Part shown: in pieces, positions 1-36,281 of the stretch
Layout of the letters: every line of letters begins with the position of its first letter
How positions within the stretch are numbered: the first letter of the stretch is position 1
Assembly: GCA_030688735.1 (NCBI GenBank)
Contig: JAUYJC010000092.1
Span: forward strand, 1 to 36,281
DNA length: 36,281 nt
Origin: Deltaproteobacteria bacterium
GTDB lineage: Bacteria; Desulfobacterota; Binatia; UBA9968
Reading direction: 5' to 3'
The notes under the pieces: generated by a model
What the model was told of the DNA's origin: nothing
Seen by the model: only the letters and a program-made list of their open reading frames with translations
Database searches by the model: none
Translations under genes and position numbers: made by a program

Positions 1-194
1 AAAGTGCTGAAAATCACTATCAAGGAACTCTCAAGCTGTAAATACTCCTAGGCCCAGCTGCGGTCAGAGCTAGAAGCCGCTGTCAGAGAGGAGCGGCAAC
101 GCCGGATTGTTATGTCGCTATATTAGGTGGTGGATTTGGGACGTTCGAATGCAATTGCAGCCCTGGGGGGAACCTGTTACTTTTTGAGCAACCT
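1..194. other. Left-edge segment without a supported gene
   Basis: No convincing gene is visible. Plus frame 1 is open from the window edge to a TAG at 49-51 (about 16 codons), so the tail of an upstream gene is possible but cannot be supported from so short a piece. No clear promoter was recognised before the ATPase gene. The run 'ctgggggg' at 163-170 is too far from the ATG at 195 to be its ribosome binding site. Confidence 0.4.
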
Positions 195-1559
195 ATGGCG
201 GAGTCAGTAAAAAGAGCCACGACGATCCAAGAGGCCCAGTGGGCGTGCGAATTGGTCCCGTTGCCGGAAGGCGATTCCAGGTGGGTGAACCTGACGCAAA
301 TCCGCGGAACCGACGTCCAAAAACGGCTCTTCAAGTTACTCGTGAAACCTGAAAGCGCCAAGGACGCCTTCTCTCACATCACATTCGCCGGTCACCGTGG
401 CTGCGGCAAATCCACCGAACTCCTCCAACTGAGTGAAACCCTGAAGCCAGGCAAGTTTCTCGTCATCAACTGCCAGGCGAACGAAGAGCTGGATACTTCC
501 GACATCGAGTACTCCGACCTTCTGCTCGCCGCTTCCAAAGTGCTGGTGGAAAGAGTGGGCAAGGAGTTCCACCTAAACCAAGAACTTCTGGAGCAACTCA
601 CGAAATGGTTCGCCGAAGTTACGGAGGTTGATACCGAAACCGTAAAAAAGGAGATCGCGCTTCAAACCGAGGCAAAAGCCGAAACAGGAGTTCCTTTCTT
701 TGCGAGTTTTCTCGCCAAGCTCACGGCTCTCATCAAGGGCACGAAGGAACATAGGGAAGAGATACGGAAGCGGATTCTCAAGAGCCCCGACCAGCTTATC
801 TTCAGCGTCAACCAGATACTCGATGACTGTTATCGCGCCGTTAAAGAGAATGGCAGCTATGAAGAGATCGTGTTGGTCTTCGATAATATGGACCGCTATG
901 CGCCGGAAACGGTTCAGAAGATTCTGGTCGAACAAGCCGACAATCTCAAACGCCTGCGCTGCAACATCATTTACACGGTTCCCATTTCATTGATTTATGA
1001 CCCAAGGGGAACGGCGCTGCCCGACGTCTTCAAGAACGTCGTCCTGCCGATGATTAAGATTCGCGAGCGGGACCAAAGTTGGAATCAGACCTATGCGCCG
1101 GGCGTCAAGAAACTGGCCGAAGTCATCGAGCGGCGGGTTGAAGTCGCCAAAGTTTTCTCTAAACCGGAGTTGGTTACGGCGCTGGCGCTAAAAAGCGGCG
1201 GCTCTTTGCGAGAATTGATGCGTTTGGTCCAGGAAGCCTGCATCGAAGCGACGGCAGACAAAATCGACCAGGCCGCCGTGGAGAAAGCGATTATCAATGT
1301 CCGCTCGGAATTCATTCGCCAGATGCCGCAGTCATGTTTTGCGGAGCTGGCCAAGATTCACACGAACAAAAACACAGACAACACGCCGGATCAAAGAAAC
1401 ATCCTCTTTTATCGCTACGCCCTAGAATATTTGGACAGTGATGGAAACAGATGGGTGGACGTTCATCCGCTAATTTACGACGTTCCTGATTTTCAAACCG
1501 CCTTAAAGGGTCTCACTGGTGGCAAAAAGCCAAAGAAGAAAAAACCCAAAGGCCGCTGA
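195..1559 (+). CDS. P-loop (AAA-type) ATPase, function unknown
   Basis: A 454-aa cytosolic protein that probably binds and hydrolyses ATP. A Walker A motif, GHRGCGKST, lies at residues 66-74. A Walker B-like hydrophobic strand ending in acidic residues (IVLVFDNMD) is at about 225-233, and a sensor-1-like strand (NIIYTVPISLIY) follows at about 257-268. The region after about 300 is probably an alpha-helical lid. The C-terminus is a lysine-rich tail (KKPKKKKPKGR). No signal peptide or membrane segment is seen. The ATG at 195 has only a weak Shine-Dalgarno; it is the first start of the open frame. The gene overlaps the following TPR gene by 41 bp in another frame, so the two are probably translationally coupled and may form one complex. 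Base composition looks less GC-rich than the flagellar genes downstream. The fold call is secure; the biological role is not known. Confidence 0.8.
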   Translation: MAESVKRATTIQEAQWACELVPLPEGDSRWVNLTQIRGTDVQKRLFKLLVKPESAKDAFSHITFAGHRGCGKSTELLQLSETLKPGKFLVINCQANEELDTSDIEYSDLLLAASKVLVERVGKEFHLNQELLEQLTKWFAEVTEVDTETVKKEIALQTEAKAETGVPFFASFLAKLTALIKGTKEHREEIRKRILKSPDQLIFSVNQILDDCYRAVKENGSYEEIVLVFDNMDRYAPETVQKILVEQADNLKRLRCNIIYTVPISLIYDPRGTALPDVFKNVVLPMIKIRERDQSWNQTYAPGVKKLAEVIERRVEVAKVFSKPELVTALALKSGGSLRELMRLVQEACIEATADKIDQAAVEKAIINVRSEFIRQMPQSCFAELAKIHTNKNTDNTPDQRNILFYRYALEYLDSDGNRWVDVHPLIYDVPDFQTALKGLTGGKKPKKKKPKGR

Positions 1560-3642
1560 GAAAAAGCCAGAGCAGCCGGCCGCATCGGAGTTCGACAAAC
1601 TTCTGCGGTTTATCGTCAACTTCCGGGGCCGTTTTGCACTCGCCTTCATTTGCGGCGAAGATCGGAAGCAGCGGGACGGCGTCCTGGCTTCCCTGACGGA
1701 TTTACTGAAGGAAAAGGAAGTGAATCTAACTCGCGTCGATCTAACTTTCCGGGAGGCAACCGATCTTCTTGGGATGCTGAGAGAGGAATGCAAACAAACC
1801 GATCGCGCTGCCATCGTTGTCACCGGCATCGAAGCGTCCCTTGACCGCAACTTTCTCGCGTCGCTCAACGTCCAGCGCGACCTGATCTCACAGCAAATCA
1901 AGTGCCCCATCCTGTTCTGGGTTTCAACCTTTGCCCTTAATCTCTTTGCCAGGGACGCGCCGGATTTCTACGACTTTCGCCAAACGGTATTCAATTTCCC
2001 GGTGGCGCAACCCAGCGAAACCTTCCGCCCCACCGAGTCTTCGGCACAGGTTGCACTTCCGTTTGAAGCCCCCGCCAAGGGGTCGGCAGAGCGAACGAAT
2101 TATCTGCTTAACCAGTTAGACAAATACCAGAGGGATGAACAAAGTCTGGGATACCGGGAAAAACTCGCTTACGCTGAGTTGCTGGAAGAAGTAGCTCGCT
2201 CCTACCAAAGCGAACGGCACCGGACGGAAGCGCTCCCGTATCTCCAAAAGGCCCTCGATATCTACGTTGGCGTCCAGGCAAAGACGAGACAAGCCTCTGT
2301 TCTGCACGCCCTTGGTGAGACGTACTACTCTGCTGACAATCAATCCAAAGCCGCTGAGAACTTCGGCCGGGCGCTTCAGCTTTTCCGCAAGATTGGGGAT
2401 CGTCTAGGGGAAGCCAACGCCCTTAAGAGCCTCGGCGACGTGAAGGGAGCGCAAGCTGACCATGGGGAAGCTGAGAAGTTGTATGAGCAATCGCTTCCGA
2501 TTCACCGTGAGATTGGGGACCGTCTTGGGGAAGCCAACGTCCTTCGGAGCCTGGGAGATGTGAAGGGGGCGCAAGCCGACTATGAGCAAGCGGACAACTT
2601 GTATCAACAGGCGCTGGTGATTTACCGCAAGATCAGGAGTCGTTTGGGGGAAGCCAACTCCCTTCAAGGTCTCGGGGACGTGAAGAAGATGCGGGGCGAC
2701 TATAGGGAAGCGGAGAAGCTTTATGGCCAAGCGCTGTCGATTCACCGCGAGGTCGGGGACCGTCTAGGGGAGGCCAATGCCATTCTGAGTGTTGGGGACG
2801 TGAAGGGACACCAGGGCGAGTACGCGCAAGCGGCGAAGTGCTTTCAGGAGGCACTGGCGACTCATCGTGGGATAGGCGATCGTCTAGGAGAAGCCAACGC
2901 CGTTCTGAAGCTCGGCGACTTTGAATGGGCGCAGTCGGACAACGTTGAAGCGGAGAAGCTCTATCAGCAGGCGCTCGCGATTTACCGCAACGTTGGGGCT
3001 CGTCTTGGCGAGGCCACTGCTCTTCAGAGGCTCGGGGATGTGAAGAGGGCACAGTCGGACAACGCTCAAGCGGAGAAGCTCTATCAGCGGGCGCTGCCGA
3101 TTCACCGCGAGATCGGTGACCGCGTCGGCGAGGCCAACGCACTTCAAAGTCTCGGCGACGTGAAACGGATGCAGTCCGACTATGCCCAAGCCGAGAAGTT
3201 CTATCAGCAGGCGCTACCGATTCACCGGGAGATCGGCAACCGCCTGGGCGAGGCCAATGCTCTTCAAAGCCTCGGCGATGTAAAGCGGATGCAGTCTGAC
3301 TATGCACAGGCCGAGAAGTTCTATCAGCAGGCGCTGCCGATTCACCGCGAGATCGGCAGTCGTTTAGGCGAGGCCAACGCACTTAAAAGCCTCGGCGATG
3401 TGAAATGGCCGGAGAAACGGTACGCGGAGGCCGAAGAATTCTTACTAAAAGCAATGGGTATCTACGCCACCATCGACGACAAGTACAGCCAGGGTAATAC
3501 CTATATCTCACTAGCGCGCCTGTATCGCGCTAACGGCGAAAAGCAGAAAGCGGAGATGTCGGCCCGCCGGGCGAAGGATTTTCTCGCCGCCTTTCCAAAG
3601 CTAGTGGCCACTTGCGACGAGATTATTCGCGATGTCTCATAA
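1519..3642 (+). CDS. TPR-repeat protein with N-terminal degenerate NTPase-like domain
   Basis: A 707-aa protein beginning inside the end of the ATPase gene. After a basic, Pro/Ala-rich N-terminus, residues about 25-175 look like an inactive P-loop-type domain. There is no Walker A motif, but there are strands such as IVVTGIEASLD and CPILFWVSTFALNLFA, then 'APDFYDF', a pattern I associate with NTPase-like domains of bacterial TPR proteins. From about residue 200 to 690 it is tetratricopeptide repeats of the 40-residue kinesin-light-chain type (core GDRLGEANAL.SLGDVK....DY..AEK.Y.QAL.IHREIG). Nine central units are exactly in register. TPR arrays bind proteins, so it probably serves as sensor or scaffold for the upstream ATPase. 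No transmembrane segment is seen. The partner or ligand cannot be told from sequence. Confidence 0.8.
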   Translation: MAKSQRRKNPKAAEKKPEQPAASEFDKLLRFIVNFRGRFALAFICGEDRKQRDGVLASLTDLLKEKEVNLTRVDLTFREATDLLGMLREECKQTDRAAIVVTGIEASLDRNFLASLNVQRDLISQQIKCPILFWVSTFALNLFARDAPDFYDFRQTVFNFPVAQPSETFRPTESSAQVALPFEAPAKGSAERTNYLLNQLDKYQRDEQSLGYREKLAYAELLEEVARSYQSERHRTEALPYLQKALDIYVGVQAKTRQASVLHALGETYYSADNQSKAAENFGRALQLFRKIGDRLGEANALKSLGDVKGAQADHGEAEKLYEQSLPIHREIGDRLGEANVLRSLGDVKGAQADYEQADNLYQQALVIYRKIRSRLGEANSLQGLGDVKKMRGDYREAEKLYGQALSIHREVGDRLGEANAILSVGDVKGHQGEYAQAAKCFQEALATHRGIGDRLGEANAVLKLGDFEWAQSDNVEAEKLYQQALAIYRNVGARLGEATALQRLGDVKRAQSDNAQAEKLYQRALPIHREIGDRVGEANALQSLGDVKRMQSDYAQAEKFYQQALPIHREIGNRLGEANALQSLGDVKRMQSDYAQAEKFYQQALPIHREIGSRLGEANALKSLGDVKWPEKRYAEAEEFLLKAMGIYATIDDKYSQGNTYISLARLYRANGEKQKAEMSARRAKDFLAAFPKLVATCDEIIRDVS
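2401..3480 (+). repeat. Nine tandem 120-bp coding repeats (TPR units)
   Basis: The motif encoding R-(L/V)-G-E-A starts at 2401, 2521, 2641, 2761, 2881, 3001, 3121, 3241 and 3361, exactly 120 bp apart with no indels. Units at 3121 and 3241 are nearly identical at the DNA level, while earlier ones have diverged. This suggests recent duplication or gene conversion within the array. Confidence 0.9.
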
Positions 3643-3743
3643 ACCAGCCAGGGAATTTCTTATTTGCGCATGAGATAGCTGCGGCGGGCGGATGCGGTGA
3701 TCGGCCGCGAAAAGAGCTCGGAGTGACTTTAGGAGGCGCAGGT

Positions 3744-4766
3744 ATGTTTCGATCACTTCACCACAGGCTTTGGCTCGTGATTACGGCTACGCTGATTTTG
3801 CCTTGGCTGGCGGCCGGCGAGCTTTCCGCTCAGGCGCCGGACCCGGACGCGGCAAAAAAAGAGGGCAAGATCATCGTCTACGGCACGACGATTCCGAACA
3901 TCATGGTGCCGATCCACACGAACTTCGAGAAACGTTACGGCGTAAAAGTCGAATACTGGCGCGCCTCGGCCACGGCTGTGACGGACCGCGCCACCACGGA
4001 ATGGCGCGCCGGCAAGCCGGGCTTCGATGTGGTCTTCGCCATCAACGGCACCGTTTCCTTGTTGAAGAAAGAGAACGCCCTGGCGAAGTTCGCGGCGCCC
4101 GCGGCGGTGAAATTTCCCGCCCAGTTCAAAGACAAGGACGATATGCTCACCGCTTTCCGCCACACGCCGATCAGCACTCTTTATAATACGGAGCTGGTGA
4201 AAGCGGCCGATCTGCCCAGGAGCTACGACGACCTGTTGGATACCAAATGGCAAAATAAAATCGTCATGCCCGATCCTTCGCGCCACACCAGCACGGCACA
4301 GTTTCTCTGGAACATGCAGAAGATCAAAGGAGACAAATGGTTGGACTACGCGCGCGCCTTGGCCCGGCAGAAGCCGTTTCTGACGGAATCGTTCGCGCCG
4401 GTCCCCATGGCCCTCGCGAAAGGCGAGGGCCACATCGGCATTACCTACGCCCAGTATGTAACGCAGGTGAAGGGTCCCTTGAGCCACGTCGTCTTCGACA
4501 AAGTCTTCACCGACTCCACCGATCTCGCCGTCGGCGCGAAATCCTCAAGTCCCAACGCCGCGCGGCTTTATATCGATTATCTCTGCAGTCCCGAGGCGCA
4601 AAAAATTATCGCCGAGACCGGCGATTTTCCCCTCGCGCCCGGTATCTATCCAAATGTCAAAGACGCGGAGAAGGTGGTCGCCAACGCGATTTTCATGGAC
4701 AATCCCAGCGACGAACAATTCAAAAAACTAAAAGAAGACTTTAGGAGGATTTTCTTGGGGCAGTAA
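3744..4766 (+). CDS. Extracellular solute-binding protein (ABC transporter, family 1/iron-type)
   Basis: A 340-aa periplasmic binding protein. The ATG at 3744 is chosen over the longer frame from 3612 because AGGAGG sits just before it and the protein then opens with a Sec signal (MFRSLHHRLWLVITATLILPWLAA..). The mature part begins DAAKKEGKIIVYGTT, typical of the FutA/AfuA-like class whose members bind ferric iron or small organic or phosphorylated ligands. Later segments (YDDLLDTKWQNKIVMPDPS; SSSPNAARLYIDYLCSPEAQ) are standard for the fold. No lipobox is evident. It starts about 100 bp after the TPR gene, so it may have its own promoter. No permease or ATPase subunit lies nearby, so the ligand and transporter are unknown. 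Confidence 0.85.
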   Translation: MFRSLHHRLWLVITATLILPWLAAGELSAQAPDPDAAKKEGKIIVYGTTIPNIMVPIHTNFEKRYGVKVEYWRASATAVTDRATTEWRAGKPGFDVVFAINGTVSLLKKENALAKFAAPAAVKFPAQFKDKDDMLTAFRHTPISTLYNTELVKAADLPRSYDDLLDTKWQNKIVMPDPSRHTSTAQFLWNMQKIKGDKWLDYARALARQKPFLTESFAPVPMALAKGEGHIGITYAQYVTQVKGPLSHVVFDKVFTDSTDLAVGAKSSSPNAARLYIDYLCSPEAQKIIAETGDFPLAPGIYPNVKDAEKVVANAIFMDNPSDEQFKKLKEDFRRIFLGQ

Positions 4767-4777
4767 CCCTGCCCGCG

Positions 4778-4800
4778 ACCGGAGGGGATTGCTCCTCGGT
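4778..4800 (+). other. Small stem-loop between the two solute-binding protein genes
   Basis: ACCG(G)AGG and CCTCGGT can pair around a short loop in the 71-bp gap between the two genes. There is no T-run, so it is not a typical terminator. It might tune relative expression of the two genes or mean nothing. Confidence 0.3.
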
Positions 4801-4837
4801 TGCTACTCGATAAATAATTCCAGCCAGGAGGTACACC

Positions 4838-5857
4838 ATGATCGTCTCTCGCTTCATCGGGCTGTTCATTATTTCCGCTTTGTGTCTCCCCAAGATGGTC
4901 TGGCCGGCGCCCGATCCCAGGACGATCGAAGCCGCCAAGAAAGAGCGGACCGTCGCCTACTATACCGGTCTCAATCTCAATGCGGTGCAAAGACTTGCCA
5001 GCGCATTCGAACAGCGATACCCGTTTTTAAAAGTCGAACCGGCCCGACAGGGTCACGTGCAAGTGAGAACGAAGATTCTTACCGAGTCCCTTGCCGGCGC
5101 GCACCGCGTCGATGTGGTTTCCATGCCCGCCATCGATCTTCAACTGCTCAAGAAAAAGGGGCTGCTGGCATCGTATCGGTCTGCGGAGCTGGACGGCATT
5201 CCGAAGGGCCTGAAAGACGAAGAGGGATTTTGGGCGGCCATGTACGTCACGCAATTCATCATCGGTTACAATAACCGGATGGTAGCCAAGAACGATCAGC
5301 CGAGGGATTGGGAGGACCTGCTGCGCGCGCAGTGGAAAAACGGCATCGGCCTCGATCCGGACTCGCCGCTTTGGTACGCCGCTCTGCTGGAATACTGGGG
5401 CAGCGATAAAACGAACAGGTTGATGCGGGGCCTGGCGGCCCAACAACCACACCTGCGGCGCGGCTATACGCTGTTGGCTCAGATGGTGGCCGCCGGTGAG
5501 TTTCCTTTGGCCGTCGTCCATGCCCACAAAGTTGAGGAGATGAAAGCCAACGGCGCGCCTCTCGATTGGGTGCGGACCGTCGATCCCGTGGTGACTTCCG
5601 GCCACGCCATCGCGGTTTCGGCCCATGCACCGCATCCGAACGCCGCCAGACTGCTGGCGGATTTTATCTTGTCGAAGGAAGGACAGTTGACGCTGCACCG
5701 ATCGTTTCTGGTCCCCGTCAGGACGGACATTCCTCCACTCACTCCCGCCTTGGACCAAAGCAAGTTAAAAGTTTTTCCTGTCCGCGCCGAACTTGCCGAG
5801 GACTACGAAAAATACGAAAAACAGTATCATGGGTTTTTCGGCGCGAGAGCGAGATGA
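4838..5857 (+). CDS. Second extracellular solute-binding protein
   Basis: A 339-aa secreted binding protein of the same broad family as its neighbour but clearly diverged. A strong ribosome binding site (AGGAGG, 4826-4831) precedes the ATG. The N-terminus is a Sec signal (MIVSRFIGLFIISALCLP..), probably cleaved near 'VWPAPDP'. The mature chain starts TIEAAKKERTVAYYTGLN and contains PRDWEDLLRAQWKNGIGLDP and HAPHPNAARLLADFILSKEGQ, the hallmarks of iron-type family 1 binding proteins. It lies 71 bp after the first binding protein and is probably co-transcribed with it. Two adjacent binding proteins without permeases suggest paralogues serving a transporter encoded elsewhere. The substrate is not predictable. 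Confidence 0.83.
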   Translation: MIVSRFIGLFIISALCLPKMVWPAPDPRTIEAAKKERTVAYYTGLNLNAVQRLASAFEQRYPFLKVEPARQGHVQVRTKILTESLAGAHRVDVVSMPAIDLQLLKKKGLLASYRSAELDGIPKGLKDEEGFWAAMYVTQFIIGYNNRMVAKNDQPRDWEDLLRAQWKNGIGLDPDSPLWYAALLEYWGSDKTNRLMRGLAAQQPHLRRGYTLLAQMVAAGEFPLAVVHAHKVEEMKANGAPLDWVRTVDPVVTSGHAIAVSAHAPHPNAARLLADFILSKEGQLTLHRSFLVPVRTDIPPLTPALDQSKLKVFPVRAELAEDYEKYEKQYHGFFGARAR

Positions 5858-6145
5858 GAAGAGAGCAGGTGTCTAGATTCTTACCTCAGAAATGTTGGAC
5901 AAAACGACTGCAAGACAATCTATCGCGCCAAGACGCCAAGGCGCAAAGTGACACTCCGTGTCATTTCGACCGAAGGGAGAAATCTTTCTTAGATCCCTCG
6001 CGTTCGCTCGGGATGACGGGCCGAAGGCACGTCACTTGGCGTCTTTGCGGGAGTCATCTCTTTTCCGATTTTGCAATGTAAAACTCAACCGAGAATTTCA
6101 AATATGTTTGGTTAGAGTTTAACTCGCGACCGGCAACCCGGGACT
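5858..6145. repeat. Convergent intergenic spacer with a MITE-like dispersed repeat
   Basis: This spacer lies between convergent genes and has no coding potential I trust. 'aagacgccaag...gtgac' (5930-5952) is the inverted complement of 'gtcacttggcgtctt' (6031-6045), giving a roughly 120-bp element with terminal inverted repeats. Inside are a small palindrome (TGACAC-TCC-GTGTCA) and 'tgtcatttcgaccgaagggagaaatctttctt', which recurs in altered form at 7576-7609. No transposase is encoded, so it is a non-autonomous or palindromic dispersed repeat. Confidence 0.6.
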
Positions 6146-7237
6146 TCACACGGTTACCCCATTCGCTTGCAGCGCCGCTTGATAGCGTTTGCGGATTTCA
6201 GGATCTTCGTCTTTGTACTCGATCATCCAGCCGCCTTCATCGACGCCGCGGAAGACGTCGTCGTCGGTCTTCTGGTGCGAGACTTTGAAGCCCAGCGGAT
6301 GAATGCGGCTGCCGTAGCGCACCGCCAGATGGCGCGCCGGCTCCTTGCCGGTGTTGAAGTGCTGGTGAAACCAATCGCCCGGCGGACAGTAGATGCTCCC
6401 TTCGCCCCACTGGACCTCGATCACCTTGTCCTCGCGGCCGTCCGTGTAAGGATGGATGCCCAACTGCTTGTGCCAGAGCAGCACGTAGCCCGCCGATTGC
6501 AAGCCGAGGATGATCGCGCCGGGGGCATGATAGTGCGCCTTGTGATATTTGCCCACCGGCCATTCACCCAAATGACCGATCAGCGAGTTGCCGGACATCT
6601 CGAACTGGCTCAGGCGCAAGCCGGCGCCTTTGACTTCCAGGTTTTCCAGGGTTGCCGATTTGATGTCTGGGATAAAATTGGTCTCCCAAATGTTGATCAT
6701 GCCGGCCATGTAGCGTTTCTTGCCGACCTCGAAATAATTTTCCTCGCCGAAAAAGCGATCGGAAAAACTGTAGGAGCAATTGAAGACGAAATTCTCGTCG
6801 CGATAGATATCGAAGGCGAGCGGCGCGGTGGTCACGGCCAGAAAGCGCACCGGTTCCCGCGAACCGTTGACGAGCCGGTGCGTCGTGTTGAGCGGCGGCG
6901 CGAACAGACTCCACTTGCCCCACTCGAACATTTTCTTGTGGCCGTGGTCGTCCCAGATTTCCGTGGCCCCCTGTCCATTCAGGACACAGATCACTTCTTC
7001 GTAAAGATGGCGCTCCGGCTTGAGCGCGCCGCCTGCCGGGATCTCGCCGATGTATCCCCCGGTGATCCCTTGCATGCCGTGCAAATGAACGAATGCCGCA
7101 TTGCCGCCCATGCGCTCATAGGGCGCGACTTCGAGGGTGCGCAGATCCGCCATGCCGTGGCCGACGTGAATCGGCAACCCCTGGCGCTTCATCCAGCGCA
7201 CGTAGCCGGTCTTCTCGTTAAGTGGTGCGATGTCCAT
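6146..7237 (-). CDS. Double-cupin domain protein (bicupin, dioxygenase-like)
   Basis: A 363-aa soluble protein with two cupin beta-barrels. The first shows a metal-site pattern (KPERHLYEEVICVLNGQG, H77 and E81, then H120 in NTTHRLVN). The second shows HKAHYH at 232-237 and WFHQHF near 290. Bicupins of this length include gentisate-type ring-cleaving dioxygenases as well as isomerases and sugar-binding proteins; the retained histidines suggest a metal-dependent enzyme. The ATG at 7237 has a good ribosome binding site (AAGGAG). It is monocistronic in appearance and converges with the solute-binding protein genes. A role in breakdown of an aromatic or organic-acid compound is possible but unproven; the exact reaction cannot be named. 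Confidence 0.75.
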   Translation of the reverse strand: MDIAPLNEKTGYVRWMKRQGLPIHVGHGMADLRTLEVAPYERMGGNAAFVHLHGMQGITGGYIGEIPAGGALKPERHLYEEVICVLNGQGATEIWDDHGHKKMFEWGKWSLFAPPLNTTHRLVNGSREPVRFLAVTTAPLAFDIYRDENFVFNCSYSFSDRFFGEENYFEVGKKRYMAGMINIWETNFIPDIKSATLENLEVKGAGLRLSQFEMSGNSLIGHLGEWPVGKYHKAHYHAPGAIILGLQSAGYVLLWHKQLGIHPYTDGREDKVIEVQWGEGSIYCPPGDWFHQHFNTGKEPARHLAVRYGSRIHPLGFKVSHQKTDDDVFRGVDEGGWMIEYKDEDPEIRKRYQAALQANGVTV

Positions 7238-7630
7238 GACAGTCTCCTTCGATGAATTGCTATTATTTATCCTCTATTGCGGGGTAATCTCAAGCGTCCT
7301 GGTAATAGGTCGCGGCACATTCCAAAGGCTGCAAACTAAGACGAGATGCTGCACGGAGATTACCCTGCGTTTGCCGAAGCGTTAAGCATGACATCCGTAG
7401 TTGTAGGATGGGTGGAGTCCTTCGGCGCTGCTGAGGATAGACTCCGCGATACCCATCGTGAGTGGGCGGTCCTTAGTTGGCGGGCCAAGCACCCCCATCT
7501 CAATCTTCCCCCGTCGAGGGGGAAGAGGTAATTACGGGGAATCAAAGACAGGCTGGCGAAGGCCCTAAACCTGCTTGTCATGTCGAGGCGAAGCCGAGAA
7601 ATCTTTCTTCCCGTCGTTATTTCTCATCCT
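7238..7630. repeat. Spacer with palindromic and dispersed repeats
   Basis: About 390 bp without a credible gene. It contains a perfect hairpin CTTCCCCC-GTCGA-GGGGGAAG (7505-7525) and a copy of the 'tgtcatgtcga..gagaaatctttctt' repeat (7576-7609) related to 5959-5990. ORFs called here read through these repeats and are not supported. The first bases after 7237 hold the cupin gene's ribosome binding site and probably its promoter. Confidence 0.6.
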
Positions 7631-8698
7631 CTAACCCGCTCTATACCAAAACTCCGGATTGCTCTTGAAAATATTCTTAGGAATCTTGGCGTAGACGAGA
7701 TTGACGACATCGACGGCTTCGCCGATCCCAAAATCCACGACAAGACTCGCCAGCGCGTAGGCATCGGCGGCACTCAGGCCCTTTTCCGCCTGCAGAAAAT
7801 CGACGGCTTCCTGGACAGCGATGCGCGTCGCTTCGTTGAGATCGACGCTCAGGCCAGTGGCAAAATAATCCGTCGCCGTTTCAGCCCGCGGCAGTTTGAG
7901 TGGCTTGCCTTTGTGGACGATGAATTGCAGCGTCGGTTTGAGAGAAATCTCGATCGCCCCGCCGTCCACTTCGCCGTCGCCCTGCACCGCATGGCCGTCG
8001 CCGGTGAAAAATTGCGCGCCTTTGTTGAACACGGGCAAATAGAGGGTCGATCCGATGCCCAGGAATTTTAGATCCATGTTACCGCCCCACGCGCCCGGCG
8101 GCGTCGAAGAGACCATCCCCAGACTCTTGGGCGGCGACACCGCCATGATGCCCATGAACGGATTGAGCGGAATTTCGATGTCGGAGGAAAACAGAGCGAC
8201 CCGACGTTCGAGATCGATGCGGATCAACTTCGCCGACGGCTCTTGCAAAAGCGCCGGCAGCACGCCCTTGCCGGGACCGGTATTGTTAACGCCATACGGA
8301 ACGCGGAACTTGATGTCGAGGACGCGCACTTCGAGGGTATCTCCCGGCTCGGCGCCCTCGACGTAAATCGGTCCGGTGAGGACATGCACGCTGGCGCCCT
8401 TCGGCCGCTTTACTTCGGCATAAACGGTTTTCGCGTCGGCCAAAACTTCGCTTGAGGCGATGCCGTAAGCAGCGAAAAATGTCTCCGGGTCCTTAGTAGT
8501 GGTGAGTCCCTGATGCGACAGCGTTTCGATCTCGACGGTCTGGCCGGACTTAATGGTCAGCGCCGGAGGTAAATTGGCGGCGAGGTATCCCCAAAGAATC
8601 GTCTCGGGCGTCGAGCGCAGCGTGGCGTCGGGTTGGCGGCGTGGGTCGATCGTGGCGCTGAGAGCAGCGCGCGACGGAGTTGCATCCTGCTGGCTCAT
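7631..8698 (-). CDS. Acetamidase/formamidase-family protein
   Basis: A 355-aa enzyme of the FmdA/AmdA family, which hydrolyses formamide, acetamide or related amides to ammonia and the acid in the cytosol. Family hallmarks are visible: a segment near GAEPGDTLEVRVLDI, and FFTGDGHAVQGDGEVDGGAIE, the metal-site region. The track's start at 8743 is a TTG. The ATG at 8698 (MSQQDATPSRAAL) is more likely, although its ribosome binding site is weak. It lies in the same orientation as the cupin gene but about 390 bp upstream of it, with repeats between, so co-transcription is uncertain. It may supply nitrogen from amides; the true substrate is unknown. Confidence 0.85.
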   Translation of the reverse strand: MSQQDATPSRAALSATIDPRRQPDATLRSTPETILWGYLAANLPPALTIKSGQTVEIETLSHQGLTTTKDPETFFAAYGIASSEVLADAKTVYAEVKRPKGASVHVLTGPIYVEGAEPGDTLEVRVLDIKFRVPYGVNNTGPGKGVLPALLQEPSAKLIRIDLERRVALFSSDIEIPLNPFMGIMAVSPPKSLGMVSSTPPGAWGGNMDLKFLGIGSTLYLPVFNKGAQFFTGDGHAVQGDGEVDGGAIEISLKPTLQFIVHKGKPLKLPRAETATDYFATGLSVDLNEATRIAVQEAVDFLQAEKGLSAADAYALASLVVDFGIGEAVDVVNLVYAKIPKNIFKSNPEFWYRAG

Positions 8699-8900
8699 CT
8701 TAAGTGCGGAGCCTATCCGATGAGCCAGCGCGGTGTCAATCAACCGAGATTGATTCCGCTGAAAGACCTCCGTTCATTCTTCGAGAACCTCAGGACGAAC
8801 GGAGGAGCGGTCGAAATCATTGGAGATTTTTCCGCTCTACTGAGCTTGTCGAAGTATGAGCCTGTCGAAGCATTCTTAGGTTTTTCAGCAGAATCCGAGC

Positions 8901-9680
8901 TTAGACTGTCACGCGCACCCGCGGCGCATCGTCTTCCGACTCGTCGCGTTTGGGCGTACGCATATAAGGATGACTGAATGGCCGCCCGGCCGCGGCCAAA
9001 GCCGCTAGATTAGGCTTCGATGATAATGTCAACGTTTCTTTCGCGTCTGGGATTGCAGGAGGCTCGGCCACCGCTGGAGCTTCCGAAGATTTTTCAGGAA
9101 CGAGAACGATCTCTGGCGAAACCAGTTCGGCTGCTTGCGGCGTAAGCGGCGGCTTTCCCGACAAGACCGCCGGAGGATTAGCCGCCCGTGCCACCGCCGT
9201 CCCATCGCCGGACTCGCCCGGTTTGCCGAAAAGCGCCCCGTAGATATGGTCGCCGATGTCCTTACCGGTAAACCAGCTGACCACTGCATTGACGACACCC
9301 GAGACGAAACCGCCGATCCGGCCCCATAATGCGCCGCCGATAACCCGCGGCGCCATGCCAATGTTGTCGCCGGTCATATTGCGGTAGAGCGTTGCCACGA
9401 TGGGAACATGGTGCAGCGGATTGATGATGTCCAGCACGTCGCGAAAACCAAAACTTTCCTGCTCCCATAACGAAAAAGACTTCTCGGATTTCGCCGGCGC
9501 CGGCGTTGCGGAATCGTTCGGCCGGGCCGCTATTTCCAAGGCGATATCGGGGTAGCCCGCCGACCGCGCGGCGGCGGGCGCTGCCGTGCCGCGGTGGGCG
9601 ACGCCTTCGATCTCGTTTGGATAGCGCTTGATGTCGCTCCGCTCCAGCGCCGAAAAAATATTTGTATCGATCGTACTCAT
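8901..9680 (-). CDS. Uncharacterised protein translationally coupled to motB
   Basis: A 259-aa protein whose ATG overlaps the motB stop (ATGA), so it is very likely made together with the flagellar stator proteins. The core, roughly residues 80-155, reads like a small conserved domain with a DIINPLHHVPIVATLYR motif, then glycine-rich helices (VIGGALWGRIGGFVSG) and TGKDIGDHIYGALFG. Similar motifs occur, as far as I recall, in unannotated proteins of other proteobacteria. Flanking parts are Ala/Pro-rich and probably disordered. The Gly-rich hydrophobic stretch might touch a membrane, but there is no classic signal peptide. Coupling to MotAB points to a motility-linked role such as stator assembly or control. 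That is inference from position only. Confidence 0.7.
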   Translation of the reverse strand: MSTIDTNIFSALERSDIKRYPNEIEGVAHRGTAAPAAARSAGYPDIALEIAARPNDSATPAPAKSEKSFSLWEQESFGFRDVLDIINPLHHVPIVATLYRNMTGDNIGMAPRVIGGALWGRIGGFVSGVVNAVVSWFTGKDIGDHIYGALFGKPGESGDGTAVARAANPPAVLSGKPPLTPQAAELVSPEIVLVPEKSSEAPAVAEPPAIPDAKETLTLSSKPNLAALAAAGRPFSHPYMRTPKRDESEDDAPRVRVTV

Positions 9681-10456
9681 GGTCGATCATCCGCGCCGCT
9701 TGGCGGCTGCGCCGTCTTCGTATCCGGATTGTAGTATAGCCGGATTTCGACGCGACGGTTGCCGCGACGATTGCCTGCTTCGGAATTCGGCAACCGGGGC
9801 CGGTGATTCGCGTAGCCTTGCACGGCGATGCGCGACGGCGGGACGCCTCGTTCAATCAAGTAACGCCCAACCCGGCTGGCGCGCGCGGCGGAAAGCTCCC
9901 AGTTCGACGGGAATATCGTCGTCGCGATCGGGCGGTCATCGGTGTGACCGCTGATTTCCAAATTAACGCTCGTTTGCTCATGCGCTATCGCCGCCACCTT
10001 TTCGAGGATGGGAAAAGCGGCGGGGCGCAGTTCGGCCTTCCCGGATTCGAACGGAATGGTGTCCTTGAGAGAAAGCAAGATCTCGTTTGACGCGCCCTCG
10101 ATCACGATGTCCCGGTCCAGGTTCAGCGCGCTGATAAATTGCTGGATGTCGCTGCGCAACTCTTTCCATTGCTCAGGATTCGGCAGTGCCGGAAGCAGAG
10201 ACGGCACGGAATTATCCGGTGGGATGGATTTTGCAGTCACCGTCGGCGGCGAAGCGATCGGCTTCTTCCTATTCTCGTTCACGTACCAGAGCACGAGAAA
10301 ACAGAGAAGCAACAGAGTCAGGTCACTCAACGTAATCAGCCAGCCCGCATCGTCGCCCGGCCAACCCCCCCCAGGCCGGGTCCGGGCGAAACCCCCTTCG
10401 ATGGCTGGCGCCGGTGAAGGCTGAGCCGCACGGCGTTGTGACGACTTCAATAACAT
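9677..10456 (-). CDS. motB: Flagellar stator protein MotB (OmpA-like C-terminal domain)
   Basis: MotB anchors the stator to peptidoglycan and, with MotA, conducts the ions that drive the flagellar motor. The single membrane helix carries the essential aspartate in WLITLSDLTLLLLCFLVLWYV. The C-terminal OmpA/MotB domain shows GHTDDRPIATT..NWELSAARAS and NRRGNRRVEIRL, typical peptidoglycan-binding motifs. The track's start at 10495 would overlap motA. The internal ATG at 10456 (MLLKSSQRR..) lies 5 bp after the motA stop and is preferred, giving about 259 aa. The basic, proline-rich N-terminal tail before the helix is normal for MotB. It is followed directly, with an ATGA overlap, by the uncharacterised coupled gene. 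Confidence 0.9.
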   Translation of the reverse strand: MLLKSSQRRAAQPSPAPAIEGGFARTRPGGGWPGDDAGWLITLSDLTLLLLCFLVLWYVNENRKKPIASPPTVTAKSIPPDNSVPSLLPALPNPEQWKELRSDIQQFISALNLDRDIVIEGASNEILLSLKDTIPFESGKAELRPAAFPILEKVAAIAHEQTSVNLEISGHTDDRPIATTIFPSNWELSAARASRVGRYLIERGVPPSRIAVQGYANHRPRLPNSEAGNRRGNRRVEIRLYYNPDTKTAQPPSGADDRP

Positions 10457-10461
10457 GAGGC

Positions 10462-11257
10462 TCAACGATGCTGATCGAAAGCAAACTGGGCCCAATCGCG
10501 TCCTCGATGCGCCTGTGCATCAGCGGAATGGAAAAACCCTCGGGCGTTGCCGGCCATCGACGCCGCGGTTTCGCCGCGGGCGATCGTTACCACCCATTCC
10601 ATTGTCAGTCTCATTTGCATTTCCTTCTCCGTCGCTACGGCATGGAACCGCGCAGCCAGCGGCGCCACTATGACGTTGGTCAACACCGCGCCGTAAAGGG
10701 TCGTCAGGACGGCGAGCGAGAGCGCGGCCGTCAGCGGCTGGCTATCCTGTCCGGTGAAATTGCGCAACAACAAGACCATGCCGATGAGCGTGCCGATGAG
10801 GCCGAATGCGGGAAGCAATTTCCCCAGCATGAGCAGAATCTGATGGGAGGATTCGTTTCGGCCGATGACGCCGGCGAATTCGCGCTCAAGCCGAATGCGA
10901 ATGGTCTCTTCTTTGTACAGGTCCACTAACATGCCGACGCCCCGTTTCAAAAACGGGTTAGCAAGATCGCCTTCTTGGTTTTCCAAGCCTCTGATCCCAT
11001 CCAAGCGATAGAGCCGGGTCAAGCGCGACAATTCGTCGCTATGGGTCTCCAGCCGTGATTGCGTCTCGCTGAATAGAGCTCGAACGTCGAGAAGCAAACC
11101 GTGCAGTTGCTCGTTCGAATAAGAAACCCAAGTGACAAAAGCCGGGCCGCCGAGCGTAAGCAGCAATGACGCTGGATCAAAAAATTCCGGCCCAGATAAA
11201 GGCACCGGCCGCAAATGCCGCCAGCGCGGCGATGGGCACAGTATAGCCCTGGAACAC
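10462..11257 (-). CDS. motA: Flagellar stator protein MotA, apparent +1 frameshift near the N-terminus
   Basis: The in-frame part (TTG at 11214 to 10462, 250 aa) has the MotA/TolQ/ExbB signature: LLPAFGLIGTLIGMVLLL, then LAVLTTLYGAVLTNVIVAPLA. The track's TTG start removes the first membrane helix. Just upstream, in another frame, a GTG at 11257 with a strong ribosome binding site (GGGAGGG) opens VFQGYTVPIAALAAFAAGAFIWAGIF and then hits TGA. Removing one T from the T6 run (A6 on plus, 11179-11184) joins it to FDPASLLLTLGG, restoring a full-length MotA of about 264 aa with helices 1 and 2 properly spaced. So either an assembly or sequencing error in a homopolymer, a real mutation, or frameshifting. 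Everything else about the gene looks functional. Confidence 0.85.
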
Positions 11258-11615
11258 AGTCCCTCCCGGCGGTCTGTGGTTTAGGCAGTGAACATGGGGA
11301 GATGCCCGGACCGCATTAATGCTGGTTCCGCACAAACTGTGCCACGAGGCGGGGATGAATGATTGAAGCGATTTTGAGACGATTTTGCCGGCTGGCTGGG
11401 AAAAAATTGCCTAGTTGGCAAATGGGAAGAGTGAAAAAGCATCCTGATATCAGTTCAAGGTTCCAGGTTCAATGTCCCCTCTCCCCACCTTGAACTTTGA
11501 ACCCTTGAACTTTGAACGGACTTCCGCCCCAGGCCCGGGACACTTCGACATAGTTTTGACGGGCGGCGTCGGAGTTTCAGCACCCAACGCGTTTTCTGTG
11601 CGCGGACCGGGACGG
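11258..11615. other. Spacer between motA and the fliT-like gene
   Basis: About 360 bp without a credible gene. Besides the motA promoter candidate, it holds direct and inverted copies of 'ttgaactttgaac' / 'gttcaaggttccaggttcaa' (about 11453-11518), which could form a hairpin downstream of fliT on the minus strand. No T-run terminator was seen. Confidence 0.5.
11328..11344 (-). promoter_or_regulatory. Candidate sigma-54 (-24/-12) promoter for motA-motB
   Basis: On the minus strand TGGCACAGTTTGTGCGG has the required GG-N10-GC spacing and a perfect TGGCAC -24 element; the -12 part (GTGC) is one base off TTGC. It lies about 70 bp before the proposed GTG start of motA. Sigma-54 control of flagellar genes is common in several bacterial groups. 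No enhancer-binding site was identified. Confidence 0.4.
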
Positions 11616-11957
11616 CTAGACCGCTCGTTGAATCAATGAGGGTGCGTGGGAAGAGGTTCCGGGATAGCTGCGGCGGAGACGGTCAGAGGTGTTTATCTTT
11701 TGGCGCAAATCACAGCACTGGTCTTCCAAGCGAGCCAAGATTTTTGCGTCGATTTTCAGGATTTCCGCGATCAGGCTTTGAGTCGCGGTTCGTTCGCCGG
11801 CGCCGAGCGAAAACTCCGCGGCGCGCAGCCGGGCGAATATTTCTTCCCGTCGCGCGCCCCATTGTTGGAGCTGCCCCAGGTCCCAATCGGTTTCGCGCAA
11901 AAGACCGAGGCTCTCTTGGGAAAGCCTTTCAAGCTCTTCAAGCACGCTGTGACTCAT
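11616..11957 (-). CDS. Putative FliT-like flagellar chaperone
   Basis: A 113-aa, mostly helical, charged protein. Its ATG overlaps the fliS stop (ATGA), the position where fliT lies in many flagellar operons. In enterobacteria FliT binds the filament cap FliD and keeps it unfolded before export. The sequence (LEELERLSQESLGLLRETDWDLGQLQQW..REEIFARL..) has the helical-hairpin look and conserved spacing of FliT-like proteins, but the family is very divergent, so the name rests on context as much as sequence. It is the last gene of the fliD-fliS operon. The C-terminal 25 residues are not helical and may be a flexible tail. Confidence 0.6.
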   Translation of the reverse strand: MSHSVLEELERLSQESLGLLRETDWDLGQLQQWGARREEIFARLRAAEFSLGAGERTATQSLIAEILKIDAKILARLEDQCCDLRQKINTSDRLRRSYPGTSSHAPSLIQRAV

Positions 11958-12355
11958 GCCGCTCCCTGGGCAAGATTCTTGCGCTGAGCAGCGACGGCTT
12001 CCTCCCAGCCCGATTTAAGAGTCGACAAAAGGACGGACACGGTTACCAAAGGCTTGGGGTCGTTATTGACATTGGCTAACAGAATTTGATCGAGCATGAA
12101 GCGGTACAGTCCTTCGAGATTTTGCGCGATCTCGCCCCCGGCATCGTAATCGAGACTCGCCAGGAACTGATTGATGATGTCGTTGGCGCGAAGGATGCAC
12201 ATTCCCTTCTCAGCCATACTACCTTCGGCCAAATGCGCCGCGGCCCGCTCCACTGCGTCGATGGCGCCCTGGTACAACATCAGCAGAACCGTGCCCGGAT
12301 CGGTCGTGGTGATTTGGTTTTCCTTGTATGCGTGCAGTTGTCTTACGTTGCTCAT
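11954..12355 (-). CDS. fliS: Flagellin export chaperone FliS
   Basis: FliS binds the C-terminal helices of newly made flagellin and prevents polymerisation in the cytosol. In species with FliW it also takes part in the flagellin control loop. The 133-aa length and the sequence are typical: YKENQITTTDPGTVLLMLYQGAIDAVERA near the N-terminus, then RANDIINQFLASLDYDAGGEIAQNLEGLYRFM. It starts 14 bp after the fliD stop and overlaps the fliT-like gene by 4 bp. The ribosome binding site is weak (GAGG), consistent with translational coupling to fliD. No anomalies were seen. Confidence 0.95.
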   Translation of the reverse strand: MSNVRQLHAYKENQITTTDPGTVLLMLYQGAIDAVERAAAHLAEGSMAEKGMCILRANDIINQFLASLDYDAGGEIAQNLEGLYRFMLDQILLANVNNDPKPLVTVSVLLSTLKSGWEEAVAAQRKNLAQGAA

Positions 12356-12369
12356 CGCCTCATGCCATT

Positions 12370-13749
12370 CTACCGCCTCTGCAGCGCGGTCATTTGTTGG
12401 GATAGGTAATCGCCCTGGGCTTTCAACTGGCTGACCATTTGTTCGAGGGCGCTAAACTGTTTGGTCAGCCTCTCATCCATGGCGGCGATTCTGGACTCTT
12501 CGCGCGCCACCTTCTTATCGATGTTATCGATGCTCGTCCTTAGGCCCTTCTGCCGAAACGTCAATGTCCCGTCAACGGAACTGACATAATCATCGATGGA
12601 GTCCGGGATGCGTTTGCCGATGCCGTTCTGGACAAGCGTAAACAGATTGCTGACGCCGGTGGGATCTTCTTCCAGCGCGCTACTGAGTTTAGCTTCATCG
12701 AGCGTCAGGGATCCGTCTTTCTGAAACTTGATGCCGATGTCGGAGAGATACCTAAATCCTCCGTCTGACTGACTGGCGGCGGACAACTGGTTGCGCAGCC
12801 GTGCGATCACTCCCCGCAAAGAGGCATCGCCGGCCAAGGCTCCTTGTCTCTTGGTGTCCGGATTGAGCGTAAATTGATCGTTGACGATCTTGTTGACGGT
12901 GTTAAAACTATCCGCCAGATCTTTGATGGAACTCTTCATGGCAGTGCTATCGACCGAAACCGTCACCTTAGCCGACGCATCGGTGGATTCGACCACTCCG
13001 TCACGATCTCCTTCTTGAAGCAGCACAACAGTCACTCCGGTAACAACATCCGAGACCGTGTTGCTACTGCGCGTGATGGTAAGCCCATTGACGGAGAACA
13101 GAGCATCCGCCGCGGCTTGAACTTCTTCGCCACCACCAGCAAATGGATCCGCGCCGCCGGCGAGCGTTCCGGAAATGGTCGCTGCATTGATAGTCCCAGT
13201 CTGTTTGCTTTGCACCACTAACCGGTAATCGGGGCTGGCGCTAGTTCCGGCATTGACGATGGAGGCCGCAACCGCCGCCCCGGAGCTATTAATCGCGCTC
13301 TTAAGGCCAGCTAAGGTATTGTTCGTCGCATCGACAGTAATCGCAGTGCTCGTGCCGTCCACCGTGATGGTCAAGGTGCCTGTCCCGATGGCGTCCGAGG
13401 CACTCGTAAACGATGTCGATTTGACGATGCGAGCGGCGGCCAATCGATCCACCACAATACTGTTCGATCCGGTCTCCGCCGTAGAATCAGCCGTCGCGGT
13501 CAAGACTGACGTGTCGCTGCTCACGGCGGAGCGCTTGGTGAAATCCGTCGGAAGCGACAGACCTTGCGCGGCGCTCTTGAGCTTTCCAAGCGCGCTGACG
13601 ACAGCGGTGAGTACCCCGTCTTGCGCTTGGTAGCGGACCTTCTGATTTTGCAAGATGTCAACGGATCGGTGCTCCGCCTTGATCAGGCCGGCAATCAGAC
13701 TCTTGACATCGAGACCGGTTATGAGACCGCCGAATTGAACGTTTGCCAT
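12370..13749 (-). CDS. fliD: Flagellar filament cap protein FliD (HAP2)
   Basis: FliD forms the cap at the filament tip and folds incoming flagellin. The 459-aa sequence has the FliD N-terminal domain (FGGLITGLDVKSLIAGLIKAE..ILQNQKVRYQ), a Ser/Thr/Ala-rich middle domain and the conserved C-terminal part (FQKDGSLTLDEAKLSSALEEDPTGVSNLF and the terminal coiled coil). The terminal helices (DYVSSVDGTLTFRQKGLRTSIDNIDKKVAREE..) should face the last flagellin layer. The ATG at 13749 lies 21 bp after a sigma-28-type -10 element. It heads the fliD-fliS-fliT-like operon. The length is normal for the family. Confidence 0.95.
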   Translation of the reverse strand: MANVQFGGLITGLDVKSLIAGLIKAEHRSVDILQNQKVRYQAQDGVLTAVVSALGKLKSAAQGLSLPTDFTKRSAVSSDTSVLTATADSTAETGSNSIVVDRLAAARIVKSTSFTSASDAIGTGTLTITVDGTSTAITVDATNNTLAGLKSAINSSGAAVAASIVNAGTSASPDYRLVVQSKQTGTINAATISGTLAGGADPFAGGGEEVQAAADALFSVNGLTITRSSNTVSDVVTGVTVVLLQEGDRDGVVESTDASAKVTVSVDSTAMKSSIKDLADSFNTVNKIVNDQFTLNPDTKRQGALAGDASLRGVIARLRNQLSAASQSDGGFRYLSDIGIKFQKDGSLTLDEAKLSSALEEDPTGVSNLFTLVQNGIGKRIPDSIDDYVSSVDGTLTFRQKGLRTSIDNIDKKVAREESRIAAMDERLTKQFSALEQMVSQLKAQGDYLSQQMTALQRR

Positions 13750-13769
13750 GACGCGTTACCTATTGATTA

Positions 13770-13796
13770 GAATCGGGGCACCCGTGGAATTCTTTA
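13770..13796 (-). promoter_or_regulatory. Sigma-28 (FliA)-type promoter upstream of fliD
   Basis: The minus strand reads TAAAGAAT, 11 bases, CCCGATTC, close to the consensus TAAAGTTT-N11-GCCGATAA with exact spacing. It sits 21 bp before the fliD ATG. Its -35 end abuts the dispersed repeat that begins near 13795. Confidence 0.6.
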
Positions 13797-13990
13797 GAAA
13801 AGAAGTATTCCGGGATTACCGTGAAAGACTATTCGCCAGAGACGCGGAGTTCACATGGTTCGACAGGCTCACCATGAGCGGAGGAAGGCCGCTCACCCTG
13901 AGCGTGTCGAAGAGCTCCGCGGTGCAATTTCCGAGTTCTTGCACTGAAGTAGCGTTGGCAATGTTAGCGAAATAGAAGCCTGAATACCCT
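13795..13990 (+). repeat. Dispersed composite repeat, copy 1
   Basis: It reads 'attccgggattaccgtgaaagactattc', then a gagcgg/gtcgaag palindromic part, then 'ggtgcaatttccgagttcttgcactgaa' and 'gaagcctgaata'. The same order occurs on the opposite strand at 30784-30988. The copies differ by scattered substitutions and in the central palindromic part. It is not coding; ORFs called here are artefacts. It fills most of the 317-bp spacer between flaG and fliD. Confidence 0.8.
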
Positions 13991-14066
13991 AGAATAGTTT
14001 CAGCTCGCCGCTCTATGCCAAAGCGGAAAACCAAATGCGGCGACCGACGCTGAACCGAAGCTAATC

Positions 14067-14411
14067 TTACGACCAGAGCGACAAGAGCAGCCCGGCCGAC
14101 AACTCGTCGTTCTTTTGAAATTGGCGCAAGAAAGCAACCAGCTCTTTGGGCGGAAGTTGCCGGATTACCTCTCCGGTTTCCCTGTCGGTGGAAAATTCCA
14201 CGCCAAGGCCGAGACCGTTGATCACCGGGTGTGGATTTTGCGCCGTATTTGCCGTCGCCTCGGGCTTCGCTTTGGTGAGCGCCGCCAACTCTTGCCGCCG
14301 CGCCTCGTCCCCTTTTGCTGCGGCTCCGCTTTTCGCGGAGCCCCTATCGGCCTGCTGCGCAGCGGGTTGCGCGGCTTGGCCCATCTCGGATGAGATCGCA
14401 AACACTGTCAT
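14067..14411 (-). CDS. flaG: FlaG-family flagellar protein
   Basis: A 114-aa protein with an Ala/Gln/Lys-rich, probably disordered first half and a FlaG domain in the second. LGVEFSTDRETGEVIRQLPPKELVAFLRQF matches the FlaG signature (a beta-strand pair with 'TGEVIRQ(I/L)P'). FlaG lies between flagellin and fliD in many bacteria and influences filament length, though its molecular role is not settled. It follows fliC by 71 bp, separated by a strong hairpin, and probably shares the fliC transcript. The purine-rich run GGATGGGGGGG upstream of the ATG may act as its ribosome binding site. The C-terminus is short and hydrophobic (LSAGLLLSLWS). Confidence 0.85.
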   Translation of the reverse strand: MTVFAISSEMGQAAQPAAQQADRGSAKSGAAAKGDEARRQELAALTKAKPEATANTAQNPHPVINGLGLGVEFSTDRETGEVIRQLPPKELVAFLRQFQKNDELSAGLLLSLWS

Positions 14412-14436
14412 GTTACCCCCCCATCCTTAGGAGGAC

Positions 14437-14461
14437 GGGGGAGAGCTCGATGCTCTCCCCC
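14437..14461 (-). other. Strong hairpin between fliC and flaG
   Basis: GGGGGAGAGC and GCTCTCCCCC form a perfect 10-bp stem around a 5-base loop, 22 bp after the fliC stop on the minus strand. There is no U-run after it. Rather than a classical terminator it could protect the 3' end of a processed fliC mRNA or reduce read-through into flaG. Confidence 0.7.
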
Positions 14462-14482
14462 GCTGGTTTAGCTTTCTCCCTG

Positions 14483-15895
14483 CTATCTGCCGCCGAGTAG
14501 CGATAGCGCTACCGATGGCAACTGGTTGGCTTGCGCCAAAACCGCAACACCGGCCTGGATCAGGATCTGGCTCCTGGTTAGCTCAGCAGTCTCCAATGCC
14601 ACATCGGCGTCCTGGATCCGCGAACGAGCGGCGGAGAGGTTCTCAGAGGCCACGCTGAGACTCGATATCGCGGAAGAGAACCGGTTCTGAACCGCGCCGA
14701 TATCGCCCCGAACCCGGTTGAGTTGGCTAAGAGCGAAATCAATAGTCGAGATCGCATCGTTGGCGCCCGAAACGTTCGAGATGCTGAGCCCGTTGATTTG
14801 CTTCGAAGTCACCGTCGTATTGACAACGCCTGTCGTGAAGCCAAGAGCATCGCCTGTGGCAGACGACACTACGGTCAAACTCTTATCGAGATCAACGCTC
14901 AACGTAAACCCGGCGTTGAATGTACGCGAAGCGGTGCTTGCCACCACGTCACCCACACCCACACTGGCCGTGGTTTCCGACAAGGCGATCGTCCCGCCGC
15001 TAGCGCGCGTAAACGTGATACCCACGGAATTGGTCGCGGCGACGACGCCGGTCTGGTTGGTGAAACCATTGACCGTAGCGATAAAAGTCGAATTCGCGTC
15101 GGCATTGCCGGTGCTGAGAGATATAGTAACGCTATTCATGGTCAGCGTCTGCGTGGCGCCGGCCGTTGTCAGCGCGACAAATCCGGAATCGACAACAACT
15201 GTCTGGTTATTCTTTATCGCCGTTCCCTTGGTATTGCCCGACTCGTTGTTGATCGCGTTGATGACACCTTCGATGCCATCTTGCGCGCCGATCGTCACCG
15301 AGAGACCGTTGACGGTAAGGGTGGAGGAGCTCGTCAGGCCGGCCAATGCCGTGCTGCTCACCGCGGCGCCCTGAAGGGTCTTGGCGCCAAGGTCGGCCGT
15401 GTTCACGCTGCTTATGGAAATAGTCACGGTTTCGTAGGCGTTGGCGCCGACCTGAAACTGCGCGTTGCTAAAAGTGCCGTCGAGCAACTTTCTGTTGTTG
15501 AACTGCACCGTGCTCGCCAACCGGTCCAACTCAGCCAGAATGTTGCTCACCTCGGCGTTCAAGGATGAGCGGTCGCTGGAGCTGTTGGAGTCGTTGGCCG
15601 ATTGAATCGCCAACTCACGAGCCCGCTGGAGCAGGTTCGAGACTTCGTTCAGCGATCCGTCCGCCGTTTGGAAGGCCGACACGCCGTCATTGGCGTTTCT
15701 TACCGCCTGATTGAGACCTCGGATCTGCGCGGTCAACCGATCCGATATCGCCATACCAGCGGCATCATCGACGGCGCCGTTAATACGGAGACCCGTCGAG
15801 AGCCGTTGAATCGACCTCTCCAACCCTCCCTGCGCGCGCGTCAAGTTGCGCTGGGCCGTGAGGGCCGAGATGTTAGTGTTGATAATAAGAGCCAT
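14483..15895 (-). CDS. fliC: Flagellin
   Basis: The filament subunit, 470 aa. The conserved D0/D1 ends are complete. The N-terminal part has MALIINTNISALTAQRNL, RLSTGLRINGAVDDAAGMAI and an ANDGVSAFQTADGSLNEV segment. The C-terminal part has LSQLNRVRGDIGAVQNRF and, at the very end, LAQANQLPSVALSLLGGR. The central region (about 165-385) is variable and very rich in Ser/Thr/Ala, offering many potential O-glycosylation sites, in keeping with the large glycosylation operon directly upstream. It has its own sigma-28-type promoter and a structured leader with GGA motifs. The AGGGAGG ribosome binding site lies 7 bases before the ATG. It is the only flagellin in the window. Confidence 0.97.
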   Translation of the reverse strand: MALIINTNISALTAQRNLTRAQGGLERSIQRLSTGLRINGAVDDAAGMAISDRLTAQIRGLNQAVRNANDGVSAFQTADGSLNEVSNLLQRARELAIQSANDSNSSSDRSSLNAEVSNILAELDRLASTVQFNNRKLLDGTFSNAQFQVGANAYETVTISISSVNTADLGAKTLQGAAVSSTALAGLTSSSTLTVNGLSVTIGAQDGIEGVINAINNESGNTKGTAIKNNQTVVVDSGFVALTTAGATQTLTMNSVTISLSTGNADANSTFIATVNGFTNQTGVVAATNSVGITFTRASGGTIALSETTASVGVGDVVASTASRTFNAGFTLSVDLDKSLTVVSSATGDALGFTTGVVNTTVTSKQINGLSISNVSGANDAISTIDFALSQLNRVRGDIGAVQNRFSSAISSLSVASENLSAARSRIQDADVALETAELTRSQILIQAGVAVLAQANQLPSVALSLLGGR

Positions 15896-15902
15896 ATTTT
15901 TT

Positions 15903-15940
15903 CCTCCCTGAGATTTTATTACGGGGCGTCCTTTCCCCGT
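15903..15940 (-). promoter_or_regulatory. Structured fliC leader with likely CsrA-binding sites
   Basis: Reading the minus strand, ACGGGG-AAAGGACG-CCCCGT (15940-15921) is a perfect 6-bp hairpin with GGA in its loop, near the predicted 5' end of the mRNA. The Shine-Dalgarno AGGGAGGA (to 15903) contains further GGA motifs. One hairpin-loop GGA plus a GGA overlapping the ribosome binding site is the arrangement through which CsrA represses flagellin translation in Bacillus. Both csrA and fliW are encoded at 31.6-32.3 kb. Confidence 0.55.
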
Positions 15941-15948
15941 TAAAAATC

Positions 15949-15975
15949 ATATCGGTAGACTTTTGAGAGTCTTTA
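15949..15975 (-). promoter_or_regulatory. Sigma-28 (FliA)-type promoter of fliC
   Basis: The minus strand reads TAAAGACT, 11 bases, ACCGATAT, matching TAAAGTTT-N11-GCCGATAA well and with ideal spacing. It predicts a transcript starting a few bases before the leader hairpin and about 45-50 nt before the fliC ATG. Confidence 0.75.
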
Positions 15976-16129
15976 ATTGAAATTGGGCTGGGATCGGAAA
16001 AGTTCGAAACCCGGCGTGCCAGGGAGGCGATCTATAAGGCGGACCACCGCAGGCAAATACACCAAGCGCAGAGTCTATGGATAGGTAGAGGATTACTTAG
16101 GACAATCTTCCGAGACGAGCCACCGACTG

Positions 16130-18241
16130 CTATGAAACACCCGCAGGGGCAGAGAGAACCACCTTCCCCGCTCCGACTGCCACCCGACCAGCCAGTTCCC
16201 GGTATAAACGGCTAAGCGCGTCGTGAGTTAATCCGTCCTCTTTAAGGTAACGTTCATCATCTTGCCACAGCGAGCCTGTCCATCTTGAATAGAAGTAAAT
16301 CCGGCTGGACCGATCTTGCTCTGGCTCAGGCTGCCAACTGGCGACCTGGCGGGTCATTGCGCTACGAGGAGTATAGAGAACTCTCAAACCCGCCTGCTTC
16401 ACAGCCAGACAAAGATCCACGTCCTCAAAACGATTGCGTAAAGCGGGGTTGAATCCCCCCAGGCGGCAAAACAGCTCACGAGAGATCAGAAAAGGGACTT
16501 CCAGCGCTTTGAACTCTCGTTGTCTTAGGGCGCCGGAAAACTCGCGCGGCAGCATGCGGTAAATTGAAAAGGGTCTCTGGTTGACATCAAAAGCTAGGCC
16601 GATGTGCCAGAGCAAGCCATTCGGGTTTAGAACTTGCCCGCCGACGACGCCAAAGTCGGATTCTTTTTCGGCAACATCGAGCCATCCTTCCAACCAGCCC
16701 TGTTCTGGAACCAGACCCGGTTTTAAGAAAACCAGATATTTGCCCCTGGCTTCCTTCACCGCCTCGTTACAAGCAGCGCCGTAATCCCAATCGGGCTTCC
16801 CGATAAGAATCCTCACGTCCCCGCCCAGCGATGCGAGTATCCCCTTTGTCTCCTGACCCATCGCGCAATCGACGATCAGCACTTCGTAAAGCTCCGGGGC
16901 CGAACGGGTTGAGATCGCTTCCAGTGTGGCCAGCAGAGCTTCCGGCGCCACGTCATCGACCGGAAGAACGATGGAACAAGGCACGCTGATCCGACCGGAT
17001 GACGCCAGTTGCGTATTTGGCCCGGCGCTCCGCGCCGCGAGCGACTCCGCAACCAGATCCACGATTCGTTCCATGGTTTTCCCATCCCGGTAGGCAAAAT
17101 TGCGGTTGAGGTAGCGTTCACCGTTTGCCGCTGTTTCCGCGGACAAACCACGGGAAAGGATCGTTTCGATCTTTTCGCTCATGTCCTCGAAGCCCATGGC
17201 CTGCTCAGCCACGCCCTGCAGCGTATAAGAATAGGGCTGATCGGGAAGGCGAACCTCGATCAACGGCTTGCCAAAAACCAGGGCCTCCAACCCGGTGGTC
17301 GAGTTGCCCACTGTAACGCAAACCTCGCTCGCGCCGATCAACGCGTAAGTGTCGACGCCGTCAACCGATAGGACTAATGGATTGTCCTTAAGATTTTCCA
17401 GGGCCCGGTCGACAATCTCCTTGCCAGTGGCGGGATGCCATTTAAGAACCGCTATGATGTCCCCGCGTTCTCTCATCCAACGAAGAAAAGGCTGAGCTTC
17501 GAACGAGCGGTAGTGCGAGTGCGACATCAAGAAGAGTATGATTTTCTTTTCGGGCGCGATGCCCAGAGCGGAGCGCGTGCGGTGCACTACGGCTGGGTCC
17601 ATGAATTCTTTCTTTGCGTCCCATATATGCGTGTTCCCAAGCGGATAGATTCTGCCGTCGCTGCAACCCGCCTTGAGCAAGATCTCGCGGCATTCTTGGC
17701 CCCAAACTATACAAGCGGTCGAGTAGTCGGTATGGAAGCGGTAGTAGTGAATGTCGGCGTAATACAGCCCCTCCTGCAGTGTAAAATAGGGAATCCTGTG
17801 GACATGGGAAATATAACCCAGAATTTTTCCCCACGGATTGAGCTCGTGCAGCGCAAACAACAAGTCCGGCTTTTCGACCTCCAACATTTGCTTCAGGCAA
17901 TAGAAGTTCTCCACCGCCGCTCGAATCACTTTGTCGTGGATAACCATAGGGACCGACTGGAGGGCGCGGTTGCTGAGCATCTTATCCTGGAGCACTGGCC
18001 GCAGTTCGCGCATGGCCGCCGCGACGCAATCCGCCGTATCCGCTGTCGCGTAATCGAGGACGTGACGATACGGCAAATTGGCTTGATTGAGCGTAATCTC
18101 AAACGCCCCCTCAGCGGCCGCGGTAAAATAAACAACGTCCATGCCCTGCTGAGCCAACGCCTCCATGATTGGAACAAGGAAGCGGTTATGGTGTGGCAGC
18201 GCGATAAAACAGAGAACTTTTTTCCCTGATAAACTACTCAT
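16130..18241 (-). CDS. Two-domain glycosyltransferase (GT-B-like plus GT2)
   Basis: A 703-aa protein fusing two transferase-type domains. Residues about 5-400 form a GT-B-like fold reminiscent of CDP-glycerol glycerophosphotransferases or UDP-GlcNAc 2-epimerase folds (VLCFIALPHHNRFLVPIMEAL; VTVGNSTTGLEALVFGKPLIEV as the nucleotide-sugar loop). Residues about 420-650 are a family 2 glycosyltransferase (SIVLPVDDVAPEALLATLEA; YGAACNEAVKEARGKYLVFL; RFEDVDLCLAVKQAG). There is no signal peptide, so it probably acts in the cytosol on flagellin before export or on a carrier lipid. It is the last gene of the glycosylation operon, 234 bp upstream of fliC, and follows the 457-aa gene by 8 bp. A flagellin glycosyltransferase role is plausible from position. 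Donor and acceptor are unknown. Confidence 0.75.
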   Translation of the reverse strand: MSSLSGKKVLCFIALPHHNRFLVPIMEALAQQGMDVVYFTAAAEGAFEITLNQANLPYRHVLDYATADTADCVAAAMRELRPVLQDKMLSNRALQSVPMVIHDKVIRAAVENFYCLKQMLEVEKPDLLFALHELNPWGKILGYISHVHRIPYFTLQEGLYYADIHYYRFHTDYSTACIVWGQECREILLKAGCSDGRIYPLGNTHIWDAKKEFMDPAVVHRTRSALGIAPEKKIILFLMSHSHYRSFEAQPFLRWMRERGDIIAVLKWHPATGKEIVDRALENLKDNPLVLSVDGVDTYALIGASEVCVTVGNSTTGLEALVFGKPLIEVRLPDQPYSYTLQGVAEQAMGFEDMSEKIETILSRGLSAETAANGERYLNRNFAYRDGKTMERIVDLVAESLAARSAGPNTQLASSGRISVPCSIVLPVDDVAPEALLATLEAISTRSAPELYEVLIVDCAMGQETKGILASLGGDVRILIGKPDWDYGAACNEAVKEARGKYLVFLKPGLVPEQGWLEGWLDVAEKESDFGVVGGQVLNPNGLLWHIGLAFDVNQRPFSIYRMLPREFSGALRQREFKALEVPFLISRELFCRLGGFNPALRNRFEDVDLCLAVKQAGLRVLYTPRSAMTRQVASWQPEPEQDRSSRIYFYSRWTGSLWQDDERYLKEDGLTHDALSRLYRELAGRVAVGAGKVVLSAPAGVS

Positions 18242-18249
18242 GTGATCTC

Positions 18250-19623
18250 CTAGAGTAAATCCGTTATGCCAAGTGTGACCAAGTCCACATTTTCACTGAT
18301 GGAATCTTTGAGATCTGTCACGGGTGATTCCTCCCGCAGCGCGGACTTAGCCGTATCATGAACGAGTGCCTCTGAAATGCGAGCCAATCGAGCACGCGTC
18401 AGCCAACCCTTTTCGTTCCAACAGTGGATGAGCTGCGGAATTTTTTCCGGCCTGGGTTCCCAATAAGAAAACTCGCCCCGGAACCCTTCCTGTCCCATGG
18501 CTTGGCAGACGATCGTGGGTTTCCGGCAAAGCGAAGCCCGCTCGGTGGTCGTGCCAGCGAAGGGGGCAACGACGAGGTCCGCGAGTTGGAGCAGCAAGCC
18601 GACCCCGATCCGTTCGTCGATGACGACCCGATGCAGGCGGCGAATTTCCTTTCCATAGGTTTGCAGGACGATTTCGCGCTCCGGGTATTGTCGCCGCATC
18701 GTGCGCGGGTCGACGCGAATGACCACGGTCACTGGGATCTTGACCTGGGCCAATGCCTCGAGGATCTTTCGAGTTTCCCAAAGAAAGGCAACGTGATGGG
18801 GGATGAGAATGACAAACTCGTCCCTGGCGAGGTTCAGCATCTCCCGCATTTTCGTCTCACGCTCTATATAGGCCTCGGTGTACTCATCCTGACCCGGCCA
18901 CAGACAATAGCTCTCTTCCCACCTCAGCACGGATACCTGGTGGGGCCGCGCCAGCCCTTCGCGAACCAGGAATTCCTTGGACCATTCCGTTTTGACAGCA
19001 TAATGATCGGCTGGAAGGTGACTCAACGTGTATTTGTTGCCCAAAGGGCTCACTTCCAATGCGACGACAGGGATGCCCATTCGCCGCGCCTCGGAAACCA
19101 TCCACATGTAGAGGCCGCAGGCTGCCCGCGTATTGTTATCGACGGCCATGAGGGGAACGATCACCGCCTCTCCCTTTAAAGAATCCGTCGGTTGGGCGCC
19201 GAACAGTTGCAGCGAACTGAGGAAATCATCCATAGCCAACACCTTCCACAGAGGAAGCGTGCTCCCCGGAATATCGATGTTGGCAGTTTCTCGAATCATC
19301 TCGTCTGTTGTACGGAGTCGTTCCTCTACCGTCACCCCAGGGGACTCAATGTTTACGAATTGGACGTCCAATGGAAATTTTTTGCCCCCCTGTAGCGTCT
19401 CCTGATCGTGGGTCACGACCTTGACATTCCACCCGCTCTGGACGCCGATCCGCGCCGCCAAGCGCAAGATCTTACCTTCGGTATAGCCGTAGTCCGCGTC
19501 GCCGACGGCAAACAGAACCGTCGGTCGCTTTCCCGTCAATTGAGCCCCTGATGCCGAACCCGCTTGTTCTACCAATCTTTCGACAACGGTCTCGTGCCGC
19601 TGTTTCCTGTGTTTTTTGCCCAT
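18250..19623 (-). CDS. Glycosyltransferase-like protein of the flagellar glycosylation operon
   Basis: A 457-aa protein I cannot assign to a named family. After a basic N-terminus (MGKKHRKQRHE) there is a Rossmann-like start (TVLFAVGDADYGYTEGKILRLAARIG). The C-terminal half resembles a GT-B nucleotide-sugar domain: EFVILIPHHVAFLWETRKILEAL, then LADLVVAPFAGTTTERASLCRKPTIVC, equivalent to the donor-binding loop of UDP-GlcNAc epimerase and GT-B enzymes. No membrane segment is seen. It starts 19 bp after the fused nucleotidyltransferase-aminotransferase gene and ends 8 bp before the 703-aa transferase, so all three should be made together. It most likely transfers or modifies a sugar for flagellin. 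An epimerase-like function cannot be excluded. Confidence 0.6.
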   Translation of the reverse strand: MGKKHRKQRHETVVERLVEQAGSASGAQLTGKRPTVLFAVGDADYGYTEGKILRLAARIGVQSGWNVKVVTHDQETLQGGKKFPLDVQFVNIESPGVTVEERLRTTDEMIRETANIDIPGSTLPLWKVLAMDDFLSSLQLFGAQPTDSLKGEAVIVPLMAVDNNTRAACGLYMWMVSEARRMGIPVVALEVSPLGNKYTLSHLPADHYAVKTEWSKEFLVREGLARPHQVSVLRWEESYCLWPGQDEYTEAYIERETKMREMLNLARDEFVILIPHHVAFLWETRKILEALAQVKIPVTVVIRVDPRTMRRQYPEREIVLQTYGKEIRRLHRVVIDERIGVGLLLQLADLVVAPFAGTTTERASLCRKPTIVCQAMGQEGFRGEFSYWEPRPEKIPQLIHCWNEKGWLTRARLARISEALVHDTAKSALREESPVTDLKDSISENVDLVTLGITDLL

Positions 19624-19642
19624 GATTAAACCCCTTTATCGT

Positions 19643-21703
19643 TTAGGCTCGACGAAAAACCGGCTGCACCGGTTCGCCTTCAAGTTTTTCTCTAACTGTT
19701 CCGTGGCGGATGGCATCGGCGAGAATCTCCATTGCCGCGTTATAAACCCTGAGCGTCGTATCGATATCCGCCGGGCTGTGGCTAAAACAGGTATTTTGCA
19801 CGCCGGAAAAGAGGATGCCGCGTTTCAAGCACTCCTGCATAAAAAGGCTTTTCATCTCGAGCGACTCCCGCCCTTGGGCGTCCTTGAACATGACCACGGT
19901 GTGCGGCGGCAAGCCGGCGCACTGTGTGTAGTTCGCGACCCCGTGCTCCCGCGCCAAAACGTGATAGCCGTCCTTCAGCCGCTGTCCTTGTTCCCATAAG
20001 TGGGCCACAACATTTTTTTCGCGCATCTCTTCGAGAGTCGCTTTGGCTGCGGCGAGTGAAATCGCTTCGCCGCCGAAGGTAAATGAAAAAAACACCTCGT
20101 CGAAAAGCGCCATGATTTCTTTTCTTCCGACGATGGCGGAGATCGGAAGACCGTTGCCCATCGCCTTGCCGACGCAGGCGAGATCGGGGGTCACGCCGAA
20201 ATACTCCTGGGCACCGCCCAAGGCCACGCGAAAGCCGGTAACCACCTCGTCGAAGACCAACAGCGCGCCTTCCCGTTGCGCCAGCTTCTGAACTTCCTGA
20301 AGAAACTGATCCCGAGGCTCCTCAACACCGATGGGTTCCATGATCACCGCGGCGATCTGAGCGGGATGTTCGGCGAAGAGCCGCTTGAGACTCTCTAGAT
20401 GGTTGTATTCGAAGGTCAGGGTCAAAGCTTGCACCGCCTGGGGCACACCGAGCCGGCGCGTCGTGGTGCCGATGTACCAGTCCTGCCAGCCGTGGTAGCC
20501 GCAACACGCGATGAGATCGCGTCCAGTATACGCGCGGGCCACTCGCACCGCGGCAGAGGTAACGTCGGAACCGTTCTTGCCGAAACGGACCATCTCCGCG
20601 CAAGGGATAATTTCGCTGAGAAGCTCAGCCACCTCCACCTCCAACGGATGCGGCAACGAAAACGCGCTGCCCTCTTGTAACTGCCGTTGGACGGCCTCTG
20701 TCACCGCCGGATAATTGTGCCCCAGAATTACGGGTCCGATCCCCATCGGATAATCGATGTATTCGTTCCCGTCCACATCCCACACATGGCTTCCTTGACC
20801 GCGCGCGAGAAAAACCGGCGCCACGCCTTGGACAAATTGCGTGGGCCCCTTGCTGAAAGTCTGCGTGCAAGAGGGAATCAATCGTTCGGCCCTTGCCTTG
20901 AGCTCGTGAGATCGTGTCAATACTTGCCGCCTGGGCGGTATGGCTGAATCGGTGACCAGCGATTTGTAGTGTCCTTCGTTGCAAGTCCTGCCGGCATTGA
21001 TTTGATACAAATCCGGTTCCTCCTCCTGCAGACGAACAACATCGCGATAGCCAAAAACCCCGCAGCTCCCCAAACGCGCGTAGACAGCGCGCGCAAACTC
21101 CAGATCAGACGGCTCGTCTACGGTCCAGCGCAGATTTCGTTTCGAAAGATCGATCTCATTCTCGACGTTGCGCACTTGAAAGAGACCTGACGTCTTCAAA
21201 TAAGGAGTCACGTGTTCCCGCTCGGCGGGTCGCGCCGCTTGTCGCCAGGCCGACTCCAAAGCAGCGAAAGAAAACACTTCGGTGTCCAGTCCGTCGGGAT
21301 AGGTATAACGAAATGTGTTGGTCGCGTAATCACACTCTTCTGCGAGAAAGACAGCGACGACCCGATCGATGACTTGCGGGTCGATCAGGGGGCAATCGCC
21401 GGTAACGCGCACGACGGTATCTGCCGCGCTCTCCCTGGCCGCTTGATAGTAACGATCCAGCACGTCCGTTTCGCTGCCACGAAAACATGCTATTTCATGG
21501 GCTCGGCAAAACTCTTCAACCGGGTCGTCCGCTCGGGCGGTCGAGGTCGCAATGACAACCCGGCCCACTGTTGATGCTCGACGCACGCGACCAACGATGT
21601 GCCAGAGCATGGGTCGTCCCGCGATATCCGCCAAGACTTTGCCCGGCAGTCGAGTCGAACCCATGCGGGCTTGAATGATGGCAACTACGTTCGGCCACCT
21701 CAT
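19643..21703 (-). CDS. Fusion: SpsF-type nucleotidyltransferase + glutamate-1-semialdehyde aminomutase-like aminotransferase
   Basis: A 686-aa fusion. Residues 1-225 are an SpsF/COG1861-type cytidylyltransferase-like domain (VVAIIQARMGSTRLPGK, VVRVTGDCPLIDP, WTVDEPSDLEFA), a group related to CMP-sugar synthetases. After a linker, residues about 270-686 are a PLP-dependent class III aminotransferase closest in look to HemL (GKNGSDVTSAAVRVARAYTG; FDEVVTGFR at 484-492; VGKAMGNGLP with the PLP lysine near 513). Its ATG overlaps the stop of the upstream oxidoreductase (ATGA). In a flagellar glycosylation operon the aminotransferase half more likely aminates a sugar than makes tetrapyrrole precursors. 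The transferase half would activate a sugar or nonulosonate. Order and lengths of both halves look complete, so this is a real fusion rather than a lost stop. Confidence 0.85.
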   Translation of the reverse strand: MRWPNVVAIIQARMGSTRLPGKVLADIAGRPMLWHIVGRVRRASTVGRVVIATSTARADDPVEEFCRAHEIACFRGSETDVLDRYYQAARESAADTVVRVTGDCPLIDPQVIDRVVAVFLAEECDYATNTFRYTYPDGLDTEVFSFAALESAWRQAARPAEREHVTPYLKTSGLFQVRNVENEIDLSKRNLRWTVDEPSDLEFARAVYARLGSCGVFGYRDVVRLQEEEPDLYQINAGRTCNEGHYKSLVTDSAIPPRRQVLTRSHELKARAERLIPSCTQTFSKGPTQFVQGVAPVFLARGQGSHVWDVDGNEYIDYPMGIGPVILGHNYPAVTEAVQRQLQEGSAFSLPHPLEVEVAELLSEIIPCAEMVRFGKNGSDVTSAAVRVARAYTGRDLIACCGYHGWQDWYIGTTTRRLGVPQAVQALTLTFEYNHLESLKRLFAEHPAQIAAVIMEPIGVEEPRDQFLQEVQKLAQREGALLVFDEVVTGFRVALGGAQEYFGVTPDLACVGKAMGNGLPISAIVGRKEIMALFDEVFFSFTFGGEAISLAAAKATLEEMREKNVVAHLWEQGQRLKDGYHVLAREHGVANYTQCAGLPPHTVVMFKDAQGRESLEMKSLFMQECLKRGILFSGVQNTCFSHSPADIDTTLRVYNAAMEILADAIRHGTVREKLEGEPVQPVFRRA

Positions 21704-22728
21704 CCGGCGCCTCTAAGTTCTATCCAGTGTTGTTTGGCTGCCGAATGCTTGGCGGCAAGTGCAACTTTCAGGACGCGAGCTGCCTCGAACACATTCAGTG
21801 CCGGGGGTTCGCTTCCCGCCAGGCACTTGAGAAAGTGCTTCATTTCGTCGACATACATCTCGTTGGGCTCCCAGCCCGGCGGATTCGTCAGCGAGTGCCA
21901 GATCTTGTCCCTTGCCAGATACCAACGGACCGTGCCGGCCGTGTAATCCCAATGAATCGTCCCCTCCTCGCCGATAATTTGGCAGGTCCGGCTATAAGCG
22001 CGCTGGACATAGTCGAGGTGGATCTCGCCCACTGCGCCGTTCTCAAACCGCAGCAGCATTGCAGCGACATCCTCTGTATCGATTTCAAGCCGGCTGCATT
22101 TTCCTGCCAGGCAGGTGACAACGGCCACCTCGCCGAGCAGCCAGCGAATGTAGTCAATCTCGTGGATCGCATCGAGAATCACTCCGCCGCCAAGCTCTTT
22201 TCGCGCGCTGTAGCCTTGGCGATAGTCCTCCCGGGGGTGCCAATCGGGAAGATAATGGCCGACTTCGACTCTGGCGGCGATGATACGTCCCACAGCCTGC
22301 TCATCGAGAAGTCTTTTTATGGCAACCAGGCCGGGATGGAAGCGCATGTTACATCCCACCAGGGTCACCAACTCCTGTTGGCGCACCATCTCGAGTAGAT
22401 CCTCGACGTTGTCTAACCGATCGGATAACGGCTTTTCGACAAACAGATGACAGCCCCGCCGGGCGGCCTCCAGACCCAAAGAGACATGAAGAGAAGTCGG
22501 CAGCGCGATGATGACAACATCCGGCTTGCGCTCCCAACCCTGCTCAAGATTCTCGACAGCATCCACGCCGAATTCGCAAGCCAGCTGGTTGCGTCGCTCT
22601 GGTGAAGCGTCGAAAACCGCGATCTCTCGCGCGCCCAGGCTGAGCAGGTTGCGCGCGTGGCGCCGTCCAATAGAACCGCACCCGACCACCAAGAAACTTG
22701 GGAATATCTTTCCGACCGGATTACCCAT
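21700..22728 (-). CDS. Gfo/Idh/MocA-family NAD(P)-dependent oxidoreductase
   Basis: A 342-aa sugar dehydrogenase-type enzyme. The N-terminal Rossmann fold has a clear dinucleotide loop (FLVVGCGSIGRRHARNL). The family's EKP motif is in HLFVEKPLSDRLDNV, and the C-terminal domain has GGGVILDAIHEIDYIRWLLGE with the catalytic-type D..H. The track's start at 22809 adds 27 residues that overlap the methyltransferase. The ATG at 22728 overlaps that gene's stop by 8 bp (ATGGGTAA) with GGGA before it, and is preferred. It probably oxidises or reduces a nucleotide-linked or free sugar in the flagellar glycan pathway, perhaps creating the keto group used by the downstream aminotransferase fusion. The specific substrate is inference. 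Confidence 0.87.
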   Translation of the reverse strand: MGNPVGKIFPSFLVVGCGSIGRRHARNLLSLGAREIAVFDASPERRNQLACEFGVDAVENLEQGWERKPDVVIIALPTSLHVSLGLEAARRGCHLFVEKPLSDRLDNVEDLLEMVRQQELVTLVGCNMRFHPGLVAIKRLLDEQAVGRIIAARVEVGHYLPDWHPREDYRQGYSARKELGGGVILDAIHEIDYIRWLLGEVAVVTCLAGKCSRLEIDTEDVAAMLLRFENGAVGEIHLDYVQRAYSRTCQIIGEEGTIHWDYTAGTVRWYLARDKIWHSLTNPPGWEPNEMYVDEMKHFLKCLAGSEPPALNVFEAARVLKVALAAKHSAAKQHWIELRGAG

Positions 22729-23407
22729 GATTCCCGTTGATTTCAGAGCTGATGTAATGACTTTGGATTTCCTTGCGCAGGAGCCACGTTCCGATTCTTT
22801 CCCCTTCACTCACTTCCGCGTCCGGCTTCTTGGAGGCGTGGTGCGCGGTCATGAGGCAAACGGGATGATAAAGCCCCGATGATAGAAACACCTCCGCATA
22901 GTTTTGTTTGTAGGTTTGCACACTACCCGTCGGCAAATGGTGATACGGCACCTGAACATAATTCGAGGGATAAAAATCTCCGATTATGAGGAAGCCGCCG
23001 TCATGCAGCAACCGGTCAATCTCTGCCACTGTCCGCAGCAGATTGAGACGATCGATCCAGTGAAAGACAAAGTTGACGATAACGATATCGAACGTTTCCT
23101 GCACCGGAACCGAGCTCGCTGTTCCACGGACGAAAGTCACGAGTGGAAACCGCGATTTGCCGTCCTCCACGGCCTCTTCTGATAATTCGACGGCAACCAC
23201 CCGGGCGCCAAAACGCCGTTGAATTGCGGCCAAGCGAAACCCATTGGCCGCGCCGATTTCAAGCGCGCATCGAGGCCGCAACTCGTAGAATTCCATGAGC
23301 TTCAACGGCATATCGTCGGCGGGATTAAAGGTCTGAAGCGCGCCACGATTGCGTTCAAACCAGCGGTCTCCCTCCGATCTTGCGAAAATATTATCCTGGG
23401 CTTCCAT
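22721..23407 (-). CDS. Class I SAM-dependent methyltransferase
   Basis: A 228-aa methyltransferase with motif I at residues 48-57 (CALEIGAANG), an acidic strand-2 end (VVAVELSEEAV) and motif IV-like FDIVIVNFVFHWID. The opening DNIFARSEGDRWFERNR resembles methyltransferases often found in bacterial nonulosonate and flagellar glycan clusters. It overlaps pseI by 17 bp and the oxidoreductase by 8 bp, so it is embedded in the operon. It probably adds a methyl group to a pseudaminic acid derivative or another flagellar sugar. N- versus O-methylation and the true acceptor cannot be read from the sequence. No membrane segment is seen. Confidence 0.8.
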   Translation of the reverse strand: MEAQDNIFARSEGDRWFERNRGALQTFNPADDMPLKLMEFYELRPRCALEIGAANGFRLAAIQRRFGARVVAVELSEEAVEDGKSRFPLVTFVRGTASSVPVQETFDIVIVNFVFHWIDRLNLLRTVAEIDRLLHDGGFLIIGDFYPSNYVQVPYHHLPTGSVQTYKQNYAEVFLSSGLYHPVCLMTAHHASKKPDAEVSEGERIGTWLLRKEIQSHYISSEINGNHG

Positions 23408-24494
23408 TCAGCCCCTTCTGCGCAAAACCCGATGGCACCGCGTTTCCCTGTCTAACCATTTCCCAAACCAACGGTGTGCCGCGCAGGATGTCGTGTGCCG
23501 CGCAACAACCCAAAACTTTGTCCAGGTAGCGAGGGTGCAACCCGTCCGCGGGACGAATCGAGCGAACATTGCGCCGCGTAAGAACTTCGCCCGCCTTCAC
23601 ATCCTCCACAATAAACAGAGAGCGGCGAAAGCCTCGGCTTTTTTCTTCCGCCGGGCTAAGACCGTAATGCACCTCCCCTAGCGCGCTTTCCGCCATGCGC
23701 ACGCCGTCGACCATGGCTTTGAACTCGTGCGGTTCCAACGAAAAGGCACTGTCAGGCCCGGTGGATTCGCGAGACAATGTGAAGTGTTTTTCAATGATAC
23801 AGGCGCCGAGCGACACGGCAGCAACAGCGACCGCCGAGCCTAAGGTGTGATCGGACAGACCCACGGGCACATCAAACGCGCACGCCAAGTGGGGAATCGT
23901 GCGCAAGTTCATTTCCTCCGGTGGTGCCGGATAAGCACTCGTGCATTTTAGCAACGCCAGTTGTTCACCACCGGCAGCGTGGATCGTCTGGACCAGCTCA
24001 TCCATCTCCGCCAGGGTCGCCATGCCGGTGGACGCGATGATCGGCTTTCCCGTGCGGGCGACTCGGCGCAGCAGCGCAATGTTGCAATTTTCGAAGGATG
24101 CAATCTTGTGCGCCGGCACACCCATCGCTTCCAGAAAGTCCACCGCGCTGTCATCGAAGGGAGTCGAGAAAAGATCCAGCCCCACTTCATCTGCGACCCT
24201 TTTCAATTTCGGCCGCCACTCCCACGGCGTGAACGCCTCTTTATAAAGTTCATACAGATTACGGCCGTCCCAGAGCGTTCCCTGAATTCGGAAACATTCG
24301 CTGTCGCAATCGATGGTCAGAGTATCCGGCGTGTAAGTTTGTAGTTTGACCGCGTCCGCTCCGCAGACTTTGGCTGCTTTGACGAGATCCACGGCTTGAT
24401 CAAAGTTCTGTCCGTGATTCGCCGACATCTCGGCGATGATATAGACAGGACAATCCGGTCCGATCCTTCGACCGTTGATTTCAATGAAGGACAT
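23391..24494 (-). CDS. pseI: Pseudaminic acid synthase PseI
   Basis: PseI condenses 6-deoxy-AltdiNAc with phosphoenolpyruvate to give pseudaminic acid. The 367-aa protein has the NeuB-family TIM barrel (YIIAEMSANHGQNFDQAVDLV; DAVKLQTYTPDT; FSTPFDDSAVDFLE; IIEKHFTLSRESTGPDSAFS) and a C-terminal SAF (antifreeze-like) domain (RRSLFIVEDVKAGEVLTRRNV). The 'PDTLTID' and 'DSAFSLEP' wording favours PseI over NeuB or LegI. Its ATG overlaps the pseH stop by 14 bp, with GGAGAG as ribosome binding site inside pseH. The metal- and substrate-binding histidines appear intact. Length is slightly above the family's usual 340-350 aa because of the C-terminal tail. Confidence 0.93.
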   Translation of the reverse strand: MSFIEINGRRIGPDCPVYIIAEMSANHGQNFDQAVDLVKAAKVCGADAVKLQTYTPDTLTIDCDSECFRIQGTLWDGRNLYELYKEAFTPWEWRPKLKRVADEVGLDLFSTPFDDSAVDFLEAMGVPAHKIASFENCNIALLRRVARTGKPIIASTGMATLAEMDELVQTIHAAGGEQLALLKCTSAYPAPPEEMNLRTIPHLACAFDVPVGLSDHTLGSAVAVAAVSLGACIIEKHFTLSRESTGPDSAFSLEPHEFKAMVDGVRMAESALGEVHYGLSPAEEKSRGFRRSLFIVEDVKAGEVLTRRNVRSIRPADGLHPRYLDKVLGCCAAHDILRGTPLVWEMVRQGNAVPSGFAQKGLNGSPG

Positions 24495-25005
24495 TGCCGG
24501 ACTCTCCGTTGGACTCGGGGCGACAGGCTCGCCGGAAAATCAAGCAGCCGTGACCCGCGATCTCCCTCTGCTCCGCGAGTTCGAAACCCGCCTTCACGAA
24601 AGCGTTGATGGACCCAAGGTTTTCTTCGAAAGTAACCCCCTGTCTGCGCCGTACGCCGAGTTCTCGGCCGGCCAAGTCCGCCGACAAGCAAAGCAGCTTC
24701 GTTCCGAGATTCCTGCGCCGGGAGTCTGGCGCAACCGAGAAACTTATTTGGGCCGTGCTCGCATCCGTGCGGTCGTAACGAATCTGACCGACGGGCACCC
24801 GGTCAAGCTCCAGAATCCACAGCCGAGTGTCGGGCGAGGAAAGCCGGGCCGCGAACCAGGCTTCATGCGTCGCCCACGGAATCGGTTCGGGATTGAACGA
24901 ATGGCGACGGGTTACCGGGTCATTGGCCCACTGCCACAAACAGTAAGCGTCGTCTTTGTTGGCGGGACGAATCTGCACGTCGCTGCTGTTTATGCTATTG
25001 TACAT
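24481..25005 (-). CDS. pseH: N-acetyltransferase PseH (GNAT family)
   Basis: PseH acetylates the 4-amino group of UDP-4-amino-4,6-dideoxy-AltNAc, the third step to pseudaminic acid. The GNAT fold is visible: IRPANKDDAYCLWQWANDP at the N-terminus, a strand-4 region (VGQIRYDRTDASTAQISFSV), and the acetyl-CoA loop in PDSRRRNLGTKLL, followed by ENLGSINAFVKAGFE. The ATG at 25005 (MYNSINSSDVQ) is chosen because the domain begins right after it and the longer track start overlaps pseG with unrelated-looking sequence. It lies 41 bp after the pseG stop and overlaps pseI by 14 bp. About 174 aa, normal for the family. Position between pseG and pseI supports the assignment. Confidence 0.85.
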   Translation of the reverse strand: MYNSINSSDVQIRPANKDDAYCLWQWANDPVTRRHSFNPEPIPWATHEAWFAARLSSPDTRLWILELDRVPVGQIRYDRTDASTAQISFSVAPDSRRRNLGTKLLCLSADLAGRELGVRRRQGVTFEENLGSINAFVKAGFELAEQREIAGHGCLIFRRACRPESNGESGNVLH

Positions 25006-25046
25006 GACGGTTCCATGCCTAACTTGTCGGTAAAATGGAGCCAGGG

Positions 25047-26114
25047 TCAGGCGGCCCTCCTGCACGAGTCCTCGAAGAGGGCCTGCGCCACTCGCTCCGC
25101 GCCCCACCCGTCCACCAAAGCTCTACCCTGCTCGCTCATTCGTAAACACCATGAAAAGTCATGTTGGAGAACATTGACCGCGGCGGCGAGCCGTTCGACG
25201 GAAACGTCATCATCCCAGCCGAGGTTGTGAACTACTTCGATCGCATCCAGCTCCTCGGCGATGCCCCTTTGGTTCTCGGCCATGATCACGATCAGCGCCG
25301 GCAGGCCGAGACAGGCAAGCTCCCAGCAGGTCGTGCCACCGGCGGACACCGCCAGGTCGGCCCACGCCATCAACTCGGCCATATCAGAGACCCGGCTTAG
25401 GAGTTGGATCTGCGGCGCTAGCGTGTCGGCTCGCTCTCTGAGCTCCGGCAGATGCGGGTTGGCCGGCCCCACCACGACCCGGACCTCCAGGCCCGCAGTG
25501 TCCAGTTGAGCCAACGCGTCGATAACCCGCGCGGTGAAATTATTCGGATCGCTGCCCCCTAGCGTCACGAGAATCTTACGCGCCAGCTCCGGCACGTCGC
25601 GAAAGCCACGGCGCCAGTGCGCGAACTCAGGCCGCAGCAGCGCGTAGTGCGGCCCAAAAAGCCGCGTGGTTTGGGGATCGCACCGATAGCTCAGCGCGGC
25701 GGCGCCGAGATTCTGATTGAGCAGAATATCGGCGCAGTAGCGGTCGAGATGGGCGGTGTCATCGATAACCAGTAGCGGATGGCCGGCGCCTCTTAGCGCC
25801 TGCTGTTGCGCCAAACTGAAGTCATAACCGTCGAGCGCCAACCAGGCGGCCTCCCGCCTCGACAGTTGGGCAAGCGTGTTCTCGATGTCGGCCTCCACGG
25901 AATCGCCCGGCGCTAGAGAAATAAGCTCGGCGCCGGTGGATGAGATGTGCTCGCGCAGGGCCGCGCTATCGCAACGGCTGACAAAAACGGGGGCGCCGCC
26001 GCGCGCTCGCCAGGCCTGCGCCAGCGCCAAACAGCGCATGACGTGGCCGGTGCCGCGGCGCGCATCCGCGTCAGCGCGTAGCAGCAACGGCGGCAGATCG
26101 CGTGTCGATCGCAT
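25047..26114 (-). CDS. pseG: UDP-2,4-diacetamido-2,4,6-trideoxy-beta-L-altropyranose hydrolase PseG
   Basis: PseG removes UDP to release the free sugar used by PseI. The 355-aa protein has a GT-B/MurG-like fold: the N-terminal LLLRADADARRGTGHVMRCLALAQAW carries the conserved GxGH(V/I)xR motif with its catalytic histidine. The C-terminal half has LVTLGGSDPNNFTARVIDAL and SAGGTTCWELACLGLPAL, the UDP-binding region. The start overlaps the pseC end by 44 bp in another frame; there is no later in-frame methionine before the GxGH motif, so this start is likely. It is part of the contiguous pseB-C-G-H-I block. Confidence 0.92.
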   Translation of the reverse strand: MRSTRDLPPLLLRADADARRGTGHVMRCLALAQAWRARGGAPVFVSRCDSAALREHISSTGAELISLAPGDSVEADIENTLAQLSRREAAWLALDGYDFSLAQQQALRGAGHPLLVIDDTAHLDRYCADILLNQNLGAAALSYRCDPQTTRLFGPHYALLRPEFAHWRRGFRDVPELARKILVTLGGSDPNNFTARVIDALAQLDTAGLEVRVVVGPANPHLPELRERADTLAPQIQLLSRVSDMAELMAWADLAVSAGGTTCWELACLGLPALIVIMAENQRGIAEELDAIEVVHNLGWDDDVSVERLAAAVNVLQHDFSWCLRMSEQGRALVDGWGAERVAQALFEDSCRRAA

Positions 26115-27297
26115 AATGGCTGACTACCTTGCACAGGGCTTGAATCACATCTTCGACATCCTGGTCGCTCATGGCCGGAAACATCGGCAAGGACAAAATG
26201 ACCTCGTAGGCCGCTTCCGCCCTGGGACAGAGTCCGGGTCCGGTGCCGAAGCGCTCCCGATAAAAGCGGTGCAGGTACACCGGCAGATAATGGACGTTGA
26301 CACCGATCCCCTCGGCGCGCAGCGCGGCAAAGACCCGCCCGCGATCCGTGCTCAAGAAATCCGGCTCCAAGCGGACGACGTAGAGATGGTAGGCGGATTC
26401 CACGCCGGGACGAACCGTCACGGCGCGGACTCCGGCCATAGGGGAGAAGACTTTGTCGTAGCTCCGGGCGATGGCGCGGCGGCGGGCGACAAATTCCGAA
26501 ACCTTGGACAATTGGCTCAGACCGAGCGCGCACTGCAAGTCGCTCAGCCGGTAATTGTAACCGAGATCAACCATGTCGTAGAGCCAAGAGCCTTGTTTTT
26601 CGCGTTGGCAATGGTCGGAGGTGACTCCGTGGTTGCGAAAACTGCGCATTCGATACGCCGAATCAAAGCTTTCCGTCGTGATCATGCCGCCTTCGCCGGT
26701 GGTCATGGCTTTCACCGGATGGAGACTGAAGACATTCAAATCTGCCAGTGTTCCCACCGGGCGTCCCTTGTAGCTCCCGCCGAGCGAGTGGCAGGCATCG
26801 GCGACCAACGCCAGATCATGGCGCCCGGTGATTTCCCGCAGGGCATCGTAGTCACAGGGTTTGCCGGCGTAGTCCACGGCGATGACGGCGCGGGTGCGCG
26901 GCGTGGTTTTGGCTTTGACATCTTTGGGATCGATCAGCAGCGTGCGGGAATCAACGTCGGCGAAAACCGGTGTCGCGCCCTGATAGACGACGCAATTGGC
27001 GCTGGCGGCAAAGGTGAGCGCGGGAACGATCACTTCGTCGCCGAGGCCCACGCCGAGCGCGTGCATCGCCGCATGAAGCGCCGCGGTTCCGCTGCTCACG
27101 GCCACCGCTTCGCCGGCGCCCAGCGCCCGGGCGAAAGCCCGTTCGAATTCGCGGACCTTGGGGCCGGTAGTCAGCCAGTCCGATCGCAAGACTTCAACCA
27201 CCGACTGGATGTCGTGTTCGTCGATGGTCTGGCGGCCGTAAGGCAAGAGGGTTTTTCGAACCGGCGCGCCGCCGTCGATGGCCAATGCGCTATTCAT
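26071..27297 (-). CDS. pseC: UDP-4-amino-4,6-dideoxy-N-acetyl-beta-L-altrosamine transaminase PseC
   Basis: PseC is a PLP aminotransferase of the DegT/DnrJ/EryC1 family that aminates C4 of the PseB product. Visible hallmarks are LLPYGRQTIDEHDIQSVVEVL at the start, VSSGTAALHAAMHALG (cofactor phosphate site), LVADACHSLGGSYKGRPVG and the PLP lysine in FSLHPVKAMTTGEGGM. The track's start at 27426 lies inside pseB. The ATG at 27297 (MNSALAIDGGAPVRK) overlaps the pseB stop by 8 bp (ATGAATAG) and fits the family's usual N-terminus, giving about 408 aa. The C-terminal 15-20 residues run into the pseG overlap. It is part of the pse operon. Confidence 0.94.
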   Translation of the reverse strand: MNSALAIDGGAPVRKTLLPYGRQTIDEHDIQSVVEVLRSDWLTTGPKVREFERAFARALGAGEAVAVSSGTAALHAAMHALGVGLGDEVIVPALTFAASANCVVYQGATPVFADVDSRTLLIDPKDVKAKTTPRTRAVIAVDYAGKPCDYDALREITGRHDLALVADACHSLGGSYKGRPVGTLADLNVFSLHPVKAMTTGEGGMITTESFDSAYRMRSFRNHGVTSDHCQREKQGSWLYDMVDLGYNYRLSDLQCALGLSQLSKVSEFVARRRAIARSYDKVFSPMAGVRAVTVRPGVESAYHLYVVRLEPDFLSTDRGRVFAALRAEGIGVNVHYLPVYLHRFYRERFGTGPGLCPRAEAAYEVILSLPMFPAMSDQDVEDVIQALCKVVSHYAIDTRSAAVAATR

Positions 27298-28291
27298 GAC
27301 TTTCCACCAGACGTTGCAGCTCTTCCACCGAGAGCCAGCGGGAGTTGTTGTCGCTGCTGTAGCGAAACCCCTCCGGGCAGCGCTTGCCGCCGTTGCAGCC
27401 GGCGCGGCGGTTGCCGTTTGCGGCATGAGGACGAATGACGAAATAGTCGTCGTACTCCACCGTGTTGCGCGCGTCGTCTTCCGGCACCATGGTCTCGTGC
27501 AGTTTTTCGCCGGGCCGAACGCCGATGACGTCGAGGCGGCACTCCGGCGCGATGGCCCGCGCCAGGTCGACGATGTTCATGCTCGGAATCTTGGGCACGA
27601 AGACCTCGCCGCCGCGCATACGCTGGAGGCAATCCAAAACGAAGCCGACCGCCTGCTCGAGGGTGATCCAGAAGCGGGTCATCTTCGGATCGGTGACCGG
27701 CAGCACGCCGGTGGAGCGCAGTTGCTGAAAAAATGGAATGACGCTGCCGCGGCTCCCCATGACGTTGCCGTAGCGCACCACGCTGAACTTGGTGCCGTGG
27801 TGGCCGGAGTACCCGTTGGCGGCGACGAAGAGCTTGTCGGAACAAAGCTTGGTGGCGCCGTAGAGATTGATCGGATTGGCCGCCTTGTCCGTGCTCAGGG
27901 CGATCACCCGGTTTACGTTGCGGTCGATGGCTGCGTCGATGATGTTGGCGGCCCCCAGCACGTTGGTCTTGATGACTTCGATGGGATTGTATTCCGCCGT
28001 CGGGACCTGCTTGAGCGCGGCGGCGTGAATGACGATGTCGACGCCGTCCATGGCGCGGTAAAGGCGGTCGCGGTCGCGCACGTCGCCGATGAAGTAGCGC
28101 ATGCACGCGTAGCGCTGCTCGTTGAAGCGCTGGCCCATGTCGAATTGCTTGAGCTCGTCGCGGCTGAAGATGATCAACTTTTTGGGCGCGTGGTTCTTTA
28201 GGACCGTTTCGACGAACTGTTTTCCGAAGGAACCCGTACCGCCGGTCACCAAGACGACCTTGTCCTTGAGCACATCGTTGGGCATTTTCAT
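27290..28291 (-). CDS. pseB: UDP-N-acetylglucosamine 4,6-dehydratase (inverting) PseB
   Basis: PseB starts the pseudaminic acid pathway by dehydrating and epimerising UDP-GlcNAc. The NAD(P)-binding loop (VVLVTGGTGSFGKQF), the SDK/YxxxK-type active site (ALSTDKAANPINLYGATKL) and the C-terminal NSRWLSVEEL are all typical of the extended short-chain dehydrogenase group containing FlaA1. The track's start at 28447 adds about 50 unlikely residues. The ATG at 28291 follows GAGGAT and matches the family length (333 aa); a second ATG two codons later is also possible. It is the first gene of the glycosylation operon and lies about 155 nt downstream of a predicted sigma-54 start site. Confidence 0.95.
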   Translation of the reverse strand: MKMPNDVLKDKVVLVTGGTGSFGKQFVETVLKNHAPKKLIIFSRDELKQFDMGQRFNEQRYACMRYFIGDVRDRDRLYRAMDGVDIVIHAAALKQVPTAEYNPIEVIKTNVLGAANIIDAAIDRNVNRVIALSTDKAANPINLYGATKLCSDKLFVAANGYSGHHGTKFSVVRYGNVMGSRGSVIPFFQQLRSTGVLPVTDPKMTRFWITLEQAVGFVLDCLQRMRGGEVFVPKIPSMNIVDLARAIAPECRLDVIGVRPGEKLHETMVPEDDARNTVEYDDYFVIRPHAANGNRRAGCNGGKRCPEGFRYSSDNNSRWLSVEELQRLVESHE

Positions 28292-28456
28292 CGGCTTATC
28301 CTCGTCGTCACGCTTCCCCCTCAGCCGGCAAATCCGCACGGCAGCAAGCAAGACTCCTCCCGGTCGGACGGTGCCGTCAGGTTTTTGACGACCGGTCTGG
28401 AAATTGACGCGCAAATCGGCATAGACCGTCGATTTACGAACTCGCATCGCAGGAAA

Positions 28457-28472
28457 TGCAAAGGGTGAGCCA
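28457..28472 (-). promoter_or_regulatory. Sigma-54 (-24/-12) promoter for the pseB operon
   Basis: The minus strand reads TGGCTCACCCTTTGCA, a near-perfect match to TGGCAC-N5-TTGCA with exact GG-N10-GC spacing. It lies between the stop of the histidine kinase gene and pseB and predicts a leader of about 150 nt. The activator binding site was not identified. Confidence 0.6.
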
Positions 28473-28493
28473 GCGTTTCATCCCGAGGTTCGG

Positions 28494-30734
28494 CTAAACT
28501 GGGTTTTCGCTGGCTCGGGTAATATCGCCGCGGGGAAGCCAGAGACGGAAGCGAGATCCTTTGCCGAGTTCGCTTTCAAGGCTGATCTTGCCGCCCAGAA
28601 GTTCCAGCATCCGGCGCGACAAATGGAGTCCCAGCCCCAGGCCTTCGTAACGCCGGTTGTCTTCTTCTTCCACCTGGCGAAAATCGTCGAAGATGATTTT
28701 TTGATATTCCGGATCGATGCCGATGCCGCTGTCCTCGACGATGATCTCCACGCCGTCCTGGCTGGGGGCGGCGTTGAGGACGATCTTTCCCTGTTGGGTA
28801 AATTTTGCCGCATTGTCGAGAATATGACCGAGAATCTGCGACAGCCGCGGGCGATCCGAGACGACCGCAATGGGTTCGTCACTGTAACGGCCCTCGAAGA
28901 TTATCGGTTTGTCGCCGATCAAATTCCCCATCTGCTGCGAGACCTCGGTGAGGAACTCTGTGAAGTCGAAGGAGTCGTGATGGAATATAAATGTTCCGGC
29001 GTCGAGTTGAGAAATTTCCAGAATTTGGGTGATCCGAGTAATCAGGCCGTTGGCCTGCTTGATGATCTTCGCCGCGGCATCGGACAACTCGGCGGGCAGC
29101 GGGCCGAACACCTGCTCCGCGATGAGGCTCGCGTATCCGGTGATGACGAAGAGCGGGCTGCGCAGCTCGTGGGACATCGTGGCGAGGAATCGGGACTTGA
29201 CGTGCAGCGCTTCCTCGAGCTTGCGGTTGAGCTCCGCCAGCGTTTTTACCCGATCTTCGGCTTCGCGGTAAAGGCGCGCGTTCTCCAGCGCCACCGCCAC
29301 GAAATCGGCGAAAGCCTTGGCCATCGCAGTCTCGCGCGCCGTCCAGCGCCGTTGCGCCCGCGCATGCAACCCGAGCACCGCGAGCCTATTGCCGGCCCAG
29401 TCCACCGGTAAAAATAGATGGGCGCGAAAACCGACCGCCTTGAAGAATTCCTTTTCCCATGACGCAGCGGCTTTCTCGATGTCCGGCAGCACCATCATCT
29501 CGCCCATCTTGGCCACCCAGCCCGAAAGGCTCCGCTCCATCGGGGCGATCTTTCCCCTGAGCTCGTTCAGACCCGCGGCGCCGGCGATCTCCAACCCATT
29601 GTCCCGCGGCAAGAAAAGATGCGCCGCCTCGACATTGAGCAGCATCGTCGCTTGCCCCACGATATTGGGATAGATGTCGTCCAGGCCGGCGAGGAGCGAG
29701 AGCTGCTTGCCCGCTTCCATGACGCGGGCAAAGGCTTCGGCGTCGGCCGATTGCATGAAATCCGCGGAGGATTTCCCGTCGGCCTTGGCGGGTATGGATT
29801 TGACCGGCACAACGGCAGAACGGCCGGCGGGATGTTCTGCTTGTCCTTCGCGCTGACCGCGTAGCAACCTGGAATTAGATGACACGTCGATTATTTTGCG
29901 GAACTCTTCGACTTCGGACATGACGCACTCGCTGAGTTCCCGGCAATCCGCCTCCTGCAACTGGAGAAAGGCCCAGACGGCGTCATCAACGGCGTAATAA
30001 TTATCTTCGATGCCGTGACCGATCGGCGAGCCATGCGCCAGGACGTCCGCGACGTGAACGATGGCAACGGTCTTGTGAACCCGGGCATCCACCTCCTCAG
30101 GCAAAGCGTGCGGCTGATGGTGATATTCGATGGTTTGGATCAGCAACGGCGGCAGATTCCAGCGCTGCGCCACTACGGCCCCGGCGCTCTGATGGTCCAC
30201 TCCGAAGACGTTGCGCTCGGTTTCCAGCAAACTGACTTTTTCGCTCCACGCTTTCATCACCGCTTCGAGAAATTCAGTCTTGAAATATCGGTAGAAAAGC
30301 GCCTGCCCCATGTCGTGGAGCAGGCCCGCGACAAAGGCCTCCTCAGGCGCGGGATAACGGATGCGCCGGGCGATTTGCCTCGCCCAACAGGCGCAGCTCA
30401 TGGAGTGCTCCCACAAATCGCGCAACGTCAAGATCGCGCCGTCGTCGGGAGCATTTGAAGTAAAAGTATTGAGCGCCAAGGCGAGCGAGAAAATGGTGTC
30501 GAAACCGAGCACGGGAACCGCCTGGGCGACGGTGGTCACCGGGCGAGCTTGACCGTAGTAAGGGGAATTGGCGATTTTCAGCAAGCGCGCGGTAAATCCC
30601 TGGTCTTGGGCGATGAGCTTGGCGATCTCTCGCGCCCCCGCGCGCTCCTCCCGCGCCAACTCCAGGATCTTGATGACCACCGGCGAAAACGGCAGCTCGG
30701 TGACGCGCTCAAACAATCTATCAACGCGGTGCAT
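28494..30734 (-). CDS. HDOD-GAF-histidine kinase signalling protein
   Basis: A 746-aa cytosolic sensor with an unusual order of domains. Residues about 10-280 are an HDOD domain (LPFSPVVIKILELAREERA; an H-D pair in GLLHDMG at 138-143). About 335-485 is a GAF domain (LLNVEAAHLFLPRDNGLEIAGAAGL). A helical linker follows, then HisKA at about 510-580 with the phosphorylated histidine in TMSHELRSPLFV (His522). The HATPase domain at about 615-735 has N box DNAAKF, G1 DSGIGI and G2 GLGLGL. No membrane segment or receiver domain is present, so a separate response regulator is expected elsewhere. The ATG at 30734 follows GAGGAA. It lies immediately upstream of the pseB operon, which suggests control of motility or flagellar glycosylation. 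That link is positional only. Confidence 0.88.
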   Translation of the reverse strand: MHRVDRLFERVTELPFSPVVIKILELAREERAGAREIAKLIAQDQGFTARLLKIANSPYYGQARPVTTVAQAVPVLGFDTIFSLALALNTFTSNAPDDGAILTLRDLWEHSMSCACWARQIARRIRYPAPEEAFVAGLLHDMGQALFYRYFKTEFLEAVMKAWSEKVSLLETERNVFGVDHQSAGAVVAQRWNLPPLLIQTIEYHHQPHALPEEVDARVHKTVAIVHVADVLAHGSPIGHGIEDNYYAVDDAVWAFLQLQEADCRELSECVMSEVEEFRKIIDVSSNSRLLRGQREGQAEHPAGRSAVVPVKSIPAKADGKSSADFMQSADAEAFARVMEAGKQLSLLAGLDDIYPNIVGQATMLLNVEAAHLFLPRDNGLEIAGAAGLNELRGKIAPMERSLSGWVAKMGEMMVLPDIEKAAASWEKEFFKAVGFRAHLFLPVDWAGNRLAVLGLHARAQRRWTARETAMAKAFADFVAVALENARLYREAEDRVKTLAELNRKLEEALHVKSRFLATMSHELRSPLFVITGYASLIAEQVFGPLPAELSDAAAKIIKQANGLITRITQILEISQLDAGTFIFHHDSFDFTEFLTEVSQQMGNLIGDKPIIFEGRYSDEPIAVVSDRPRLSQILGHILDNAAKFTQQGKIVLNAAPSQDGVEIIVEDSGIGIDPEYQKIIFDDFRQVEEEDNRRYEGLGLGLHLSRRMLELLGGKISLESELGKGSRFRLWLPRGDITRASENPV

Positions 30735-30745
30735 AGGTTCCTCAG

Positions 30746-30772
30746 AATAAAAATCGCCATTTCGCCGACTTT
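30746..30772 (-). promoter_or_regulatory. Weak sigma-28-like promoter candidate before the kinase gene
   Basis: The minus strand reads TTAAGAAA, 11 bases, GGCGATTT about 12 bp before the kinase ATG. The -10 part is a fair match and the -35 part a poor one. The same TTAAGAAA string occurs in front of flgM. The predicted start site would fall very near the start codon, which weakens the case. Confidence 0.25.
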
Positions 30773-30783
30773 CTTAAAAAGAA

Positions 30784-30988
30784 GGATATTCAGGCTTCTG
30801 TGTGGCTAACCGGCCAACGCTATTTCAGTGCAAGGACTCGGAAATTGCACCGCGGAGAGTCTGTCCTGAGCTTGTCGAAGGACGCTGAGGTCGCGGAGAA
30901 AGGGGAGTAGAAAATAACCTCTGTGAACTCTGCGTCTCTGTGGTGAATAGTCTTTCACAGTAATCCCGGAAGACCAAAAAGAAGAAGC
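30784..30988 (-). repeat. Dispersed composite repeat, copy 2 (inverted relative to copy 1)
   Basis: It carries 'aggatattcaggcttc', 'tttcagtgcaaggactcggaaattgcaccgcgg', 'cctgagcttgtcgaagga' and 'gaatagtctttcacagtaatcccgg', the same blocks as copy 1 at 13795-13990 in the opposite orientation. Spurious ORFs (e.g. translating to VLRQAQDRL) arise from it. Confidence 0.8.
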
Positions 30989-31048
30989 GGTTGGGAATCC
31001 CGCGGTGGCGCACCATCGAAAGCGCAGGATGGCGCCGGATTGTGGATC

Positions 31049-31129
31049 CCCACGGGCAAGCCCGTGGCACTGCCAGCGCGCCCGCGGGGCGGAATCCTGA
31101 GTAAGAGCCCCCGGCCAAGGCCGGGGCTC
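31049..31129. repeat. Two GC-rich palindromes between the 145-aa gene and the kinase gene
   Basis: CCACGGGC-AA-GCCCGTGG (31050-31067) is a perfect palindrome. GAGCCCC(C)GGCC-AA-GGCCGGGGCTC (31105-31129) is a near-perfect one. Both lie just downstream of the 145-aa gene on the minus strand and could stop or stabilise the flgM-operon transcript. Without U-runs they are not classical terminators; they may be members of a dispersed palindromic repeat family. Confidence 0.6.
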
Positions 31130-31154
31130 GCACCGAAGGGTCGGGGCGGCGGTC

Positions 31155-31592
31155 TCAAGGCGGCAAACTGATCTTTGGGCTCGCTCTTGAACGCCCGATG
31201 CGCCCGCACCGGTAGCCTTGGCGGCGCACGCCGGCATCGAAATCGGGATGTTGATTCATCCTTTGCCACAGCCGCAGGCCGCCGCGAATATAGCGCGGGT
31301 CCAGTCCCAAGAAAGCACAGATATTCTCAAACGAGAAAATCCAATCCTTCTCGCCGCCAAAGAGCCAGCGCTCGGCGTCGCGGAATTCGCCGAGGTCCGG
31401 GTTGCCGTCAGCACCGGCAAAGCGCTGAAAACAATTGACGGCATCTTCCATAATCATCGTCATCAGGCGAATCTCGGGCTCCAGTGCCGCGGGGTAACAC
31501 GCGCCGGCGGAATATTGAATGGAAAGGTCCTCGCCGGGCCATGCATCCGGGACCGACGACGAATCGATCTCTGCGGCGGCGGCTTTTGACAT
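31155..31592 (-). CDS. Conserved-looking 145-aa protein at the end of the late flagellar operon
   Basis: A small soluble protein of unknown function, 29 bp after fliW. The middle part is the informative one: RLMTMIMEDAVNCFQRF, then RDAERWLFGGEKDWIFSFENICAFLGLDPRYIRGGL. A helix with 'LEDA..CFQ', a 'W(I/L)FSFENIC..LG.DP.Y(I/L)R' motif and a final helix look like a conserved, possibly DNA- or protein-binding helical module. I recall similar uncharacterised proteins in deltaproteobacterial genomes but no assigned function. N-terminal residues 1-40 and the C-terminal Arg/Gly-rich tail (YRCGRIGRSRASPK) look flexible. Co-transcription with csrA and fliW suggests a regulatory role. That is inference. 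Confidence 0.65.
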   Translation of the reverse strand: MSKAAAAEIDSSSVPDAWPGEDLSIQYSAGACYPAALEPEIRLMTMIMEDAVNCFQRFAGADGNPDLGEFRDAERWLFGGEKDWIFSFENICAFLGLDPRYIRGGLRLWQRMNQHPDFDAGVRRQGYRCGRIGRSRASPKISLPP

Positions 31593-31621
31593 GGCGAATC
31601 TTCCTTAAGCGACACCGGCGG

Positions 31622-32131
31622 TCAGCAGGAACGCATCAAATCCTCGGCGGCCTCCGGTCTGAGCAACGGATAGCGCAGGGGTTGATCCTCCAATACCAAC
31701 TGCGCGCCGAGCGCGGATATCGGGTTGAGGATCAGCGGCCCTTGCAAATTGATGCTGATCTCTTCAAGTTTTTCGCGCACGCTGACGATTAATAACGGAA
31801 ACAAATCCTCGGGGGCGCGCGCGCCGAGGGCCGCCAGGAGTTCGGCGCTCCTGGGAAAACGATAGTCGAGACCCATGGAGGCCGGGTGAATCAACGGGAA
31901 CGTCAGCTCATGACCCACCGCGTTGAGCAGCAGGAACGGCGATTCGCTGCCGTCGCCCGGCTCGAAGGGCTCGATCTTGTAATGCCGGCAAGCCGGGAAG
32001 CCGAGCAGGCCGGCGGGGAAGAAAAGCTCCTTGTCCTGGAGCCCGAGGGCGGTAAGACGGTCCACGGCGGCCCCCGCCGGGTTACTTATCAGGTTCGCCG
32101 GGCTTTTTGCTTTGTAATCGTTTGAGAGCAT
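31622..32131 (-). CDS. fliW: Flagellar assembly factor FliW
   Basis: FliW binds flagellin and, when flagellin is scarce, binds CsrA and blocks its repression of flagellin mRNA. The 169-aa protein has the FliW core ([71 protein letters not shown]) and ends in a leucine/arginine-rich tail. The N-terminal 25 residues before the core are longer than usual, and the gene overlaps csrA by 50 bp in another frame. Downstream starts cannot be ruled out, but none is obviously better. The overlap implies coupled translation of CsrA and its antagonist. Confidence 0.93.
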
Positions 32132-32339
32132 CTGCTAGTTTCCTCCCTGAATCGGGAACGTTGGCGGCGGCGCGATTTTCTTCTTGCATCGCCTTGTAAA
32201 TTTCCTCCCGCAGCACCCGCACTTCCCGTGGCGCGGTGATGCCGAGCCGGACCTGGCTGCCGCTGATGGCGGCGATGGTGATCGTGATATCATCGCCGAT
32301 GGTGACGCTTTCCCCGGGTCGGCGGCTTAGGATTAACAT
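32082..32339 (-). CDS. csrA: Carbon storage regulator CsrA
   Basis: CsrA is a dimeric RNA-binding repressor that recognises GGA motifs, usually at ribosome binding sites. The N-terminal 60 residues are canonical: [20 protein letters not shown], then [21 protein letters not shown], including the RNA-contacting L4 and R44-type residues. The C-terminal tail (about 25 residues, Lys/Arg-rich) is longer than in E. coli (61 aa), as in many non-enteric CsrA proteins. It starts 9 bp after flgL and overlaps fliW by 50 bp. The likely target in this window is the fliC leader. Confidence 0.96.
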
Positions 32340-32348
32340 CGTCCACCG

Positions 32349-33716
32349 TTAGCTGAGATAGTCGAGCAGGCTCGGCTGGATGATCTGGGACGCCGATTGG
32401 ATGGCCGCTTGAAAGGCCTGCTGATAGCGGGCGAAATCGGAATAGGCCACCAGCACGTCGGCGTCTTCGATCTGGGAGCGTTGCGCCAGGGTGCGGTCTT
32501 TCAACATGCCCGCCGCATCCCCCGCCACCTTGGCGCTGTTTAAGCGCGCGCCCAACTCGGCGCGAAAGGTTAAGACCTGATCGATGGCGGCGTCGAGCCG
32601 GCCGAGCTGCGCGTGCAGTCCATTGGTATTGGTTTGCGCCAGCTTGAGCACGGCGGACGGCGCGGCCAACTGGGTGGAGCCGGCAAAGCTCAGATCGGCG
32701 GTCGCGATGGTGATATCGGCGGCGCCGTCGGCGAGTCCGGTCAGCGTGATATCCGTCAGCGTGCTGCCGGCGGCATTGAACGTGCCGTCGGCGTTGAATT
32801 CCAGGGTGCCTTGCGGCGCCACCTGATAGAGATTGCCGGGCGTGCCGCCGGTGATTTCATCGGAGTCGGCGACGACGCGATATTGGAACGTGGTGGCGCC
32901 GGTCTTGGCGAACAGAAAAGTCAAATTATGGGCTTGGCCGATGGCGTCGAAAACCGTCACGACGGTGGAAAAATTCGCTTCGCCGAGAAACGTCGCCGGC
33001 GGCGCTTCCGTACCGACGGCATCGGCCAGGGAGAATCCGCTTCCCGCCGCGATACCGTCATCGAGATTGACGCCGAGGGTGATTGCGTTGGCAGCGGCGC
33101 CACCGTCGAGCACCGCCTCCAAGTCCTGGAACACATCGAAGATGCCTTGGCCGCCCACTACCCCCGCGCCTTGAAAGACCGCGCTCCCTTGCAGATTGAT
33201 CGGCAGAGTGCTCGTCGGATTGGTTTGAATCGTGATCTCACCGTTGTCGCCGAGATAATCTACGCGGGCCGCCCCCTCCACAAACGGCGCCGAGCCGTTG
33301 AGAAATCCGCCGAACAGGAAGCGGTTCTCCACTTTGGTGTTGGCCTCGGCGCGGACCTGGAGAAAAATCTGATGGATCTCTCTGGCGGCCGCATGCCGTT
33401 CAGTCGCCGAATTGGTGTCGTTGACCATCGCCAGCGCGAGCTCTTTAGTGCGCGTCAACGCTTCGGTGACGTCGCCGAGCACCGAGTCCGCCTGATCGAG
33501 GAAGGGCGTGCCGTAGTCGATGTTGCGCTGATATTGAGCCAGGGACTCCTCGAAACCGCGTAGCCGCATGGCCCGGCTGGCGCCGACCGGATCGTCGGAC
33601 AGGTGGTTGATACGCCGGCCCGAAGTCACGATTTCTTGGGCGCGGGCGACGCGCTGGTAGGCGCGTTGCAACCCTTCGGCGACTTGCCGTGCGATGGTTT
33701 GTGACGTTACGCGCAC
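32349..33716 (-). CDS. flgL: Hook-filament junction protein FlgL (HAP3) with a large FlaE/hook-like insertion
   Basis: FlgL links the hook (via FlgK) to the filament. The ends are standard flagellin-like D0/D1: VTSQTIARQVAEGLQRAYQRV..GRRINHLSDDPVGASRAM at the start, and LDAAIDQVLTFRAELGARLNSA, then ..SQIEDADVLVAYSDFARYQQAFQA at the end. At 455 aa it is about 150 residues longer than typical. The extra segment, about residues 205-355, reads as a hook-protein FlaE/D2-like domain (FSTVVTVFDAIGQAHNLTFLF; TTFQYRVVADSDEI; GTLEFNADGTFNA; LADGAADITI). This is a domain usually found in FlgE, not FlgL. The gene ends 9 bp before csrA and starts 2 bp after flgK. Confidence 0.92.
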   Translation of the reverse strand: MRVTSQTIARQVAEGLQRAYQRVARAQEIVTSGRRINHLSDDPVGASRAMRLRGFEESLAQYQRNIDYGTPFLDQADSVLGDVTEALTRTKELALAMVNDTNSATERHAAAREIHQIFLQVRAEANTKVENRFLFGGFLNGSAPFVEGAARVDYLGDNGEITIQTNPTSTLPINLQGSAVFQGAGVVGGQGIFDVFQDLEAVLDGGAAANAITLGVNLDDGIAAGSGFSLADAVGTEAPPATFLGEANFSTVVTVFDAIGQAHNLTFLFAKTGATTFQYRVVADSDEITGGTPGNLYQVAPQGTLEFNADGTFNAAGSTLTDITLTGLADGAADITIATADLSFAGSTQLAAPSAVLKLAQTNTNGLHAQLGRLDAAIDQVLTFRAELGARLNSAKVAGDAAGMLKDRTLAQRSQIEDADVLVAYSDFARYQQAFQAAIQSASQIIQPSLLDYLS

Positions 33717-33718
33717 CG

Positions 33719-35116
33719 CTACCTCACCATATCCAATAAGGATTGATAGAGATCGTCGGCGGTGCGCACCAGCATGGAGGAAGCTTGGAAGGCGCGCTGG
33801 AACTGGATCAGCTTGGTCATTTCTTCATCGATATTGACGCCGGATGCCGACTCCCGCCGCGCCTGGGTCTGGGCCAGCAGCGCCTGATGAAAATCGAGCC
33901 GGGCCTGGGCCTTCTGCGCTTGCGCGCCGACGTCGCCGACCAATCCGAGCAAGCTGTCTTGCAGCGTCAGTCCGCCGAGCGCGGCGAAGTTCGTCGTTTG
34001 CAAACCGACCAACGCCTGCGCATTGCGGTTGTCTCCCGGAACGGCGCCGGCTGCGGCCGCCGCCGCAATCAGCCGCGGATCGGCGCTGATAGCGGCAGCG
34101 ACGTGGACATTGGCCGCGGCGCCGGCCGGGGTCGCCAGCGAGGTAAAAAACTCCCCCCCGGCCCCGCCGGTCAAGTCGAAGCCCAGCGCATGCTGCGCGT
34201 TGATTTCGTCGATCAGTGTTTTCGCGAATTGATCGAGCCGATCGATCAGATCCTGCGTTGTGACATCGCGCATATTTAAGATCGCGCCCATCTTGCCAGC
34301 GGTGAACTGCGCGCTGGCATCGAAGTTCAGGCCGTCGGGGGACCGATAGATGATCGTGTGCAGCCCGTTAGCGTTCAACGTGTCGCTCTGGAGCGAAGCA
34401 AAGCGGGCTCCGCCCACGAGCATCAATCCGCCCGCGATCACGTTCACCTGCCCATCGAAGTCTTCACGCACCGTTGCGCCGGTGAGACTCGTTAGCTCCT
34501 GCAATAAGGTTTGCCTCTGGTCACGAAAATCGTTGGCCGGCTCGCCGGTGGTTTCGGTGGTGGAGATTTGCGTATTCAAGGCCGCGATCTGTTCGGCCAA
34601 CAGGTTCACGCGCGTGCTTGAGCCGCGCAGTTCCTCATCAAGGTTCTGCTGGACGGAGGTCAGGCTTTGGCGGGTTTGCGCCAGACTCGCTCCCAAAGCT
34701 CCAGCCTTGCCGATGACGCTCACGCGCTCGGTCAAACCGGCCGGATTGTTGGCCAGGTCGGATAGCGCGCTGAAAAACGCGCTCAGCGCGGAGTCGATGC
34801 CGCCCGAGGTCGGGAAAATTTCCTGGATGCTCGCTAGCGCCTGGCTCTGAGCACCGCTGAAACCCAGGGTGCCGTTAAGGCTCAGCAGCTCGGCCTCGGC
34901 AAATCGGTCGACGATCCTCTGGACCGAGGTGGCTTCAACGCCCTGTCCCAATATGACGCCACCCTCGAAGGAAGGATGCGCGGATGCCAGATCGACCCGT
35001 TGCCGGGAAAATCCCGGCGTGGCAACGTTGGCCAGATTGTGTCCGGTCGTTTGAATCGCCAGCTGCTGGGCCTTCATCGCCTGCGCGGCGATGGACAGAG
35101 TCGAAGTGATCCCCAT
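33719..35116 (-). CDS. flgK: Hook-associated protein 1 FlgK
   Basis: FlgK caps the finished hook and joins it to FlgL. The 465-aa protein has the rod/hook-type N-terminus (TLSIAAQAMKAQQLAIQTTGHNLANVATPGFSRQRV), a variable middle, and the C-terminal helix common to hook-basal body proteins (VNIDEEMTKLIQFQRAFQASSMLVRTADDLYQSLLDMV). It lies 9 bp after flgN and 2 bp before flgL, in the usual order flgM-flgN-flgK-flgL. Length is normal to slightly short. No anomalies were seen. Confidence 0.96.
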   Translation of the reverse strand: MGITSTLSIAAQAMKAQQLAIQTTGHNLANVATPGFSRQRVDLASAHPSFEGGVILGQGVEATSVQRIVDRFAEAELLSLNGTLGFSGAQSQALASIQEIFPTSGGIDSALSAFFSALSDLANNPAGLTERVSVIGKAGALGASLAQTRQSLTSVQQNLDEELRGSSTRVNLLAEQIAALNTQISTTETTGEPANDFRDQRQTLLQELTSLTGATVREDFDGQVNVIAGGLMLVGGARFASLQSDTLNANGLHTIIYRSPDGLNFDASAQFTAGKMGAILNMRDVTTQDLIDRLDQFAKTLIDEINAQHALGFDLTGGAGGEFFTSLATPAGAAANVHVAAAISADPRLIAAAAAAGAVPGDNRNAQALVGLQTTNFAALGGLTLQDSLLGLVGDVGAQAQKAQARLDFHQALLAQTQARRESASGVNIDEEMTKLIQFQRAFQASSMLVRTADDLYQSLLDMVR

Positions 35117-35125
35117 AAGAAGATT

Positions 35126-35614
35126 TTACGCCTGGCGCTGGATGAGCGCCGCTGACGGCCTTTGCGCGTCCGCCGCGCCCGTCTCCCGATACAGGGGAAC
35201 AGCGGGACGGGCAAGAAAACCCAAAGCTTCGTTAATATGCGACGCGAGGTTCTCCATGAGCGCATTGAGATCGCGCTCTTCGCCATGAATCCGGCTAAAA
35301 AGCGCACGCCCCCGCTCCTGCAAATCGCGCCATCGCTCACGCTCCGCCTGGTCGGCCGGCAATTGGGCGATCATCTCACGCAGCGTCGCCGGCGCGACCG
35401 CCGGTTCGAATTGTTTAAGGACCGCGACGCGCTTTTCCTCGAGTTGGCCTAGCCTGCGGAGCCAAGGCTCGCGCGCCTCGATTTCCAACAGCAGGGTCAC
35501 GACGTCCCAGGCGACGAGGGCCCGCCTCTGGGCGTCGAGATTGCGGCTGAGTTCCTCGCCGACGGCGATCTCTTGGTTCAGCACGCCGGTCAGTTCAGTT
35601 AAATAGCTATTCAT
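35126..35614 (-). CDS. flgN: Flagellar chaperone FlgN
   Basis: FlgN is the export chaperone for FlgK and FlgL. The protein is helical and heptad-rich (YLTELTGVLNQEIAVGEELSRNLDAQRRALVAWDVVTLLLEIEAREPWLRRL), the typical look of FlgN, with a conserved 'L..E...L..A...D...L......KE/RE' pattern. The track start at 35680 overlaps flgM. The ATG at 35614 (MNSYLTELTG) is 10 bp after the flgM stop and is preferred, giving 162 aa. The C-terminal tail is Pro/Ala-rich and probably flexible. Assignment is strengthened by position between flgM and flgK. Confidence 0.85.
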   Translation of the reverse strand: MNSYLTELTGVLNQEIAVGEELSRNLDAQRRALVAWDVVTLLLEIEAREPWLRRLGQLEEKRVAVLKQFEPAVAPATLREMIAQLPADQAERERWRDLQERGRALFSRIHGEERDLNALMENLASHINEALGFLARPAVPLYRETGAADAQRPSAALIQRQA

Positions 35615-35624
35615 GGAGTTCCCC

Positions 35625-35942
35625 CTACTTCTTCTCCAGCAAATGGGCGACCTCACTGCGCAGGATGCTCTTGGCGACATCCTCGGACTTGACCTCGTAT
35701 GTCCCCTGCTCGACCTGTTCTTTGATCTTCTTGACTTTCTCCGCGCGCAGCTCGTCGCCCTGCTTGGCCAATTCGGCGACGCGCTGCATTTTGCGCGCCT
35801 CGGGGGAGATATCGACCTTGGCGGAAGCTCCGCTCTCTTTAACCTTCGAATCGGCGCCGCCGCCTGCGGATTTGACCGTCTTATCGTTGCCGATCAACTT
35901 GGAGAGGTCGGTATCCGCTGGCCCTCGATGGGTAATTTTCAT
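35625..35942 (-). CDS. flgM: Anti-sigma-28 factor FlgM
   Basis: FlgM binds and inhibits sigma-28 until it is exported through the finished hook-basal body. The 105-aa protein has the expected disordered N-terminus and a C-terminal sigma-binding region with VDISPEARKMQRVAELA and IKEQVEQGTYEVKSEDVAKSIL (the 'V..G.Y.V....VA..I' signature). AAGGAG lies 6 bases before the ATG. A sigma-28-type promoter precedes it, so FlgM would be made from a promoter it represses, a known feedback arrangement. It heads the operon down to the 145-aa gene. Confidence 0.93.
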   Translation of the reverse strand: MKITHRGPADTDLSKLIGNDKTVKSAGGGADSKVKESGASAKVDISPEARKMQRVAELAKQGDELRAEKVKKIKEQVEQGTYEVKSEDVAKSILRSEVAHLLEKK

Positions 35943-35964
35943 GGTTTTCTCCTTTACATTGAGC

Positions 35965-35991
35965 TTATCGGCAGGTCGCCGGGGTTTCTTA
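35965..35991 (-). promoter_or_regulatory. Sigma-28 (FliA)-type promoter of the flgM operon
   Basis: The minus strand reads TAAGAAAC, 11 bases, GCCGATAA. The -10 element is a perfect match to consensus, and the -35 element matches its first three bases. It lies 22 bp before the flgM ATG. Confidence 0.6.
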
Positions 35992-36085
35992 ATCGACCCA
36001 AGACCGATTTGCTCTCCATCTCATTATGCCCTGTTTTCAATACGTTCCATACTACTAGTAGATCGTTTCATTGAAATATAACTAA

Positions 36086-36281
36086 TCACGCGGACAGAGC
36101 TTCAAACTTTTTCCAGCGATGCACTACTGACGCCTCGTTGATTTCAGCAATGCCTTTTAGGATGCGATCGCGCAGTTCCTCCCAGGAACCCACACGGATA
36201 TGGCGAAGGAAACTGCGCGCCATCTTGCCAAATAGCGTTTCGACAATGTTGAGCCAGGAACCATGGGTTGGAGTGTGCACA
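36086..36281 (-). mobile_element. IS630-family transposase, C-terminal part, cut by the window edge
   Basis: The frame is open to the edge; the GTG start given in the track is an artefact. HTPTHGSWLNIVE is the signature around the last acidic residue of the DDE catalytic triad in IS630-type transposases, followed by the usual C-terminal helices (WEELRDRILKGIAEIN). The element lies upstream of flgM. Its right end should fall within about 36000-36085, but terminal repeats cannot be defined from one end. Whether the full copy is intact cannot be seen. Confidence 0.85.

Follow-up and report, generated by a model that had tools for sequence, protein, structure and literature searches.

How does a bacterium activate pseudaminic acid (Pse) when its biosynthetic operon has no PseF, and what would an aminotransferase be doing on the protein that lies in that place? 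The question is raised by a flagellin glycosylation island in a draft deltaproteobacterial genome (Desulfobacterota, Binatia; assembly GCA_030688735.1), of which we analyzed a 36,281-nucleotide stretch of contig JAUYJC010000092.1, hereafter the window. Positions 19643 to 21703 of its minus strand form a single ORF of 686 amino acids with an ATG start and an uninterrupted frame, while the plus strand of the interval has stops throughout. A reading made from the sequence alone had described the product as an SpsF domain fused to a class III aminotransferase with its PLP lysine, and this description stands: CTP_transf_3 (PF02348) matches residues 7–207 with 125 bits against a Pfam gathering score of 22.6, and Aminotran_3 (PF00202) matches residues 295–636 of the same frame with 182 bits, above the Pfam cut-off. 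We defined SpsF-type membership by the gathering score, a Q-A-R-x-x-S-x-R-x-P-x-K motif, and acidic metal-site residues, and the N-terminal domain has all of these; its QARMGSTRLPGK motif begins at residue 11, and the metal-site aspartates are D103 and D196/D200. Across 67 fusions, residues Q11, A12, R13, S16, R18, P20, K22, D103, D196, and D200 show at least 95% conservation. The C-terminal domain has the class III PLP aminotransferase fold, together with the PLP-binding aspartate (D485) and the Schiff-base lysine (K513), both of which occur in 91/91 SpsF-linked aminotransferases compared. With 39 aligned full-length relatives as input, AlphaFold2 models two domains confidently (pLDDT 90.7, pTM 0.84). 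Because intact relatives with the same two-domain architecture recur at 44–70% identity in dozens of other genomes, an assembly artifact or chance fusion is excluded. The fusion is a real, well-conserved protein, and it varies a known theme, that of SpsF joined to a second enzyme.

In what genetic setting does the fusion lie? In order of transcription, the island runs PseB, PseC, PseG, a GNAT acyltransferase, PseI, a methyltransferase, a dehydrogenase, the fusion, a 457-residue protein, a 703-residue protein, and flagellin (Table 1). PseB, PseC, PseG, and PseI are clustered and exceed their NCBIfam cut-offs, as the sequence-only reading had proposed; the PseH of that list was its weakest assignment, since the gene is a GNAT whose PseH match falls below threshold. 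The listed starts of PseB and PseC probably precede the real ones, and the true start of the dehydrogenase probably lies downstream of the listed GTG. This dehydrogenase, which the earlier reader had overlooked, adjoins the fusion so closely that its stop and the fusion start share four bases (ATGA).

Table 1. Coordinates and supporting evidence for the island genes of the window, with one triple fusion from another locus (L028)
Feature	Coordinates	Strand	Evidence
Flagellin FliC, likely acceptor	14483..15895	-	Named from sequence
703-aa protein, candidate NulO transferase	16130..18241	-	N-half BFO_1060/surface-polysaccharide glycosyltransferase-like, C-half GT2
457-aa conserved protein, candidate transferase component	18250..19623	-	No Pfam/NCBIfam match
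SpsF-type cytidylyltransferase + class III PLP aminotransferase fusion	19643..21703	-	Domains at residues 7-207 and ~261-670
Gfo/Idh/MocA-family NAD(P) dehydrogenase	21700..22809	-	EKP and D...H motifs by eye
SAM methyltransferase	22721..23407	-	Weak sub-threshold match to TIGR03587 (pseudaminic-acid-associated methylase)
PseI, pseudaminic acid synthase	23391..24494	-	NCBIfam 486 bits, cut-off 340
GNAT acyltransferase, PseH position	24481..25107	-	PseH match 42.4 of 93.1 bits, sub-threshold
PseG, UDP-sugar hydrolase	25047..26114	-	NCBIfam 238 bits, cut-off 154
PseC, C4 aminotransferase	26071..27426	-	NCBIfam 461 bits, cut-off 424
PseB, 4,6-dehydratase	27290..28447	-	NCBIfam 531 bits, cut-off 408
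Triple-fusion example	L028:8960-12046	+	Gfo/Idh/MocA dehydrogenase, SpsF, class III aminotransferase

Two other loci preserve much of this island. The order from PseI through the methyltransferase, dehydrogenase, fusion, 457-residue protein, and 703-residue protein to flagellin is nearly intact in L013, and L065 keeps the methyltransferase, fusion, both proteins that follow it, and flagellin; in both loci, a homologous flagellin comes after the same genes and a counterpart of the methyltransferase is retained. The counterpart of the 457-residue protein stands at ~70% in the L013 island and at 38% in that of L065, and a structure prediction from the three sequences reached a pLDDT of 57, too low for interpretation. 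No Maf-type flagellin glycosyltransferase (PF01973) was found in the whole genome, and the 457-residue and the glycosyltransferase-like 703-residue proteins are candidates for transferring the nonulosonic acid (NulO) to flagellin. The L065 flagellin island (L065:7055-16807) contains PseB and PseI, with no PseC, PseG, PseH, or dehydrogenase in the 22 kb covered. In L013, the closest copy of the island, a formyltransferase gene (L013:222-1055, plus strand) lies 5' of PseI, which suggests an N-formyl group on the NulO of that locus.

Is PseF encoded elsewhere in the genome? A search with TIGR03584 (cut-off 205.7 bits) returned nothing above the cut-off, the best score being 53.8 bits for KdsB; the fusion itself scored 26.5 bits. 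Only three CTP_transf_3 matches were found (KdsB, the fusion, and IspD). The searches therefore gave no separate PseF in a draft of 634 contigs that is 90.2% complete and 5.4% contaminated, so the absence is not absolute. The cut-off can be reached, since three genes in the window's phylum pass it: across 198 genomes of that phylum, PseI exceeded its cut-off in 17 and PseF in only 3, all three PseF genes lying near PseI or a PseI-like gene. Comparing these operons, we found the PseF slot filled in four ways: by PseF beside PseI (L102, L112) or a PseI-like gene (L118), with neither SpsF nor a class III aminotransferase; by SpsF alone (L105 and L111, the latter in the order PseB-PseC-SpsF-PseG/H-PseI); by SpsF adjoining the aminotransferase (L104, L107, L110); and by the fusion (the window, L106, L108, L109, L115). 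Among 50 other genomes carrying the aminotransferase, almost all with the fusion or an adjoining SpsF, none had PseF above the cut-off; about 20 had weaker, full-length NeuA/LegF-like genes, some of them possibly in other clusters.

The shared slot is the strongest evidence that the SpsF domain very probably serves as the CMP-NulO synthetase in PseF's stead, as the sequence-only reading had suggested for the fusion. This role agrees with the accepted part of SpsF in the CMP-Leg step of Bacillus subtilis (PMC7439481) and with the proposal that a Vibrio SpsF-reductase fusion replaces an absent NeuA (PMC7371886). It is quite improbable that the domain is instead vestigial, or activates some other sugar, with PseF encoded in sequence missing from the draft: at 90% completeness, the assembly leaves room for such a gene, but the residues of the catalytic motif are conserved, and the 50-genome comparison speaks against it as well.

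Could the C-terminal domain simply be HemL, the glutamate-1-semialdehyde aminomutase (GSAM) of tetrapyrrole synthesis, incidentally fused? Solved GSAM structures are its best Foldseek matches (TM to target 0.84–0.88) and supply its closest PDB sequences, the nearest NCBIfam family bears the GSAM title, and the 90%-complete draft encodes HemA (glutamyl-tRNA reductase, C276) with no recognizable hemL above the cut-off. Yet the fusion scores 290.4 bits against a cut-off of 527.3 for TIGR00713 (HemL/GSAM), and it also misses NF004856 (467.6 of 486 bits). Ten genomes of the window's phylum with this aminotransferase subfamily encode separate true HemLs, which form one clade (99% SH-aLRT) apart from the SpsF-linked enzymes. 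The stretch between YHG and a conserved Asn, which we take to be the GSAM active-site gating loop, has 31 residues in 87/91 SpsF-linked enzymes versus 40 in 10/10 HemLs, and the Asn of the GTLSGNP motif is replaced by Glu or Asp in all 91 (N to E at position 546 of the window fusion). The operon, moreover, is a glycosylation island. On tree, loop and motif, and the TIGR00713 score, we reject HemL identity, and a working HemL is the least probable reading that we weighed; the earlier term "HemL-like" is thus apt for the fold and not for the function. A pseF elsewhere combined with a tetrapyrrole role for the fusion, the outcome that the sequence-only reading had set against itself, is not what we found: no pseF appeared, with the caveat that hemA is present without a recognizable hemL. 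For this hemA-bearing genome (G000), hemL may be encoded in the tenth that the draft lacks; alternatively, the step may be supplied otherwise. Next after GSAM in the structural search ranked transaminases of the omega and D-phenylglycine types, together with the class III enzyme PctV, whose substrate, 3-dehydroshikimate, is a cyclic keto acid. By sequence, the domain also resembles aminoglycoside C-6' aminotransferases. The likeness to these enzymes and to PctV indicates that this branch of class III does use sugar-like carbonyls.

What would supply such a carbonyl? In the 80 loci with enough flanking sequence, an oxidoreductase near the aminotransferase on the same strand was a Gfo/Idh/MocA dehydrogenase in 42 and an aldo/keto reductase in 31; none had both, and 7 had neither, among them L065, whose island in other respects matches that of the window. 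The window has the dehydrogenase, so that its SpsF fusion, like EpaA, is paired with an NAD(P) oxidoreductase gene. Neither family was found in pse/NeuB clusters without the aminotransferase (0/10, a small control set in which some contigs were short). The association extends to the protein itself in the acidobacterial loci L028, L029, L030, L031, L034, L035, and L036, where a single polypeptide of 1028–1056 amino acids combines dehydrogenase, SpsF, and aminotransferase, and a Bacteroidota cluster that we examined has a third family, an SDR, after the aminotransferase. One aminotransferase accompanied by three unrelated oxidoreductase families is the pattern expected of alcohol oxidation followed by transamination.

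Bacteroidota loci resembling L158:7558-14206 (plus strand), among L153–L172, have a conserved cluster without PseB or PseC. It comprises a BFO_1060-like glycosyltransferase, SpsF, the aminotransferase, a PtmA-like SDR, a HAD hydrolase, a short NeuB, and a fatty-acid-hydroxylase-like protein, with a split transketolase pair in some loci; gene families were checked in L158, L167, and L168. Judging by its gene content, this cluster may encode an undescribed keto-sugar-acid pathway.

The best explanation, to which we assign a probability of roughly 0.6, is that the fusion would be a bifunctional CMP-nonulosonic-acid synthetase and sugar aminotransferase, encoded in an island that glycosylates flagellin with a Pse-type sugar. 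The Pse backbone is built by PseB, PseC, the GNAT, PseG, and PseI, and the SpsF domain very probably joins it to CMP; the adjacent Gfo/Idh/MocA enzyme would oxidize one free sugar hydroxyl, and the class III domain would convert the resulting ketone to an amine. The likeliest hydroxyl would be that at C8, giving 8-amino Pse (a 5,7,8-triamino NulO) before or at activation. The methyltransferase might, speculatively, modify the product, and the island glycosyltransferase would then transfer the modified NulO to flagellin. Reading oxidation and transamination from the pairing with oxidoreductases, we consider it probable that the aminotransferase aminates the oxidized position of this same sugar. 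The sequence-only reading had offered a choice between replacement of PseF and the making and activation of a second, aminated sugar; replacement and an aminated sugar both emerge as the likeliest functions, on one pathway and not on a second sugar.

At which carbon would the amine be placed? In the established Pse pathway, the C5 nitrogen comes from GlcNAc and the C7 nitrogen from PseC, and 9-deoxy Pse has free hydroxyls at C4 and C8, C6 closing the ring. With C5 and C7 already supplied, an extra amine would fall on another carbon. A precedent points to C8: EpaA, an SpsF-aldo/keto reductase fusion, and the SDR EpaB convert Pse to 8-epi-Pse, as shown by NMR (PMC12053666), the natural reading being oxidation and reduction at C8. 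If the reductase of EpaA is exchanged for an aminotransferase, 8-amino Pse is the expected product. An 8-amino-3,5,7,8,9-pentadeoxy-manno-nonulosonic acid, tentatively L, is known from the lipopolysaccharide of Flexibacter maritimus (PMC3210612), and the literature searched describes no enzymes for it. By this analogy, we favor C8 tentatively, at slightly less than even odds. A shade less secure is the broader proposal that a Gfo/Idh/MocA dehydrogenase, aldo/keto reductase, or SDR together with SpsF and the class III aminotransferase may constitute an undescribed, widespread module making CMP-8-amino-nonulosonic acids, and thereby a route to the F. maritimus sugar.

The aminotransferase might instead aminate the NulO elsewhere, for example at C4, or replace PseC at C7 in clusters that lack it, an alternative that is unlikely yet the most serious of those weighed here. 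In its favor, L065 and L044/L121 have PseB, PseI, and the aminotransferase without a nearby PseC, and the Bacteroidota clusters pair the aminotransferase subfamily with NeuB in the absence of PseB and PseC. In such loci, either PseC is encoded elsewhere or another position is aminated, and the site of amination by the subfamily may vary from pathway to pathway. PseB, PseC, and PseI accompany the aminotransferase in 44 of 62 long loci and in the window, however, so that the C5 and C7 nitrogens are already provided there, and the SpsF-reductase precedent works at C8. Less probable again is that the substrate is neither ring nor tail but a small acid destined to become an N-acyl (amino-acyl) substituent of Pse. 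Amino-acid-like N-substituents do exist on NulOs (Leg5GluNMe7Ac of Clostridium botulinum, PMC13317340), class III enzymes near GSAM use small amino acids, and some loci (L039) have ATP-grasp genes nearby. Against this, the repeated fusion with a CMP-sugar synthetase and a Gfo/Idh/MocA dehydrogenase suggests a shared sugar substrate, and EpaA, built on the same fusion logic, acts on a sugar.

How does the favored reading, a synthetase and aminotransferase acting on one sugar, compare with known systems? The closest is EpaA/EpaB of Acinetobacter baumannii prophages (PMC12053666), in which CTP_transf_3 is likewise fused to a sugar-modifying enzyme with a paired NAD(P) oxidoreductase; the pair acts on Pse, and the logic of oxidizing and remaking one carbon is common to both. 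EpaA differs in its C-terminal domain, an aldo/keto reductase yielding the 8-epimer rather than an Aminotran_3 domain with a predicted amine as product, and it works beside a normal psaA-F set, whereas PseF is missing from the window's genome. The Vibrio nab cluster (PMC7371886), also a NulO cluster, has SpsF fused to an aldo/keto reductase and not to an aminotransferase. SpsF of B. subtilis (PMC7439481) is of the same cytidylyltransferase family and is needed for Leg at the spore surface, but it stands alone, serves Leg and not Pse, and has no attached aminotransferase. The O-antigen locus of Legionella pneumophila serogroup 6/12 (PMC3694923), also a NulO locus, has a class III aminotransferase gene and a cytidylyltransferase gene that adjoin without being fused, with PseG and an acetyltransferase beside them; one of the pair is annotated as glutamate-1-semialdehyde aminomutase, and the text consulted gives the pair no function. 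The likeness is one of description, and the genes are separate and serve O-antigen rather than flagellin. PseF (TIGR03584) shares operon slot, presumed reaction, and Pfam superfamily with the SpsF domain and differs in sequence. HemL/GSAM shares fold, PLP lysine, and class III architecture with the C-terminal domain, which differs in its fusion to SpsF within a glycan operon, its separate clade, its short gating loop, and its altered motif. KdnA and KdnB of Shewanella pair a dehydrogenase with an aminotransferase to give a keto sugar acid its 8-amino group (Kdo8N); their enzyme families are different, and the sugar is eight-carbon Kdo. The sfm cluster of Shewanella oneidensis was considered as a characterized example and rejected, because its genes differ.

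How widespread is the arrangement? The sequence-only reading took the combination to be unusual in this setting, but our scan found 495 relatives, and fused, adjacent, and triple-fused forms all occur: the arrangement is common in bacteria. About 80 loci examined, from many phyla, lie nearly all in NulO operons; they are closest relatives and thus nonindependent, and L014/L115 share one genome, as do L044/L121. The starred branches of the tree force at least seven switches between fused and separate states, and such repeated fusion or fission indicates that the cytidylyltransferase and aminotransferase activities belong together. Among sampled Bacteroidota, 55 of 396 genomes carry the aminotransferase subfamily. 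In one of them (G424, locus L145), an ORF matching both the PseF and the aldo/keto reductase sets immediately precedes an SpsF-aminotransferase fusion, so that two differently fused cytidylyltransferases adjoin. Among isolates, Desulfatibacillum alkenivorans and Solidesulfovibrio alcoholivorans carry the module. A Halorussus aquaticus plasmid (NZ_CP100401.1:174553-176667) has a match over 99% of the fusion, annotated as an aminotransferase and glycosyltransferase family protein, which places the SpsF/aminotransferase pair in haloarchaea as well. None of 35 phage records covers 80% of the fusion, and the 15 matches listed of these 35 are all to the aminotransferase part. The literature searched, with most subscription journals outside its scope, contains no described SpsF-aminotransferase fusion and no triamino nonulosonic acid by that word.

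The Pse-type sugars that flagella and surface polysaccharides carry influence how bacteria move, how phages bind to them, and how the immune system recognizes them, and the chemical structure of these sugars is often predicted from gene content. Many genomes annotate the module misleadingly, as a glycosyltransferase family protein or a glutamate-1-semialdehyde aminomutase, which invites the mistake of taking these NulO clusters for incomplete, for want of PseF, or for makers of plain Pse. If the favored reading is true, organisms with the module would make NulOs bearing a third amino group, which would add a positive charge or a further site of acylation, and a sugar so far known only from lipopolysaccharide chemistry would gain candidate genes.
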